DNA of 64,000 nt from Rhizobium sp. Q54 (GTDB taxonomy: Bacteria; Pseudomonadota; Alphaproteobacteria; Micropepsales; Micropepsaceae), in contig CAMAPL010000003.1 of assembly GCA_945860165.1 (NCBI GenBank), positions 1 through 64,000 of the forward strand. The letters are read 5' to 3'. The translations under genes were made by a program, and so were the position numbers. This document shows positions 1 to 64,000 of the stretch, one piece after another. Position 1 is the first letter of the stretch. Every line of letters begins with the position of its first letter. The notes beneath the pieces were generated by a model, which was not told the origin of the DNA, made no database searches, and was given only the letters and a program-made list of their open reading frames with translations.

Positions 1-520
1 CGATGACAACGACATCGTCCTTCTGGGCGGCTGCGCCTTCGGGACGGTTGACGTAATTGCGGGCATTCTTGGCCAAACGATCCAGCGCTTCATTGACATC
101 GGCGTCGGCGACATCGGTCGTCAGGCGCTCCACCGTCAGCTTGGACGGATCGGTGGTTTCAAATTCCGGCATCAGATCGACGATCACCTTGAAGGTGAGG
201 TCGGACTTGCCGTCAACCACATCCTCGACATTGCCGACCGGCTCGACGCGCGGCTGCAGCGCGGGCTTGAGCTTGTTGTCCGAAATCGCCTTCTGGCTGC
301 CTTCATTCACGGCGGCCTCGACCACTTCGCCCATGATGGACTTGCCGTACTGCTTTTTCAGGAAGGAGACTGGCGCCTTGCCGGGACGAAAGCCCTTGAG
401 GTTCATCTTGGGCTTCATTTCCTCCAGCCGCGCATTGACGAGGCTGTCCAGTTCGCTGGCCAGGACGGTGACAGTGAACTGCTTGTGCAGGTCCTGGGAA
501 ACGGTCTCGCTGATCTGCAT
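1..520 (-). CDS. tig: Trigger factor, N-terminal part (cut by window edge)
   Basis: Ribosome-associated chaperone and peptidyl-prolyl isomerase that binds nascent chains at the exit tunnel. The 173 visible residues contain the ribosome-binding N-terminal domain with the signature GFRPGKAP (the family's GFRxGKxP loop), followed by the start of the linker into the PPIase domain. The ATG at 518-520 has a good AGGAAG ribosome site upstream. The rest of the gene lies outside the window. tRNA-Leu lies immediately upstream on the same strand. The assignment is firm because the signature loop is intact. Confidence 0.93.
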   Translation of the reverse strand, partial: MQISETVSQDLHKQFTVTVLASELDSLVNARLEEMKPKMNLKGFRPGKAPVSFLKKQYGKSIMGEVVEAAVNEGSQKAISDNKLKPALQPRVEPVGNVEDVVDGKSDLTFKVIVDLMPEFETTDPSKLTVERLTTDVADADVNEALDRLAKNARNYVNRPEGAAAQKDDVVVI

Positions 521-556
521 TTCGAACTTCCTACTCTCAATCTCTGTGCCGAAAAC

Positions 557-641
557 TGGTGCGGGCAGAGGGACTTGAACCCCCACGACTTTCATCACTG
601 GAACCTAAATCCAGCGCGTCTACCAGTTCCGCCATGTCCGC
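557..641 (-). tRNA. tRNA-Leu (anticodon UAG)
   Basis: A class II tRNA read on the minus strand, with the acceptor strand GCGGACA, a D-arm with GGTAGACGC, the anticodon loop TTTAGGT (anticodon TAG), a short variable arm and the T-loop GGTTCAAGTCC. The 3' CCA is encoded. The anticodon stem CTGGA/TCCAG pairs perfectly. The acceptor stem has one A-C mismatch (5th pair), where most leucine tRNAs have a Watson-Crick pair. It decodes CUN leucine codons and lies just upstream of tig. Confidence 0.95.
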
Positions 642-753
642 GTTTTTGGCGGCCCGTAAGCCACCGAAGCGGGCCCCTATAGCAGGGGATTTGGGGGGTT
701 GCTAGGGCGGACCAGCAGGGGCGGAGGATAGTCAATACTGTCCAGATTCCGCG

Positions 754-1284
754 TCAGCTTGTGCCAATCCGCTTCCAGTAAATCATGGTGGAGGTCAGCG
801 CGCCGTGCGGCCGATAAGCGTAATCGGGGATTTCGCCAACCAGGATGTAGCCGTGCTTTTCGCAGAAGCCCGAAGCCCCCCTCATCCCTGGCGGTATCGA
901 GGACCAACAGCGTTCGCCCGTGCCTCACAGCCAGATCTTCGGCCGCTAGCACCAAAGCCGTAGCCACCCCACGACGTCGGTGGCTCAGACGGGTCATCAT
1001 TTTGGCGAGCTCGCCCCGGTGCGGCTGATTGGGTGGACAAAGGAGTTGCAGGGTCACAGTGCCCGCCAGGACGTCGTCATCCCAAGCACCCAGAAAATGA
1101 CCCGCTCCCCCCGGGCCGCCGCTGCCATCGCACCTTACCAGAATGTAGCGGCATCCTGCGTACTCAGAGGATACAGGAAGTGAACGGAGGCACCGTCAGC
1201 AACCACTTCAATCAGCATCGCAATCAACAGGGCGCGGACTTGCGGCGTATCGTTCAGTGCTTTGATTTCGATCCCGGATATCAT
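754..1284 (-). pseudogene. Broken GNAT family acetyltransferase
   Basis: Reading from an ATG at 1284 gives a GNAT-like N-terminus (ISGIEIKALNDTPQVRALL), which hits TAA at 1135-1137 after residue 49. The homology resumes, shifts frame near 1088-1100, and continues through the acetyl-CoA-binding stretch (LSHRRRGVATALVLAAED, the R-x-x-G-x-A/G type motif). It then shifts again at a run of six G near 875-880 and finishes in another frame with EKHGYILVGEIPDYAYRP and a stop at 754. There are therefore three separate lesions and no intact product. The ATG lies just after the stop of the XRE-cupin gene, and XRE-GNAT pairs are common operons, so this was probably its partner. Identification rests on motif recognition in three frames. 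Confidence 0.8.
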
Positions 1285-1286
1285 GG

Positions 1287-1853
1287 TCAGCTCCGCGCCA
1301 GCGCCACGACATACTGGCAGGGCCGCACGCTTTCATTGGCGTAGGTGACTTCGGCAGGCGGGCCGAAACCCAGACTGTCACCCGGTTTGAGGACAATGCG
1401 GACACCGCCATCGGTCAGCACCAGCTCCCCGGCCTGCACCCAAACGACATGGCGGGCACGGGCATAGGTCCAGGCGGGAAAGGTGACTTTCTGGCCGGCA
1501 GGCAGCTCCACCTGCACCATCTCCAGAGGGTGATCGGGGCGGCTGAAAATCTGTTTGCGGCGATAGCCGGTGACCGGATCGCGCCACACCGGCTGGTCGG
1601 GGGCGCGCGACAGCCTGCCTTCCTGTTTTTCGGCCCGTAGCAGCAGCCCCGCCAAAGTCAGATCGAAGGCGCCCGCCAACCGGACAAGAATGCCGGCGGA
1701 GGGACTCATTTCGCCGCGTTCGATTTTGCTGATGCTGGCCTTGGCGACCCCCGATTTACCGGCCAGATCGGCCAGGGACCACTTGCGGGCGTCCCGTTCC
1801 AGGCGGATATGCTGGGCGATTCGGGCTTCGGTCTTATCTACTATAGTATCCAT
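1287..1853 (-). CDS. XRE family regulator with C-terminal cupin domain
   Basis: A 188-residue transcription factor. Residues about 15-70 form a helix-turn-helix of the XRE type (WSLADLAGKSGVAKASISKIERGEMSP). The C-terminal half is a cupin_2 barrel with the usual glycine and proline pattern (LKPGDSLGFGP), likely the ligand-sensing part. The start was placed at 1853 rather than at a longer in-frame start because the helix-turn-helix begins soon after and an operator-like palindrome lies directly upstream. It is followed without a gap by the broken GNAT gene. It probably represses its own promoter; the ligand is unknown. Confidence 0.87.
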   Translation of the reverse strand: MDTIVDKTEARIAQHIRLERDARKWSLADLAGKSGVAKASISKIERGEMSPSAGILVRLAGAFDLTLAGLLLRAEKQEGRLSRAPDQPVWRDPVTGYRRKQIFSRPDHPLEMVQVELPAGQKVTFPAWTYARARHVVWVQAGELVLTDGGVRIVLKPGDSLGFGPPAEVTYANESVRPCQYVVALARS

Positions 1854-1855
1854 AC

Positions 1856-1871
1856 GTCTATTATAATAGAC
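1856..1871. promoter_or_regulatory. Perfect 16-bp palindrome: likely operator and -10 of the XRE-cupin gene
   Basis: GTCTATTATAATAGAC is a perfect palindrome ending 2 bp before the ATG of the XRE-cupin gene on the minus strand. It contains a consensus TATAAT. If that is the -10, transcription would start at or next to the ATG, giving a leaderless mRNA. TTGACA also occurs upstream, but only 11 bp from TATAAT, so it is not a standard -35 for it. Position and symmetry fit an autorepression site. Confidence 0.65.
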
Positions 1872-1878
1872 ATATGTG

Positions 1879-3314
1879 TCAAAGAAATTCCAGAACTTTC
1901 GGCAGGATTTCCGGCAAATCTTCCGCGATAAGCCCGGGGCCGAAGCAGTCGGCCGCCGCCCCGTGTAGCCAGGTCCCGCAAGCCGCCGCCTCAAATGCCG
2001 GCATTCTCTGGGCCAGCAAGCCGGCGATGAATCCCGCTAGGACATCCCCTGCTCCCGCGGTCGCCAGGGTGGGCGGGGCATTGGCGTTTATCGCAGCTTT
2101 GCCGCTTGCGTGGGCGATCACAGTGTCGTTTCCCTTGAGCAGGACCACCGCCCCGGCGCGGGCGGCAGCGGCGCGAACGGCTTCGACCTTTCCACCGGCT
2201 TCATCGAGCAGGCCGGGAAAGAGTCGCTCAAATTCACCGGCATGGGGCGTCAGAACGCATCATTCATGCAGCCAGTTGAACAAGGCCTCAGGATCGTCCT
2301 GGAAAGACGTCAGCGCGTCGGCATCCAAAACCACCCCTGCCCCGCTCTTCAGGACCGTATCCACCAGCGCGCGGGTTTCACCGCCCACCCCCAGGCCCGG
2401 TCCGATCACCACCGTGTTGAGCCGCTTGTCCGAAAGCACCTCCGCCAGTCCCGCGGCGCCTTTAAAACCCTTGAGCATGATGGCGGTGAGATGCGCGGCA
2501 TTCACCGCCAGCGCATCGCGCGGCGAGGCGACACTGACCAACCCCGCCCCTATCCGCAGCGCGCCGCGCGCCGCCAACCGGGCCGCACCGGTCTGGCTGG
2601 CGCCGCCACTGACCACAACGCAGTGGCCGCGATCATATTTGTGTCCCCGCGCCCGGGGCTGCGGATAGCTCCACAACGAAGGCGTGTTCTCGAACAAATC
2701 CGTGTCCGCCGCTGCGTCCGGAATGCCAATATCGGCGACCACGATCTCGCCGCAGGCTTCCCGTCCGGGCAGCAGCAAGTGACCAGGTTTCTTGCGAAAG
2801 AAGGTGATGGTCAGCGTCGCCTTGACCGTCACGTGGCCAAGCGGCGCGCCCGTATCACCCGACAGGCCACTGGGCATGTCGATCGCCACCACCGGAAAAT
2901 CGCCCAGCGCGGCAACAACCTGCGCGGGGGCGCCATCCAAGGGACGGGAGAGACCGGCGCCGAACAGCGCATCCACCACCAACCGGGCGCCGTCCAGCGC
3001 GGCGGGCGTCAGTGCGCCCCGTGTTCCTTTCCAAAGCGCCGACATGACGCCGGCATCGTCTTTTGGGTCTGCGTCATGCGTCACCCGCACAATAAAACCA
3101 TGCTCGTCCAGCAGCCGCGCCACAACAAAGCCATCGCCGCCATTGTTGCCGGGGCCGCACAGCACCGTCACCGCGCAGGGCTTGAAGCGGGCGGCTATGG
3201 CATCGGCCACAGCAGTCCCGGCTTTTCCATCAACGTCAAAGACAACGTGCCCTGCGCCACGGCAAAGGCGTCTGCCCTGGCCATCTGCGCGCAGGTGAGG
3301 ATTTCGCTGCTCAT
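1879..3314 (-). pseudogene. nnr: Bifunctional NAD(P)H-hydrate epimerase/dehydratase, disrupted twice
   Basis: The protein repairs damaged NAD(P)HX: the N-terminal YjeF_N epimerase (GPGNNGGDGFVVARLL) is fused to a C-terminal ADP-dependent dehydratase (GPGLGVGGET, and [12 protein letters not shown] near the end). Two lesions are seen. Starting at the ATG at 3314 (SSEILTCAQMARADAFAV, a typical epimerase start), one base is missing near 3220-3224, so the normal LMEKAGTAVADA can only be read across a frame change. An in-frame TGA then lies at 2260-2262, between LFNWLHE and [10 protein letters not shown]. Homology continues in the same frame to the stop at 1879. The ATG overlaps the stop of the upstream aminotransferase. 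At best separate domains are made. Sequencing error at two sites is the alternative. Confidence 0.82.
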
Positions 3315-4474
3315 TTGCCGGCGAAGTATTTTTCAAGGCGGGCCAGCGACTGTTCGATCAGCGATTTCTGCTTGCAGAAAGCGAAGCGCACAAAGGTATC
3401 AGGCGTCCCGCTCTGGAAGAAGGCGGATAGCGGGATCAGCGCCACGCCTGCCTCGCGGATCAGGCGCTCGCAGAAGGCGAAATCCTTCTCATTCGTCAGC
3501 TTGGGAATGCCCGCAGTGAGAAAGTAGGTGCCCTGACAGGGCTGCACTTCAAAACCCAGCCTGATCAGGCCGACGGTGAGGACGTCGCGATTCTGTTGCA
3601 GCCTTTTGGTCAGTGCCAGCGGGAAATCCATTTCATGGGTCAGGCCATGCGCCACGCCCAGCTGCAGCGCCGGCGGCGTGGTGAACGTAAGAAACTGATG
3701 CGCCTTGGTCGCCACCGCCACCAGCGAACGCGGCCCCGTCACCCAACCCACCTTCCAGCCGGTGAGGGAAAAAATCTTTCCCGCCGATCCGATGCGCAGG
3801 CATCGGTCCCGCATGCCCGGCAAGGTGGCGAGCGGGATATGCGCCAAGCCGTCAAACACCAGATGCTCATAAACCTCGTCGCAGATCACCACCGCATCGG
3901 TTTCGCACACGACCCTGGCCAGCATTTCCAGTTCTTCGCGGCTGAAGACGCGGCCGGCGGGATTGTGCGGCGAGTTGATCAGCACAGCGCGGGTCTTGGG
4001 GCCGATGGCGGCGCGCAAGGCATCTTCCGTCAGCCGCCAGTCCGGCGGCCCCAGCTTGATGGTACGCACCACGGCGCCGGTCGTTTCGACGATCGGGCGA
4101 TAAGAATCATAGGTGGGCTCGATCAGCACGAACTCGTCGCCCGACACCGCCGTTGCCAGGATGCTGGCGCCCAGCGCCTCGGTGCCGCCGGAGGTGATGA
4201 CCACTTCATCTTCGGGGTCGTATTCCAGCTTGTAGAAATGACGGGCATGCGCCGCTACGGCCCGGCGCAGTTCGGCCAGGCCCTTGGACGGCGGATATTG
4301 ATTGGGGCCATCGATCAAAGCCCGGGCGGCAACCGCGCGCAAACCGGCCGGTCCGTCCTGATCGGGAAACCCCTGCCCCAGATTGATGGCATCATGGCGA
4401 AGCGCCAGCCCGGTCATTTGCTGGAAGATGCTGATGGGCAGGTTGGAAAAAACCGGATTGAGCGATGCGGGCAT
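3311..4474 (-). CDS. Class I/II pyridoxal-phosphate aminotransferase
   Basis: A 387-residue fold-type I aminotransferase. Visible motifs are NLGQGFPDQDGP at the N-terminus, YPPSKGLAELR, the asparagine motif NSPHNPAGRVF, the cofactor aspartate and tyrosine in CDEVYEHLVF, and the Schiff-base lysine in SAGKIFSLTGWKVGW. The pattern is closest to the YbdL/kynurenine aminotransferase-like branch, which acts on methionine and aromatic amino acids, but the substrate cannot be fixed from sequence. The stop overlaps the start of nnr by 4 bp, so the two are co-transcribed. The ATG at 4474 is followed directly by family-typical sequence. Confidence 0.9.
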   Translation of the reverse strand: MPASLNPVFSNLPISIFQQMTGLALRHDAINLGQGFPDQDGPAGLRAVAARALIDGPNQYPPSKGLAELRRAVAAHARHFYKLEYDPEDEVVITSGGTEALGASILATAVSGDEFVLIEPTYDSYRPIVETTGAVVRTIKLGPPDWRLTEDALRAAIGPKTRAVLINSPHNPAGRVFSREELEMLARVVCETDAVVICDEVYEHLVFDGLAHIPLATLPGMRDRCLRIGSAGKIFSLTGWKVGWVTGPRSLVAVATKAHQFLTFTTPPALQLGVAHGLTHEMDFPLALTKRLQQNRDVLTVGLIRLGFEVQPCQGTYFLTAGIPKLTNEKDFAFCERLIREAGVALIPLSAFFQSGTPDTFVRFAFCKQKSLIEQSLARLEKYFAGK

Positions 4475-5080
<606 letters not shown>

Positions 5081-5168
5081 CACATCTCGCCCTGGTGGGG
5101 CGGTACCCGGGAGCGTCGGCGTGAGCCGGAGCGACCAAATTTAAAGTCAACGAAGGGAAGACTGAATT

Positions 5169-6590
5169 ATGGCCGACAAGAAGACGACTGCAGCCGACAT
5201 CCACAAACTGATCAAGGAAAAAGAAGTCAAATACGTCGATGTGCGTTTCACCGACCCCAAGGGCAAGTGGCAGCATGTCACTTTCGACCTGATGATGGTC
5301 GACGATGATTTCCTGAATGAAGGCACGATGTTCGACGGCTCGTCGATCGCGGGCTGGAAGGCCATCAACGAGTCCGACATGCTGCTGAAGCCGGACCTTG
5401 AGACTGCCGTTATCGATCCCTTCTTCGCCCAGACCACGCTGATCCTGATCTGCGACGTGATGGAGCCGATGACCGGCCAGCATTATTCGCGCTGCCCGCG
5501 CTCGATCGCCAAGGCCGCTGAAAACTACGTAAACTCCTCGGGCGTCGGCGACACCACCTATTTCGGCCCGGAAGCCGAATTCTTCATCTTCGACGATGTG
5601 CGTTTCGAAGTCGGGATGAACAAGGGCTACTATTATGTCGACTCCAAGGAAGGCGCCTACAACAGTGGCACCGAGTATCCCGAAGGCAATCTGGGCCACC
5701 GCCCGGCCGTGAAGGGCGGTTACTTCCCGGTTCCCCCGATCGACTCCGAACAGGACATGCGCGGCGAAATGCTGGCGGTCATGAAGGACATGGGCATCCA
5801 GCCGGAAAAGCACCATCACGAAGTCGCCACCGCCCAGCATGAACTTGGTTTCAAGTTCAACACGCTGACCAAGTGCGGCGACTACATGCAGATCTACAAG
5901 TATGTCATCCACCAGGTCGCCCAGGCCTATGGCAAGTCGGCGACCTTCATGCCGAAGCCCATCTATGGCGACAACGGCTCGGGCATGCATGTGCATCAGT
6001 CGATCTGGAAGGCCGGCAAGCCGCTGTTCGCCGGTTCGGGTTATGCCGACCTGTCCGACATGTGCCTGTTCTACATCGGCGGCATCATCAAGCATGCCAA
6101 GGCGCTGAATGCCTTCACTAACCCGCTGACCAACAGCTACAAGCGCCTGATCCCCGGCTTTGAAGCCCCGGTGCTACTCGCCTATTCGGCGCGCAACCGT
6201 TCAGCCTCGTGCCGTATTCCGCACTCGCCCTCGCCAAACGGCAAGCGCGTCGAGGTCCGCTTCCCCGATCCGGGCGCGAACCCCTACCTCGCCTATGCCG
6301 CCATGCTGATGGCCGGTCTGGACGGTATCGAGAACAAGATCCATCCGGGCGGTCCGATGGACAAGGACTTGTATGCGCTGCCGCCGGAAGAGCTGGCGAA
6401 GGTGCCACAGGTTTGCGGTTCGCTGCGCGAGGCGCTCGACTCCCTGCGCGCCGACAACGCCTTCCTCAAGAAGGGCGGCGTGTTCGACCAGGACTTCATC
6501 GACTCTTATATCGATCTCAAGATGGAAGATGTGTATGCCTTCGAGCACACGCCCCATCCGATCGAATTCAAGATGTACTATTCCTGCTAG
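5169..6590 (+). CDS. glnA: Type I glutamine synthetase
   Basis: A 473-residue ATP-dependent glutamate-ammonia ligase and the main ammonia-assimilating enzyme. Signatures are [10 protein letters not shown] at residues 50-60, the metal-binding [11 protein letters not shown], the [11 protein letters not shown] region, [10 protein letters not shown], the active-site loop [17 protein letters not shown] and the adenylylation site [10 protein letters not shown] with Tyr402. It ends MYYSC where most homologues end MYYSV. It lies 88 bp after glnB with a GAAGGGAAG ribosome site, and a strong terminator follows. Activity is expected to be controlled by adenylylation and P-II. Confidence 0.97.
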
Positions 6591-6614
6591 GGTCACGCAG
6601 ATATTGACGATCAG

Positions 6615-6641
6615 GGGCGCGGCGCAAGCTGCGCCCTTTTT
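6615..6641 (+). terminator. Rho-independent terminator of glnBA
   Basis: GGGCGC and GCGCCC form a stem closing a small inner loop and are followed by five T residues. It lies 25 bp after the glnA stop and before the end of the convergent histidine kinase gene. Confidence 0.85.
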
Positions 6642-6654
6642 CGTGGCGTGAGGG

Positions 6655-8049
6655 CTAGGCCACTGCGGCGGCCAGTTCCGGCGCCCGCACCGGCAGGGTC
6701 ACAAAGGCCGAGCACCCCCGGCCGAACTCGCTTTCCAGCCAGGCCTTGCCGCCATGCAGCTCCACCAGGCCGCGTACCAGCGCCAGGCCCAGGCCTGTGC
6801 CGCCGGCCTGGCGGTCGAAGCGGTTGTCCACCTGATTGAAGGGCAAGAAGATCTAGTCCAGCTTGTCGCGCGGAACGCCCGGGCCATTGTCATGCACCAT
6901 GATCTGGAAATCGCCGCTGGCAGCGCGCCCGGCTACCACCTCGATGCGCCCGCCCTGGGGCGTGAACTTGACGGCATTGGAAACCAGATTGATGAGTATC
7001 TGCTTCACCGCCCGTTCGTCGGCATAGAGCGCCGGCGCGGTTTCCTCGACCGTGATCACCAGGGTCTGGTCTTTTTCTCTGGCTTTGGTGCCCATCAGCT
7101 TGAGCGCGATGTCGATGGTGCGACCGGGGTCCAGCGGATTGGGCGCAATGTCCATGCGGCCTGCCTCGATCTTGGCAACATCGAGCAGATCTTTGATCCG
7201 CGACAGAAGATGCGCGCCGGACGAATGGATGTCGCCGGCATAGTCGCGGTAGCGCTCCGACCCCGCCGGCCCGAAACATTCTTGGCTAATAATTTCTGAA
7301 AAACCCAGAATGGCTTTCAGCGGTGTGCGCAGCTCATGGCTCATATTGGCCAGGAAGGAAGTCTTGGACGCGTTGGCCGCTTCCGCCTCGAACCGCTTCT
7401 TGAAGGCCTCGTCGCGGGCCTCCTCCAGCTCGCGCGCAATGTCCTCGACCTTGAAACGCAGCCGGGTGTCCTCGGCCATGCGCTGGGCCAGCGGACGGCC
7501 GGTGCGCCACAGCTGCAAGGCGATGAGCGGCGTCAGGATGCCGATAATGACATCGCTCACCGAGCCGCCGGTGAGGAACCGCACTGAGGTCATCAGCGAG
7601 ATGGGCACCAAGCTGGCGAGATACATGTCCATGTTGCTGCCGCGGCTGACCACCAAGGCGGACACCACTGCCATGACACCGGCCGCGAGAAACATGTGGT
7701 TCACAGGATTGTTCGGTTCCCAGCACAGCCAAGGCATCAGGCCCCAGGCACAGCTCATGATCACCTGCGTCACCAGAAACCAGCGGAACCAGGACTGTGG
7801 ATCACCCTGGGAGTCCTTGCAGCGTTCATAGGCGCTGCTCATCAGCGCTGTTGCGCCCACCGCGATGCTGACCGCCAGCGGCAGAAACAGCGTTCTGGCG
7901 AAGCCCGCATTGCCGAAGGGTGGCGCCAGGCTGGACGACAGACAGGCCACCAGCAACGCCCAGAGCGGCGCGGTGAACCGGGTGGCGCGCATCGTATGGG
8001 CCGTGAGGGCAATCTGCGCCCTCAGGACACGCGGACTGCCCTTCCCCAT
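6655..8049 (-). pseudogene. Membrane histidine kinase with in-frame TAG
   Basis: The frame encodes about six N-terminal membrane segments, a coiled linker (KVEDIARELEEARDEAFKKRFEAE in part), a HisKA domain with the phospho-acceptor His238 in SHELRTPLKAILGFSE, and a HATPase_c domain (N box NLVSNAVKFT, G1 DNGPG, F box FLPFNQ, G2 GGTGLGLAL). A TAG at 6853-6855 falls between the G1 and F boxes, and the frame continues unbroken to 6655. The truncated product would lack the ATP lid and C-terminal end and should be inactive. It resembles PleC/DivJ-type kinases. The start at 8049 is preferred; an ATG at 8184 would add 45 unusual residues. No response regulator lies beside it. Confidence 0.8.
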
Positions 8050-8259
8050 CTCAGTCGCTAAACCCCAAAAAGACACGCTGCGCTTCCAAAATATGGCTGG
8101 CCCAAATGCCAGTATCGCGCCGTACGCCTTAAAATTTACTGATTTTATCGACGTTTCCCGCCAGCCTTTTGGCTCGCTTTTCATGGTTGATAAAACGTAA
8201 AAATAGGCATGGCCATCGCGATTCGCGCGCGCGGCCTTAACGCAACACTCATGATCGCC

Positions 8260-10230
8260 ATGGCCAAGAACAACCCTGATCTGTTTGACGGAGCCTCCGC
8301 CTCTTCCAAGGCCTATACCGCCAAGGACATCGAGGTATTGGAAGGGCTGGAGCCGGTGCGCCGCCGGCCCGGCATGTATATCGGCGGCACCGACATCAAC
8401 GCGCTGCATCACCTCGCCGCCGAGATCATCGACAATTCAATGGATGAAGCGGTGGCCGGCCATGCCACCCGAATCGAGCTGGAACTGAAGAACGGCAACG
8501 TCCTGGTGGTGCGCGACAATGGCCGCGGCATCCCGGTGGACCCGCATCCAAAATTCAAGAACAGGTCGGCGCTGGAAGTGATCATGACCACGCTGCATGC
8601 CGGCGGAAAATTCGACGGCAAGGCCTATGATACGTCTGGCGGCCTGCATGGCGTCGGCGCGTCGGTGGTCAATGCCCTGTCCGAATGGATGGAAGTGGAT
8701 GTGGCCCGCGAAAAGCGCGGTCACAAGATGCGTTTTGAGCGCGGCCACGCCATCGGCAAGCTGAAAGACCTGGGCGCGGTCAACCGCCGCGGCACCATCG
8801 TGTCGTTCAAGCCCGACACCAAGATTTTTGGCGATATCGAATTTTCACCCGCCCGCCTGCACCGCATGGCCAAGTCCAAGGCCTATCTGTTTCGCGGCGT
8901 GGAAATCCGCTGGTCGTGCGATCCCGAGCTGATCAAGGATGAAACACCGGCCGAGGATGTGCTGAAATTCCCAGGCGGCCTGCTGGACTTCCTGCGCGGC
9001 GAAATCGGCAAGGCACAGACCGTGACGTCTCGCGACTTTTCTGGCCGCACCGATAATAAAGGCGGCAAAGGAGCCGTGGAATGGGCCGTGACCTGGGCGC
9101 CGTCGCGCGATCCCTTCACCCGCACCTATTGCAACACCATCCCCACCCATCAGGGCGGCACCCACGAACAGGGCCTGCGCAACGGCCTGACCAAGGCGCT
9201 GCGCGGCTATGGCGAGCGGGCCAGCAATCGCAAGACGGCCCTCATCACCGCCGACGATGTGATGGATTCGGCCTGCGCAGTGCTGTCGATCTTCATCCGT
9301 GAGCCAGAATTCCAGGGCCAGACCAAGGACAAGCTGTCCAGCCCCGACGCGCAGCGCCTGGTCGAAACGGTGGTGCGCGATCATTTCGATCACTGGCTGG
9401 CGGAAAGCCCGGCAGAGGCCGACCGGTTGCTGGGATTTGTGATTGACAGCGCCGAAGACCGGTTGAAAAAACGGCAAGAGAAAGAAACGCAGCGCAAATC
9501 GGCGACCCGCAAGCTGCGCCTGCCCGGTAAGCTGTCCGACTGTTCGCGCGATGCAGCGGAAGGCACTGAAATCTTTCTGGTGGAAGGCGACTCGGCGGGC
9601 GGCAGTGCCAAGCAGGCGCGCGACCGCAATACCCAGGCCATCCTGCCCCTGCGCGGCAAGATCCTGAACGTCGCCAGCGCCGCGGCGGGCAAGCTGCAGC
9701 AGAACCAGGAATTGTCCGATCTGGTGCAGGCGCTGGGCTGCGGCACCGGTGCGAAATATCGCGAAGCCGATTTGCGCTACCAGCGCGTCATCATCATGAC
9801 CGATGCCGATGTCGACGGCGCCCATATCGCCTCGCTGCTTCTGACTTTTTTCTATCGCGAGATGCCAGAGCTGATTACCGGCGGCCATCTCTTCCTCGCC
9901 ATGCCGCCGCTCTACCGCCTGACCCAGGGCGACAAGACCATCTATGCCCGCGACGATGCCGACCGCGAACGAATCCTGAAAAAGGAATTTCGTGCCGGGG
10001 CAAAGGTGGAAGTGTCACGCTTCAAGGGCCTGGGCGAGATGATGGCCGCGCAGTTGAAGGAAACCACTATGCGGCCCGGGCATCGCACCCTGTTGCAGGT
10101 TCACATTCCCAGTGACGATATCAAAAATACCGAGAACCTGTTCGAACGGCTGATGGGCAAGAAGCCGGAACTGCGCTTCCAGTTCATCCAGGAAAACGCG
10201 GAATTTTCCAAGGAAGCGGTGGACGTCTAA
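8260..10230 (+). CDS. parE: DNA topoisomerase IV subunit B
   Basis: The ATPase subunit that, with ParC, decatenates daughter chromosomes; 656 residues. The GHKL ATPase part shows EIIDNSMDEAVAGHA, DNGRGIPVD and the GGLHGVGASVVNALS loop. The TOPRIM part shows VEGDSAGGSAKQARDR, PLRGKILNV and MTDADVDGAHI. It ends with the short C-terminal FMGKKPELRF-like region typical of ParE rather than the longer GyrB. The start at 8260 (AKNNPDLFDG) is preferred because GyrB/ParE proteins begin close to this point; ATGs at 8209 and 8251 are possible, and none has a strong ribosome site. Confidence 0.95.
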   Translation: MAKNNPDLFDGASASSKAYTAKDIEVLEGLEPVRRRPGMYIGGTDINALHHLAAEIIDNSMDEAVAGHATRIELELKNGNVLVVRDNGRGIPVDPHPKFKNRSALEVIMTTLHAGGKFDGKAYDTSGGLHGVGASVVNALSEWMEVDVAREKRGHKMRFERGHAIGKLKDLGAVNRRGTIVSFKPDTKIFGDIEFSPARLHRMAKSKAYLFRGVEIRWSCDPELIKDETPAEDVLKFPGGLLDFLRGEIGKAQTVTSRDFSGRTDNKGGKGAVEWAVTWAPSRDPFTRTYCNTIPTHQGGTHEQGLRNGLTKALRGYGERASNRKTALITADDVMDSACAVLSIFIREPEFQGQTKDKLSSPDAQRLVETVVRDHFDHWLAESPAEADRLLGFVIDSAEDRLKKRQEKETQRKSATRKLRLPGKLSDCSRDAAEGTEIFLVEGDSAGGSAKQARDRNTQAILPLRGKILNVASAAAGKLQQNQELSDLVQALGCGTGAKYREADLRYQRVIIMTDADVDGAHIASLLLTFFYREMPELITGGHLFLAMPPLYRLTQGDKTIYARDDADRERILKKEFRAGAKVEVSRFKGLGEMMAAQLKETTMRPGHRTLLQVHIPSDDIKNTENLFERLMGKKPELRFQFIQENAEFSKEAVDV

Positions 10231-10242
10231 GAGACGTCGGCC

Positions 10243-10259
10243 CCGCGCGCAAAGCGCGG
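10243..10259 (+). terminator. Hairpin after parE
   Basis: CCGCGC-GCAAA-GCGCGG followed by TGTTTATT, 13 bp after the parE stop. The T tract is imperfect, so termination is likely but not certain. Confidence 0.6.
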
Positions 10260-10306
10260 TGTTTATTGTATCGGGTGCATCCGCGCCCGGGCGGGAGCGA
10301 GAAAAA

Positions 10307-12484
10307 TCAACGCGCAGGTATCGCAATCCGCGCCGCCAAAACGATGCGGTCGCCCGCATGGGACGGCACCGCGTCCGGCGAGTGCGCCTGCACAAACTTC
10401 GCACCTTCCAGCGGCAGGCCGCGCCGCAGCGCCAGTAGCTGCAGGCTCAACGCTTGCGCCGATCCAAGGCGCAAAGTCATGCGCGCACGGGCGCAATCGG
10501 GCGTGCTGCACAGGATCGTGACATGCTGCCCTGAGGCTTGGGTCGTGACGCCGCTGACGGTCAGGGATTGCAGTTTCGCTTCCGCCGGCACCACCAGCAT
10601 GACAGCGTCGCTGGCGGCGTTCAGGTCCAGGGTGACACTGTCGCCGTTGCGCGACACTTGCGCGGTGGGTGCAGGATATCGCGCGGCGCCGGCCGGCGCG
10701 ACATAGCCGATTTCCACCACGCGCTCCGGCTTGGCGGAGAAGGGCGCGGCGGCGCGCAGGCGATCCGGCAGGCGCGTCACCGGATCGGCCAGCCAGACGG
10801 CCCTGCCATCCACCTCGACATAGCGCAGGTTGAGCCGCTGCGGCGCGTACACGCTGTAGGCAGGCTGCAGACCCGCCACAACCGCCAGGCCAAGGGCGAG
10901 GGTCAGCGAAACGGCCAGCGAGATTCCCCGGCCCCGATGCGCTTTTTCCAGCAACGGCAATGCGGTGACAAGGCCGAAGGCGGCGGTGACCATGAACAGC
11001 GGGTGCATCTTCAGGCCCATGATCGGTTCGCTGCCGGCATTGAGTCCGATCCACACGATCAATCCCGCCAGCATGGCGGCAAACAGCGCGAAGCCACGCC
11101 CCGCCCGCACCGTCGCCAGCAGCAGCGGCGCCGCCACCAGAGACGGAAACAGGAAATAGGGCGTGACACCCGGCGCCCAAATCGCGCAGGCGATGGCCAG
11201 TGCCGCCAGCCAGAGCCAGCAGTGGATGGGGCCGGCGACCGGCGCCGCCGCAAGTGCGACCGCGAAAGCGCCAAAGCCCAGCGCCAGGCGCAGCCAAAGC
11301 GGATAGGCAAAGGAAGGATCGGCATTACCGGAAACCCATGCCGCCAGCATATGCAGCACAAACCCCACGCCGACGCAGCCTGCCAGCAGCAAAGGCGGCA
11401 TCAGGAGCGCCAGAACCGGCCGCCGGATCTCGCGCCGCTCGCGCGGGGTGAAAAATCCCGCCAGCGCGATCAGAACGAAGGCCGCAAGCGACAGCGGCAA
11501 GGCCCAGCCGGCCGGCAGGCGCGGCAGCCAGCGCCCCAGCACATCGATGTAGATAGCATTCTCGCCGCGCAGAATTTCAAAATCGGCGCGGCTCAGCGCA
11601 TCGGCCATTCCAAGGGTGTTGTCGCCATGCTGCTGCAGGGTGCGCGGATCGATATTCTCGCGGCGGTCCAGAGGCGTGTGATAATGCGCGGCATTGCCGA
11701 TGAAGGCGAAGTTGAAGCCGGTCACGCCCGCCCGCAGGAGCGGCGTCAGGTCGGTATCGTTGGGCAGAATTTTGTAGATCTCTGCATAGAGCGAAGACGC
11801 CGCGAAGTGCGGCACGCTGCGCGCATACAGATCAATCAACCTGCTGTCGCCGTCGCTGGTCTGGAACAGATAACTGGGGCCCTGGTTGCCACGCGATTCC
11901 ACATTGATCACCGCGCCGGTCCTGGCGCCCACCAGCGGCGTCTTCAGGTAGGATACGGCACCCAGCAAGCCGCCTTCCTCGCCATCAGTGAACAGCGCAG
12001 TGATGGGATGTTTGCCAGTCAGGCCGCGCGCCTGCAATGCGCGAATGGCTTCCAGGATAGTGGCGACGCCCGATACGTCATCGCCCGCGCCCGGCCCGGC
12101 GGCAACGGATTCGGTATGAGCCATCAGAACAATCCGCTTGCCGGATCCGGATGACACGCCCGCGATGATGTTGCTTACGGTGGCGCAGGGAATGAATCCC
12201 CGCCGGCTTTCATCCGAACAGCTCATCCGCGTTTCGGTGCGGGCATTGATGCCCAGATCGGCCAACTCCTTCAGCAGCCGGGTGCGCAACGCGGCGCTCT
12301 CCTGCGATCCAGCGGGATGGGGCCGCTGATCACCCAACAGCCGGCCCAATGCGGCGTCGGCGCGGGCGACGGAGAATTGCGTTGGCGGTGCATCCAGGCC
12401 CAACGGCGCGGGACGCGACTGGCCATAAACCGACATCAGCCAGATACCGACCACCAGCGCCGCCAATCCCCAAATTCTGCCCAT
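10307..12484 (-). CDS. M28 family zinc peptidase with multispanning membrane domain
   Basis: 725 residues with an N-terminal hydrophobic anchor (residues 5-22), a periplasmic M28 aminopeptidase domain (about 40-330), and then about eight predicted membrane segments with a final soluble domain. Likely metal and catalytic residues are in AHTESV, GAGDDVSG (bridging Asp), DGEEGGLLG (general base and ligand Glu), NVESRG and HYHTPLD. This is the layout of the FXNA/ER-metallopeptidase 1-like branch of M28. The substrate is unknown. It is convergent with parE and divergent from the helicase. The ATG at 12484 begins a convincing signal anchor. Confidence 0.85.
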   Translation of the reverse strand: MGRIWGLAALVVGIWLMSVYGQSRPAPLGLDAPPTQFSVARADAALGRLLGDQRPHPAGSQESAALRTRLLKELADLGINARTETRMSCSDESRRGFIPCATVSNIIAGVSSGSGKRIVLMAHTESVAAGPGAGDDVSGVATILEAIRALQARGLTGKHPITALFTDGEEGGLLGAVSYLKTPLVGARTGAVINVESRGNQGPSYLFQTSDGDSRLIDLYARSVPHFAASSLYAEIYKILPNDTDLTPLLRAGVTGFNFAFIGNAAHYHTPLDRRENIDPRTLQQHGDNTLGMADALSRADFEILRGENAIYIDVLGRWLPRLPAGWALPLSLAAFVLIALAGFFTPRERREIRRPVLALLMPPLLLAGCVGVGFVLHMLAAWVSGNADPSFAYPLWLRLALGFGAFAVALAAAPVAGPIHCWLWLAALAIACAIWAPGVTPYFLFPSLVAAPLLLATVRAGRGFALFAAMLAGLIVWIGLNAGSEPIMGLKMHPLFMVTAAFGLVTALPLLEKAHRGRGISLAVSLTLALGLAVVAGLQPAYSVYAPQRLNLRYVEVDGRAVWLADPVTRLPDRLRAAAPFSAKPERVVEIGYVAPAGAARYPAPTAQVSRNGDSVTLDLNAASDAVMLVVPAEAKLQSLTVSGVTTQASGQHVTILCSTPDCARARMTLRLGSAQALSLQLLALRRGLPLEGAKFVQAHSPDAVPSHAGDRIVLAARIAIPAR

Positions 12485-12521
12485 GCACCCCGCCCAAGTT
12501 CCCCGACAAAACCGAAAATAC

Positions 12522-12553
12522 AGGGATATCTTGCATTCTGGAGGAATATCCCT
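12522..12553. promoter_or_regulatory. Inverted repeat in the peptidase-helicase divergent region
   Basis: AGGGATAT and ATATCCCT are perfect 8-bp arms separated by 16 bp that include GGAGGA. The repeat lies 38 bp from the M28 peptidase start and about 95 bp from the helicase start. It could be an operator for either gene or a hairpin in the helicase leader. Confidence 0.4.
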
Positions 12554-12647
12554 ATTTTGCGCTGCGATAAGAGTCGGCCGCCATTTGGGCCGCCGGCCAT
12601 GGGCGCCACACGTCGCGCCCCTTTTTCAGGAGCGTGCTACGACCAGT

Positions 12648-14333
12648 GTGACGATTTCCGGCGCGGAAGCCGGATTAGACGAAGTTAATGAATCCAAAGA
12701 GAAATCTGAACTGGCTTCTTCAGGACCCGCGCCTGATGCCGGCGGATTTGAAGGCTTGGGACTTTGTCCCGAAATCCTCAAGGCGGTGGCCGACAGCGGC
12801 TACACCACCCCCACGCCCATCCAGGCACAGGGCATCCCGGTGGTGCTGCAACGACGCGACCTGATCGGCATTGCTCAGACCGGCACCGGCAAAACCGCCA
12901 GCTTCACCCTTCCCATGATCGAGATTCTGAGCCGTGGCCGTTCCAAGGCCCGCATGCCGCGCGCCCTAGTGCTGGAGCCGACTCGCGAACTCGCCGACCA
13001 GGTGTCGGAGAATTTCGACAGATACAGCAAATACTCCAAGCTTAGCCATGCGCTGCTGATCGGCGGCACGGCGATGGACGAGCAGATCAAGAAGCTGGAC
13101 CGCGGCGTGGACGTACTAATCGCCACCCCCGGCCGCCTGATGGACCACTTCAACCGCGGCCGCCTGCTGCTGAGCCAGGTCAACATACTGGTGATCGACG
13201 AAGCCGACCGCATGCTGGACATGGGCTTCATTCCCGACGTCGAGGAAATCTGCAAGAAGCTGCCCTTCACCCGCCAGACGCTGTTCTATTCGGCCACCAT
13301 GCCGCCGGAAATTCAGCGCCTCACCGACCAGTTCCTGCACAATGCGGTGCGCGTCGAAGTCTCGCGCCCCGCCACCACCGCCACCAACATCACCCAGGAA
13401 GTGGTGGAAATTCCCGCCAATGATTGGGCCAAGCGCGAGGCGCTGCGCCGCCTGATCCGCGAAGCCGAACCAACCTTGAACAACGCCATCGTCTTCTGCA
13501 ACCGCAAGCGCGATGTCGATGTGGTGGCCAAAAGCCTAGTCAAGCACGGCTTCGACGCCGCCCCGATACATGGCGATCTAGACCAGTCGCTGCGCACCAA
13601 GACGCTGGACCGTTTCCGCGCCGGCGAGCTGAAAATCCTGGTCGCCAGCGATGTCGCGGCGCGCGGGCTGGACGTTCCGGCCGTCAGCCATGTCTTCAAT
13701 TTCGACGTTCCGATCCATGCCGACGACTATGTCCACCGCATCGGGCGCACCGGCCGCGCTGGACGCAGCGGCGCCGCCTATATGCTGGCCTCGCATCGCG
13801 ACGGAAAATACATCGAAGCGATTGAAAAAATCACCGGCAACAAGCTGGCGCGCCGCGAGATGATGGACATCGAGGTCCGCGAGGAACGCAAGCCACCGCG
13901 CGGCGAACAGGGCCGTGGCGGCCGTGATCGCGGCCGGGGCGGCCGCGATGGCAAGCAGCGCGACCGCCGTCCGCCGGGCGGAAAATTCCACGACCAGGTC
14001 GCCAGCATGGACCCGGTCGAGGCCGCACCCGACGCCACTCCGCAGCCAGCCTCATTGGAAGCACCGCGCGCGGAAGCGCCGCGTGCCGTGGAACGGCCGC
14101 GCGAACAGCATCGTCAGGAACAGCCCCGGCAGGAACAACCGCGCCAGGAACAGCGGCCCCGCAATGAATCGCGCTCTGAAAACCGTGGTGACCGCGGCGA
14201 AAAACGCGAACGCGGTAGCCAGCGGCAGCACAATGAACAGGCGGTCAAGCCCGAAGCCGTGGACAGAAGCCAGTTGCCAGCCTTCCTGCTGCGCCCGGTG
14301 CCGGTGAAGAAGCCCGAGCCCCAGCCGGAATAA
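12648..14333 (+). CDS. DEAD-box RNA helicase
   Basis: An ATP-dependent RNA helicase of the RhlE/DeaD group, probably in ribosome assembly or mRNA decay. All motifs are present: Q motif (TPTPIQAQGIP), motif I AQTGTGKT, Ia PTRELADQ, II DEADRMLDMGF, III SAT, IV-V (VASDVAARGLDVP) and VI HRIGRTGRAGR. The C-terminal 140 residues are an unstructured basic tail with RGG-like stretches and three tandem RQEQP units. The start is uncertain. No ATG fits; GTG at 12648 is in frame, but the AGGAG ribosome site at 12628-12632 is 15 bp away. RNase E, a common partner, is also in this window but not adjacent. Confidence 0.92.
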   Translation: MTISGAEAGLDEVNESKEKSELASSGPAPDAGGFEGLGLCPEILKAVADSGYTTPTPIQAQGIPVVLQRRDLIGIAQTGTGKTASFTLPMIEILSRGRSKARMPRALVLEPTRELADQVSENFDRYSKYSKLSHALLIGGTAMDEQIKKLDRGVDVLIATPGRLMDHFNRGRLLLSQVNILVIDEADRMLDMGFIPDVEEICKKLPFTRQTLFYSATMPPEIQRLTDQFLHNAVRVEVSRPATTATNITQEVVEIPANDWAKREALRRLIREAEPTLNNAIVFCNRKRDVDVVAKSLVKHGFDAAPIHGDLDQSLRTKTLDRFRAGELKILVASDVAARGLDVPAVSHVFNFDVPIHADDYVHRIGRTGRAGRSGAAYMLASHRDGKYIEAIEKITGNKLARREMMDIEVREERKPPRGEQGRGGRDRGRGGRDGKQRDRRPPGGKFHDQVASMDPVEAAPDATPQPASLEAPRAEAPRAVERPREQHRQEQPRQEQPRQEQRPRNESRSENRGDRGEKRERGSQRQHNEQAVKPEAVDRSQLPAFLLRPVPVKKPEPQPE

Positions 14334-14462
14334 CGGCTAAAAGCCACTAGTTTGTTGAAATTTCAGACTGGAAAAGCCGCGTTATTTAACGCTTCTTTAC
14401 CCAGCAGGCGGCACACTGCCCCCGCGAGACCGGCTTTTTGTGCCGGCGCATGGGGATTATTC

Positions 14463-15512
14463 GTGTTCAAGCCGGACCGTGAACAGGGATTTGCCAAAGC
14501 CGCCCTCGACCTGATGGGCGAGTGCCAAGTCCTCTCCACGCCTGAAAATTTCGAGCTTTTCTATGCTTTCTCGGCAGGCGAAAATCCCGCCATCACTCAG
14601 GTGATGGGCGCCGTGATCGCCGCCACGAAGCCCTTCACGCCCGAACTGCTGCAGGATTTGCGTATGCGCTGCCTGTCGGGTGCGCGCCCCGCTCTCGCCA
14701 TGGAGGCGGTCGGCAGCAACATGAGCGCCAAGATCGACGATGTGTTGACTAAGCTGGAAACAGCCAGCCGCGAAACCGTCGATTACAAGAACACGCTGTC
14801 GGCCGCCACCGGCGAACTGGGTAGCGACCGCAGCCCTACCGATCAGCGCAAGCTGGTGGACGGCCTGATCGCCGCCACCCGCGAAATGGAACAGCGCACC
14901 AAAAGCCTAGAAGACGAATTACAGGCCTCGCCCACCCAGGTTACTGAATTGCGCGACAAGCTGGACAATGTGCGCAAGGAAAGCCTCACCGATCCGCTGA
15001 CCAATATCGCCAATCACAAGGCGTTCGATGACGCGGTGAAGGCCGCCGAGGACGCCGTAGCGCATGGCGAAGAAGCCTGCCTTCTTTTGTGCGACATCGA
15101 TTTTTTCAAGAAATTCAACGACACTTGGGGCCATCAGACTGGCGACCAGGTGCTGCGCCTGGTCGCGTCCTGCCTGTCGGAAAACACCAAGGGCCGCGAC
15201 ACCGCGGCGCGTTATGGCGGCGAGGAATTCGCCGTTCTGCTGCGCGGCACCAGCCTGGAAGCCGCCACCCGCGTCGCCGGCCAGATCCGCCAGACGGTTG
15301 AAACCAAGAAGCTGGTGAAGAAATCCACCGGCGATGTACTGTGCACCATAACCATTTCCATCGGCGTCTCCCAATTTTCTCCCGGCGAGCCGACCGAGGC
15401 CGTCATCAGCCGCGCCGACGCCTGCCTGTACGGCGCCAAGCACAATGGCCGAAACTTGGTGATCCACCAGAACGATGCTCGCATGGCCGCGCTGGAAACC
15501 AGCGCGGCCTGA
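14463..15512 (+). CDS. GGDEF diguanylate cyclase
   Basis: Makes cyclic di-GMP from two GTP. The N-terminal about 180 residues have no recognised sensor domain but include a predicted coiled coil (EMEQRTKSLEDELQASPTQV). The GGDEF domain follows, with LTDPLTNIANHKAFDD, CDIDFFKKFNDTWGHQTGD and the active loop RYGGEEF intact, so it should be catalytically active. The inhibitory I-site position, four residues ending five before GGEEF, reads KGRD rather than RxxD, so product feedback may be weak. GTG at 14463 was chosen because the sequence before it (to 14352) has no domain character; no membrane segment follows, so the protein is cytosolic. Confidence 0.88.
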   Translation: MFKPDREQGFAKAALDLMGECQVLSTPENFELFYAFSAGENPAITQVMGAVIAATKPFTPELLQDLRMRCLSGARPALAMEAVGSNMSAKIDDVLTKLETASRETVDYKNTLSAATGELGSDRSPTDQRKLVDGLIAATREMEQRTKSLEDELQASPTQVTELRDKLDNVRKESLTDPLTNIANHKAFDDAVKAAEDAVAHGEEACLLLCDIDFFKKFNDTWGHQTGDQVLRLVASCLSENTKGRDTAARYGGEEFAVLLRGTSLEAATRVAGQIRQTVETKKLVKKSTGDVLCTITISIGVSQFSPGEPTEAVISRADACLYGAKHNGRNLVIHQNDARMAALETSAA

Positions 15513-15532
15513 CGCTTACACCGATTTAAGCT

Positions 15533-16348
15533 ATGGTGCGCGCGAGAGACCGCGACAAGGCATGCGTGCGCCAACAGTTCGACCAGGTCCATCTGACGGC
15601 GCAGGGCAGGATTGCGGTCATTGCCCTGAACCATCCGCAAACCGTCAATGCCCTTTCTGCCGCGATGATGCGCGGCTTGAACGCCGCTCTGGACGCGGTG
15701 GAGGTGGGCGATTTCCCCGCCCTGATCCTGACCGACGAGGCCCGCGCCTTCTGTTCCGGCGCCAATATCACCAAATTGCCGGAGCGACAGGCGGAAGGCG
15801 CTGGTGAAACCCTGGAACGCCTGTATCACTCTGCCCTGCGGCGGCTGCGCAACTTGAAAATTCCAATTGTGACCGCCGTGAACGGCGCGACGGTCGGCAT
15901 CGGCATGAGCTTCGCCCTGATGGTAGACCTGATCGTGGCGGCGCGATCGGCCTATTTCCTGCTCTCCTTCTCGCGCATCGGGCTGGTGCCTGATGGCGGC
16001 GCCACCTGGCTGCTGCCGCGCCTGATCGGGCTGGCGCGGGCGCGCGAACTGGCGCTGCTGGCGGAAAAACTGCCCGCCGAGCAAGCGCTGGGCATGGGCC
16101 TGATCAACCGGGTGGTCGATGACGCCCGCCTGATGGAGGAAGAATTTACCTTGGCGCAGCGTCTGGCGGACGGGCCTGCCGCGCTGGCGCTGACCCGCAG
16201 GCTGTTCTGGGACAGTCCGGAAAATAATTATGAGGCACAGCTTGCGGCGGAGCGAACCGCACAAAACCTTGCGAGCCAGACTGAAGATTTCCGGGAAGGT
16301 CTGGCCGCATTCCAGAAGAAGCGTTTACCCAGCTTCAGCCAAAAATAA
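15533..16348 (+). CDS. Enoyl-CoA hydratase/isomerase family protein
   Basis: A 271-residue crotonase-fold protein. The oxyanion-hole segments are AFCSGANITKLP and VNGATVGIGMSFALMVD. The catalytic region IGLVPDGGATWLLPRLIG has Asp where hydratases carry the second glutamate, as in PaaG-type isomerases, so an isomerase or another crotonase role is more likely than plain hydratase. No beta-oxidation partners lie beside it, so the pathway is open. It abuts the convergent TfoX-like gene with one base between them. ATG at 15533 has a weak ribosome site. Confidence 0.85.
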   Translation: MVRARDRDKACVRQQFDQVHLTAQGRIAVIALNHPQTVNALSAAMMRGLNAALDAVEVGDFPALILTDEARAFCSGANITKLPERQAEGAGETLERLYHSALRRLRNLKIPIVTAVNGATVGIGMSFALMVDLIVAARSAYFLLSFSRIGLVPDGGATWLLPRLIGLARARELALLAEKLPAEQALGMGLINRVVDDARLMEEEFTLAQRLADGPAALALTRRLFWDSPENNYEAQLAAERTAQNLASQTEDFREGLAAFQKKRLPSFSQK

Positions 16349-16349
16349 T

Positions 16350-16640
16350 TCAGCGAGATTTCCTGCCCGGCATCTTGGCTGCAATGGCTGCGGCATGCGC
16401 CTTGCGTGCCGAGGCGGAAAATTCTTCGGGATTGTCGAGAAACCGCTCCGGGACGCCATAATATGGCAGGACCATGTTCTTTTCACCGCACGGGAAAGAA
16501 AAGGCCCAACAATCTTCCGCCAGAAAATCAGCGCGGTTAAGATCGCCGGCGTATATGCCTTCACCACCGAACATGCGGCGGACCGAAATTGGGCCGAAAT
16601 ACCGGAAGAGATCATCAAACCGGCGTAGATCGCGCTTCAC
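16350..16640 (-). CDS. TfoX/Sxy N-terminal domain protein, internally shortened
   Basis: 96 residues matching the TfoX N-terminal domain at both ends: SVRRMFGGEGIYA at the start, and NRADF followed by LPYYGVPERFLDNPEEFSASARKA. In the family about 17 residues separate GIYA from the NRADF region (typically DGVMFALxxxxxLYLKxD). Here they are missing in frame, removing core beta strands. The protein may be non-functional. The GTG start overlaps the end of the sufA-like gene by 4 bp, so it is transcribed as the last member of the Fe-S operon. The usual role is competence regulation or unknown. Confidence 0.72.
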   Translation of the reverse strand: MKRDLRRFDDLFRYFGPISVRRMFGGEGIYAGDLNRADFLAEDCWAFSFPCGEKNMVLPYYGVPERFLDNPEEFSASARKAHAAAIAAKMPGRKSR

Positions 16641-17017
16641 GCCTGCGCGGGCGTGATCTGAACCGATTCGCCACAGCCGCAGGCCGAAGTCTGGTTGGGA
16701 TTCCGGAACACAAAGCGCGCGCCAAGCTTTTCCTGCACAAAGTCCAGCTCGGTGCCGATCAGGAACAGGATCGCCTTGGGGTCGATGAAGACCTTGACGC
16801 CCCTGTCTTCCATCACCTCTTCGAACGGCTTGGTCTCGGAGGCGTATTCCATCGTATAGCTCATGCCGGCGCAGCCGCCATTGGCGACCCCAACCCGCAG
16901 GCCCAGATACTTGCCCTCGGCATCCTGCATGATGGCGGCAAGGCGCGCAGCGGCCGCTTCGGTCAGCTTGACCGGCTTGGGACGTTCTCGGCGGGGTTTT
17001 TGCGTCTGGATTTCCAT
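16637..17017 (-). CDS. sufA: A-type Fe-S carrier of the SUF operon
   Basis: 126-residue HesB/IscA-family carrier that accepts clusters from SufBCD and passes them to apoproteins. The three cluster cysteines are present: GGCAGM in the middle and ACGCG near the C-terminus. The N-terminal extension (about 15 residues, basic) is longer than in E. coli SufA. Its start touches the stop of sufT (shared base at 17017), showing tight coupling. SufA rather than ErpA is chosen because of the operon. Confidence 0.9.
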   Translation of the reverse strand: MEIQTQKPRRERPKPVKLTEAAAARLAAIMQDAEGKYLGLRVGVANGGCAGMSYTMEYASETKPFEEVMEDRGVKVFIDPKAILFLIGTELDFVQEKLGARFVFRNPNQTSACGCGESVQITPAQA

Positions 17018-17370
17018 CAGAACATGTTCAATTCGAGTTTTGCTTCTTCGCTCATACGGTCGGGTGTCCAGGGCGGGTCAAAGGTCATGGTGACCGTCAC
17101 CTCGCCGATGCCGTCCACCAATTCCAGCGCCGCCTTGACGTTGACGGGCATCTCGCCCGCCACCGGGCAATTGGGCGCCGTCAGTGTCATGTCCACCTTG
17201 ACGTCCTTGTTGTCCGCGACATCGACCTTATAGATAAGCCCAAGTTCGTAGATATCAACCGGGATTTCCGGGTCGAACACGGTCTTGATGGCCGTAATCA
17301 GCTGGCTGGTGAAGGCGTCCAGCTCCACCTGGCTCAGCGCCGAGGTCTGGGGGGCTGCTGCATCGCTCAT
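17017..17370 (-). CDS. sufT: SUF system Fe-S maturation protein SufT (MIP18/DUF59 family)
   Basis: 117 residues with the DUF59 features DPEIPVDIYELGLIY near the centre, the conserved cysteine in TLTAPNCPVAGEMP, and the FDPPWTPDRMSEEAK C-terminus. SufT proteins assist Fe-S protein maturation under demand or iron stress. It overlaps sufU by 4 bp and shares one base with sufA. Confidence 0.92.
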   Translation of the reverse strand: MSDAAAPQTSALSQVELDAFTSQLITAIKTVFDPEIPVDIYELGLIYKVDVADNKDVKVDMTLTAPNCPVAGEMPVNVKAALELVDGIGEVTVTMTFDPPWTPDRMSEEAKLELNMF

Positions 17371-17831
17371 GTCGCGCCTTCCTCCACTACAGTCTTGCCC
17401 TCTTCAACGGCGTTCTTATACGTGTGCCAGGCCAGCGTCGCACACTTCACCCGCATGGGGAATGCGCTGATGCCGCCCATCACGTCCAGCCGCTCGCGAT
17501 CATCTTCGGGCAAGTCGCTGGCGTCTTCGCCTTTGACCAGATGCAGGAAACCCTGCATCAACCGGTCGGCTTCCGCTGCTGTGCGCCCCTTGAGCATGTC
17601 CACCATCATCGAGGCGCTGGCCTGGCTGATGGCGCAGCCCTTGCCTTCGAACTTGATCTCGGCGACGCGGCCATCATCGCCCAACTGCAGATACACGGTC
17701 ACCTTGTCACCGCACAACGGATTATAGCCTTCCGCCGTGTGGCTGGCATTCTCCATGCTGCCGTAATGGCGGGGATGACGCGAGTGATCGAGGATCACTT
17801 CCTGATACAATTCGCGCAGCGCGTTATCCAT
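17367..17831 (-). CDS. sufU: SufU-type scaffold/sulfur acceptor
   Basis: 154-residue IscU-like fold. The three conserved cysteines are present in NPLCGDKVTV, EGKGCAISQASAS and RVKCATLAWHT, and the length and insertion between the second and third match SufU, not IscU. SufU takes persulfide sulfur from SufS in systems lacking SufE, and no sufE is present here, so it is the likely SufS partner. It abuts sufS (shared base at 17831). Confidence 0.92.
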   Translation of the reverse strand: MDNALRELYQEVILDHSRHPRHYGSMENASHTAEGYNPLCGDKVTVYLQLGDDGRVAEIKFEGKGCAISQASASMMVDMLKGRTAAEADRLMQGFLHLVKGEDASDLPEDDRERLDVMGGISAFPMRVKCATLAWHTYKNAVEEGKTVVEEGAT

Positions 17832-19111
17832 CAGCCCAATATCCCGCGCGCTTTCGACAGGCCCGCGACCAGAGCATCGACATCGGCACGATTGTTGTAA
17901 AGCGCGAAACTGGCGCGGCTGGTGCTGGCCACGCCGAAGCGCTCCATCAGCACCTGGGCGCAGTGATGGCCGGCGCGCACCGCCACCCCTTCGCGGTCCA
18001 GAATGGTGGCGAGGTCATGGGCATGAATACCTTCGGCCTCGAAGGACAAGATGGCGCCCTTGCCCGGCGCATCGCCGATCACCCGCAGCCAGTTGAAGTT
18101 GCGAACCTGTTCACGGGCATAGGTCAGAAGATCATGCTCATGGGCGGCGACGGCGGCGCGGTCCAGCGCCATCAGGTAATCCAGCGCCGTAGCCAGGCCA
18201 ACGCTTTCGATGATCGGCGGCGTGCCGGCCTCGAAGCGGGCCGGCGGCTCGGCATAGGTGATGCGGTCGCGGCTGACTTCGCGGATCATCTCGCCGCCGC
18301 CATTGAAGGGGCGCATCTTTTTCAGATGCGCCTTCTTGGCATACAGCACACCGATCCCGGTAGGTCCGTACAGCTTGTGGCCAGTGATGGCATAAAAATC
18401 GATGTCCAGCGCCTGCACATCCACCGTCTCATGCACCGCACCCTGGCAACCGTCGGCCAGCACCGGCACGCCCTTGTCATGGGCTCGGGCGACGATGTCT
18501 TTCAGCGGTGTAATGGTACCCAGCACGTTGGACATATGGGTAATGGCGACCAGCTTGGTTTTTGGCCCGATGGCGGCATCCAGTGCTTCGATATCCAGCG
18601 AACCGTCGTCCCGCACATCCACCCATTTCAGGACCGCGCCCTGGCGCTCCCGCAGGAAATGCCACGGCACGATATTGGAATGATGCTCCATCACCGACAG
18701 CACGATCTCGTCGCCCGGCTGGATGGAGGGCATCAGGTGGCTGTAGGCGACCAGGTTGATCGCTTCCGTGGCGCCCTTGGTGAAGACAATCTCGTCTTCG
18801 CTGGCGGCGTTCAGGAATTTCTGCAGTGTGCGCCGCGCCGCTTCATAGCGGTCGGTGGCGGCGGCCGACAGGAAATGCACGCCGCGATGGACATTGGCAT
18901 ACTCTTGGCGAGAAAAATCGCGCATCGTGTCCAGCACCACATTGGGCTTCTGGGCCGAGGCGCCGCTGTCCAGATAGACCAGCGGTTTGCCATAGACCTG
19001 CCGCGACAGGATCGCGAAATCGGCCCGCGCCTTTTCGGCATCGAAGCTTGTCCTCCGGTCCGCCGAAGGCGGAGCCGGGAGAGAAGCAGCGATTTTCGTC
19101 TGTGCCGTCAT
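17831..19111 (-). CDS. sufS: Cysteine desulfurase SufS
   Basis: Group II PLP-dependent cysteine desulfurase, 426 residues, that releases sulfur from cysteine for cluster assembly. The PLP lysine is K246 in AITGHKLYGPTG, and the catalytic cysteine is C384 in RAGHHCAQ. TKGATEAINLVA is the usual N-terminal signature. About 15 residues at the N-terminus are extra, encoded partly by a palindrome (19055-19078). It overlaps sufD by 4 bp and pairs with the SufU protein next to it. Confidence 0.95.
   Translation of the reverse strand: MTAQTKIAASLPAPPSADRRTSFDAEKARADFAILSRQVYGKPLVYLDSGASAQKPNVVLDTMRDFSRQEYANVHRGVHFLSAAATDRYEAARRTLQKFLNAASEDEIVFTKGATEAINLVAYSHLMPSIQPGDEIVLSVMEHHSNIVPWHFLRERQGAVLKWVDVRDDGSLDIEALDAAIGPKTKLVAITHMSNVLGTITPLKDIVARAHDKGVPVLADGCQGAVHETVDVQALDIDFYAITGHKLYGPTGIGVLYAKKAHLKKMRPFNGGGEMIREVSRDRITYAEPPARFEAGTPPIIESVGLATALDYLMALDRAAVAAHEHDLLTYAREQVRNFNWLRVIGDAPGKGAILSFEAEGIHAHDLATILDREGVAVRAGHHCAQVLMERFGVASTSRASFALYNNRADVDALVAGLSKARGILG
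19055..19078. repeat. Imperfect palindrome inside the sufS N-terminal extension
   Basis: CCGGTCCGCC and GGCGGA-G-CCGG form a 10-bp stem with one bulge around a GAA loop. It lies in frame within codons for the non-conserved N-terminal extension of SufS (around APPSADRRTS). GAA-capped stems also occur in the element before aat, so a dispersed palindromic repeat is possible. Confidence 0.4.
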
Positions 19112-20229
19112 GCCATCGCCTTCAACGCGGTCAGAAGTTCGGTGCGCACCAGCTCGCGCTGGTCAGTATTAGAGATTTCCGCCACCGCATCTTCCAAGAA
19201 GGCATGCAGCAACAACCCGCGGGCTTCGGCTTCCGGGATGCCGCGGGCGCGCAGATAGAAGAGCGATTCCGCGTCCAGATCGCCAACTGCCGCGCCATGG
19301 GCGCATTTGACGTCGTCGGCGAAGATTTCCAGTTCCGGCTTGAGATCGGCCTCGGCATTCTCGCCCAGCAGCAGCGCCTTGGCGCTCTGGTTGCTGTCGC
19401 TGCCATTGGCGCCCTGCGCCACCGTCACCTTGCCCTGATAGACGGCGCGGCTATTGCCGCCCGCGACATGCTTGAACAACTGGGTGCTGTGGGTATTGCC
19501 CACCGCATGGATGACATGGGTGGTCACGTCGCTGTGACGCTTACCGTCCAGCAGCGCGACGCCGGACAGGTGGGCCTGCGCACCGGCGCCTGCCAGCGTG
19601 ATTTCCACTTCCATGCGCGACAGCTTGCTGCCAAAGGCGGCGAAGTGGGCACGATACTGACCGCCGGCACCGATCCGCACCGACATTTCCTCCACCAGCA
19701 CGGCCTCGCCGGCATCGGGTGACACGCGTACATGTTCCAGTACCGATGCTTCGCCCAGAACAAACTCAAAACCGACATTGCGGAAATGGCCCGGACCAAC
19801 GCCTTCCACCAAGGTCAGCGACGCGCCGTCCTCCAGCACCAACAGGGCGCGGACATGACCGGCGGCGGTGAAATCCAGCTTCAGCGGATTGGTGATGCAC
19901 ACGCCCTTGGGCACGCGCAAGGCCACGCCGCCCTTGGACAGCGCCAGCGAGGCAGCACTCATGGTGTTTGCCGTGGTGCGGGCAAAATTCGCGAGAACCC
20001 ATTCCGGCGGATTGGATTGCGTCAGGTCAAACAGTTCCACGCCGTCGGGCTGGTGGAGAATCTGCCATTGCGCAACCGCGGCGCCGATGCCGCCCTCGCC
20101 CAGCGCCGATTTGAGGTCGGAATATTTCCAGTCCTCGATCCTACGATGCGGCACGCCGCGCGCGCGGAACAGCGCGGCAGCTTCGTTGCGGCGCGCTTCG
20201 GGCAGGCCCAGGGCGGTGATACCCGTCAT
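19108..20229 (-). CDS. sufD: Fe-S assembly protein SufD
   Basis: 373 residues. The C-terminal beta-helix domain is typical of the SufBD family (KCAHGAAVGDLDAESLFYLRARGI, residues near 310-335, with the HGA-G-D elements), and the family C-terminus EISNTDQRELV is present. It forms the SufB-SufC2-SufD scaffold complex and helps iron entry. It overlaps both sufC (4 bp) and sufS (4 bp). Confidence 0.94.
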   Translation of the reverse strand: MTGITALGLPEARRNEAAALFRARGVPHRRIEDWKYSDLKSALGEGGIGAAVAQWQILHQPDGVELFDLTQSNPPEWVLANFARTTANTMSAASLALSKGGVALRVPKGVCITNPLKLDFTAAGHVRALLVLEDGASLTLVEGVGPGHFRNVGFEFVLGEASVLEHVRVSPDAGEAVLVEEMSVRIGAGGQYRAHFAAFGSKLSRMEVEITLAGAGAQAHLSGVALLDGKRHSDVTTHVIHAVGNTHSTQLFKHVAGGNSRAVYQGKVTVAQGANGSDSNQSAKALLLGENAEADLKPELEIFADDVKCAHGAAVGDLDAESLFYLRARGIPEAEARGLLLHAFLEDAVAEISNTDQRELVRTELLTALKAMA

Positions 20230-20975
20230 GCTGGCACCTTGACGATATGCTCGTAACCCTTGGCTTCCAGTTCCAGCGCCAGCTCCTTGCCGCCTTCAGC
20301 CACGATGCGGCCACCCGCCAGCACATGAATGCGGTCAGGCACAATGTAATCCAGCAGGCGCTGGTAATGGGTGATCACCAGCATGGCGCGGGACGGGTCG
20401 CGCAACGCATTGACGCCTTCGGCCACCAGCCGCAGGGCGTCAATATCCAGGCCGGAATCGGTTTCGTCCAGGATCGCCAACTTCGGCTCGAACACCGCCA
20501 TCTGGAGAATCTCCAGCCGCTTCTTCTCGCCGCCGGAAAAGCCCACATTCAGGGGACGCTTGAGCATCTCCTCGCTGACATTCAACGTCTTGGCCTTGGC
20601 GCGCACCAGTTTCAGCACACCGATGGCATCGAGGTCGGGCTCGCCGCGCGCCCGGCGCTGGGCGTTCAGCGCGGTTTTCAGAAAGGTCATGGTGGTGACG
20701 CCGGGAATTTCCACCGGATACTGCATGGCCAGGAAGACGCCCTTGGCGGCGCGTTCTTCCGGCTTCAGCGCACTAAGGTCTTCGCCGTTATAGGTGATGG
20801 AGCCCTCGGTGATGTCGTAACCGGCGCGGCCCGCCAGCACATAGGACAGCGTGGACTTGCCCGAACCGTTCGGCCCCATGATGGCATGGACCTGGCCCGG
20901 CTGGAGCGAGAGCGTCAGACCCTTGAGGATTTCCTTGCCGCCCACCGCGACGTGAAGATTTTTGATATCCAGCAT
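20226..20975 (-). CDS. sufC: Fe-S assembly ATPase SufC
   Basis: 249-residue ABC-type ATPase that drives conformational change of the SufBCD scaffold. Walker A is GPNGSGKST, the signature is GFSGGEKKRLEI, Walker B is LAILDETDSGLDIDALR, with the family-specific DSGLDID rather than DEPTSGLD. ATG at 20975 was preferred; a longer frame to 21125 overlaps sufB and has no homology. It is 2 bp after sufB. Confidence 0.96.
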   Translation of the reverse strand: MLDIKNLHVAVGGKEILKGLTLSLQPGQVHAIMGPNGSGKSTLSYVLAGRAGYDITEGSITYNGEDLSALKPEERAAKGVFLAMQYPVEIPGVTTMTFLKTALNAQRRARGEPDLDAIGVLKLVRAKAKTLNVSEEMLKRPLNVGFSGGEKKRLEILQMAVFEPKLAILDETDSGLDIDALRLVAEGVNALRDPSRAMLVITHYQRLLDYIVPDRIHVLAGGRIVAEGGKELALELEAKGYEHIVKVPA

Positions 20976-20977
20976 GA

Positions 20978-22428
<1,451 letters not shown>

Positions 22429-22429
<1 letters not shown>

Positions 22430-23598
22430 TACGCGGCCCGATCATTTAAAGAGGGGGCGCGAATGCGTTCGCGCAACTTCAGCAGCGACCCAGTCGACGC
22501 ATGGACGTCTTCGATGGCCGAACTCCAGCCGAAACTGACGCGCAGGGCGCAGGAGGCCAGATCGCCCTGTACGCCCATGGCCGTCAAGACATGACTGATC
22601 GCGACCTTGCCGCTGGAACAGGTCGAACCCGAACTCACCATCACGCCGTCCAGGTCCAGGCCGATCAGCGCGGTCTGCGCCGTCAGGCCGGGAATGGCGA
22701 AACAGGAGGTGCTGCACAGCCGCGCCGCATCGGCGCCGAAAACCACGACTTCCGGCGCGATCTGTTTCAGGGCGGCTTCAAACTGGTCGCGCAGATGGGC
22801 AATACGGGCGCGCTCGCCCTCGCCGCCCCGCACCGCATGGGCCGCCGCGCCGAAGCCGGCGATGCCGGCTAGGTTCTCCGTCCCGGCGCGCAATCCCTTT
22901 TGCTGTCCGCCACCCACCAGTTGCGGCGACAGCGGGGCGCCATTCCGCACCAGCAGCGCGCCGGCGCCCTGCGGCCCACCGATCTTATGCGCCGACAAGG
23001 TCATGTAATCGCACAGCGAGAAATCCAGCGCGATCTTGCCCGCTGCCGGCACCGCGTCCACCAGCAGCAAAGCGCCAGCCTCACGCACCAGCTTGGAGAC
23101 ATCCGCGATCGGCTGCACCACGCCGGTTTCATTGTTGGCGGCCATCACCGCCACCAGGGCGCGGCCCTTGCCTTCGCGAAGGGACACACGCAGCGCCTCC
23201 AGATCGATCACGCCCTGCGCCGTCACCGGCAAAGTCGCGCCCCTGATCCAGGGAAAGCGTTCGGCCAGCTTGTCGGCGGTCGCCAGCACCGAGCTATGCT
23301 CGATGGCACAGACGAATAGTCGCGTGATGCGCGAGTCATCGCCTTCCAGCGAGCCTTCGGCGGCGCCGAACAGGGCCAGGTTGTTGGATTCGGTGGCGCC
23401 GCTGGTGAAGATCACGCTGGCGGCGTCGGCATTCGCCAGAACGGCTATCTTCTCGCGCGCGTCTTCCACAATGGCGCGCGCCGCCCGCCCTCTGGCATGA
23501 ATCGAAGAGGGGTTGCCGCCCGTGGCCACCGCATGGGTCACCGCCGAGAGAGACTCGGGGCGCAGCGGCGACGTGGCGTTGTGATCCAGATAATGCAT
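22429..23598 (-). CDS. iscS: Cysteine desulfurase, IscS/NifS type
   Basis: 389-residue group I cysteine desulfurase. The start [17 protein letters not shown] lysine K205 in [10 protein letters not shown] and loop cysteine C327 in GSTCSSGK are all in the standard order. It is a second desulfurase in the same operon as sufS, a common arrangement in alphaproteobacteria; it may supply sulfur for tRNA thiolation or additional Fe-S work. ATG at 23598 lies one base after the iscR stop; the upstream GTG/ATG options fall inside iscR. Confidence 0.9.
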
Positions 23599-23599
23599 G

Positions 23600-24091
23600 T
23601 CAGGCCGCCGCGGCCTCGCTGTCGAGAAGCGCATTCATGTCGTTGCATGGCTTGGCGCGGCCCAGCACGCGGCGCTCCACCACATCGGCCAGCGACACCG
23701 AGGACAGGAAAACATGGATCTGCTGGCCCAGCTCTTCCCACAGGTCATGGGTGACGCAGCGGGCGCCCGACTTGGTGCACCCCTTGGTGCTGCCGGTCTT
23801 GCACCGGGTGGCGGCGATGGGTTCATCCACCGCCATGATGATGTCGGCAATGCGCAGTTCGCCGGAGGGGCGCGACAGGCGATAGCCGCCGCCGGGGCCG
23901 CGCACGCTGGTAACCAGGCCGCCGCGCCGCAGCTTGGCGAACAGCTGTTCCAGATAAGAAAGCGAAATGTCCTGACGGGCGGCGATGTCGGCCAGCGCCA
24001 CGGGACGGGGGTCGGATTTGGCATCGGCGGCGTTGCCGGCCAGGTCGGCCATCGCCATCACCGCATAACGTCCCTTGGTGCTCAGCCGCAT
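23600..24091 (-). CDS. iscR: Fe-S-sensing Rrf2 family regulator IscR
   Basis: 163 residues with an N-terminal winged helix (RLSTKGRYAVMAMADLA; ISLSYLEQLFAKLRRGGLV) and three cysteines at positions 97, 105 and 112 for a [2Fe-2S] cluster (CKTGSTKGC and ARC), followed by VTHDLWEELGQQI. With cluster bound it should repress its own operon. ATG at 24091 begins the family-typical MRLSTKGRYA. It is the first gene of the Fe-S operon and is preceded by a type 1 IscR-like site. Confidence 0.94.
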   Translation of the reverse strand: MRLSTKGRYAVMAMADLAGNAADAKSDPRPVALADIAARQDISLSYLEQLFAKLRRGGLVTSVRGPGGGYRLSRPSGELRIADIIMAVDEPIAATRCKTGSTKGCTKSGARCVTHDLWEELGQQIHVFLSSVSLADVVERRVLGRAKPCNDMNALLDSEAAAA

Positions 24092-24211
24092 AGCAGATCC
24101 TTTGCTCAAAGTTCCGGCGGTGCCGGGTCCGCAAATCAGGCGTTTTTCCTTGCTTTTCGACCCCCCTCCCGGTGTAGAGAAGCCAAGCCGCAGGCATGCC
24201 TGATGGCACGG

Positions 24212-24244
24212 GATATAGATTTCCCGACTGGAATGGTCAAGTAT
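24212..24244 (-). promoter_or_regulatory. iscR promoter with type 1 IscR-binding site
   Basis: On the minus strand TTGACC (24235-24240) and TATATC (24212-24217) are separated by 17 bp. The bases across the -35 and spacer read ATACTTGAC-CATTCC-AGTCGGGAAAT (24219-24244), which follows the type 1 IscR consensus (ATA..YGACTA..AGTCRRGTAT). Transcription would start near 24205. Site and -35 overlap, so cluster-loaded IscR should block the promoter. Confidence 0.75.
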
Positions 24245-24364
24245 TCGCGGCGCATAGGTGGGGTGATCTGCAAGCATATGAAATGTCAGCATTTTTATTG
24301 GGCCTGACGCCCGGAAAACCTGACTTTTTTGCTGGCAGACAGCCCGGTGGGGAACAAAGAATCC

Positions 24365-25021
24365 ATGCCTGATATCATCCTGCCCGGCTCTGCGGGCCGT
24401 ATCGAAGCGCGCTATCAACGCCAAAAGGCGCCGGGCGCGCCCATGGCACTGGTGCTGCATCCCCATCCGCAGTTCGGCGGCACCATGAACAACCCGCTGG
24501 TCTATGACCTGTTTCACATGTTTCACGGGCTGGACTGCACCACGGTGCGGTTCAACTTCCGCGGCGTCGGCCGCAGCCAGGGCAGCTTCGACAATGGCGC
24601 GGGCGAGCTTTCCGACGCCGCCGCCATCCTAGACTGGATGAACACGCTCTATCCCAACCCGTCCAATGTCTGGGTGTGCGGCATTTCCTTCGGCGCCTGG
24701 ATCGGGATGCAGCTTTTGATGCGCCGTCCGGAGATCACCGGCTTCGTCTCCATCGCCCCGCCCGCCAGCATGTATGACTTCGCCTTCCTGGCGCCCTGCC
24801 CCGCTTCGGGCCTGATCGTGCATGGCACCAAGGACAATGTGGTGCCGGAACCCGATGTCCAGAAGCTGGTGGACCGCCTGACCGCCCAGAAGGGCATCAA
24901 GATCACCTACAACAAGATCGACGGCGCCAACCACTTCTTCGACAAGCGCGAAGCCGATGTCGTGGAGACGGTGAAGGATTACGTCTCCAACATGATGAGC
25001 AAGCCAAGAGAGGGCCGTTAG
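24365..25021 (+). CDS. Alpha/beta hydrolase of the small serine-hydrolase type
   Basis: 218 residues. The nucleophile elbow is GISFGAW with Ser108, the N-terminal strand LVLHPHPQFGGTMNN carries the oxyanion region, and the acid and histidine are probably in HGTKDNVV and GANHFF. This is the compact branch (TolB/dienelactone-like) often annotated simply as alpha/beta hydrolase; the substrate is not known. ATG at 24365 is followed directly by conserved sequence; an upstream ATG at 24329 adds 12 residues without support. It is divergent from the Fe-S operon, and its stop lies inside a hairpin. Confidence 0.85.
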   Translation: MPDIILPGSAGRIEARYQRQKAPGAPMALVLHPHPQFGGTMNNPLVYDLFHMFHGLDCTTVRFNFRGVGRSQGSFDNGAGELSDAAAILDWMNTLYPNPSNVWVCGISFGAWIGMQLLMRRPEITGFVSIAPPASMYDFAFLAPCPASGLIVHGTKDNVVPEPDVQKLVDRLTAQKGIKITYNKIDGANHFFDKREADVVETVKDYVSNMMSKPREGR

Positions 25022-25074
25022 GCCCTCTCGAAGTCACCCGTTCCCACGCTGTCGCTAGGAACTGTTCGGGTGAC
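25008..25074. terminator. Two adjacent hairpins between convergent genes
   Basis: The first, GAGAGGGCC-GTTA-GGCCCTCTC (25008-25029), contains the hydrolase stop codon in its loop. The second has 8-bp arms GTCACCCG and CGGGTGAC (25033-25074) with inner TTCC/GGAA pairing. Neither has a T tract. They separate the hydrolase from the convergent anmK and may protect or terminate both messages. Confidence 0.55.
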
Positions 25075-25093
25075 CCAATCCAAAAAAGAGCCG

Positions 25094-26185
25094 CTAAGCT
25101 TTCCAATACCGGCCGCCGGTCATGGGCTGCGCCACGCCGGTGGTCATGGGCAGCGATAGCGGCAGTCCCATTTTCGCGCGCATCGCCAGATAGGCGAAGC
25201 CTTCGGCCTCCAGCGCATCGCCATCCCAGCTCACATCTTCGGCCTTGATGGCCTGCACGTTGACGCGCACCTTCAGCATTTTCATCAGCGTGCCGTTATG
25301 ACGCCCGCCGCCGCTGACGACCCAGCTTTGCGCATCTTGCGGAAAATGTTCGCGCGCCAGCGCCAGCGCGGCCACCGTGAAAGCGGTTAGCGTGGCTGCG
25401 CCATCGGCGGGCGCCAGCCCCTCCACCGCCGCCATGCCGAAATCCATCCGGTCCAGTGATTTGGGCGGCCGGCGCGCGAAAAAATCATTGTCCAGCATCT
25501 TGCCCAGCGCCGCTTCGTCGACCGTACCGGTCGCGGCAAAGGCGCCATCCTGATCCACCGGCCTGCCTGTGTGCCGCTGCATCCAGTCGTCGATCGGAGC
25601 GTTGCCGGGACCGGTGTCGAAGGCCAGCACCATATCGCCGGATATATATGTGACCTGGGCAACACCGCCGATATTCACCACCACAAGCGGCTGGGGCAGC
25701 CCCGACAACCTGGCGCGCGCGGCATGATAGAGCGGCATCAGGGGGGCGCCCTGCCCGCCGGCGGCAACATCAGCCCTGCGAAAATCATTGATGACGTCGA
25801 TGCCCGTAAGCCGCGCCAGCAAGGCCCCATCACCGATCTGCCAGGTCCAACGCTGGTCCGGGCGGTGCAGGATGGTCTGGCCGTGAAAGCCGATCAGGTC
25901 GGCGCCGTCGGTCTGCTCCAGCAGCGCCTGAACCGCCTTGGCATGTGCCTCAGTCAAATGCCGCCCGGCCTCCCGGATCGACTCCGGCACCGGCCCGCCT
26001 TGCGGCACGGTGCGAGCCGCATCCAGAGCGTCGCGTAACCGGGCGCGCATGGCATCGCTATAAGGCATGGTCAGGCTGGGACCGGGCCGCACGAACTCCT
26101 GGCCGTCCGTCTCCAGCAGGGCGGCATCAACGCCGTCGAGCGATGTACCGCTCATCAGGCCAATGACTTTCAAGATTTCCGCCAT
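25094..26185 (-). CDS. anmK: Anhydro-N-acetylmuramic acid kinase
   Basis: 363 residues. It hydrolyses and phosphorylates the 1,6-anhydro-MurNAc released during peptidoglycan turnover, giving MurNAc-6-phosphate. Signatures are VIGLMSGTSLDGVDAALLETDG at the N-terminus (phosphate-binding), FHGQTILHRP, the central VVNIGGVAQVTYI, DTGPGNAPIDDWM, and GGGRHNGTLMKML. Length is standard. It is divergent from tyrS with a 38-bp gap, which must hold both promoters. Confidence 0.95.
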   Translation of the reverse strand: MAEILKVIGLMSGTSLDGVDAALLETDGQEFVRPGPSLTMPYSDAMRARLRDALDAARTVPQGGPVPESIREAGRHLTEAHAKAVQALLEQTDGADLIGFHGQTILHRPDQRWTWQIGDGALLARLTGIDVINDFRRADVAAGGQGAPLMPLYHAARARLSGLPQPLVVVNIGGVAQVTYISGDMVLAFDTGPGNAPIDDWMQRHTGRPVDQDGAFAATGTVDEAALGKMLDNDFFARRPPKSLDRMDFGMAAVEGLAPADGAATLTAFTVAALALAREHFPQDAQSWVVSGGGRHNGTLMKMLKVRVNVQAIKAEDVSWDGDALEAEGFAYLAMRAKMGLPLSLPMTTGVAQPMTGGRYWKA

Positions 26186-26223
26186 TTGTGCTATGCCGCC
26201 TGACCCAAAGCAGAGTCTATAGC

Positions 26224-27477
26224 ATGCCCGCCGCGCCGCAATTCCAGTCCGATTTCCTGCGCAACTTCGCCGCGCGCGGCGCCTATTACGACTGCTCCGC
26301 GCCGCAGGATCTGGACGCCCTTTTCAAAAAAGAGCGCGTCACGGCTTACATCGGCTTCGACTGCACCGCCGACTCGCTGCATGTCGGCAGCCTGGTGCAG
26401 CTGATGACCCTGCGCCGCCTGCAACAGGCCGGGCACAAGCCCATCCTGCTGATGGGCGGCGGCACTACCAAGGCGGGCGATCCTTCCGGCAAGGATGAAT
26501 CCCGCCAGATGCTCACGCCTGCGCAGATCGAAGCCAACAAGCAGAGCATCCTGGGCGGCATCCGCCATCTGCTGAAATTCGGCGACGGCCCGTCAGACGC
26601 GATCCTGGTGGACAATGCCGAATGGCTGGACAAGCTGGACTACATTCCCTTCCTGCGCGATGTGGGGCGGCACTTCTCGGTCAACCGCATGCTGACCATG
26701 GAAAGCGTCAAGCTGCGGCTGGAGCGCGAACAACCGCTGTCATTCCTGGAATTCAACTATTCCATTATGCAGGCTTATGATTTCGTCGAACTCTACAAGC
26801 GCTATGGCTGCAAGCTGCAATCGTCCGGCTCGGACCAGTGGGGCAATGTCGTATCGGGCATCGATCTGGGCCGGCGGATGGAAAGCGCCCAGCTGTTCGG
26901 CCTGACCACGCCGCTGATCACCACAGCCTCCGGCGCCAAGATGGGCAAGACCGCCGCCGGCGCGGTGTGGCTGAATGCCGGCCGCGTCACGCCCTATGAT
27001 TACTGGCAGTTCTGGCGCAACACCGAAGATGGCGATGTCGGCCGCTTCCTGCGCCTGTTCACCGAATTGCCCGAGGCCGAGATCGCGCGGCTGGAAAATC
27101 TCCAGGGCGCGGAACTGAACGACGCCAAGAAGGTGTTGGCGACCGAAGCCTCCGCCATCCTGCATGGCCGCGACGCGGCAGAAAAAGCCGGCGACACGGC
27201 ACGCCAGGCCTTTGAGGAAGGCGCATCTGCCCAAGGCCTTCCCACCATCACTGCCGCGCTGCCGGACGGAATTCTCAATCTTGCCGTGGTGGCGGGGCTT
27301 GCGGCCTCGAACTCCGAGGCACGCAAACTCATCGCCAATAACGGCCTGAAGCTGAATGACGCCGCGGTGTCGGACTCGAAGCTGACCGTGGACGTTTCCG
27401 CCCTCAACAGCGATGGGGTGCTGAAGCTTTCCAGCGGCAAGAAAAAGCATGTGCTTGTGAAACCGGCAGGAGCGTAG
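26224..27477 (+). CDS. tyrS: Tyrosyl-tRNA synthetase
   Basis: 417-residue class I synthetase. The HIGH-type motif is HVGSL (H53), the KMSKS-type loop is KMGKT (239-243), and tyrosine binding is indicated by YSIMQAYDF and the GSDQWGN motif. The last about 70 residues form an S4 RNA-binding domain (SNSEARKLIANNGLKLND). ATG at 26224 (PAAPQFQSDFLRNF) was chosen; the longer start at 26188 overlaps the anmK promoter region. Confidence 0.96.
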   Translation: MPAAPQFQSDFLRNFAARGAYYDCSAPQDLDALFKKERVTAYIGFDCTADSLHVGSLVQLMTLRRLQQAGHKPILLMGGGTTKAGDPSGKDESRQMLTPAQIEANKQSILGGIRHLLKFGDGPSDAILVDNAEWLDKLDYIPFLRDVGRHFSVNRMLTMESVKLRLEREQPLSFLEFNYSIMQAYDFVELYKRYGCKLQSSGSDQWGNVVSGIDLGRRMESAQLFGLTTPLITTASGAKMGKTAAGAVWLNAGRVTPYDYWQFWRNTEDGDVGRFLRLFTELPEAEIARLENLQGAELNDAKKVLATEASAILHGRDAAEKAGDTARQAFEEGASAQGLPTITAALPDGILNLAVVAGLAASNSEARKLIANNGLKLNDAAVSDSKLTVDVSALNSDGVLKLSSGKKKHVLVKPAGA

Positions 27478-27501
27478 GCGAGAGCCTGAGCGACCCAAAA
27501 A

Positions 27502-30500
27502 TCAGTTTGCCGGCGGTTTCGCGGGCGGCACGGTCGCCTGGGCATTAGAGGCCGCATTGGCCGCGGACGGAATATGGCCTTCGAAAATGCGGCGCAGGAT
27601 GCCCGGCGTCAGTATCGACAGCGGGTTGGTGCTGATGACCGGCTGCTCGGAATTGCCGGTCATCGAATAGGTGATGCCGAAAATGCCCTCGCCTTTCTTG
27701 GACGCCAGCAGGTCGCCCAGCAGCGGCACATTGCTGATCAGCGAATTCACGCCATAGGCCGGAACCAGAGACCCTTTGAGGGCAAGCACGCCCTTAGGCC
27801 GGTCTATATAGCCGTCGGCGCTGGCACCGATCGCCGCCCCCTGCACCCGGGCGCCATTGACGCTGATGACGTTATAGCGGGAACTGAACGGCATATTAAG
27901 TTCGTCCAAGGTCATGCCTTCGCCACCCATCAGGTCGCCTAAGCCGGTGAGCGATCCCGCTGAAAACAGCCGCGCCAGCATCGACTGGTTGACCATGGTG
28001 AAGTTTTTCACCAGCAGCGTTCCGGTGAAGTCCGGCACGGGACGATTGGGGTTGACCAGGTCGCTGGCCTGACCCGGCAGATTGACGGCGGCGGTCAGCT
28101 GGCCGCCGCGCATGCTTTCAAAGGCAAAAAATCCACGCGCCAGCAGGCCGGCATCGCCGGCGGTGAGCGTGACCTTGCGCCCGGTTGCGGAACTTTCCAG
28201 TTTGGCGGCAATCGCAGACGACCGCGCGCCGGTCATCGCCAGATTGCCGCTCATCGCCAGGGCAGACGGGCGGTCGCCGGTGCCGGCCAGATCGAGATTG
28301 AACGGCATGATGGCCACGCCGTCGCGCATCGCCAGCCGGTCGAGCTTGGCATCAATGTGGAAACGCCCCTCCGGCGTGTCATCCCGCATCTGTGCCGCCG
28401 CCGCGCTACCCGGCACTTCGTTGGTGCCGTTGCGGCCGACCTTCGAGCCGTCCAGCGAACGGCCACGCAGGACATAGTCATTGCTGTTGCCGGTGTTGGT
28501 CAGCTGGAAGGACAGGTCGTTGAGCGATCCCATCTTGACCGACGGGAAATTCAGCACCGTCAGATCACCGTCCTTGTTGAAGGTGGCCGTACCGGTGGCA
28601 TTCAGCACCGGGCCGCTGATGCGGATGCTCTCATCCGACAGGATATTACCGGGCGCGAAATTCGCTACGATCTGGCCCGTGGCGGCCTGGCCCGGCGGTT
28701 TCTCGAGATTGACGATGGGGACGCTCAGCGTTGCGGGCGTAAAGTCCACCGCCACGTCGGCGCGCACTAGGCTGCCGCGATTGCCGGTGATCTCGGCCGT
28801 TATCGGAACCGCGCCGCGGAAATAGCGCAGCAGGTTGATGTTGAGCGCGGCACGTCCGCCTTCCGTCATGATGCCCTTGACCGCCATTCGAGTGGTGATG
28901 TGGTCCTGGGTGCGGAAATCCTCCGTCCAGTCCACATTGAGGCGCGAGTCCGCAATATTGACCACGCCCACCTGGCGCAGATGGGCATTGTCTATGTCGA
29001 AGGTGACATCGCCTTCGGTGATGCGGGTGCGGGCGCCCAGGGTCACGGCGAAATCCTGGACATGCGCCTTCACCGAGATGCCGACATCGTCCACCGGCAG
29101 ATCGGCAAGCATCGGCACCTTGAAAAGAAGATCCGCGCTGGCAACCCCGCCTGTCTGCTTGGGATCGATGCCGAACTTGGTCGGATAGTTCAGTGGCTTC
29201 ATGTCAATCAGGGTCATGACGTCGGTCATGGCGCCCTCGATATGGGCGCTGAACTGCCCCACCGTGCCGACCTTGTGGAGGGTGGGGATCAGCGCCGCCC
29301 CCTTGGTGATCGTCAGCGATCCGATCTGGCCGGCTGTGAAGCTGGCCTTGAACGTGTCGCCCGTCATCACCGCGTCGCCGGACACACCGGTCGCGTGCGT
29401 CAGGCCGTCGACATAGCTGCCTTCAACCCCCTTCATGCCGAAGGTCATTTTCATGGTGTCTTCAGGTAGGATGGCCTGGTCGAGCATCCCGGGCGTGAAA
29501 CTGACTTGCGCCTCCAGCGGGCCGATCATGCCGGCAAAGATATTCTCGTCGATCCACTCCCGTGCCCCGGGCGCCACCGGCTGCGGCCAGTAGCGCAGCA
29601 GGGTCCGCACCGGCAAAGCGGGAATGCGCGCCTTGGCCACCAGCCCCGGCGCACCCTTGTCGTTCAAGGTGATGGTGCCCGCGCCCTCCAGGAAAAAACC
29701 CTGTGCCGCGACAGCGAGCTTGCCCACCTCGATCTGGCGCGGCGCGGTGAGATAGTCAGCGGCAAGCGAGATGGACTGATAGGCAACCTTGTCCTTGAAC
29801 ACGCCCGGCATATACAGGGCGATGTTGGTGGCCGAAAGGTCGGCATGAACGCGCTCCAGCTTGCCGTCGGAATTCAGGATGAAATTGCCCGCGCCCTTCA
29901 TCACCGCCCGGGCCTCGCGCGCATCCAGCGAGGCGCTGCTCAGGGCCAGATGGCGTATCTTGCCGTTATAATTTCCCACCAGCTTGAGCGCCCGGACATG
30001 CAGCGCCTTGCTCTTCATCTGGGGGAAAGGAATTTCGCCGCTGGCGGTGATGTCGAAATTCGCCGCCGCAAGAATAGCGCCGGGATTGATCGTGAAATCG
30101 CCGGAGGCACTGGCAATCAGGGGAATGTTCTTGACGCCTTCAAACATCCTGGCGCTGCGCCCCAGCCCGCGAAGATCCAAATCCCTGACTTTGACGTTGC
30201 CATGGATCGGTCCGCGCACCGGGGGCATGGTGAGATCGGCGGTGACATGGCTGCGGCTGCCCGCAAGCAGCACATCGGAATCGAAACTGGCGCCGATCAC
30301 CTGCCCGCGCGACCGGATAGTCATCTGGGCGCGCGGCGCCATCACATGCAGGCCGGTGATCTCGTCGCGGATGGACAGTTTGGCGTCCCGCACCGCGAAA
30401 CTTTCCAGCGACGAGGCATCGCCGCTGCGCTTGTCGATGACATCGCGGATACGCCCGATGATATCGTCCTCGTCATTGTCCCGTTGTGTTCCCAGCCGGA

Positions 30501-30921
30501 TGCGGCCGGAGTTCATATGCACAAGCGAGAACTGCACCCCGACCAGGGTGATGCGCTTGATCACGAACTCGCCCTTGAGGAAGGGCGCGGCGGCCAGATC
30601 GATGGCGGCCTTGGGTGCACTGGCCAAGATCTCGCCCCGGCGGTCATAAAGGCGGGTACCCAGCACGACCAGATTCACCCGGCCCTGGTCACGGCTCCAT
30701 TCGATGGCGGCCTGGTCATAATCCAGATTGATGCCGGGCAGCGCGTCATGGATGGCCCCGGCCAGGGTGCCCTTGAGCGGGCCCAGCGAGACGGGTCCCC
30801 AGAGCAGGCGCAGCCCGGCGCCCACCATGAAAAATACGATAGCCGCGACCAGCACGCCCGCGGTCAATGCGGCGCGACTGATGTGGTGAGCCTTTATGTA
30901 ATCGGAAAAAGGCAGCTTCAC
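27502..30921 (-). CDS. AsmA-like / DUF3971 envelope protein
   Basis: About 1,139 residues. After a short cytosolic start there is one membrane segment (LTAGVLVAAIVFFMVGAGL), followed by a very long periplasmic region of beta-rich repeats as in the YhdP/AsmA-TamB superfamily, which are thought to form hydrophobic grooves carrying phospholipids to the outer membrane. The C-terminal AsmA-type segment ends in PPAKPPAN. GTG at 30921 is preferred; a start at 31029 would add residues with no similarity. Convergent with tyrS, divergent from bcp. No lesion in 3.4 kb. Confidence 0.85.
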   Translation of the reverse strand: MKLPFSDYIKAHHISRAALTAGVLVAAIVFFMVGAGLRLLWGPVSLGPLKGTLAGAIHDALPGINLDYDQAAIEWSRDQGRVNLVVLGTRLYDRRGEILASAPKAAIDLAAAPFLKGEFVIKRITLVGVQFSLVHMNSGRIRLGTQRDNDEDDIIGRIRDVIDKRSGDASSLESFAVRDAKLSIRDEITGLHVMAPRAQMTIRSRGQVIGASFDSDVLLAGSRSHVTADLTMPPVRGPIHGNVKVRDLDLRGLGRSARMFEGVKNIPLIASASGDFTINPGAILAAANFDITASGEIPFPQMKSKALHVRALKLVGNYNGKIRHLALSSASLDAREARAVMKGAGNFILNSDGKLERVHADLSATNIALYMPGVFKDKVAYQSISLAADYLTAPRQIEVGKLAVAAQGFFLEGAGTITLNDKGAPGLVAKARIPALPVRTLLRYWPQPVAPGAREWIDENIFAGMIGPLEAQVSFTPGMLDQAILPEDTMKMTFGMKGVEGSYVDGLTHATGVSGDAVMTGDTFKASFTAGQIGSLTITKGAALIPTLHKVGTVGQFSAHIEGAMTDVMTLIDMKPLNYPTKFGIDPKQTGGVASADLLFKVPMLADLPVDDVGISVKAHVQDFAVTLGARTRITEGDVTFDIDNAHLRQVGVVNIADSRLNVDWTEDFRTQDHITTRMAVKGIMTEGGRAALNINLLRYFRGAVPITAEITGNRGSLVRADVAVDFTPATLSVPIVNLEKPPGQAATGQIVANFAPGNILSDESIRISGPVLNATGTATFNKDGDLTVLNFPSVKMGSLNDLSFQLTNTGNSNDYVLRGRSLDGSKVGRNGTNEVPGSAAAAQMRDDTPEGRFHIDAKLDRLAMRDGVAIMPFNLDLAGTGDRPSALAMSGNLAMTGARSSAIAAKLESSATGRKVTLTAGDAGLLARGFFAFESMRGGQLTAAVNLPGQASDLVNPNRPVPDFTGTLLVKNFTMVNQSMLARLFSAGSLTGLGDLMGGEGMTLDELNMPFSSRYNVISVNGARVQGAAIGASADGYIDRPKGVLALKGSLVPAYGVNSLISNVPLLGDLLASKKGEGIFGITYSMTGNSEQPVISTNPLSILTPGILRRIFEGHIPSAANAASNAQATVPPAKPPAN

Positions 30922-31063
30922 GTATGGCTTCTCGGGGGTCCAGCTTGGGATTAAGTCCAGTATTGCAACTGTTAGACTTAAAAAGGGCAAATATTCCAGT
31001 CCTTTGCCAAACGCATGCTGCGATTGCACAGACCCGTCCAGATAGGGTTAAATGGATGGGCTG

Positions 31064-31093
31064 TATGGGTTTGGGAACTTTATGGGTTTGGGA
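31064..31093 (+). repeat. 17-bp-spaced direct repeat over the bcp start
   Basis: TATGGGTTTGGGA occurs at 31064-31076 and again at 31081-31093. The second copy contains the bcp start codon. The spacing and identity suggest a tandem duplication of the translation start region, which may have created the ATG choice at 31082 versus 31052. Confidence 0.6.
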
Positions 31094-31561
31094 GCGCACG
31101 GCTTGTCGGCAGGGGATCGGGCACCGGCCTTCAAAATCGCCACGGATGGGGGCGAAACTGTCTCTTCAGCCAGCCTGAAGGGATCGCCCTATATCGTCTA
31201 TTTCTACCCCAAGGACGATACTTCGGGCTGCACTAAGGAAGCGATCGCCTTCTCGGCCGCCCTGCCAAAACTCTGCAAGCTGGGAATCGAAGTGCTCGGC
31301 GTCTCGAGGGACAGCGTGGAAGCCCACGCCAAGTTTCGCAAAAAACACAAACTGAAGATCGCGCTGGGCTCCGATCCGGAAACGAAAATGGCCGGCGATT
31401 GGGGCGTTTGGGTCGAGAAAAGCCTCTATGGCCGCAAGTATATGGGGCTGGAACGCGCCACTTTCCTGGTTAATGCCAAGGGCGTAATCGACACGGCATG
31501 GCACAAGGTCAAGGTGCACGGCCATGTCGAGGCCGTGCTGGAAGCCGCGAAAATCCTATGA
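31082..31561 (+). CDS. bcp: Peroxiredoxin of the BCP type
   Basis: 159 residues. The peroxidatic cysteine is C50 in PKDDTSGCTKEA. In many BCPs a resolving cysteine follows five residues later (TPGCTVQAC); here the position is Ile. The only other cysteine is C65 (LPKLCKLG), 15 residues on, so the recycling route is either 1-Cys with an external thiol or an unusual disulfide. GTNAKGVIDT-like strand and YMGLERATFLV complete the thioredoxin fold. ATG at 31082 gives the family-typical beginning (AGDRAPAF). The stop overlaps the next ATG (ATGA). Confidence 0.9.
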   Translation: MGLGAHGLSAGDRAPAFKIATDGGETVSSASLKGSPYIVYFYPKDDTSGCTKEAIAFSAALPKLCKLGIEVLGVSRDSVEAHAKFRKKHKLKIALGSDPETKMAGDWGVWVEKSLYGRKYMGLERATFLVNAKGVIDTAWHKVKVHGHVEAVLEAAKIL

Positions 31562-33144
31562 AAACGCCATTCCGCCGCACATCCGCGCAGCGGTTAACCT
31601 CACGCTCCTTTTTCTGGAACAGACGGTTGCTTGATCCGAACCAACAGGGTGAAATGGCACCCAGTGGCGACATGGGCGGCAAGTCCCGAAAGAATTCTGA
31701 AATGACAGCGACGCTCCTGGAACGCGTCTGGGCCTGGATTCATGAAACCTTCCCGGAGCGCCAGATTTATATCCGCAGTGATGGGCGGGTGCAGTTCTTT
31801 ACGTTCGGCCCATCGCTTCAGGCGACGCTGGCCGGTCTGACCCTGATCTTCCTGGGCTGGGTGGCTTTCGCCACCGTCAATGTGATTTTCAAGGATCGCA
31901 TTATCGCCGCCAAGGATCACCGCTATCAGCAGATGCAGGCGGCGTATGAAAACCGCGTCGCCGACCTGCAGGTGTCTTATGATGAACTGAACGGCGCGCT
32001 GGTCGGGGCCGAGGACCGCTTCAAGGCCATCGCCGATGGACTCCAGGCCAAGCAGAACGTCATCGCCGGATTTCTCAATCGCGCCAGCCAGGTGCAGGAC
32101 AGAATCGGCGGCCGCAAGACCGCAACGCCCTTGCCACAGGTTTCACCGGGCACCGCGCCTGCCGACCATGCCATCGCCAACAGCCCGGATGTGGAAGCGT
32201 CGGCCGATTTTCGGGTTGATGACGGTGGCTCGTCCCAGCTGACCATGATGCCTGGTCAGGCCAGCCCCCAGCCGCGCACCGCCCGCCCCGTCAAATCCAG
32301 CTCCCTGGGCAAGGCGATGCAGCGCGTCACCACCCTGTTTCAGAACGTCAGCGCCCAGCTGCACATGACCGCCGCCGCGCAGCCTAGGCGTGATGTTCCG
32401 GCGGCTTACGCTCAGCACCCGGCGCTGCGCGCTTTGTCCGAGCAGACCGGCCGTCTGGCGCGCATCGGGCGCGACGAGAATTTTCTGATGGCCAAAACCG
32501 AAGGCGCCCTAGGCCAGGGCGTCGGCATGCTGTGGGGTGTGATACGCCGTACCGGCATCAATCCCGACGCCTTCGCCCGCCGGATTGCCGGCGCCGAGGG
32601 CGTGGGCGGCCCCGACATTCCGCTCGACCAAGTGCGCATCGAAGGCATTTCTGATCCCGCCTTCACCAAGGCCTATCTCAGCGCCGCCGCGGTGCTGGAC
32701 GAACTCAACACGCTCTCGGCGGCGCTGGATCATGTCCCCCTGTCGATGCCGGTCAATGCCGCCAGCTTCGACCACAGCAGCGGCTTCGGCGCGCGCGTCG
32801 ATCCCTTCACCCGCCGTTACGCCTTCCATCCCGGCATTGATTTCGCCGGCCCCTGGGGCTCCGCGGTGCGCGCCACCGCGCCGGGAAAAATCACCTTCGC
32901 CGGCTATCGCGGCGGTTACGGCAACATGGTGGAAATCGACCATGGCTATGGCCTCCACACCCGCTATGGCCACTTGTCCCAGATCACCGTGCGCAAGGGC
33001 GCCACGATCGACAAGGGCAGCAATGTTGGCCGGGTCGGCTCAACCGGCCGCAGCACCGGACCGCATATCCATTACGAAGTCCTGCATGACAATGTCGTGA
33101 AAAATCCCAACAACTTCGTCGAGGCTGGCCGCAATGTTCTCTAG
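31558..33144 (+). CDS. M23 family metallopeptidase, membrane anchored
   Basis: 528 residues with a basic N-terminus, one membrane segment (ATLAGLTLIFLGWVAFATV), a coiled-coil stretch (residues about 120-180), a variable proline-rich linker and a C-terminal LytM/M23 domain: HPGIDFAGPWGSAVRATAPG, NMVEIDHGYGLHTRYGHLS and GPHIHYEV supply the zinc ligands H-D and HxH, so it should be an active DD-endopeptidase. It overlaps bcp by 4 bp and the following bactofilin by 11 bp, which indicates coupled translation; M23-bactofilin pairs (for example LmdC-bactofilin) act together in cell shape. Confidence 0.92.
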   Translation: MKTPFRRTSAQRLTSRSFFWNRRLLDPNQQGEMAPSGDMGGKSRKNSEMTATLLERVWAWIHETFPERQIYIRSDGRVQFFTFGPSLQATLAGLTLIFLGWVAFATVNVIFKDRIIAAKDHRYQQMQAAYENRVADLQVSYDELNGALVGAEDRFKAIADGLQAKQNVIAGFLNRASQVQDRIGGRKTATPLPQVSPGTAPADHAIANSPDVEASADFRVDDGGSSQLTMMPGQASPQPRTARPVKSSSLGKAMQRVTTLFQNVSAQLHMTAAAQPRRDVPAAYAQHPALRALSEQTGRLARIGRDENFLMAKTEGALGQGVGMLWGVIRRTGINPDAFARRIAGAEGVGGPDIPLDQVRIEGISDPAFTKAYLSAAAVLDELNTLSAALDHVPLSMPVNAASFDHSSGFGARVDPFTRRYAFHPGIDFAGPWGSAVRATAPGKITFAGYRGGYGNMVEIDHGYGLHTRYGHLSQITVRKGATIDKGSNVGRVGSTGRSTGPHIHYEVLHDNVVKNPNNFVEAGRNVL

Positions 33145-33634
33145 CAAAAGCAAAGACAGCATCCCCGCGCCCCAGCCCATGGCCGCGGTTCCGGCGAGCG
33201 CCCCCAAGCGCCCGCGCCAGCTTTCCGCGCCGTCCATCATCAGCGCCGACATGGTGATCAACGGCACCCTGGTTTCGACCGGCGACGTACAGATCGATGG
33301 CCGCGTCGAAGGCGATGTGCGCAGCGTCGGGTTAGTGATCGGCGACAAGGCCGAAATCCATGGCGAGATATTTTCCGAGGACGTGACCGTGCGCGGCAAG
33401 GTGATGGGCCGCATTCGCGCCCGCAAGGTCCTGCTGGCCGCAAGCAGCCATGTCGAAGGCGACATCCTGCACGAGGCTTTTGCGGTGGAATCGGGTGCCT
33501 TCTTCGAAGGCAATTGCCGCCATTCCGACAACCCGCTTGGGGACGTGCAGCGCCAGGCTTCCGTCCCCAGCAATGAATCGGAAAAGCTGCTGGGCGCGGC
33601 CCTGTTTGCGCCGCTCGCCCCGGTCGCCGGCTAA
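33134..33634 (+). CDS. Bactofilin
   Basis: 166 residues. The central right-handed beta-helix (about residues 38-125) shows the regular bactofilin pattern: ISADMVINGTLVSTGDVQIDG, RVEGDVRS and GKVMGRIRARKVLL. Unstructured proline-rich N- and C-terminal tails flank it, as usual. Bactofilins polymerise without nucleotide and localise cell-wall enzymes; the adjacent upstream M23 peptidase is the likely partner. Its start overlaps that gene by 11 bp. Confidence 0.94.
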   Translation: MFSSKSKDSIPAPQPMAAVPASAPKRPRQLSAPSIISADMVINGTLVSTGDVQIDGRVEGDVRSVGLVIGDKAEIHGEIFSEDVTVRGKVMGRIRARKVLLAASSHVEGDILHEAFAVESGAFFEGNCRHSDNPLGDVQRQASVPSNESEKLLGAALFAPLAPVAG

Positions 33635-33656
33635 GCGCGTCCCCTAAAAGACCGAT

Positions 33657-34788
33657 CTATTCGAGGTCTTCGACCTTTTCACGCGGTTTGCCGCCAACCT
33701 CCTGCGCGAGCGCCGCGGCCATGAAGGGATCAAGATCGCCGTCCAGCACATCGCCGGGCGCACGGCTTTCCACCCCGGTGCGCAGGTCCTTCACCAGCTG
33801 ATAGGGCTGCAGGACATAGGAGCGGATCTGATGGCCCCAGCCGATCTCCTTTTTCTCGCCCACAAAAGCGCCGGTTTCAGCCTTCTTGCGCTGCAATTCG
33901 ATTTCATATAACCGCGCCTTAAGCATGTCCCAGCAGATCGCGCGGTTCTGGTGCTGCGAACGCTCTGACTGGCTGGCGACCGCGATGCTGGTGGGAAGAT
34001 GGGTGATGCGCACCGCGCTTTCGGTCTTGTTGACGTGCTGGCCGCCCGCGCCGCTGGCGCGATAGACGTCGATCCGCACATCTTTTTCCGCAATCTCGAT
34101 GTTGATGGACTGGTCGATCACCGGATAGACCGTCACCGATGAGAAGGATGTGTGACGCCTGGCATTAGAGTCGAATGGCGAAATCCGCACCAGCCGGTGG
34201 ACGCCAGCCTCGGTCTTCAACCAGCCATAGGCGTTCGGGCCCTTGATCAGGAGGGTGGTGGACTTGATGCCGGCGCCCTCGCCTTCGCTTTCCTCGATCA
34301 GCTGCAGCTTGTAATCGTGGCGTTCGGCCCAGCGCATGTACATGCGCAGCAGCATCGAGGCCCAGTCCTGGCTTTCGGTGCCGCCGGCCCCGGCATGGAT
34401 TTCCAGATAGGAATCGTTACCGTCCGCTTCGCCCGACAGCATGGACTCCAGCCGCATCTGTTCGGCGCGCTTGCCCAGCGCCAGCAAAGAAGTCTCTGCA
34501 TCCTTCACCATGGCGGTGTCGTTCTCGGCCTCCGCCATTTCGATCAGGGCGATGGCGTCCGCCAGCTCGTTCTCCAGCTTCTTCACGGACGACAGCGACG
34601 TTTCCAGCTTCTGGCGCTCGCGCATCAGCTTCTGCGCCGCCGTCGGGTCATTCCACAGGGAAGGGTCTTCGGCCTTGGCGTTCAGTTCGTCTAGGCGGCG
34701 ACTGGCGACATCCCAGTCAAAGATGCCTCCTCAGCAGGGCAATAGCCTGCTGGATGTCGTCGGCGGCACGGCTGATTTCAGGACGCAT
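33657..34788 (-). CDS. prfB: Peptide chain release factor 2, with programmed +1 frameshift
   Basis: Recognises UGA and UAA stops. The reading begins at ATG 34788 with 23 codons ([14 protein letters not shown]... ends LLRRHL) and meets TGA at 34717-34719 in the context AGGAGG-CAT-CTT-TGA-C. Skipping one base gives [12 protein letters not shown] and 353 residues to the stop at 33657, about 376 in total. The GGQ loop reads [14 protein letters not shown], and the anticodon-like tripeptide is HLPTSIA-region (SPF at RISPFDSN). It lies downstream of PBP1A on the same strand. The alternative start at 34625 is only the shifted frame. Confidence 0.96.
34716..34731 (-). promoter_or_regulatory. prfB programmed +1 frameshift site
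   Basis: AGGAGGCATCTTTGAC on the minus strand. A Shine-Dalgarno-like AGGAGG sits exactly 3 bases before CTT, then TGA followed by C, matching the E. coli AGGGGG-TAT-CTT-TGA-C layout. When RF2 is scarce the ribosome slips at CUU to UUU and reads GAC, completing RF2. The site is a self-regulating switch. Confidence 0.95.
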
Positions 34789-34908
34789 GGCGGCGATATA
34801 AAGGAGATCAGATCGTAAGGTAAAGCTGTTTCGACACCGCTTTCGCTGGCCCACCGGACCTGCTCACACGCTTAGCGTGACGCGACGAAACTCCGCGCAC
34901 GGGCAGCT

Positions 34909-37359
34909 TTAATAAAGGCCGCCTGTGCCCTCGCCCACCGAGGCGGGCGGCGGCTGGTTCGGCGAAGTGGGCGGCCCGGCCGCGTAATCCTCGCCCAGAA
35001 CAGACGGGCCGTCGCCCGGCCCGGCGCCCGCCTTGAAGGCTTCCATGATGGCGCCTGGGGTGCCGGCAGCCACAGGCATGCCGCTGCGATGGTCAACCGA
35101 TATCAATTCGATGCCTGGCGCGACGCGGAACGGCGTTGCGGGTGCGTCGGCCAGGGCGCCTTTCATGAAATCGCGGAAGATCGGCGCGGCGACAGTGCTG
35201 CCCTGCTCGTGCGCACCCAGGGTACGCGGATTGTCAAAGCCTACGAACACGCCCGCCACGAGATCCGGTGAGAAACCCACGAACCAGACGTCCTTGGCGT
35301 CGGAGGAGGTGCCGGTCTTGCCCGCCAGGGGGGTGGGAATCTGCGCCCCGACCGAATAAGCTGCCGTTCCGCGCTGGACAACGCCCTGCAGCATCGAGAC
35401 GATCTGATAGGCGGTGCGTGTATCGATGATCTGCTCGCGCGTGTCGGTCAGCAGTGGCTCCTGCTGGCCGCGCCAGGCGCTATCATTGCAGCCTTCGCAT
35501 TTTCGCGTGTCGTGCCGCCAGATGGTCTTGCCATTGCGATCCTGGATGCGGTCCACCAGCGACGGCACCACCTTCTTGCCGCCATTGACGAATTCGGCAT
35601 AGCCCGCGGCCATCCTCAGCAGCGTGGTTTCATAGGAGCCCAGCGAATTGGCCAGCAACGGCGGCAGCTTGTCATAGACGCCAAAGCGGATGGCATAGGG
35701 CACCACCTTGTTCATGCCGACCTGGGACGCCAGCCGCACCGTCATGACGTTGCGCGATAATTCCAGGCCTCGGCGCAAGGTGGTTTCGCCAAGATACTCG
35801 CCCACTTCGAAATTGTTAGGACGCCAGACGGGAAGCCCAGGGCCTTGGTCCATCTCAAAGGGTGCGTCCAGCACCTTGGTCGAGGGCGTGTAACCATTGT
35901 CTAGCGCGGCAGCATACACGAAGGGCTTGAAGGACGAACCTGGCTGGCGCTTGGCCTGCATGGCGCGGTCGAATTGCGATGAGGCGTAAGAAAATCCGCC
36001 CGACATCGCTAGGACGCGCCCGCTATGGGGATCCATCGCCACGATGGCGCCATTGATCTCCGGCACCTGGCGCAAGCCGAACTCACCGAGCTTGGCCGGT
36101 GCAGGCTGGACTTCGACATAGAAAACATCGCCCAGCTTTAGGACCTGCTGTGGTGTGGTTGGGGCCGGCCCCCAACTTGCCCCCGGCAACTGGCGCCGCG
36201 CCCACCTGTAGCCGTCATAGGTCAGCGTGCCAGTGGTGCCGTCCGCGAACCCGATGCGGACATGCTTGCCCAGATAATCCAGCGCCACCGCCAGCCGCCA
36301 GGTTTCGATGCCCGATTCATTGTGCAGCGCCGCCAGATCCTTTTTCCAGGCCGCAAGATCGACTTGTTTCTTGGCACCGCGCCAGCCATGGCGGCGGTCA
36401 TAGCGCACCAGCCCGGAGCGCAACGCATTGACGGCATAGTTCTGCAGCCTTGTGTCCAGCGAGGCGCGCACCTGAAGGCCGCTGTCATACAGGCCTTCCG
36501 CCTTGTAGCGGCCGATCAGAAGCCGGCGCACTTCCTCGACATAATAATCCACGTCGGCGGCCTGGCTGCCCAGGGCGCGGGTCTGGGTCACCAGCGGTTC
36601 AGCCTTGGCGCTCGCGGCCTGTTCGTCGGTGATATAGCCATTGTCGGCCATCTGGGAGATTACCCAGTTGCGCCGCTCCACTGCGGCCTTGGGATAGCGG
36701 CGCGGATCGTAATTGGCCGGCCCCTTGGGCAGCGCCGCCAGGAAGGCGACTTCGGCGATTCCCAGCTCGTCGAGTGACTTGCCGAAATAATTCAGCGTGG
36801 CGGCCCCGATGCCGTAGCAGTTCTGGCCGAGATAGATTTCGTTCAGATACAGCTCGAGCACTTTTTCCTTGGGATAGGTGGCGTCGATGCGGACCGCCAG
36901 GATCGCCTCGCGAACCTTGCGGCTTAGCTTAACCTCGGAATTGAGCAGGAAGTTTCGCGCCACCTGCTGGGTGATTGTGGAGGCGCCCTGCGGGCGGCGG
37001 CTCTGCAGCACAAGCCCGACATCCTTGATCGCGGCGCGCAGGATGCCGGACGGATCGATGCCGGGATGGCTGTAGAAGTTGCGGTCTTCGGCGCTGGTGA
37101 AGGCTTCCTTGACCAGCTTGGGAATGAAGGTGGCGGGAATGAAGATGCGCCGCTCGCGCGCATACTCGCCCAGTACGGTGCCGTTACCGGCATAGACGCG
37201 GGTGGTGATGGGCGGGGTGTAATCCTGCAGCGTCTGCACGCTGGGCAGATCGCGGGTGATGGTTACCAGATAGATCGCCAGCGCACCGATCGCCAATACG
37301 ACCAGCGCGGCGGCGGTGAGGCCAAGCCATTTCAAAAGACGGACAACGAGGTTCTGCAT
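34909..37359 (-). CDS. mrcA: Penicillin-binding protein 1A
   Basis: Bifunctional class A PBP of 816 residues. After an N-terminal membrane anchor (about 5-32), the glycosyltransferase domain has EDRNFYSHPGIDPSGI and QGASTITQQVARNF (catalytic Glu in the first). The transpeptidase shows S475 in SSFKPF, SRN (ELSRNVMT) and KTG in AGKTGTSSD. Proline/glycine-rich tail at the C-terminus. ATG at 37359 starts the anchor; the longer frame upstream to 37500 lies in the amiC end. It lies between amiC and prfB, a neighbourhood familiar from alphaproteobacteria. Confidence 0.95.
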   Translation of the reverse strand: MQNLVVRLLKWLGLTAAALVVLAIGALAIYLVTITRDLPSVQTLQDYTPPITTRVYAGNGTVLGEYARERRIFIPATFIPKLVKEAFTSAEDRNFYSHPGIDPSGILRAAIKDVGLVLQSRRPQGASTITQQVARNFLLNSEVKLSRKVREAILAVRIDATYPKEKVLELYLNEIYLGQNCYGIGAATLNYFGKSLDELGIAEVAFLAALPKGPANYDPRRYPKAAVERRNWVISQMADNGYITDEQAASAKAEPLVTQTRALGSQAADVDYYVEEVRRLLIGRYKAEGLYDSGLQVRASLDTRLQNYAVNALRSGLVRYDRRHGWRGAKKQVDLAAWKKDLAALHNESGIETWRLAVALDYLGKHVRIGFADGTTGTLTYDGYRWARRQLPGASWGPAPTTPQQVLKLGDVFYVEVQPAPAKLGEFGLRQVPEINGAIVAMDPHSGRVLAMSGGFSYASSQFDRAMQAKRQPGSSFKPFVYAAALDNGYTPSTKVLDAPFEMDQGPGLPVWRPNNFEVGEYLGETTLRRGLELSRNVMTVRLASQVGMNKVVPYAIRFGVYDKLPPLLANSLGSYETTLLRMAAGYAEFVNGGKKVVPSLVDRIQDRNGKTIWRHDTRKCEGCNDSAWRGQQEPLLTDTREQIIDTRTAYQIVSMLQGVVQRGTAAYSVGAQIPTPLAGKTGTSSDAKDVWFVGFSPDLVAGVFVGFDNPRTLGAHEQGSTVAAPIFRDFMKGALADAPATPFRVAPGIELISVDHRSGMPVAAGTPGAIMEAFKAGAGPGDGPSVLGEDYAAGPPTSPNQPPPASVGEGTGGLY

Positions 37360-37436
37360 GGGGCAATCGGATTCATAAAGGTCGGACAGGGGCTTGGGAA
37401 GGGTTGTGGTATTGCTGGAATGCCACCTTTGGCGCT

Positions 37437-38774
37437 CTATTTTGACGCAAATTGGGCGTCGATGGCGTCGGCGATAGCCTCGGCCACCTGGGCGCGCCAT
37501 TTGTCGGTGTTCATCTGGCGCGCGTCATTGGCGTTGGAAAGATAGCCGAGTTCCATCAGCACCGCCGGGACATCGGGGGCGGTCAGCACCGCCAGGCTGG
37601 CGCTGCGGTGCGGCCGCCGGGCCAGAATGTCAGTGACCTGCGACAGCCGGGCGATAGCCGACGTGGCGAAACGCGAGGATTTGTTGACGGTGTCGCGCTG
37701 GGCCAGATCGATCAGGATCGGCGCCACCGGGTTGTTACTGCCCGAAAGGTCCACGCCGGCGATTACATCGGACTGATTCTCGCGCCGGGCCAGCGCCGCG
37801 GCCTCGCGGTCGGAACGGCCATCGCTCAGGGTGTAGATGGACAGCCCCGTGGTGCTGGGATCGGGATGGGCGTCGGCATGTAGGGCGATAAACAGGTCCG
37901 CCTTGTGGGTGCGGCCGATAGAGACGCGCTGGCGCAGCGGAACGAAGGTGTCGTTTTCGCGGGTCATGAACACGGTATAGCCGCGGCTGCGCAGGACCCG
38001 CATCAGCTTGAGGCCTTCCGCCAGCGCCAGGTCTTTTTCCATTAACCCGTTGACGCCCACCGTGCCGGAATCGATGCCGCCATGACCGGGATCCAGCACG
38101 ATGATCTTGCGTCCTCCGGCGCGCGCCGGCGGCGTCAGCTGCGCGGCAATCATCGCCGCCAGTTTTTCCGCATCGCTTTCGCGCTTTCTGAGGTCAGCGG
38201 GCCAGCCGGCATTGGCGTCGAACTTGGGCCGGGTCGTGGGGAAAAGATCGATCACAACCCGATAGCCGAAACCCGAAGACGGCGGGAGCACTAGGCTGTC
38301 GGACACTGACACCGGCTGGTTGAGGTCGATCACCATGCGCGAATTGCCGGCGCGGAACTGGCCGTAACGATAGGATTTGATGGCGCCGAAGCCGCTGGGA
38401 CGCGGCGGCGCGCCCAGCCGCCACGAAACTTCGGGCATGTCGATCACCACCCGGTCGGGATTGGCCAGCGCGAAGGCGCGCAGATTCACCGGGTCCGACA
38501 GTTCGATCACCAGCCGGGTCCGGTCGTCATGTTCGCCGATGCGCGCGCTCATCACGATGGGCAGCGGCCCTTGCGGCCTGGAGCCGATGGTCGGCCCGGG
38601 GCCGGGCGCCGGAACGGGTTTGGCGGGCGCGGCCGGAAGGCTTTTCCCAGGCGCATCCTGCGAGCGGCGCATCAGACGGCTGATGGCGTCATCAGCGCCC
38701 TGGGCCATCAGGACGGCGGGCGTCAGGACGGCTGCGGCGAGAAGGAACAGGAGAAGGAGAAGGAAGACGCGCAA
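37437..38774 (-). CDS. amiC: N-acetylmuramoyl-L-alanine amidase
   Basis: 445 residues. A signal peptide (FLLLLLFLLAAAVLTPAVLMAQG) is followed by a proline-rich linker, an AMIN domain (about residues 75-180, which usually targets the septum) and an Amidase_3 catalytic domain. Zinc ligands and catalytic residues appear as DPGHGGIDSG (His), GLMEKDLALA (Glu), LHADAHP (His) and VLMELGYLSN (catalytic Glu). It cleaves stem peptides during cell separation. The gene precedes PBP1A by 77 bp in the same direction. Confidence 0.93.
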   Translation of the reverse strand: MRVFLLLLLFLLAAAVLTPAVLMAQGADDAISRLMRRSQDAPGKSLPAAPAKPVPAPGPGPTIGSRPQGPLPIVMSARIGEHDDRTRLVIELSDPVNLRAFALANPDRVVIDMPEVSWRLGAPPRPSGFGAIKSYRYGQFRAGNSRMVIDLNQPVSVSDSLVLPPSSGFGYRVVIDLFPTTRPKFDANAGWPADLRKRESDAEKLAAMIAAQLTPPARAGGRKIIVLDPGHGGIDSGTVGVNGLMEKDLALAEGLKLMRVLRSRGYTVFMTRENDTFVPLRQRVSIGRTHKADLFIALHADAHPDPSTTGLSIYTLSDGRSDREAAALARRENQSDVIAGVDLSGSNNPVAPILIDLAQRDTVNKSSRFATSAIARLSQVTDILARRPHRSASLAVLTAPDVPAVLMELGYLSNANDARQMNTDKWRAQVAEAIADAIDAQFASK

Positions 38775-38867
38775 CGCTTTTTTCCGAATCTTGAAGCACG
38801 AACCCTAGCACGGCGATTTGTTTCGCTCCGGTGCTTTTGCTACTGTCGGCGCGCCAAGGGGCTAGCG

Positions 38868-39533
38868 ATGTTTCTGGAAATACAAAATTTTTTGACCCCG
38901 CAGGCGGTGGCGCGGCTCACCGCCCTGGCCGCTTCTGTCAACTTTGTGGACGGGAAGATTTCCAATCCCGCCAACCAGGCCAAGAACAATCTGCACGCCT
39001 CGCACGCCGATCCCGGCTATGCTGAATCCTCGGCCATCGTCGCTGACGCCTTCGCCCGCTCGGAGCCGTTCTGCAACTTCGCCTACCCCACCCACGTAGC
39101 GCCACCGCTGCTGGCCCGTTACGAAGTTGGAATGAATTACGGCGCCCACGCCGACACCTCGCATATGCGGTTCGGCAACGAGCTGCGGCGCTCCGACCTG
39201 TCGGCGACGGTGTGGCTGAGCCCGCCGGACAGCTACGACGGCGGCGAACTGGTGGTGCATCTGGGCACCCAGCCGGTGGTGATCAAGGGCACGCCCGGCG
39301 CCCTGATGGTCTATCCCTCGACCCAGCTGCATGAAGTGACCCCCGTGCGCCGGGGCACCCGTCTGGTCTCCATCACCTTCATCGAAAGCATGATCCCCGA
39401 CGAGTTCCTGCGGACCCAGCTTTACGACCTCAGCGAGGTGGCGGCGCTGGAAGGGCTCAATATGCAGTGGGAAAACCGGGTTCGCCTGGATGCCGTGCGC
39501 AATAATCTGCTGCGGCTCTGGTCCAGACGATGA
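38868..39533 (+). CDS. Fe(II)/2-oxoglutarate dioxygenase of the PiuC/YbiX type
   Basis: 221 residues. The metal ligands are visible in HADTSHM (H-x-D) and STQLHEVTPV (distal His), and the 2-oxoglutarate arginine in RGTRLVSITF. The length, the FLTPQAVARL start and the C-terminal helical extension match the PKHD-type hydroxylase family (YbiX/PiuC), often linked to siderophore or iron uptake, although no such gene is adjacent. ATG at 38868 is right after a weak ribosome site. It is divergent from amiC. Confidence 0.88.
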   Translation: MFLEIQNFLTPQAVARLTALAASVNFVDGKISNPANQAKNNLHASHADPGYAESSAIVADAFARSEPFCNFAYPTHVAPPLLARYEVGMNYGAHADTSHMRFGNELRRSDLSATVWLSPPDSYDGGELVVHLGTQPVVIKGTPGALMVYPSTQLHEVTPVRRGTRLVSITFIESMIPDEFLRTQLYDLSEVAALEGLNMQWENRVRLDAVRNNLLRLWSRR

Positions 39534-39955
39534 CAAGCCATTGTTTTAGTTTGGTATTTTTCCAAACAAGGTTCCGTCGTCACAAATCTGCCCATTAATC
39601 GCTTGTTGAAACCTAGTGGGCACCCTACAAAAACTGTGTCCGGCAGCGCCTTGCGATTCTCGCGGCTGCCGCGCCGCCCTGACCAAGGCCCGGTAAGCCA
39701 CGCGAGCAACGCGAGCAACGCGAGCACAACGGCCCTTCAGGTAATCTCTTTGGCTCCAAGTCCTCATCGGACCCATGGGCCCTGAAGTAGCAATGACTAT
39801 CAAATTTGCGCCCCCCTCCAACGCTGTCCCGGCCTCCTTGGCCGTTTCGACGGATGGGTTTTCGCGCGTCCTTTCCACCAACAATTCGCGCCGCTCTTTC
39901 CCGCCCGCCGCACACAGTGCCGCCGGCTTCACACACGCGCGCGCCGGAGATTTTA
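39534..39955 (+). other. Long leader region of rne
   Basis: A 422-bp region without a convincing gene. It contains, in order, a small hairpin GTTTGG-TATTTTT-CCAAAC (39549-39567) that may end the dioxygenase message, three perfect 9-bp tandem copies of ACGCGAGCA (39700-39726), and a stem CTTCAGG/CCTGAAG around a 39-nt loop (39735-39787). The last 150 bp are pyrimidine-rich. RNase E messages usually have long structured leaders for autoregulation, which this fits. Confidence 0.5.
39700..39726 (+). repeat. Three tandem 9-bp repeats in the rne leader
   Basis: ACGCGAGCA is repeated three times without mismatch. It is too short and regular for CRISPR; a length-variable leader repeat or simple slippage array is most likely. 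Confidence 0.7.
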
Positions 39956-42661
39956 ATGACCAAGCGCATGCTTATCGATGCCAACCACCCGGAAGAAACA
40001 CGGGTGGTCATTCTCGACGGTTCTAAGGTCGAGGAATTTGATTTCGAGGCCGCCTCCAAGCGGCCTCTCAAGGGAAACATTTATCTCGCGAAAGTGACGC
40101 GTGTGGAGCCGTCGCTCCAGGCTGCCTTCGTCGAATATGGCGGCAATCGCCAGGGCTTCCTGGCTTTCGCGGAAATCCACCCCGACTACTACCAGATCCC
40201 GATCGCGGACCGTCAGGCCCTGCTCGCCGAGCAGGAAGCAGATGCCCGCCGCCGCCAGGAAGACGATATTGAATCCTTCGAGATCACCGGCCCCAAGGCG
40301 GGCGGCTCCGACAGGGACGACGAGGACGAAGAAGAGACCGGCGCCGAAACCGACAGCGGCGAGGAAACCGCCGAGATGGCCCCGCTGGTGCCGCTGGACT
40401 CCGCCCCCGACGCGGAAGAATACGAGCCCGCCGGGGATGCCGCCGAAAGCAGCCAGGATGATCACGAAGAGGTGTTTGTCAACCATGGCGGCGCACCGGT
40501 TCGCGAAGTGGCCGAACAGGAAGAAGAAGACGCCCCGGAGAGCAAATCCGAGGCCGCCGCTGCCGCACTGAACGACTATCACGGCGATCCCGAAGTCGCC
40601 GCCACCCAGCCGGCGGAGGAAAATGAACGCGAGATCGAGCCGGTCGAGGCCCAGATCGAAGTCAGCGACACCGAAGTGGTAGAAGGCGAACTGCTGCCGG
40701 CCACCGACGGCGAGCCGCAGGACGCCGAAGCCCAGGCCTTGCAGGCGGGCCGCCCGTCGCAGCGCTGGGTCCGCAAGAAGCATTACAAGATTCAGGAAGT
40801 CATCAAGCGCCGCCAGATCATCCTGATCCAGGTGGTCAAGGAAGAACGCGGCAACAAGGGCGCGGCCCTGACCACCTATATGTCGCTGGCCGGCCGTTAT
40901 TGCGTGCTGATGCCCAACACCCCGCGCGGCGGCGGCATCTCCCGCAAGATCACCAATGTGGCAGACCGCAAGCGCCTGAAAAGCGCGGCCCAAGGGCTGG
41001 AATTGCCCGAAGGCATGGGCCTGATCATTCGCACCGCGGGCGAAAGCCGCTCGCGGCTCGAGATCCGGCGCGATTACGACTATCTGCTGCGCCTGTGGGA
41101 CACGATCCGCGAAAAGACCCTGTCCTCCAATGCGCCTGCCTGCGTCCATGAAGAAGGCGACCTGATCAAGCGCGTCATCCGCGACCTCTACACCAAGGAT
41201 GTGCAGGACGTGGTGGTGGAAGGCGAGCAGGGCTACCGCAACGCCAAGGACTTCATGCGCATGCTCATGCCGAGCCATGCCAAGCACGTCCATCACTACA
41301 AGGACACGGTGCCGCTGTTCCAGCGCATGCATATCGAATCCCAGCTGGACTCTATGTTCTCGCCCACCGTCACCCTGAAGTCGGGCGGCTATATCGTCAT
41401 CAACCAGACCGAAGCCCTCGTCTCCGTCGACGTCAATTCTGGCCGCGCCACCCGCGAACATTCCATCGAGGAAACCGCGCGCAAGACCAACCTGGAAGCG
41501 GCCAGCGAAATCGGCCGCCAGTTGCGGTTGCGCGACCTGGCCGGCCTGATCGTCATCGACTTCATCGACATGGAAGAAGGCCGCAACGACCGCGAAGTCG
41601 AAAAGCGCCTGCGCGATGCGGTGAAGAATGACCGCGCCCGCGTCCAGATCGGTAAGATCTCGCAGTTCGGCCTGATGGAAATGTCGCGCCAGCGCCTGCG
41701 CGCCGGCGTCATTGCCGGTTCGACCGTCACCTGCCCGCATTGCGCGGGGCTGGGACTGGTGCGGTCCATTGAATCCACCGCCCTGCGCGTTCTGCGCGGA
41801 CTGGAAGAAGAAGCCGAAAAGAACCGCGCCGCCGCGGTGATCGTCAGGATCGCCAACGATGTCGCGATCTATGTCCTGAACCAGAAGCGCCATGAGTTGG
41901 CCCGTATCGAGGGCGAGCATGGCATGGAAATTTCCTTCGACCCCAAGAATGACCTTGCGGCCGGTACCTTTGAACTGGAGCGCACCAAGCAGCGCGATCC
42001 GTCCGAGCGCCCGCGCAATTCGGCGGTCAGCATCGAGGCTGGCTTTGTGCCGTCCAGCGAGCCCGAGCCCGAATATGATGAAGAAGTCGAAGAAGAAGAA
42101 TTCATCGACACCGAAGCCAGCCGGCCTGTTTCCGACGACGAGGACGGCGAAGAGCGCGCGGCCCCGCCGCCAGGCGAACGCGCCGAACGTGGTGGTAATC
42201 GCGAAGGCCGCCGCAAGCGCCGCCGTGGCGGACGTGGCCGCAGCCGCGACCGCGAAAGCCCGCGCCCGACCGGCGCCGACACGGGCGTGGCCGCAGCCGC
42301 GTCCACCGAGATCCAGGAAACAGTGTCTTCCGACGACAGTGAATTTGAACCGGCCCAACCCGGCGCGCCGCTGGAAGAGAATGGCGAACCGCGCCGCAAG
42401 CGCCGCCGCCGCCGTGGCCGCCGTGGCGGACGCGAGAGCGAGGATCGTCCGGCAGGATCGGAAAGCCAGGGCGGCTTTACCAAGGAGGTTGACCGCTTCG
42501 GCGCGGTGCCAGACGAGATCGACACCACGCCCACCGACACAGCGCCCGGCGCGCCGTCCATGCCGGTCTGGTCGCTGAAGGATGACATTCCCGACACTAC
42601 ACCATCGGACGACAAGTCGACCCAAAAGGGATGGTGGCAAAAGGCGTTCGGCGGCGAGTAA
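39956..42661 (+). CDS. rne: Ribonuclease E
   Basis: Endoribonuclease and degradosome scaffold, 901 residues. The N-terminal half has an S1 domain split by a long acidic insertion (about residues 100-260, rich in Glu/Asp), as is usual in alphaproteobacteria. The catalytic domain follows: VSVDVNSGRATREHSIEETA, the metal Asp in IVIDFIDMEEGRND, and the zinc link CPHCAGLGLVRS. The C-terminal third is unstructured with RRRRGRRGGR-type basic blocks and ends WWQKAFGGE. ATG at 39956 begins MTKRMLIDANHPEE. No disruption is present across 2.7 kb. The final 29 bp are repeated 86 bp downstream. Confidence 0.96.
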   Translation: MTKRMLIDANHPEETRVVILDGSKVEEFDFEAASKRPLKGNIYLAKVTRVEPSLQAAFVEYGGNRQGFLAFAEIHPDYYQIPIADRQALLAEQEADARRRQEDDIESFEITGPKAGGSDRDDEDEEETGAETDSGEETAEMAPLVPLDSAPDAEEYEPAGDAAESSQDDHEEVFVNHGGAPVREVAEQEEEDAPESKSEAAAAALNDYHGDPEVAATQPAEENEREIEPVEAQIEVSDTEVVEGELLPATDGEPQDAEAQALQAGRPSQRWVRKKHYKIQEVIKRRQIILIQVVKEERGNKGAALTTYMSLAGRYCVLMPNTPRGGGISRKITNVADRKRLKSAAQGLELPEGMGLIIRTAGESRSRLEIRRDYDYLLRLWDTIREKTLSSNAPACVHEEGDLIKRVIRDLYTKDVQDVVVEGEQGYRNAKDFMRMLMPSHAKHVHHYKDTVPLFQRMHIESQLDSMFSPTVTLKSGGYIVINQTEALVSVDVNSGRATREHSIEETARKTNLEAASEIGRQLRLRDLAGLIVIDFIDMEEGRNDREVEKRLRDAVKNDRARVQIGKISQFGLMEMSRQRLRAGVIAGSTVTCPHCAGLGLVRSIESTALRVLRGLEEEAEKNRAAAVIVRIANDVAIYVLNQKRHELARIEGEHGMEISFDPKNDLAAGTFELERTKQRDPSERPRNSAVSIEAGFVPSSEPEPEYDEEVEEEEFIDTEASRPVSDDEDGEERAAPPPGERAERGGNREGRRKRRRGGRGRSRDRESPRPTGADTGVAAAASTEIQETVSSDDSEFEPAQPGAPLEENGEPRRKRRRRRGRRGGRESEDRPAGSESQGGFTKEVDRFGAVPDEIDTTPTDTAPGAPSMPVWSLKDDIPDTTPSDDKSTQKGWWQKAFGGE
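42633..42661 (+). repeat. Copy 1 of a duplicated rne 3' end (att-like)
   Basis: The last 29 bp of rne, encoding the end of WWQKAFGGE and the stop. Together with copy 2 (42748-42776) it brackets 86 bp. The two copies differ at five positions, every one a third codon position, so both read WQKAFGGE-stop. Confidence 0.85.
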
Positions 42662-42709
42662 GAGCCTCACCCCGCCCTTCGCTATAGCTCAGTGCGTTCG
42701 CTCCCTCTT

Positions 42710-42728
42710 GCATGTCCACTGGACATGC
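42710..42728. repeat. Perfect palindrome between the two rne 3' ends
   Basis: GCATGTCCACTGGACATGC is a 19-nt perfect palindrome around a central C. It lies in the 86-bp segment between the two copies of the rne tail. Confidence 0.8.
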
Positions 42729-42747
42729 TCGCGGGCCGGTCGCTCAC

Positions 42748-42776
42748 GGTGGCAGAAAGCCTTTGGCGGCGAATAA
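42748..42776 (+). repeat. Copy 2 of the rne 3' end (att-like)
   Basis: 24 of 29 bases equal copy 1. The differences are Q (CAA/CAG), K (AAG/AAA), A (GCG/GCC), F (TTC/TTT) and E (GAG/GAA), all synonymous. It is in a different frame from rne and has no gene of its own in front of it. Confidence 0.85.
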
Positions 42777-42797
42777 CCTCCGCCAAAAGAAAAAGGG

Positions 42798-42828
42798 AAA
42801 GGCCGCGGATTTATCCCGCGGCCTTTTT
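42798..42828. terminator. Bidirectional terminator between rne and gamma-glutamyltransferase
   Basis: AAAGGCCGCGG and CCGCGGCCTTT form an 11-bp perfect stem with a 7-nt loop, with T residues on the right and A residues on the left, so it can stop transcription from both sides. Confidence 0.92.
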
Positions 42829-42837
42829 CATTGGAAT

Positions 42838-44235
42838 CTATCGGTTGGTCACGACTTCCGCCGCCGCGCCCTGACCATGGGCGCCGGGATCGGACAGTGC
42901 CACACAGGCATCGGCGTTGCAGGACACCACATTGACCGTGTCGAAGGGCGCCGCTCCGGTGCTGCGCAGGTCACCCCGCTTGCCCATCGCACGCCCACGC
43001 GCCGCTTCCAGCACCGCATACACCGCCGCTGCGGTGCCGTTCGGCCCGCCGGCTCCCACAGCGGTCAATGTCACATTGTCACCGCCGACGGCGGTCAGGG
43101 GCGTCAGAAACGCGCTTGCGAGCCCCGCCGGCCCGGTGGGCGAAGCCGCCAGCACCACACCGGTGCCGGCGGCCGTGCGGCCCGACCCGAACGGGCCGTT
43201 GAGCGTGATGGCGCAGGACGCCGTCTGGCCGTTAGTATCCACCGCAGCAAACCCGGTGGAGCCGAGATCGCGCGGCAGGCTGGCGACGCCGAAGGACGTC
43301 AGCGACTGGCGCACCGCCGCCGCGACGGCGGCCTCGCCCGTGCTGCGCTGGCGCGAAAGATTGTCGAACAGCGAACTGGTGAAAGCGCCCGCGCCGGTAC
43401 GCGCGCCAGGCTGGTAGATCACCATGTCTCCCACATTGCGTGTACGCGCCGGGCCCTGCTGGGTGCTGATCGCCGCCAGTTCATCCAGGGTGACGGCACC
43501 GCCTTGCGCCAGTGAATAGGCCTCGATACGCGCGCCGACCGCGCCCTTGTAGAAACCGTCCGCGCCGCCCAGGCGTATCTGGCCCAGCGTCAGTCCCAGC
43601 GCCGGGTTGCGCACTTCGGTGCCTGTTATGCGCGGCTGGCCGGATTCGTCCAGGAATTCCGCCGCCAGTTCCGCATCCAGGCGCACCACATTTTGCGCGG
43701 CGGCGAGCCGCACCGAGAGCGCCTGGGAAATGGGAAATCCGGTGGCGGCATAGGCCTCGGCCGGCGCCACCAAGCGTTGCCATGGCAGCGCACCGTGGAT
43801 TCTCTGCATGTCGGCAAAACCGCGCACCGCGCCCGGCACCGCATAGGCGCCGCCGCGTGCCGGCGCACGGGCCAGGAAATTGAACTCAGTGATATGGCCG
43901 CCCGCATCGCGCACCAGGCAGATGCCGCCGCTGCCCAGCCCGGCCGCCGCCGGATAGGTCACCGACAGGGTGAAGAACATGGCGGCCACGGCGTCCACCG
44001 CGTTGCCCTGGGACGCCAGCACGGATGCGCCCGCGCGCGCCGCCAGCGGCTCATCGCTCACCGCCATGCCAGCCCGGGTCGGCTCGGACACTTCGCTTGA
44101 GGTGTAACTGCGGGGCGCCTCGTCCGCGAGCCCCACCGTCGCGGCGACATTGTCGCCAATCGAAGCAATGGTATTACAGCCGCCCAGCACCAGTAGGGGC
44201 GCGGCAAGCAGGGCGGAAAGACGCTTGGACAGCAT
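42838..44235 (-). CDS. Gamma-glutamyltransferase-like lipoprotein
   Basis: 465 residues. A lipoprotein signal (LLVLGGC, Cys20) is followed by a Ggt-family fold: VSDEPLAARAGASVLASQGN, DAVAAMFFTLSVTYP, VPGAVRGFADMQRIHG and the region where the nucleophilic threonine should be, here GSTGFAAVDTNGQTASCAI. The Thr is retained, but the following His of the usual TTHFSVVD is Gly, and the protein is about 100 residues shorter than typical Ggt. Activity is possible but not assured. It is convergent with rne. The ATG at 44235 was chosen over 44340 because the signal begins there. Confidence 0.78.
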   Translation of the reverse strand: MLSKRLSALLAAPLLVLGGCNTIASIGDNVAATVGLADEAPRSYTSSEVSEPTRAGMAVSDEPLAARAGASVLASQGNAVDAVAAMFFTLSVTYPAAAGLGSGGICLVRDAGGHITEFNFLARAPARGGAYAVPGAVRGFADMQRIHGALPWQRLVAPAEAYAATGFPISQALSVRLAAAQNVVRLDAELAAEFLDESGQPRITGTEVRNPALGLTLGQIRLGGADGFYKGAVGARIEAYSLAQGGAVTLDELAAISTQQGPARTRNVGDMVIYQPGARTGAGAFTSSLFDNLSRQRSTGEAAVAAAVRQSLTSFGVASLPRDLGSTGFAAVDTNGQTASCAITLNGPFGSGRTAAGTGVVLAASPTGPAGLASAFLTPLTAVGGDNVTLTAVGAGGPNGTAAAVYAVLEAARGRAMGKRGDLRSTGAAPFDTVNVVSCNADACVALSDPGAHGQGAAAEVVTNR

Positions 44236-44383
44236 GACGCGGTTTTCATCCTGAAAATGGCTGTTTTCGAAGGGGCCTTTATGCCCCAGCGGGATCGGAG
44301 AAAGAAGTCGTATTATTTGACGTTTCGGGCCGGCGACCATACGGTTCGCACGGGGTTGGTCGAGGCATCAGGAGAATTCCGGT

Positions 44384-45751
44384 TTGTCGCCAGTTACCTT
44401 CCGCAAATTCAGCTTCGCCGCCGGTTTCGCCACCGCATTGCTGGCCTATGCCCTGCCCGCGGACGCCCAGGGAATCGGCCTTCTGCGCGACACCGAAACC
44501 GAGGAAATGCTCAAAAGCTATGAGGCGCCGCTGGCGCGCGCTGCCGGCCTCGATCCCAATTCGGTGAAGACCCATCTGGTGGGCGACCCCAGCCTCAACG
44601 CCTTCGCAATGCAGCCGGCCAACATCTTCATCTGCGCCGGCATGCTACTGTGGCTGCGCACGCCCAACGAACTGATCGGCGTGATGGCGCATGAAACCGG
44701 GCATATCTCCGGGGCGCATCTGACGCGCGGCAGCTTTGGCGCGAAGAAGGCGATGATCCCGATGCTGGCCTCGCTGGTGATCGGCCTTGGCGCCATGCTG
44801 GCGGGCGCCGGCGAACTCGGCATGGTGATGATGGGTCTGGGCCAGGCCGTCGCGGAAGCGCAATTCGCCACCTTCACCCGCGTGCAGGAATCCTCTGCCG
44901 ACCAGATCGCCGCCAAGCTACTGCTTGCCACCCGCCAGTCGCCGATGGGCATGTACAACACCTTCCGGCGTTTCGCACAGGCCGATGCGATGCGCGCGGT
45001 CTACAACCGGCCTGACCGGTTTGGCTCCAGCCACCCTGTAGGCCAGGACCGCGTCTTCGACCTCAACCAGAAAGTCGAGGCATCGCCTTATCGCGAAGTG
45101 CAGGATTCACCGCAGGCGCTGAACACATTCCAGATGGTGCAGGCCAAGCTGGCAGGCTTTGTGTTGCCGGTGAAGGATGCGCTGACCCGCTATCCGGTTT
45201 CCGACACCAGCGCGACGGCGCGCTATGCCCGCTCATTCACCTATATGCGCCAGCCCAATTTCCAGAAGGCACTGGCCGAGATCACCAGCCTGATCGATGA
45301 AGAACCCAACAATCCGTATTTCTATGAAGTGCGCGGCCAAATCCAGGTCAGCATGGCCAAGCCGGGACTGGCCCTTGCCGATTACCAGAAGGCCGTGAAC
45401 CTGCGCCCCAATGCGCCGCAGCTGCGGCTGGCCCTGGCGGGCGCCCAGCTCGCGACGGAAAATCCGGCGCTGGCGGAAGATGCGCTGAAGAATCTGAAGG
45501 CCGCGATTTTGGTGGAGGATGACGACATCTTCACTTGGTACCAGACCGCCCAGGCCTATAGCGCGCTCAAGAACGTGCCGATGGCCGATCTGTCCACCGC
45601 CGAACTGTGGTACAATGCGGGCGACATGCGCCGCGCCCTGGTGTTTGCCACCCGCGCGCGGGGCAAGCTGACCCAGGGCGGCGCGGATTGGGAGCGCGCC
45701 CAGGACATTATCGGCGCCGCCGGTCCCCTAGCGAGCCAGCAACGAGGATAA
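44384..45751 (+). CDS. M48 family metalloprotease with TPR region (BepA-like)
   Basis: 455 residues. A signal peptide (AAGFATALLAYALPADAQG) precedes a zinc protease domain with HETGH at residues 103-107 and the third ligand in ESSADQIAA. A TPR-like helical region (about 280-430) follows. BepA-type proteins degrade or help assemble outer-membrane proteins. The start is a TTG at 44384, with AGGAGAATT upstream. The DsbA-like gene follows after 2 bp, so the two are co-transcribed. Confidence 0.9.
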   Translation: MSPVTFRKFSFAAGFATALLAYALPADAQGIGLLRDTETEEMLKSYEAPLARAAGLDPNSVKTHLVGDPSLNAFAMQPANIFICAGMLLWLRTPNELIGVMAHETGHISGAHLTRGSFGAKKAMIPMLASLVIGLGAMLAGAGELGMVMMGLGQAVAEAQFATFTRVQESSADQIAAKLLLATRQSPMGMYNTFRRFAQADAMRAVYNRPDRFGSSHPVGQDRVFDLNQKVEASPYREVQDSPQALNTFQMVQAKLAGFVLPVKDALTRYPVSDTSATARYARSFTYMRQPNFQKALAEITSLIDEEPNNPYFYEVRGQIQVSMAKPGLALADYQKAVNLRPNAPQLRLALAGAQLATENPALAEDALKNLKAAILVEDDDIFTWYQTAQAYSALKNVPMADLSTAELWYNAGDMRRALVFATRARGKLTQGGADWERAQDIIGAAGPLASQQRG

Positions 45752-45753
45752 AT

Positions 45754-46491
45754 ATGCGAGCCTTTGTGATTACCCTTGCCGGCGCCGTCGGCGGCGCGGC
45801 GCTGGCCGTGGCCGTCATCCTGACCATGGCGGACAGGGGCATGATGCCGATCAACGACGTGCAGATGCAGACCTTTCTGATGAACCGTCCCGAGCTGGCG
45901 GCGGCGATGCTGGGCCGCTACCAGCAACAGGAAGAAATGAAGCAGAAGGCGCAGCAAACTTCCGCCCTGATGAACAAGGCAGCATTTTTCGATCCCAAGA
46001 TCGCCTTCGTCACCGGCCCGGCCGACGCCAAGAACACCTTTGTGGAATTCTACGATTACGACTGCCCCTTCTGCCGTGCCTCGTTACCGGCGATCCGCAA
46101 ATTCTACGAAGCCAACAAGGACAAGGTCCGCTTCGCCTTCATCGAATATCCGATCGAGCAGCTGCACGGCCCCAGCGCCATCTTTGCCGCCAAGGCCTCG
46201 CTGGCAGCACGCCGGCAGCGCGAACAGTATATGGACTTCCACTTTGCGCTGCTGGCCGAGGAAGGCGCGATCACCGAAGCGATGATCTATGCCAATGCCG
46301 CCAAGGCGGGCATGGACGTGGCGAAGCTGAAGGCCGACATCCAGGACCCGGAAATCCAGAAATCGCTGGATGCCAGCATCGCACTGGCCCGCAAGACCGG
46401 CATCGATGGCACGCCCACCTTCATCCTGAACGGCAAGCTGCGCCCCGGGATGCTGGAAGATGCCACCATAGCCGAAGCAATGAAGAGCTAG
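45754..46491 (+). CDS. DsbA family thiol-disulfide oxidoreductase
   Basis: 245 residues. An N-terminal membrane anchor or signal ([21 protein letters not shown]) leads into a helical spacer and a thioredoxin fold with the CPFC redox pair at 104-107 (YDYDCPFC) and the cis-proline loop [12 protein letters not shown]. This is the alphaproteobacterial DsbA/ScsC-like type, probably acting in the periplasm with the M48 protein encoded in front. Confidence 0.92.
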
Positions 46492-47486
46492 ATCAGTCCT
46501 GATAGCGGGCTGGACGGATCGGCATAAGCCTTCTTCGGCATCCGCCCCGCCAGCCAGGCCAGGCGCCCGGCCTCCACCGCCAGTTTCATCGCTTCCGCCA
46601 TCTGCAACGGATCGCGGGCATGGGCGATCCCAGTATTGGAGATCACCCCGTCGCAGCCCAGCTCCATCGCCACCGCCGCATCCGACGCCGTGCCGATGCC
46701 GGCATCCACGATCACCGGCACCTTGGCATCCTCGATGATCATGCGGATGTTCACGGTCGCCTGGATGCCCATGCCCGAGCCGATCGGCGACGCCAGCGGC
46801 ATGATCGCTACCGCGCCGACATCTTCCAGCCGCTTGGCCATCAAGGGATCGTCGCTGCAATAGACCATTACCTGGAAACCGTCCTTCGACAGCATCTCGG
46901 TGGCACGCAGGGTTTCGATCATGTCGGGATACAGCAGCTTCTTCTCGCCCAGCACTTCCAGCTTGACCAAAGACCAGCCGCCCGCCTCGCGCGCCAGCCG
47001 CAAGGTCCGAACCGCATCCTCGCCGGTAAAGCAGCCCGCCGTATTGGGCAGAAAGGTGACGTGTTTGGGATCAATGAAGTCAACCAACCGCGGCTGACCC
47101 GGATCGGTGAGATTCACGCGCCGCACCGCCACGGTGATGATCTGCGCGCCGCTGGCCTCCAGCGCCGCCGCATTCTGCGCATAGTCCTTAAACTTGCCGG
47201 TGCCGATGATCAGGCGTGATTTGTAGGTCTTGCCGGCTAGGATGAACGGTTTGTCCTCGCGTGGCACCGCCGCCGGCGCATTGCCGCCGCCGATGAAGTG
47301 CACGATTTCCAGCCGGTCGCCGTCCACCACCGCGACATCGCCATAGGTCGAGCGCGGCACGATTTCCAGATTGCGCTCCACGGCGATCTTGGCCGGGTCC
47401 AGCCCCAGGCTTTCCAGCAGGCCGCGCACGCTGGTGGGCGCAGCCAGCTGCCGCGTTTCGCCGTTCAGGGTGACTTTCAGTGCCAT
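46488..47486 (-). CDS. thiG: ThiS-ThiG fusion: sulfur carrier and thiazole synthase
   Basis: 332 residues. Residues 1-68 are ThiS (start [14 protein letters not shown], ending IVHFIGGG), and residues about 80-332 are ThiG ([13 protein letters not shown], the Schiff-base lysine in [26 protein letters not shown]). ThiG makes the thiamin thiazole from DXP, dehydroglycine and sulfur carried as a thiocarboxylate on the free C-terminal glycine of ThiS. In the fusion that glycine is followed by ThiG with a short linker ([10 protein letters not shown]), so it is not a free end. Divergent from aroQ. No ThiF or other thi gene is adjacent. Confidence 0.93.
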
Positions 47487-47565
47487 GGACGCAGTCCCTT
47501 AAGCATTTCCGTATCCATCTAGATGCGATTATAAGGCTTGAATCAGCTTTACCACCGGAAAGTCT

Positions 47566-48036
47566 ATGGCAAAAAAATCCAAACAATCCAAGATCTTACC
47601 GATATATATTCTCAACGGCCCCAATCTCAATCTGCTCGGGGTCCGCGAACCGGAGGTCTATGGCTACACCACCTTAGCCGCGATCGAAAAGATGTGCGCC
47701 GACCAGGCCAAGAGCCACGGCCTTGCCATCGTCTTCCGCCAGTCCAACCGCGAAGGCGAAATTGTCGATCACCTTCAGGAAGCCCGCACCAGCGGCTGCG
47801 CGGTGATCATCAATCCGGCGGGCTATGGCCATACCTCCATCGCCATTCTGGACACCATCCAGGCGCTGAAAATTCCGGTGATCGAAGTTCATCTTTCCAA
47901 TATTCACAAACGCGAGCCCTATCGCCACAATTCCTATGTCTCCAAGGGAGCCACCGGCATTATCATGGGGCTGGGCGCGCAGGGCTATCTGCGCGCCGTC
48001 GACGCGGTGGCTGAAATTCTCAAGGTGTCGAAATGA
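47566..48036 (+). CDS. aroQ: Type II 3-dehydroquinate dehydratase
   Basis: 156 residues of the dodecameric shikimate pathway enzyme. Markers are ILNGPNLNLLGVREPEVYG, REGEIVDHLQEA, INPAGYGHTSIAILD and EVHLSNIHKRE. The catalytic Tyr is in the first motif and His in EVHLSN. Start at 47566 is followed by a lysine-rich stretch (KKSKQSK) before the fold. It overlaps accB by 4 bp, the usual aroQ-accB-accC operon. Confidence 0.96.
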   Translation: MAKKSKQSKILPIYILNGPNLNLLGVREPEVYGYTTLAAIEKMCADQAKSHGLAIVFRQSNREGEIVDHLQEARTSGCAVIINPAGYGHTSIAILDTIQALKIPVIEVHLSNIHKREPYRHNSYVSKGATGIIMGLGAQGYLRAVDAVAEILKVSK

Positions 48037-48536
48037 GCACGAAGAAAAAGAAGCCAGCCGCCAAGTCCGCGCCCCAGCCCACGGCCAAATCATCGGGCAA
48101 GCCCGGCGTCGATGCAGGCGCCGTGCGCGAGCTGGCCAAGCTGCTGAAGGAAACCGGCCTTACCGAAATCGAGATCGAGCATAACGGCGCGCGCATCCGC
48201 GTCAGCCGTGCCAGCGGCGCCAGCGCCAGCGCCACCACCATGGCGGCTGCCCCCGCCGCAGCCGCGCCTGCCTCTGCCGCGCCGGCACCCTCTGGCCCGC
48301 CGGTGGGCGCTGTCCCCTCGCCCATGGTCGGCACCGTCTATCTGTCGCCCGAACCCGGCAAGCCACACTTCGTCGCGGTCGGCAAGACGGTAAAAGAAGG
48401 GGACACGCTGTTCATCATCGAAGCAATGAAGACCATGAACGCCATCACCGCGCCCAAGGGTGGCACCGTCAGGGAAATCAGCGTCGGCGACGGCACGCCT
48501 GTCGAGTTCGGCCAGACCCTCGCCGTCATCGTCTGA
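48033..48536 (+). CDS. accB: Acetyl-CoA carboxylase biotin carboxyl carrier protein
   Basis: 167 residues. An N-terminal helix region ([19 protein letters not shown]) is followed by an alanine/proline-rich linker and a biotinyl domain with the target lysine K133 in EAMKTMNA. It carries carboxyl groups for fatty acid synthesis. It shares one base with the accC start (TGATG). Confidence 0.96.
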
Positions 48537-49879
48537 TGTTCGAGAAAGTCCTCATCGCCAATCGCGGCGAAATCGCCCTTCGCGTCATCCGCGCCTGCAA
48601 GGAGATGGGCATCGCCACCGTGGCGATCCACTCCACGGCGGATTCCGACGCCATGCATGTGCGCCTGGCTGATGAGAGCGTCTGTGTCGGCCCGCCTGCC
48701 GCCGCCCAGTCCTATCTCAACATTCCCGCCATCATCGCCGCCTGCGAGATCACCGGCGCAGAGGCCATCCATCCCGGCTATGGCTTCCTGTCGGAAAACG
48801 CCAAATTCGCTGACATCATCAAGGAACACGGACTGACCTTCATCGGTCCCACGCCCGATCATATCCGCATGATGGGCGACAAGATCACCGCCAAGAAGAC
48901 GGTGAGGGATCTGGGTATCCCCACCGTGCCGGGCTCAGACGGCGAAGTCAGCGACGCCGATGCCGCCCGGACGGCGGAAGAAATCGGCTACCCGGTCCTG
49001 ATCAAGGCCACGGCGGGCGGCGGCGGGCGCGGCATGAAGGTCGCCAAGAATTCCGGCGAACTGTCCTTTGCCCTCTCCCAGGCCCGCACCGAAGCCAAGG
49101 CCGCCTTCGGCAACGACACCGTCTATATGGAGAAATACCTCCAGCGCCCGCGCCATATCGAAATCCAGATCTTGGCCGACTCCCATGGCCATGTCGTGCA
49201 TCTGGGCGAGCGTGATTGTTCCCTGCAACGCCGCCACCAGAAAGTCTGGGAGGAAGCGGGCAGCCCGGCGCTAAACGCGCAGGAACGCGACGAGATCGGC
49301 GGCGTTGTCACAAAGGCGCTCACCAAGCTGGGCTATCTGGGCGCCGGCACCATAGAATTCCTCTATGAAGATGGCCGTTTCTATTTCATCGAGATGAACA
49401 CCCGCCTGCAGGTCGAGCATCCCGTCAGCGAGGCCATCACCGGCATCGATATCGTGCGCGAGCAGATTCGCATCGCCGCCGGCGCGCCTCTGGGCTTCAC
49501 CCAGAAGGACATTATCTTCGAAGGCCATGCCATCGAGTGCCGCATCAATGCGGAAAACGCCTTCACCTTCCGGCCCTCGCCCGGCACCATCACCCAGTTC
49601 CACACACCGGGCGGGTTGGGGGTACGGTTCGATTCCGCGATCTATGCAGGCTATCGTATCCCGCCCTATTACGACAGCCTAGTCGGCAAGCTGATTGTGC
49701 ATGCGCGCAATCGCAATGAATGTTTGCTACGGCTGCGCCGCGCGCTGGACGAGCTGGTGGTGGGCGGGATCGAGACCACCATTCCGCTGTTCCAGAATCT
49801 GGTGCGCGAGCCGGACATCATCAACGGCGACTATTCCATCCACTGGCTGGAGAATTATCTCGCCAAGCTGGGACACTAG
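48536..49879 (+). CDS. accC: Acetyl-CoA carboxylase biotin carboxylase subunit
   Basis: 447 residues with an ATP-grasp fold. Signatures are [61 protein letters not shown], and [16 protein letters not shown]. It carboxylates the biotin of AccB. It is the last gene of the aroQ-accB-accC operon and ends 7 bp before the SseB-like gene. Confidence 0.97.
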
Positions 49880-49886
49880 CGTCCCC

Positions 49887-50276
49887 ATGACGCTGCTGCC
49901 CTTCGCGGCTGAAGCTCCCATCGACCACCGCATCCTGGCCGCCCAGAATGACGATCTGTCGGGCGACGCCTTGCTGCGCGAAATCGCGGCCGCGACCCTC
50001 TATGTGCCCAGCCGGGATGACGTGCGCGAAGATGGCAGCCGCTTCCAGCCCGTCCTGATAGAGCAGGCGGGTGATACCTATGTCACGGTGTATACAGCGC
50101 GATCGCGCGTGCCTGCCGACACGGCGCCTCACCTGTTGCAGACAGCCGGCTCCCATTTCTTCCGGCGCCTGCCACAGGGCTATGGCGTTATCGTCAATCC
50201 GGGTTATGCGGCGCAGATACTGATCCCGCCCCATGGCGTCGCCGCCTTCCAGCAGGACCTGCGCAGAACGCCATAG
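49887..50276 (+). CDS. SseB-like domain protein
   Basis: 129 residues with the SseB N-terminal domain pattern: LREIAAATLYVPSRDD, a hydrophobic strand, VTVYTARSRVPAD and a C-terminal YGVIVNPGYAAQILIPP. The function of the family is poorly known (enhanced serine sensitivity/secretion-linked in other bacteria). It starts 7 bp after accC and is likely in the same transcript. It and the following DoxX gene separate accC from aat. Confidence 0.78.
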   Translation: MTLLPFAAEAPIDHRILAAQNDDLSGDALLREIAAATLYVPSRDDVREDGSRFQPVLIEQAGDTYVTVYTARSRVPADTAPHLLQTAGSHFFRRLPQGYGVIVNPGYAAQILIPPHGVAAFQQDLRRTP

Positions 50277-50318
50277 CCGCTAGAGTTCCCTCACAAACAA
50301 CAAACGGAGGGAGTCAGT

Positions 50319-50693
50319 ATGGGTTTTCTGGACAAATACGCATCCCAGATTTTGGGCATCACCCGCATCATGGCAGGCCTTTTGTTCATGGCGCATGGCA
50401 CCACCAAACACCTGAATTTTCCGCCGAGCGGAATGCATCCCCCGCTCGCTTCGCTGGGTGGCGCTGCGGGCGTCATCGAAATTATTGCCGGCGCACTGAT
50501 CGTTATTGGCTTCTATAGCCGCCCCGCCGCCTTCATCGCCTCCGGCACCATGGCCTGTGCCTATTTCATCGCCCATGCGCCGCAGAACTTCTTCCCGGTC
50601 CTCAACCGGGGTGACGCGGCCATCCTGTTCTGCTTCCTGTTCCTCTATATCGCCGCGGCCGGTCCCGGCGCCTTCTCGATCAACAAGAAGTAG
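50319..50693 (+). CDS. DoxX family membrane protein
   Basis: 124 residues with four membrane segments: ITRIMAGLLFMAHG, GVIEIIAGALIVIGF, AAFIASGTMACAYFI and AAILFCFLFLYIAA. The conserved arginine and histidine of DoxX are in RIMAGLLFMAHGTTK. Family members act in redox or stress responses, but the role here is open. A strong GGAGGG ribosome site lies at the proper distance. Confidence 0.88.
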   Translation: MGFLDKYASQILGITRIMAGLLFMAHGTTKHLNFPPSGMHPPLASLGGAAGVIEIIAGALIVIGFYSRPAAFIASGTMACAYFIAHAPQNFFPVLNRGDAAILFCFLFLYIAAAGPGAFSINKK

Positions 50694-50738
50694 CAGATCG
50701 CAAGCGCCGCATTTCGCGGCGCGACCATCAGCATCCGA

Positions 50739-50812
50739 CAGCTCTATTTCCCCTCACGGCGAAGCCGTTAGAGGGGGGCGTAGCGAAGTGTCGGCGCAGC
50801 CGACCTGAGCTG
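50739..50812. repeat. Nested hairpin element between doxX and aat
   Basis: An outer 6-bp pair CAGCTC/GAGCTG (50739-50744, 50807-50812) encloses two stems: CCCCTCACGGC-GAA-GCCGT-TA-GAGGGG (50750-50776) and GTCGGC-GCA-GCCGAC (50790-50804). This layout is that of a folded RNA or a palindromic mobile repeat rather than a terminator, as no T tract follows. A smaller hairpin GCGCCGC-ATTTC-GCGGCGC lies just upstream near 50704. Confidence 0.6.
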
Positions 50813-50839
50813 CGACAGATTGGGGTAAACAAATATCGC

Positions 50840-50866
50840 GCAGGATAGCGTGTCACGCTATCCTGC
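50840..50866. repeat. 27-nt perfect palindrome before the aat start
   Basis: GCAGGATAGCGTG-T-CACGCTATCCTGC has 13-bp perfect arms around a single T. It ends 4 bp before the aat ATG at 50871 and covers the usual ribosome-site position, so folding would block translation unless GTG at 50850, inside the repeat, is used. Confidence 0.75.
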
Positions 50867-50870
50867 CCGG

Positions 50871-51476
50871 ATGCATGGCCCCCGGCTCACGCCTGACATC
50901 CTGCTGCGCGCCTATGCCGAGGGCCTGTTCCCCATGGCGGAGCGGCGCGGCGATCCCATGCTGTACTGGGTGTCGCCGGACAAGCGCGGCATCCTTCCGC
51001 TGGATGCATTCCATGTGCCACAGCGCCTGGCCCGCACAGTGCGCGCCCGCCGCTTCACCGTCACCGCCGACCATGCCTTCGCCGATGTGATACGGGGCTG
51101 TGCTGCGCCCGGTCCCGGACGGGACGAGAGCTGGATCAATGACGAGATCCTGCGCCTCTACACCGCGCTGCATGCCGGCGGCCACGCCCACTCGATCGAA
51201 TGCTGGCAGGACGATCTGCTGGTAGGTGGGCTTTACGGGGTGCGGCTGTGCGGGGCCTTTTTCGGGGAGAGCATGTTCTCTTGCGCGCGCGATGCCAGCA
51301 AGGTCGCGCTGGTGCATCTGGTGGACGCGCTGAAGCGCGGCGGTTTTGTCCTGCTGGACACCCAGTTCATCACCGCGCATCTGACGCAGTTTGGCGCGGT
51401 GGAAATCCCGCGCGCGCACTATCTGGTTTTGTTGAATCAGGCGCTCAGCCGCGAAGCGATCTGGCCTTTATTCTGA
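50871..51476 (+). CDS. aat: Leucyl/phenylalanyl-tRNA-protein transferase
   Basis: 201 residues. Adds Leu or Phe to N-terminal Arg/Lys for ClpS/ClpAP degradation. Signatures are [57 protein letters not shown] and [23 protein letters not shown] at 50871 is taken as start; GTG at 50850 is possible. The gene sits at its usual place near accC but is separated from it by two genes and two palindromic elements. Confidence 0.94.
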
Positions 51477-52052
51477 CTACTGGCTGGCGCCTTCGGGCAG
51501 CACCTGGATCTGTTCATTGTCGGAGGAATCCGGCGCCCGAACCTTGACCGGAGCGGTCGACTTGTTGGCGGCGAGTTTGGCCGCATTGTTGTTGCAGCCC
51601 AGCACCCACACGTCATAGAGCGGATGCTCCACGGCGTTGAGGCCCGGGCTGGAGCCGTACATCCAGCCGGAAAAAATCTTGCGCCCGGGCTGGTCGGGAC
51701 GATGGTCCTCGATCTGCACAAAGGCCGCGGTTTCGGGCGTTTCGCTGGCGGGCGTGGAATAGCAGAAGCGCGCGGTGATGGTTAGGGTGGCGAACCTCAC
51801 CTGCTTGCCGATGGGCGCGGTGATGCTGGTGGGACGCCCCGTGATCTTGTCCAGCCCCAGCATCATCAGCGACGTGCCGCCCTGGGGCGCGATGGGCGGC
51901 TGGGCCGCTGGCGTATCAGCCCCCGGTGCATTGTTGGGCGCCGTGCTGAGCGGCGGTGGATTGGGAATGACTGTTCTGGGGGTGGAGGCGGTCTGGGCCA
52001 CCGCTGCGCCTGCGGCCATCAGAACCAGTCCCGCCAGTGCGAAACGCTTCAC
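51477..52052 (-). CDS. DUF2155 domain protein
   Basis: 191-residue secreted protein: signal peptide (residues 1-19, FALAGLVLMAAGAAVAQ), proline-rich spacer, then a conserved domain with LDKITGRPTSITAPIGKQV, FCYSTPASETPETAAFVQI, KIFSGWMYGSSPGLNAVEHPLYDVWVLGC. This family is typical of alphaproteobacteria and lies near aat and the mlaD gene; the function is not known. It overlaps mlaD by 4 bp, so the two share a transcript. Confidence 0.88.
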   Translation of the reverse strand: MKRFALAGLVLMAAGAAVAQTASTPRTVIPNPPPLSTAPNNAPGADTPAAQPPIAPQGGTSLMMLGLDKITGRPTSITAPIGKQVRFATLTITARFCYSTPASETPETAAFVQIEDHRPDQPGRKIFSGWMYGSSPGLNAVEHPLYDVWVLGCNNNAAKLAANKSTAPVKVRAPDSSDNEQIQVLPEGASQ

Positions 52053-52564
52053 GGACCACTGCCCAGCGGCGGCTGTGCGGGCTTGGGCGTCGGCGGCTGG
52101 TTGGTGGTGCTGGCGCCAGTGGCGAAGCGGCCGACCATGCTCATCAAATCGATCGAGCCCTGGACGCTTTCGAAGAACTCGCCCTTCGCCATCATCTTCT
52201 GGTCACCGCCGGGGGTGATCGAAAGATACTGGCTGCCCAGGAAACCCGAAGAGGTCACCAGCACGCTAGAATCCGAAGGAATCTTGATGTCGTCGCGGAC
52301 ATTCATATGCACCGTGACCAGATAGGTCTTGGGGTCCAGCGTCAGGTCGGCGACCGTGCCGATCTTGATCCCGGCGAGCCGCACATCGGTGCCGATCCCC
52401 AACCCGTCCACCTTGGGCAGCCGGGCGTTGAGCTCATAGCCTGACAGGCTGCCGCTGCCGGTGCGCGTATAGGTGAAGGCCAGGAAGCCAACCGCCACGG
52501 CCACGACGATGGCGCCGATGATGGTTTCGGCGATGTTGCTTTGCTGCATGACGCGGGTGCTCAT
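52049..52564 (-). CDS. mlaD: Outer membrane lipid asymmetry protein MlaD
   Basis: 171 residues. An N-terminal membrane helix (ETIIGAIVVAVAVGFLAFTYT) precedes an MCE domain (residues about 40-145) with YELNARLPKVDGLGIGTDVRLAGIKIG and SSGFLGSQYLSITPGG. MlaD forms the periplasmic hexamer of the Mla phospholipid transporter. The other mla genes are not here. It starts 3 bp after the NDUFA12 gene. Confidence 0.93.
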   Translation of the reverse strand: MSTRVMQQSNIAETIIGAIVVAVAVGFLAFTYTRTGSGSLSGYELNARLPKVDGLGIGTDVRLAGIKIGTVADLTLDPKTYLVTVHMNVRDDIKIPSDSSVLVTSSGFLGSQYLSITPGGDQKMMAKGEFFESVQGSIDLMSMVGRFATGASTTNQPPTPKPAQPPLGSGP

Positions 52565-52567
52565 AAT

Positions 52568-52933
52568 TCAGTCCGGTTTCCAGGCCTGGTAATCGCCGGT
52601 GGCGGGCGGACGAGCGCCGCCGCGCGACAGGCTGCCGCCCGGCTTGTAGGCGCCTTCGGTGCCGGTGAGATTGGGCTGGTGCGGCATCTCAAAGGACCGG
52701 GTCTTGAGAGGCGCGCGGGTGGGCGGTTCGGCATAGGTGTGGTGCAGCCAGCCATGCCAGTCAGGCGGGACGCGGCTGGCCTCGACCGTGCCGTTATAGA
52801 CGACCCAGCGGCGCAAGGCGTCCTTGTTCTGGAAGTAGCGATTACCGAAATCGTCGGTGCCCACGGGGCTTCCGGACAGCTTGGTCTGAACCCAGGTTCC
52901 AAGTGTCTGCGACTTCCACCACGAGAAAAGCAT
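52568..52933 (-). CDS. NDUFA12-family complex I accessory subunit
   Basis: About 121 residues. The motif [31 protein letters not shown] (residues about 4-35) and [27 protein letters not shown] are typical of the alphaproteobacterial homologue of the mitochondrial NDUFA12 (B17.2) subunit. ATG at 52933 begins near where the family does. An ATG at 52990 is possible, but a promoter-like TTGGCG-18-TATAGT lies between the two. Its place next to mlaD is seen in many alphaproteobacteria. Confidence 0.87.
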
Positions 52934-52990
52934 GCCAAACCGCTGCGAGGATTCGCCCGGACTATAGGGGCTGGGCGAATTTTGCGCCAA

Positions 52991-53364
52991 TGCTGCATTG
53001 CGTGAGAGACTGGCTTTTTAGCTTATCCCCAAACCGTCCAAAGCCCTGCCCGTCCCTGTGATCAAACCACGCAAAAAATATTTCGGAGCCTTAATCCGAG
53101 GCCCGCTTGACTCGCGGCTTTTTGGCTTGGTTCCCGACCGCCACATGTTGTGATTAAGATCTCGGTAACCACTATTGGCTTGCGCTGGCCTTTTGGCCGG
53201 GTCCATACTTTGGGCCAGTTACCTCTTGTGACCACCAGATCTGGCGACGCTTTCAGACCGCAAAACCTCTCAAAAGGGGCCCTTTGCGGACGGGAAACTG
53301 CCCCCGAAACTGCCGGGTAGAGGGGGCTGGGGCCAGTCAGAACATCCAATCCGGGGTTATCGCC
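52991..53364 (+). other. Intergenic leader of nrdJ
   Basis: 374 bp between the divergent NDUFA12 and nrdJ genes. It holds TTATCCCCA (53023-53031), one base from a DnaA box, and TTGACT at 53107 without a clear -10 at 17 bp. No B12-riboswitch core (GCCACTG box) and no clear pair of NrdR boxes were found. No small gene is convincing. Confidence 0.4.
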
Positions 53365-56300
53365 ATGCGCATTCGCCGTCATTTTACGGTTGAGGGTCAC
53401 TCACCTTACGAAGGCATCGCGTTCCGCAACGCCGCCAGCGAAATCCGGAACCCCGACGGCTCGATCGTGTTCGCCCAGACCGACATCGAGGTGCCGGAAA
53501 GCTGGAGCCAGGTGGCCAGCGATGTGCTGGCGCAGAAATACTTCCGCAAGGCGGGCGTCCCCAAAGCCCTCAAGCCGGTTGCGGAGGAAGGCGTGCCGGA
53601 ATTCCTCTGGCGCCGTCAGGCAGCCAAGGACAGCAAGGAAACAACCGGCGAGAAATCCGCCAAGCAAGTGTTCGACCGTATGGCAGGCACCTGGACCTAT
53701 TGGGGCTGGAAAGGCGGCTATTTCGACGCCGAGACCGACGCCCGCACCTTCTATGACGAACTCTGCCACATGCTGGCGTCGCAGAAATGCGCGCCCAACT
53801 CGCCACAATGGTTCAACACCGGCCTGCACTGGGCCTATGGCATCGATGGTCCCGGCCAGGGCCATTACTATGTCGATCACAAGAGCGGCCGGCTGACAAA
53901 ATCCACGTCCGCCTACGAACATCCCCAGCCCCATGCCTGCTTCATCCAGAGCATCAAGGACGATCTGGTCAATGAAGGCGGCATCATGGATTTGTGGACG
54001 CGCGAAGCGCGTCTGTTCAAATACGGTTCGGGCACGGGCACCAATTTCTCGCCCCTGCGCGGCGCCGACGAACGGCTGTCGGGCGGCGGTAAATCTTCCG
54101 GCCTGATGAGCTTCCTGAAAATCGGCGACCGCGCCGCCGGCGCCATCAAGTCGGGCGGCACCACGCGCCGTGCCGCCAAAATGGTGATCGTGGATATCGA
54201 CCATCCCGATATCGAGGACTTCATCGATTGGAAAGTGATTGAAGAACAGAAGGTCGCAGCCCTGGTCGCCGGCTCCAAGCTGGCGGAACGCCATCTCAAG
54301 GCGGTGCTGAAGGCCTGCGTCAATTGCGAAGGCTCGGGCGGCGATTGCTATGATCCGCTGAAGAACCCGGCGCTGCGCCGCGAGATCAAGGCAGCCCGCA
54401 AGAGCATGATCCCCGACAATCTGATCGAGCGGGTCATCAGTTTCGCGCGCCAGGGCTTCAAGGAGGTTGACTTCCGCACTTACGACACCGACTGGGACAG
54501 CGAAGCCTACACTTCGGTGGCAGGGCAAAATTCGAACAACACGGTACGGGTCACCGACGCCTTCCTGAAGACGGTGCTGGAAGACGGCGACTGGCAGCTC
54601 ACCAATCGCGGCAACGGCAAGGCCGCCAAGACGCTCAAGGCGCGCGATCTGTGGGACAAGGTGTCCTATGCGGCCTGGGCTTGCGCCGATCCCGGCATCC
54701 AGTTCCACACCAGCATCAATGACTGGCACACCTGCCCGGCGGGCGGCGAAATCCGCGCCTCCAATCCGTGCAGCGAATACATGTTTCTGGACGATACCGC
54801 CTGCAACCTCGCCTCGCTGAACCTGATGCAGTTTCGCAAGGGCGAAGGTATCAAGACCTTCGACGTCGTAGGCTTCGAGCACGGTACGCGGCTCTGGACA
54901 ATGGTGCTGGAAATTTCGGTGCTGATGGCGCAGTTCCCCTCTAAGGAAATCGCGCAGCTGTCCTACGACTACCGCACCCTCGGCCTCGGCTTCGCCAATA
55001 TCGGCGGGTTGTTGATGAGCGCGGGCGTGCCATATGACAGCCGCGAGGGCCGCGCCATTGCAGGCGCCATTTCGGCGCTGTTGACGGGCGTTTCCTATGC
55101 CACCTCCGCCGAAATCGCGGGCAAGCTGGGCGCCTTCCCGGAATATGCCGCCAACAAGGAGGCGATGCTGCGGGTCATACGCAACCATCGCCGCGCCGCG
55201 CATGGCGAAGAAAAGGGCTATGAGAAGCTTTCCGTCCTGCCCGTGCCGCTGGACCTGAAAGCGATTTCCGACGGCGAACTGGCGTCCGCCGCCAAGCGCG
55301 CCTGGGATGACGCGCTCACCCTCGGCAAGGAACACGGCTTCCGCAACGCCCAGGCCAGCGTGATCGCGCCCACCGGCACCATCGGCCTGGTTATGGATTG
55401 CGATACCACGGGCGTCGAGCCGGACTTTGCCCTGGTCAAGTTCAAGACGCTGGCGGGCGGCGGTTATTTCAAGATCATCAATCGCTGCGTGCCCGAAGCC
55501 TTGGCCAATCTAGGCTATGGCCAAGCGGAAATCGACGCCATCGTCGCCTATGCGGTGGGCCACGGCACGCTGGAGGACTACCAGGGCCGCATCAATTACG
55601 ACGCCCTGCGCGGCAAGGGTTTCGGCGACGAACAGATCGCCGAGATCGAGGCGGCGCTGGAAGCGGCCTTCGACATCCGCTTTGTCTTCAACAAATACAC
55701 CCTCGGCACCACGTTCTGCGCCCAGGTACTGAAGCTGGACGCCGCCGCCATGGACGCGCCGGACTTCGACATGCTGAAGACCCTGGGTTTCAGCCGCGCC
55801 GATATCGACGCCGCCAACATGTATGTCTGCGGCGCCATGACCCTGGAAGGCGCGCCCTATCTGAAGGAGCAGCATCTGCCGGTGTTCGACTGCGCCAATC
55901 CCTGCGGGCGCATCGGCAAGCGCTCCCTGAGCGTGGAGGCGCATATCCGCATGATGGCGGCGGTGCAGCCCTTCATCTCTGGCGCCATCTCCAAGACCAT
56001 CAACATGTCCAACAGCGCCGCGGTGGCGGACTGCGGCGAGGCCTATATGCTGTCCTGGCGACTGGGCCTGAAGGCCAACGCCCTGTACCGCGACGGCTCC
56101 AAGCTGAGCCAGCCGCTGGCCAGTCAGGTCTTTGCCTTTGCCGACGAGGAAGAAGACGACCTGCTGCCGGAAGTCCTGCGCGCGCCCGCGCAGCAAACGG
56201 TGGTCACCGAGCGCATCGTCGAACGGGTGATCGAGAAAATCCGCAGCCATGAGCGCGAGCGCCTACCCCATCGCCGCAAGAGCTACACCCAGAAGGCCAT

Positions 56301-57066
56301 TGTCGGCGGCCACAAGGTTTATCTGCATACGGGCGAGTATGAAGACGGGCGGCTGGGCGAAATCTTCATCGACATGCACAAGGAAGGCGCCGCGTTCCGC
56401 AGCCTGATGAACAATTTCGCCATCGCCATCTCGGTCGGCCTGCAATATGGCGTGCCGCTGGAGGAGTTCGTCGAGGCCTTCACCTTCACCCGTTTTGAAC
56501 CGGCGGGCCTGGTGATCGGCAACGATTCCATCAAGAACGCCACCAGCGTACTGGACTATATCTTCCGCGAACTGGGCGTGTCCTATCTGGGCCGCACCGA
56601 TCTCGCCCATGTGGTCCCGTCATCCGACGAAGACCTGGGCCAAGGAGGCAGCGATGTCGGCACCCAAGAGGTTGCGATTTCCAAGCTGGCCTCCAGCGGG
56701 TACTTGCGTGGCCGTACCCAGATGGCGGTGGTGCGCGGCGGCGCGGCGCCCAAGATGCTGGCCGAGGACGAGCATTTCCAGCAGGGCGCCTTCGAGGCCG
56801 AAAATGACCCGGACCATGAGACGGTGGACCTGTCGGAAATCCGCGCCAGCGTCGAGGCGGTGATTACGTCGCCTGTGGGGGCGCAAGTCGCCCAACTTGA
56901 AGTCGTGATGGCCAGGCCGCGCGATACCCGCGCGGCGCGGGCGGCCGAGGCGCGGATGAAAGGCTTTGAAGGCGATAATTGCGGAGCCTGCGGCAACTTC
57001 ACCCTGGTGCGCAACGGCACCTGCATGAAGTGCAACACCTGCGGTTCGACCTCGGGCTGCTCATAG
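53365..57066 (+). CDS. nrdJ: Adenosylcobalamin-dependent ribonucleotide reductase (class II)
   Basis: 1,233 residues. Makes deoxynucleotides using B12 and so works with or without oxygen. Visible parts are the N-terminal [14 protein letters not shown] region, [45 protein letters not shown] (catalytic site cysteine-containing) and the finger/radical loop [17 protein letters not shown] zinc-binding tail [22 protein letters not shown] closes the protein. It is the only reductase gene in the window. ATG at 53365 begins [11 protein letters not shown]; no lesion across 3.7 kb. Confidence 0.96.
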
Positions 57067-57093
57067 GTTTTCTGGCGGGGCTGTCATGAAATA

Positions 57094-57124
57094 GCGCAGG
57101 GCGCATAGGTCCTGCGCTTTTTTT
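57094..57124 (+). terminator. Terminator of nrdJ
   Basis: GCGCAGG-N10-CCTGCGC followed by seven T residues, 28 bp after the stop codon. Confidence 0.9.
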
Positions 57125-57157
57125 GGAGAAATTCGCGGCTCTGTCCGTTTTCGGTAC

Positions 57158-57355
57158 ATGGCCTATGTCCAGTCCACCGCCCTTGAGCAGCTTTCCTATG
57201 ACGAGCGGGCGCATACCTTTCGCGCCAGGTTCCTGGAATCGGGTCGTATCTATGTCTATCGGGATGTACCGCAGGAACTCTATGACGGCCTGATTTTCGC
57301 CGATTCCCTAGGCGCTTTTTTTCAACCGCTATATCGGCGATTGTTTGACGTTTGA
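57158..57355 (+). CDS. KTSC domain protein
   Basis: 65 residues. VQSTALEQLSYDERAHTFRARF, the glycine in SGRIYVYRDVP and FADSLGAFFQPLYRRLF match the small KTSC domain, which occurs alone or fused to nucleic-acid-handling proteins; its role is not established. It follows the nrdJ terminator, so it has its own promoter. Confidence 0.8.
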   Translation: MAYVQSTALEQLSYDERAHTFRARFLESGRIYVYRDVPQELYDGLIFADSLGAFFQPLYRRLFDV

Positions 57356-57367
57356 GGAAGTTCGGGC

Positions 57368-57547
57368 TTAAGGCGCCAGATGGAACCGGCAGTGACTTTC
57401 CAGCCGTTGCGCCAAGGCTTCAAGATCGCGCGCAGCGCGTTCGAATTTGTCCTAGTAGTCGGGCAAGACGGTGCGCGCCGCTTGATCCCGCAGCTCAGCC
57501 GCGAGGTTGCGCATTTGGGCCGCCTGCTCTGGCTGGACAATCTGCAT
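57368..57547 (-). pseudogene. Small helical protein gene with in-frame TAG
   Basis: The frame reads 59 residues with a TAG at 57452-57454. It starts MQIVQPEQAAQMRNLAAELRDQAARTVLPDY, then stop, and continues DKFERAARDLEALAQRLESH in the same frame to TAA at 57368. The amphipathic helical pattern runs smoothly across the stop, so the original gene was a single small protein. No function is recognised. It is convergent with the KTSC gene. Confidence 0.6.
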
Positions 57548-57640
57548 AAAGAGAAAACGCTGGCCGGCGGGACCCGTTCCCGGTTGTTCCACGCCCCGGC
57601 TTAAACCAATTGGTAACCACCTCGAGGCCAGCGTGTAGCC

Positions 57641-58055
57641 ATGCGCATGTTGCGCCACTCTTGCAACCCTACTTTTACTGGCGCTTCCGGCCCATGCCGC
57701 CGATCCGGCCGCGGTGGCGAAAATCCAGGGCGGCATTGTGGATTGTGTCGGCTGCAATCTATCAGGCGCCGATCTCAGCAACACCTGCGTCAAGGAACAC
57801 GACCTGCACGGCGCCAATTTTGACGGCGCCAACGCGACCCTGATGTGCATGTCCTTTTCCAATTTCACCAATGCCAGCTTTCGTGGCACCGAACTCAGCG
57901 GCGCCGACCTGACGGGCGCGAAGACTTCGATCACCTCATTCCTCGGTACCGACCTGCGCAAGGTGAAGGGGCTCACCCAGGGGCAGCTGGATGTGGCGTG
58001 CAGCAACGCCGCGACCCGTTTGCCACCGGGCCTGAAAATCAGCACCTGCAAGTAG
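57641..58055 (+). pseudogene. Secreted pentapeptide-repeat protein with frameshifted signal peptide
   Basis: The frame from about 57714 encodes A-D/N-L-x-x repeats (LSGADLSN, LHGANFDGANAT, LSGADLTGAK) and ends in a cysteine-bearing tail. Upstream in the same frame is a signal peptide (LATLLLLALPAHA) with no start codon, preceded by TAG. The ATG at 57641 (MRML) is in another frame; removing one C in the CGCCAC at about 57655 joins MRMLRT to LATLLLLALPAHA exactly. So a one-base insertion disrupted export, or the base is a sequence error. GTG at 57714 alone would give a cytosolic fragment. Confidence 0.7.
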
Positions 58056-58062
58056 TCACACT

Positions 58063-58132
58063 GTCATGCCCGCTAAAGCGGGCATCCAAATTCTTTTAGA
58101 CAAAGTTGGATTCCCGCTTTCGCGGGAATGAC
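58063..58132. repeat. Palindromic intergenic repeat
   Basis: Two stems ATGCCCGC-TAAA-GCGGGCAT and ATTCCCGC-TTTC-GCGGGAAT, framed by GTC on the left and GAC on the right, form a 70-bp inverted-repeat unit with a 24-bp AT-rich centre. This is the look of the small dispersed repeats widespread in bacterial genomes. It lies between the pentapeptide gene and the convergent gcvPB and may end both transcripts. Confidence 0.75.
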
Positions 58133-58140
58133 AAGAAGAC

Positions 58141-59706
58141 CTACTCCGCCGCTGCCTTCAGCGGATTAGGCCTCCACCGCAGCACCGGCTTGCGGGCCGC
58201 CGCCGTCTCGTCCAGCCGGCGGCGCGGCGCCAGATGCGGCGCGCCGGCAAAGCGCGCGGTCTGCTTGGCGCGCGCTTCCGTGGCCAATGTGTGCAGCACA
58301 TGGATGAAGCGGTCGAGCGAATACTTGGATTCCGATTCCGTAGGCTCGATCAGCATGGCGCCATGCACCACCAGCGGGAAATACATGGTCATGGGGTGAT
58401 AGCCTTCGTCGATCATCGCCTTGGCGAAATCGAGCGTGGTGACCCCGGTACCTTCCAGGAAGCTGTCGTCGAACAGCGCCTCATGCATGCAGGGCCCGTC
58501 ACCGAAGGGCGCGCTCATCACGTCCTTCAGCGAGGCCAGGATATAATTGGCCGACAACACCGCGTCTTCGCTGGCCTGGCGCACGCCGTCGCGGCCATGG
58601 CTGAGCATGTAGGTCAGCGCCCGGGTGAACATACCCATCTGGCCATGGAAGGCGCACATGCGGCCGAAGGGCTTGGCGCCGTACGGCGCATCCGCCGCGT
58701 CTTCGATCAGCCGTAGTCCGTTTTCGCCAGCCACCAGCAGCGGAATGGGCGCGTAAGCCGCCAGCCGTTCGGACAGAACCACCGGGCCTGAACCCGGACC
58801 GCCGCCGCCATGGGGGGTGGAAAAGGTCTTGTGCAAATTGATGTGCATGGCGTCGATGCCCAGGTCACCAGGGCGCACCTTGCCGGCGATGGCGTTGAAG
58901 TTGGCGCCGTCGCAATAGAAATACGCGCCCGCCTCATGCACCGCCTTGGCGATATCGACGATCTCGCCTTCGAACAACCCACAAGTGTTGGGATTGGTCA
59001 GCATGATCGCCGCCACGTCCGGGCCCAGCTTGGCCTTCAGGGCTTCAGCGTCGACGCGGCCATTGGGCTTGGCGGGCACCTCGTCCACCGTGAAACCGGC
59101 AAAGGCGGCGGTGGCGGGGTTGGTGCCATGGGCCGATTCCGGCACCAGGATGCGTGGACGGGTTTCGCCGCGCGCTGCGATGGCAGCGCGGATTGCCAGC
59201 AACCCGCAGAGTTCGCCATGCGCGCCGGCCTTGGGCGACATCGCCACGGCGGGCATACCGGTCAGGGTGGTCAGCCAGTTCATCAACTGTGAAATCACCT
59301 GTAGCGCACCCTGGGTGGTGGATTGCGGCGCGAGGGGATGCAGGTCGCCAAAGCCCGGCAGCCGTGCAATCTTCTCGTTCAGGCGCGGATTGTGCTTCAT
59401 GGTGCAGGAGCCCAGCGGATAAAGCCCGCTGTCGATCGCGTAATTCTTGCGCGACAGCCGCACATAATGGCGGATCACTTCGGGCTCACTGAGCCCCGGC
59501 AGGCCGATGGCGTCCTTGCGGCGCGCGCCGCCCAGGCGGGCGTCGGAAATCTGTACGTCCGGCAGATCGACGCCGGTGGCGCCGTGCCCTAGCTCGAAGA
59601 TCAAGCCTTCTTCGTGATCGAGGCCCCGGTCGCCGGAGATGGTGGCAATGCTCGCCGGAAATGCTTCGCCCGATCCACTGGGGCGGCCCTGATTGTTCAT
59701 GCTCAT
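58141..59706 (-). CDS. gcvPB: Glycine dehydrogenase (decarboxylating) subunit 2
   Basis: 521 residues. The PLP-containing P protein half that carries the cofactor lysine ([20 protein letters not shown]). It also shows [15 protein letters not shown] and [12 protein letters not shown]. With subunit 1 it decarboxylates glycine and transfers aminomethyl to the GcvH lipoyl arm. It overlaps gcvPA by 4 bp. The two-subunit form, rather than one ~950-residue P protein, occurs in many alphaproteobacteria. Confidence 0.95.
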
Positions 59707-61049
59707 AAGATTGCTTCCTTGAGCGCCAGGACCAGCGCATCGAAATCTTCGTCGGTATTGGTTTCGGTCGCGGCCAGGATCAGTAAGTTTTCACACCCCT
59801 TGCCTCTGGGCAGCAGGCGGGAAACGGGGACACCCGCGATCACACCCTTGGTCGCCAGGGCTTCCACCACCGGCGCAGCCGCCTTGGGCAGCTTGACGGT
59901 CAATTCGTTGAAGAAAGCCCCGGTCAAAATTTCGATGCCCGGCAACGCCGCCAGCCGGTCGGCCAAGGCCGATGCCTTGGCATGATTGAGCCGCGCCAGC
60001 CGCGTCAGGCCTTCCTCGCCCAGCAGGGACAAATGAATGGTGAAGGCCAGAGTGCAAAGCCCGGAATTGGTGCAGATGTTGCTGGTCGCCTTTTCGCGGC
60101 GGATATGCTGCTCGCGGGTGGACAGCGTCAGAACAAAGCCGCGGCGGCCTTCGGCATCCACCGTCTCGCCGCACAAACGGCCCGGCATCTGGCGCAGGAA
60201 TTTTTCGCGGGTGGCGAAAAGGCCGACATAGGGCCCGCCGAAATTCAGGCCATTGCCGATGCTCTGGCCTTCTGCGGCCACAATGTCGGCGCCTTGCGCA
60301 CCCGGCGGCTCCAGCAGGCCCAGCGACACGATCTCGGTCACCACCGCGATCAGCAGCGCGCCCCTGGCATGGGCCGCTTCGGCGATGGGGCGCAGGTTGC
60401 GGATCAGGCCGAACACGTCAGGGCTCTGCACCACGACGCAGGCGGTCTGGTCGTCGATCAAGGCAATTATGTCTTCGGCGCTACCCGGCGTAACAGGCGT
60501 GCGCTCAACCGGGCCGAACAGGCCGGCTACGGTTTCCACGACTTCCGCATAATGGGGATGCAGCCCGCCCGACAGGATCGCCTTGCCGCGCTTGGTGATA
60601 CGCTGGGCCATCAGCACAGCTTCGGCGGTGGCGGTCGAACCGTCATAGAGCGAGGCATTGGCCACTTCCATGCCGGTCAGCAGCGCCACCTGGGTCTGGA
60701 ATTCGAACAGGTACTGCAAGGTGCCCTGCGCGATCTCCGGCTGGTAGGGCGTGTAGGAGGTGAGGAATTCAGACCGCTGGATCAGGTGATCGACGGCGCT
60801 AGGCACATGATGCTTGTAGGCGCCCGCCCCGCAGAAGAAGGGCGCGGCGCCGGCCGCGACATTCTTCGCCGCCAGTTTTGACATGGCGCGCTCGACTTCC
60901 AGTTCGCCCTGCGTATCTGGCAGGTTGAAGGCCGACAGCGCCACCACCGCCGATTTTGGAACGTCGCGGAACAGCGCGTCCACATTTGGCGCGCCGATCT
61001 TCGCCAGCATGGCGCTGCGATCGTCGGGGGTGATCGGCAGGTAACGCAT
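59703..61049 (-). CDS. gcvPA: Glycine dehydrogenase (decarboxylating) subunit 1
   Basis: 448 residues. The N-terminal half of the P protein, seen from [40 protein letters not shown] and [19 protein letters not shown]. It pairs with subunit 2 to form the active decarboxylase. It shares one base with the gcvH stop and overlaps gcvPB, so the cleavage genes are translated as one coupled unit. Confidence 0.95.
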
Positions 61050-61423
61050 CAGAGAGACCCCACGAATTTCGCGTAGGCCACCGCATCCATCAGCTTGGTG
61101 AACTCATCCTTGTTGGACAGCTTGATCTTGAAGAACCAACCTTCACCTTCCGGGTCTTCATTGACCTTGGAGGGCGCGGCTTCTAGCATGCTGTTAGCAA
61201 TGGTAACGGTTCCGCCGGCCGGCGCATAGATGTCGCTAGCGGCCTTGACGCTTTCCACCACCGCAGCCTCGCCGCCGGCGACGACGGCCTTGCCGCTGGC
61301 GGGCAGTTCGACGAACACCACATCGCCCAGGCTTTCGGCGGCAAATTTCGTGATGCCGATAGTGGCTTCGTCGCCCTCGAGGCGGATCCATTCATGCTGG
61401 TCGGTATAGCGGACTTCACTCAT
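61049..61423 (-). CDS. gcvH: Glycine cleavage system H protein
   Basis: 124 residues. Lipoyl-bearing shuttle: lysine K60 in [12 protein letters not shown] carries the lipoamide. The first residues [24 protein letters not shown] are the usual start. It lies 10 bp after gcvT and touches gcvPA. Confidence 0.96.
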
Positions 61424-61433
61424 CGAAAAACTC

Positions 61434-62543
61434 CTAGCGGCGGTAAGTATGGGGAACGAAAGGCATGCGCGTCACGGTGGCAGGCAGCAGCTTGCCGCGC
61501 ACCATCAGGTCGAGCGCCGTGCCGTCGGCGGCGAAGGCGCTTTCGACATAGCCCATGGCGACGGGCGCATTCAGGCTCGGACCAAAACCGCCGGAAGTTA
61601 TTTTCCCGATGATGCGGCCACTCTTGTCAGTAATCTCTGTACCTTCGCGCGCGGGCGCACGGCCTTCGGGGCGAATGCCGACGCGCTTTGTCGGCGTACC
61701 ATTGGCAACAAGGTCCATGATCTTCGCACCGGCGGGAAAATCCTGCACCTCGCGGCGGCGCTTGCCGATCGACCAGACCAAGTTGGCTTCCACCGGATTG
61801 GTGTTCTCGTCCATGTCGTGGCCATACAGGCAAAGACCCGCCTCCAGCCTGAGGGAATCGCGCGCACCCAAGCCGATAGGCATCACTTCAGCTTCGCCCA
61901 AGAAAGCGCGGGCGACATACTCCGCATCGCTGCCTTCGATGGAAATCTCAAAACCGTCTTCGCCGGTATATCCGGTGCGGCTGATGATGGCAGGAACACC
62001 AGCCAGGGTGGCGCGCGCCACTTTCATGAAAGTGAGATCGGAAATGCCGGGCGAATGACGTTCCAGCACCTGGGCCGCCGCCGGGCCTTGCAGCGCCAGC
62101 AGGGCGCGGTCCAGACGCGGCATTAGGGTCGCCGCACCTTTCAGCTTTTCCGAAATATAAGCGAAGTCCGCCTCTTTGGTGCCGGCATTGACCACCAAGT
62201 ACAGGTCGGCCTCACCCGCAAGACGCGAAAACATGAAGTCGTCCATGATGGTGCCGGCTGGCGTCAGCAGCAGGCCGTAGCGCTGCATTCCTTCCTTCAG
62301 GCCCGCAACATCGGCGGGCGTGACCCGCTCCAGCGCCGCCATGTCGCCGGACAGGAAGGCCTGGCCCATATGCGAGACGTCGAACAGCCCGCACTTTTCG
62401 CGGGTGTGGAGATGTTCCCTGAGAATGCCGGCGGGATACTGGACCGGCATTTCATAGCCGGCGAACGGCACCATCTTGCCGCCCAGCTCGAGATGGAGCG
62501 CATAGAGCGGCGTGCGGCGCAGGATATCTGTCGAAAGTGCCAT
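61434..62543 (-). CDS. gcvT: Glycine cleavage system aminomethyltransferase
   Basis: 369 residues. Transfers the aminomethyl group from GcvH to tetrahydrofolate. Signatures are GLFDVSHMGQAFLSG, SRTGYTGEDGFEI, and GLGARDSLRLEAGLCLYGHDM. It is the first gene after the glycine riboswitch. ATG at 62543 follows the aptamers by about 40 bp. Confidence 0.96.
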   Translation of the reverse strand: MALSTDILRRTPLYALHLELGGKMVPFAGYEMPVQYPAGILREHLHTREKCGLFDVSHMGQAFLSGDMAALERVTPADVAGLKEGMQRYGLLLTPAGTIMDDFMFSRLAGEADLYLVVNAGTKEADFAYISEKLKGAATLMPRLDRALLALQGPAAAQVLERHSPGISDLTFMKVARATLAGVPAIISRTGYTGEDGFEISIEGSDAEYVARAFLGEAEVMPIGLGARDSLRLEAGLCLYGHDMDENTNPVEANLVWSIGKRRREVQDFPAGAKIMDLVANGTPTKRVGIRPEGRAPAREGTEITDKSGRIIGKITSGGFGPSLNAPVAMGYVESAFAADGTALDLMVRGKLLPATVTRMPFVPHTYRR

Positions 62544-62584
62544 ACCGGTCCCGATGCAAGAGTACGCGCCCTCATGAGCGCGAC

Positions 62585-62762
62585 CCCTCTGTCATGGGAC
62601 CTGAGAGATTTCCCCGGCTTTCGCTAGGTTACCCCTTCGGTGGAGGCTGTCGTAACAGCCTCGCTTTCCAGAAGTTCATCACCCGATCGCGGTCCTTTTG
62701 CCTGAGAGTTTCCGGGGCGGTTGCTCCTTCGGCGGCAATTTCAGTGCTCTCTCCCGCGAGGG
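62585..62762 (-). ncRNA. Tandem glycine riboswitch of the gcv operon
   Basis: Read on the minus strand, two aptamers follow each other. The first has GCGGGAGAG, GCCGAAGGAGC and CTCTCAGGCAAAAGGACCG. The second has GCGAGGC, CACCGAAGGGGTAACC and CTCTCAGGTCCCATGACAGAGG. This double arrangement switches on gcv when glycine is abundant. It lies between the promoter at 62817-62844 and gcvT. Confidence 0.95.
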
Positions 62763-62816
62763 ATCGTGTGTTGGCCAACCCCGCAGCGCCTCCGGCGGAC
62801 AGGGATGTTGCAGAGC

Positions 62817-62844
62817 ATCATAATGGGGGCCAAAGGGGAGTCAA
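62817..62844 (-). promoter_or_regulatory. Promoter of the gcvT-H-PA-PB operon
   Basis: TTGACT (62839-62844) and TATGAT (62817-62822) on the minus strand with a 16-bp spacer. Transcription would start near 62810, about 50 nt before the first riboswitch aptamer. Confidence 0.75.
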
Positions 62845-62871
62845 CAAAACCGGGCAATCAGCCGCAGTTAC

Positions 62872-64000
62872 TCACATTCTTTCGGGAACTTCGATCCCCA
62901 GCAGGTCCAGGACCCAGGTCAGGGCCGCTAGGACCAAGGCGCAAAGCCCCAGCCGGGCCGCCCGCAGGGCCGGATCAGGTTCCGACAGAACATGATGTTC
63001 GTTGTAGAAGCGGCTGAAATTCTGCGCCAGCTCGAAGGCATATTCGCACAGCATGTTGGGGGCGCGCTTGTCTTCCGCCGCCGCCAGCATGTCGCCCAGC
63101 GACAGAAGCTGCAGGATCAGCCGGCGTTCTTCCGCCGAATGGACAGAAGGGATGCCGATGGACGCGCCCTGTTCCTTCGCCTTGCGCAGCATGGATTGGA
63201 CCCGCACCGCCGCATACTGGAGATAGGGCCCGGTCTTGCCTTCGAACTTCGAAAACCGCTCCAGGTCGAAAATATAATCGGTGGTGCGGTGGTTAGAGAG
63301 ATCGGCGAATTTGATGGTGGCGATCCCCACCTTGCGGGCGATCTCGCTGCGCTCTTCGGCGGAGAAATCCGCGCCAATTCCCTGCTCGCCCAGCCGCTTC
63401 TCAGCTTCGGTCTTGGCCATGGCGATCAGGTCGTGAAGTTTCATCACCCCGCCGGCGCGGGTCTTGAACGGCTTGCCGTCGGTGCCGTTCATGGTGCCAT
63501 AGCCGACATGCTCAAGCTGCGCCTTGCCCGACAAGTCGCCCCTGGCGGCGGCGCGGAACACCTGCTCGAAATGGCCATGCTGGCGGTGGTCCACCACATA
63601 CAGGATCAGGGTGGGATCATAGTTGCGAACTCGTTCGATCACGGTGGCAAGGTCGGTGGTGCCGTACAGCACACCGCCTTCGGACTTCACCAGTATCAGC
63701 GGCGGCATCGGCTTCTTGTCGTCTTCGCGGGCGACCGGGACCACCAACGCGCCTTCGCTGATCTCGGCCAGGCCCCGCGTCTTCAGATCGTCCAGCATCG
63801 GCGGGATCAGGGCATCCACACTAGACTCGCCATTCCACAGATCGAACTTCACACCCAGGGCGGCGAACTCGCGTTCCAGCCCGCGTTCCGACACTTTCAC
63901 GAAATGACGCCACAGGGCGCGATAGCCGGCGCGTCCCGCCTGCAGGTCCACCGTGGCGCGCCGCGCCGCTTCCAGCCGCGCCGGATCGGCCTTGCACGCC
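62872..64000 (-). CDS. argS: Arginyl-tRNA synthetase, C-terminal part (cut by window edge)
   Basis: About 376 residues visible, reading past the window end at 64000. It includes the KMSKS-region substitute typical of ArgRS (KTRAGGVMKLHDLIA), the GTTDLATVIERV and VVDHRQHGHFEQVF stretches and the C-terminal DALR anticodon-binding domain (LQYAAVRVQSMLRKAKE; FYNEHHVL). The 5' end lies beyond the window, so the catalytic HIGH motif is not seen. It is upstream of and co-directional with gcvT, separated by 328 bp that contain the gcv promoter and riboswitch. Confidence 0.94.
   Translation of the reverse strand, partial: ACKADPARLEAARRATVDLQAGRAGYRALWRHFVKVSERGLEREFAALGVKFDLWNGESSVDALIPPMLDDLKTRGLAEISEGALVVPVAREDDKKPMPPLILVKSEGGVLYGTTDLATVIERVRNYDPTLILYVVDHRQHGHFEQVFRAAARGDLSGKAQLEHVGYGTMNGTDGKPFKTRAGGVMKLHDLIAMAKTEAEKRLGEQGIGADFSAEERSEIARKVGIATIKFADLSNHRTTDYIFDLERFSKFEGKTGPYLQYAAVRVQSMLRKAKEQGASIGIPSVHSAEERRLILQLLSLGDMLAAAEDKRAPNMLCEYAFELAQNFSRFYNEHHVLSEPDPALRAARLGLCALVLAALTWVLDLLGIEVPERM

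Follow-up and report, generated by a model that had tools for sequence, protein, structure and literature searches.

A hairpin-forming dispersed repeat lies between two versions of the rne 3′ end and abuts duplicated gene ends at other bacterial loci

Why does the end of an RNase E gene occur twice, in two versions that encode the same residues with different codons? In the window (the whole analyzed stretch of 64,000 nucleotides from contig CAMAPL010000003.1 of Rhizobium sp. Q54, hereafter genome G000), an open reading frame at 39806..42661 on the + strand encodes RNase E/G (Pfam RNase_E_G, 2.9e-102); the position of its start codon is uncertain, and its stop codon lies at 42659-42661. Direct reading confirmed the central observation of the preliminary description, namely that the last 29 bp of this gene recur with only synonymous differences. 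The gene-joined, or attached, end (42633..42661, + strand) is GGTGGCAAAAGGCGTTCGGCGGCGAGTAA, and the second, or displaced, end (42748..42776, + strand) is GGTGGCAGAAAGCCTTTGGCGGCGAATAA. The two are identical at 24 of 29 positions and have the stop codon TAA in common; the five mismatches (CAA/CAG, AAG/AAA, GCG/GCC, TTC/TTT, and GAG/GAA) are all synonymous and at third codon positions. Between the two ends are 86 bp (42662-42747), which contain a 19-nt perfect palindrome, GCATGTCCACTGGACATGC (42710..42728). Further downstream, a gamma-glutamyltranspeptidase gene (42838..44340, - strand; identified as an open reading frame with Pfam PF01019, 5.1e-43) is convergent with rne, and a GC-rich inverted repeat with a T-run lies between the two genes (42798..42826). 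This terminator-like repeat is a single site, listed for the - strand only, with 0.5 expected in shuffles.

A repeat search with a 9-nt seed listed no direct repeat at the rne end, because the longest exact run within the pair is only 8 nt. By DNA score alone, the pair is modest: its score of 19 lies between the 99% (16) and 99.9% (28) points of the mismatched flanks. We nevertheless regard the pair as beyond chance because the frame and the stop are shared and because other genomes show the same layout. The two rne ends are identical over 31 of 31 nt in G015; they differ by three synonymous changes over nine codons in G071 and by four synonymous changes over seven codons in G035, with no amino acid changes in either genome.

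Based on BLASTN against its own genome, the 86 bp resemble other sites (best E 2.9e-8), and these sites led to a family of dispersed, structured, noncoding repeats of ~90 nt, which we call E; the window copy is 63% GC. The preliminary description had treated the 86 bp and the palindrome as what remained after a larger element was lost; both features read as described, but the 86 bp are the insert itself rather than an empty remnant. A degenerate core, TYGCNNGTCCAYYGGACNNGC, occurs at 128 sites (summed by hand) in 22 of 60 genus genomes, and a reversed control of this pattern gave 0 sites in the same search. A covariance model (R1), built from 56 aligned and folded copies, has matches at E ≤ 1e-3 in 32 of 69 genus genomes, 3 of which have a single match; at E ≤ 0.01, there are 25 copies in the window genome and 100 in G071. 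At rne, we place E at 42669..42747 (+ strand; R1 60.5 bits, E 1.1e-12, and BLASTN to other copies in the genome), and the model match extends to 42763 through the built-in flank of the model. From left to right, this copy comprises a weakened left hairpin, the central palindrome, which is the conserved core of E, a weakened right hairpin, and the right terminus CTCAC. A second copy in the window (34807..34896, + strand; R1 37.9 bits, E 2.2e-7) is weaker and degenerate.

Covariation supports three consensus helices in E, all of them internal (columns 8-27, 45-64, and 68-84 of 102). Helix cells are paired in 96.7% of cases vs. 88.6% in shuffles, and double-changed cells number 57 vs. 11.0 in shuffles and ≤10 with slid partners. 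Within the palindrome core, two of eight pairs vary with compensatory changes among the other copies. A further helix around the palindrome and right hairpin was visible by eye (e.g., GCCTGC/GCAGGC and AATAGC/GCTATT) and was kept out of these counts. The rne copy is worn: of the helices in the family fold, only the central stem forms when this copy is folded alone (z -2.49; 5 of 200 shuffles do equally well). Judged by eye, the right terminus of E is near-constant (CTCAC or close), whereas the left side is variable. E has neither of two features of miniature inverted-repeat elements (MITEs): within the model there are no terminal inverted repeats, as the helices are internal and the two ends differ, and at lengths of ~14 nt and above there is no fixed-size short target duplication. 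An Rfam search of 42000-43200 returned five sub-threshold matches and none at gathering score, and one E copy searched against plasmid and phage collections had no match at E 0.01. Five pattern matches in IMG/VR comprise two strong E copies, two matches at 22.3 and 18.3 bits, and one that was not listed. E is present in two phage-like contigs, flanked by portal and prohead protease genes in the first and adjoining a terminase gene in the second; therefore, phages or gene-transfer-agent-like particles could carry the element.

We read 28 genomes at the rne stop, in most of them with about 1.5 kb downstream. E lies behind the stop with both rne ends present in G000, G015, and G071; G035 has kept both ends and lost the middle of E; the contig of G030 ends inside E behind rne; and that of G088 ends too early to read. 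The insert between the two ends is 86 bp in the window and 32-95 bp in G035, G071, and G015, and the right junction at rne, GGTGGCA, is the same in G000, G015, and G071. The other 22 of the 28 genomes have no E directly after the rne stop and no clear second end within ~1.5 kb. Weak matches in G087, G090, and G086 (22, 19, and 18 of 32 positions, respectively, 21-36 nt behind the rne stop) may be relics, and E-like cores lie further downstream of rne in G024 and G079.

On a tree of 33 RNase E proteins with the last 12 residues removed, the five rne carriers (G000, G015, G071, G035, and G030) require five label changes, four of them forced by well-supported branches, and the carriers cluster no more strongly than shuffled labels do (500 of 500 as low). 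All five carriers fall within one 15-genome branch (support 91/94), and G063, the sister of G000 (support 100/99), is without E at rne. This patchy distribution therefore indicates frequent gain, loss, or transfer at rne, among which the tree cannot decide. Most of the genomes are fragmented drafts; a general assembly artifact is unlikely because G015 has the rne layout inside a 1.27-Mb contig.

For 168 unique elements, we compared the two flanks of each element and set the results against mismatched flanks; this set is a convenience sample of the best pattern and model matches plus the loci fetched for rne. Flank pairs scored ≥15 at 22 of the 168 elements. At 17 of the 168, the right copy started ≤12 nt from the right end of E, compared with 0.48 expected; the other five pairs (L052, L287, L314, L064, and L076) were excluded because the right copy did not abut the element. 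The 17 cases are not all independent, as rne is counted three times and an epimerase start twice. One of them, L310 (score 15), is probably a chance match. The remaining 151 elements had no duplication by this measure, which would let duplications under ~14 nt escape detection. Where found, the duplications are 17 to 131 nt long, and the right copy begins with CC in 10 of the 17 cases. Duplication is not obligatory, because in G014 E interrupts a greB-like gene without any. E is a structured, dispersed family, and gene-end duplications recurrently abut its right terminus.

Besides the rne ends of G000, G015, and G071, the duplicated sequences include the erpA end in G009, a comM-like end in G086, a ubiG-like end and, separately, a tRNA-Ala end in G079, and gyrB in G071, where the gene is on the opposite strand. 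At gpx in G071, 82 nt with one mismatch are followed by a stretch in which the last five sense codons and the stop are all changed while the residues IRKLL are kept; at greA in G030, the displaced copy has a frameshift. Gene starts are duplicated as well. In G075 and G024, the duplicated sequence is the 5′ end of an epimerase gene that overlaps an upstream stop, with a near-identical right junction in both; in G091, a greB-like gene has its 5′ end duplicated. At L267 and L123, the duplicated sequences are terminator-like regions, and the 18-nt case at L327 was assigned no identity. The names gpx, erpA, ubiG, comM, gyrB, and tRNA-Ala reflect our reading of translations or sequence; Pfam assigned Fe-S_biosyn to erpA, GreA_GreB to both gre genes, and Epimerase to the SDR gene, and it gave no match for the 70-aa gpx piece.

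Across the coding cases, the codon differences between copies comprise 68 synonymous and 20 nonsynonymous changes over 197 codons; for random single changes, the expected synonymous share is 24%. If the ubiG-like end and the final erpA residues are left out, the counts are 67 synonymous and 14 other changes over 185 codons. Nonsynonymous differences were found in gpx, greA, the epimerase starts, gyrB, the comM-like gene, the ubiG-like end, and the last erpA residues. A protein-level search at 90 elements found no recoded copies beyond those detected at the DNA level. In gpx, greA, and L267, divergence comes in blocks, with a near-identical start and then an abrupt change toward the stop. The leading identical run of the displaced copy is 42 nt at L267, 27 nt at gpx, 18 nt at L327, and 13 nt at greA and at the ubiG-like end; it is only 2-4 nt at erpA, the greB-like start, and L306 (2 nt for erpA and 4 nt for the greB-like gene).

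Which of the two copies is native can be judged where relatives have a single one. In three genes, gpx, erpA, and the greB-like gene, the single copies of relatives are similar to the displaced copy and the DNA on its outer side. Compared by eye, the gpx displaced end and downstream DNA resemble the single copy in G079, the DNA behind the erpA displaced copy resembles that behind the single copy in G092, and the greB-like displaced start has a leader like that of G080, whereas the leader of the attached start, which adjoins E, is different. At rne, the displaced end is 1 nt away from the end in the sister genome G063, and the attached end is 4 nt away. Relative to the other native ends, the displaced copy is nearer to G036 and G091, the two copies are equally distant from G001/G017 and from G088, and the attached copy is nearer to G065. 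The displaced copy thus resembles the native end where relatives allow the comparison, at rne only partly: there, the identification of the displaced end as native rests on G063, and the five other native ends are mixed. In their attached ends, G000 and G035 differ at 1 of 29 nt, and beside these ends the two genomes have spacer and stem letters in common, with ~8 of 35 sites differing by eye. This pattern suggests an older insertion common to both, which would make a recent displacement harder to hold.

The attached ends also differ among genes in their codon choice. The erpA attached tail differs from the other sampled ends at 0.70 of comparable codons (natives 0.31-0.51), and the codons just upstream of it are normal (0.28). 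The corresponding values are 0.69 for the greB-like attached start (natives 0.40-0.63) and 0.55 for the greA attached end (natives 0.32-0.55, a tie with one native at two decimals). Ranked by divergence, these attached ends are 1st of 31 (erpA), 1st of 26 (greB-like), and 1st of 28 (greA), and the displaced ends rank 13th, 22nd, and 19th; between the attached and displaced copies, 13 of 17 codons differ in erpA and 13 of 23 in the greB-like start. The attached end is therefore the most codon-divergent sampled in three of the five genes compared. The gpx attached end ranks 12th of 31 over the whole tail and 4th of 31 over the last six codons, and the rne attached end ranks 17th of 17 in both G000 and G035 and 2nd of 17 in G071. 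Recoding as a general rule was rejected, as the gpx and rne ranks do not show it; unusual recoding is thus real in some genes but not in the window.

Our answer to the opening question, which we consider probable, is that the rne end is present twice because E, a mobile repeat that forms hairpins, sits between a gene-joined version and the pushed-aside original, that is, between an attached replacement and the displaced native end. E would sit inside the last rne codons. Its right terminus would meet the interior of the gene at GGTGGCA, in the codons WW(Q), and the native last 29 nt would consequently lie behind E (42748-42776). The second version of the end (42633-42661) would link the gene to the left side of E and keep the protein intact (WWQKAFGGE). 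The differences would be synonymous because both versions have been shaped as coding ends, the displaced one until recently and the attached one now. We infer that E is moved by a host or phage factor that acts on the folded element and that the right end of E joins a target that often starts with CC. The left side would then be completed by re-copying of the displaced end or by recombination with the E-bearing end of another strain, and only insertions that leave gene ends intact would persist. The block divergence in gpx, greA, and L267 would fit a left side completed in either of these ways, and the erpA and greB-like copies, which differ almost from their start, may be older or may have arrived with a foreign end.

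A search of the 69 genomes for Y1 transposases revealed no mover of E. Such a transposase, which would be expected in repeat-bearing genomes if E behaved as a REP/RAYT system, occurs in 4 of 32 E-bearing vs. 14 of 37 other genomes; a Y1/RAYT transposase was rejected as the mover because it is not associated with E. RNA-guided or integron-like movement would be speculation.

The left-side step could have taken either of two forms. In the first, an old occupied allele of another lineage, consisting of E and its attached end, would enter by homologous recombination and leave the native end stranded; a recombined second rne allele, which the preliminary description had offered, is a possible source of the attached end. 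The patchy distribution at rne would follow from such transfer, as would the right junctions that are the same in three genomes at rne and nearly so at the two epimerase starts, and the single difference between the attached ends of G000 and G035. However, several displaced copies are identical to the attached copy from the first base over 13-42 nt, and the right junction therefore looks freshly made there; at erpA, the greB-like start, and L306, the run is only 2-4 nt. Moreover, no sampled orthologue resembles the erpA attached end, and the greB-like attached start is the most divergent row of its comparison. We regard this form as somewhat unlikely.

A long target-site duplication, in which a staggered cut of tens of bases is followed by drift, with the attached copy under selection and the displaced copy free, would account for the identity over 31 nt in G015 and over 82 nt but one at gpx. 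Target-site duplications of variable length, 3-26 bp, are also reported for the YPAL repeats (PMC2229807). Free drift, however, predicts mostly nonsynonymous differences, which is the reverse of the 68-to-20 ratio observed. The block divergence in gpx, greA, and L267 argues against it as well, and in three of the five genes the greatest departure from sampled orthologues is in the attached copy, the one under selection. As an account of the left side, we find it quite unlikely.

The preliminary description had proposed an attL/attR pair left by an element that brought its own copy of the rne end. Read as a scar, an element with a tyrosine integrase would have supplied a recoded rne end and later have been lost apart from the 86 bp. 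Such sites classically show a gene 3′ end in two copies that differ synonymously: at e14/icd, the integrase attachment site lies in the gene 3′ end, and the insert supplies a gene end with synonymous differences, as E appears to do. The presence of E in two phage-like contigs would also suit this proposal. What is supported is the insertion into the 3′ end of rne, as some relatives have a single end and only 1 nt separates the displaced copy from the end in G063. The scar is not supported, because the 86 bp belong to a dispersed family of repeats with copies elsewhere. In the 28 genomes read, with ~1.5 kb downstream in most, there is no larger insert between two rne ends, and the second end lies ≤95 nt behind the stop. 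Unlike at e14/icd, no long insert is seen at E, and the same element lies between the duplicated ends of many unrelated genes; an integrase with one attachment site would not produce this, and we consider the scar very improbable. Local tandem duplication of the rne end around an unrelated palindrome is refuted, perfect repeats such as that in G015 notwithstanding, by its recurrence at other elements (17 of 168 vs. 0.48 expected) with the repeat beginning at the right end of E, and its probability is practically negligible.

The nearest parallel of E is the inserts that swap C-termini in fungal mitochondria. Mobile-ORF inserts do so in Glomus atp6, atp9, cox2, and nad3 and in Allomyces atp6, and in Glomus the insert-supplied C-terminus is mainly synonymously different, whereas the stranded native one is near that of the sister species (PMC3630166). 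The likeness lies in a new end fused to the gene and a displaced native end (by eye for gpx, erpA, and the greB-like gene, and relative to G063 for rne). However, the mitochondrial inserts carry a homing-endonuclease ORF of several hundred bases, whereas E is ~90 nt, noncoding, and found at many unrelated bacterial genes; the rne inserts, none of which exceeds 95 bp, are too short for an endonuclease ORF.

Among bacterial repeats, YPAL (RU-2) of Yersinia is nearest to E in behavior, as compared by description. YPAL is described as 168 bp long and not A+T-rich, with internal inverted repeats and target duplications of 3-26 bp (PMC2229807). E is likewise structured and not A+T-rich, with internal inverted repeats and variable target duplications; it differs from YPAL in length, and the text consulted does not mention gene-end copies with synonymous-only divergence. 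The palindromic elements of Rickettsia are also palindromic repeats of an alphaproteobacterium; they are 105-146 bp long and occur inside genes as well, and the same source marks their target duplication with “?” (PMC2229807). As described there, they are read through in frame inside proteins, whereas the E copies studied lie mostly between gene ends and leave the protein unchanged. In the literature consulted, mainly non-subscription, we did not find any palindromic repeat of bacteria previously described as duplicating the ends of genes.

A more far-reaching reading, which we put forward tentatively and think unlikely, is that E is a reversible gene-end insert whose occupied and empty states alternate rapidly on an evolutionary scale, so that both ends are kept working as coding ends. 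Some attached ends would be driven to maximal synonymous divergence, perhaps since repeats flanking a hairpin are otherwise deleted. If true, this would be a case of natural synonymous recoding that stabilizes a mobile element and a protein-free bacterial counterpart of the mitochondrial C-terminus swaps.

Bacteria commonly carry small palindromic repeats, about whose movement little is known. Insertion of E leaves a readable record, in which the right junction is nearly constant, the native end is displaced, and a replacement is attached; from this record, direction, target choice, and age may be legible case by case. The element shows a way into rne, gyrB, greA, and erpA without breaking them, and it provides a natural experiment on whether selection acts against homology between flanking repeats.

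Two strong copies of E, the ~90-nt non-coding, hairpin-forming dispersed repeat, occur in IMG/VR contigs, and both sit within phage-like gene clusters. In contig L465, E (2498-2589; 97.2 bits) lies between the portal gene and the genes for the prohead protease and capsid, in that order. In contig L468, E (3193-3296; 79.2 bits) adjoins a terminase gene, and the end of the element (GGTGAG) appears to contain the terminase stop codon.

Three loci place E at or near the start of a greB-like gene. At L424 (genome G014), E interrupts the N-terminal codons from position 1387, truncating the reading frame, and this insertion carries no duplication. At L407 (G035) and L401 (G091), E lies upstream of the gene at the corresponding position in both. 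The displaced start, beyond E, is intact at L401, and the attached start, joined to the gene, is recoded with different synonymous codons; at L407, the greB-like codons are normal, and the displaced start is absent from the stretch read.

Some loci carry two copies of E. At L262 (G086), two tandem copies on the minus strand (1500-1706) flank a displaced comM-like gene end. At L117 (G079; minus strand, ~760), two E-like elements come after a tRNA-Ala gene. Fragments of the tRNA 3' half lie between the two elements and also behind them, an arrangement that looks as though one copy had entered the tRNA gene and the other the displaced half. Apart from the copy at rne, the window contains a second, degenerate one on the plus strand (34807-34896; 37.9 bits, E-value 2.2e-7), in which the left hairpin is weakened. 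At L052 (G073), a repeat distinct from E, about 80 bp long with core GGCCTTGTGCCGG, occurs on either side of E (~1410 and ~1620) and does not abut it.

Behind rne, the RNase E gene, a short hairpin-like stretch resembling the left hairpin of E lies 21-36 nt past the stop codon at L383 (G087), L394 (G090) and L385 (G086). After it, the rne end is matched weakly a second time (22/32, 19/32 and 18/32, respectively), and these features may be relics of the same insertion.
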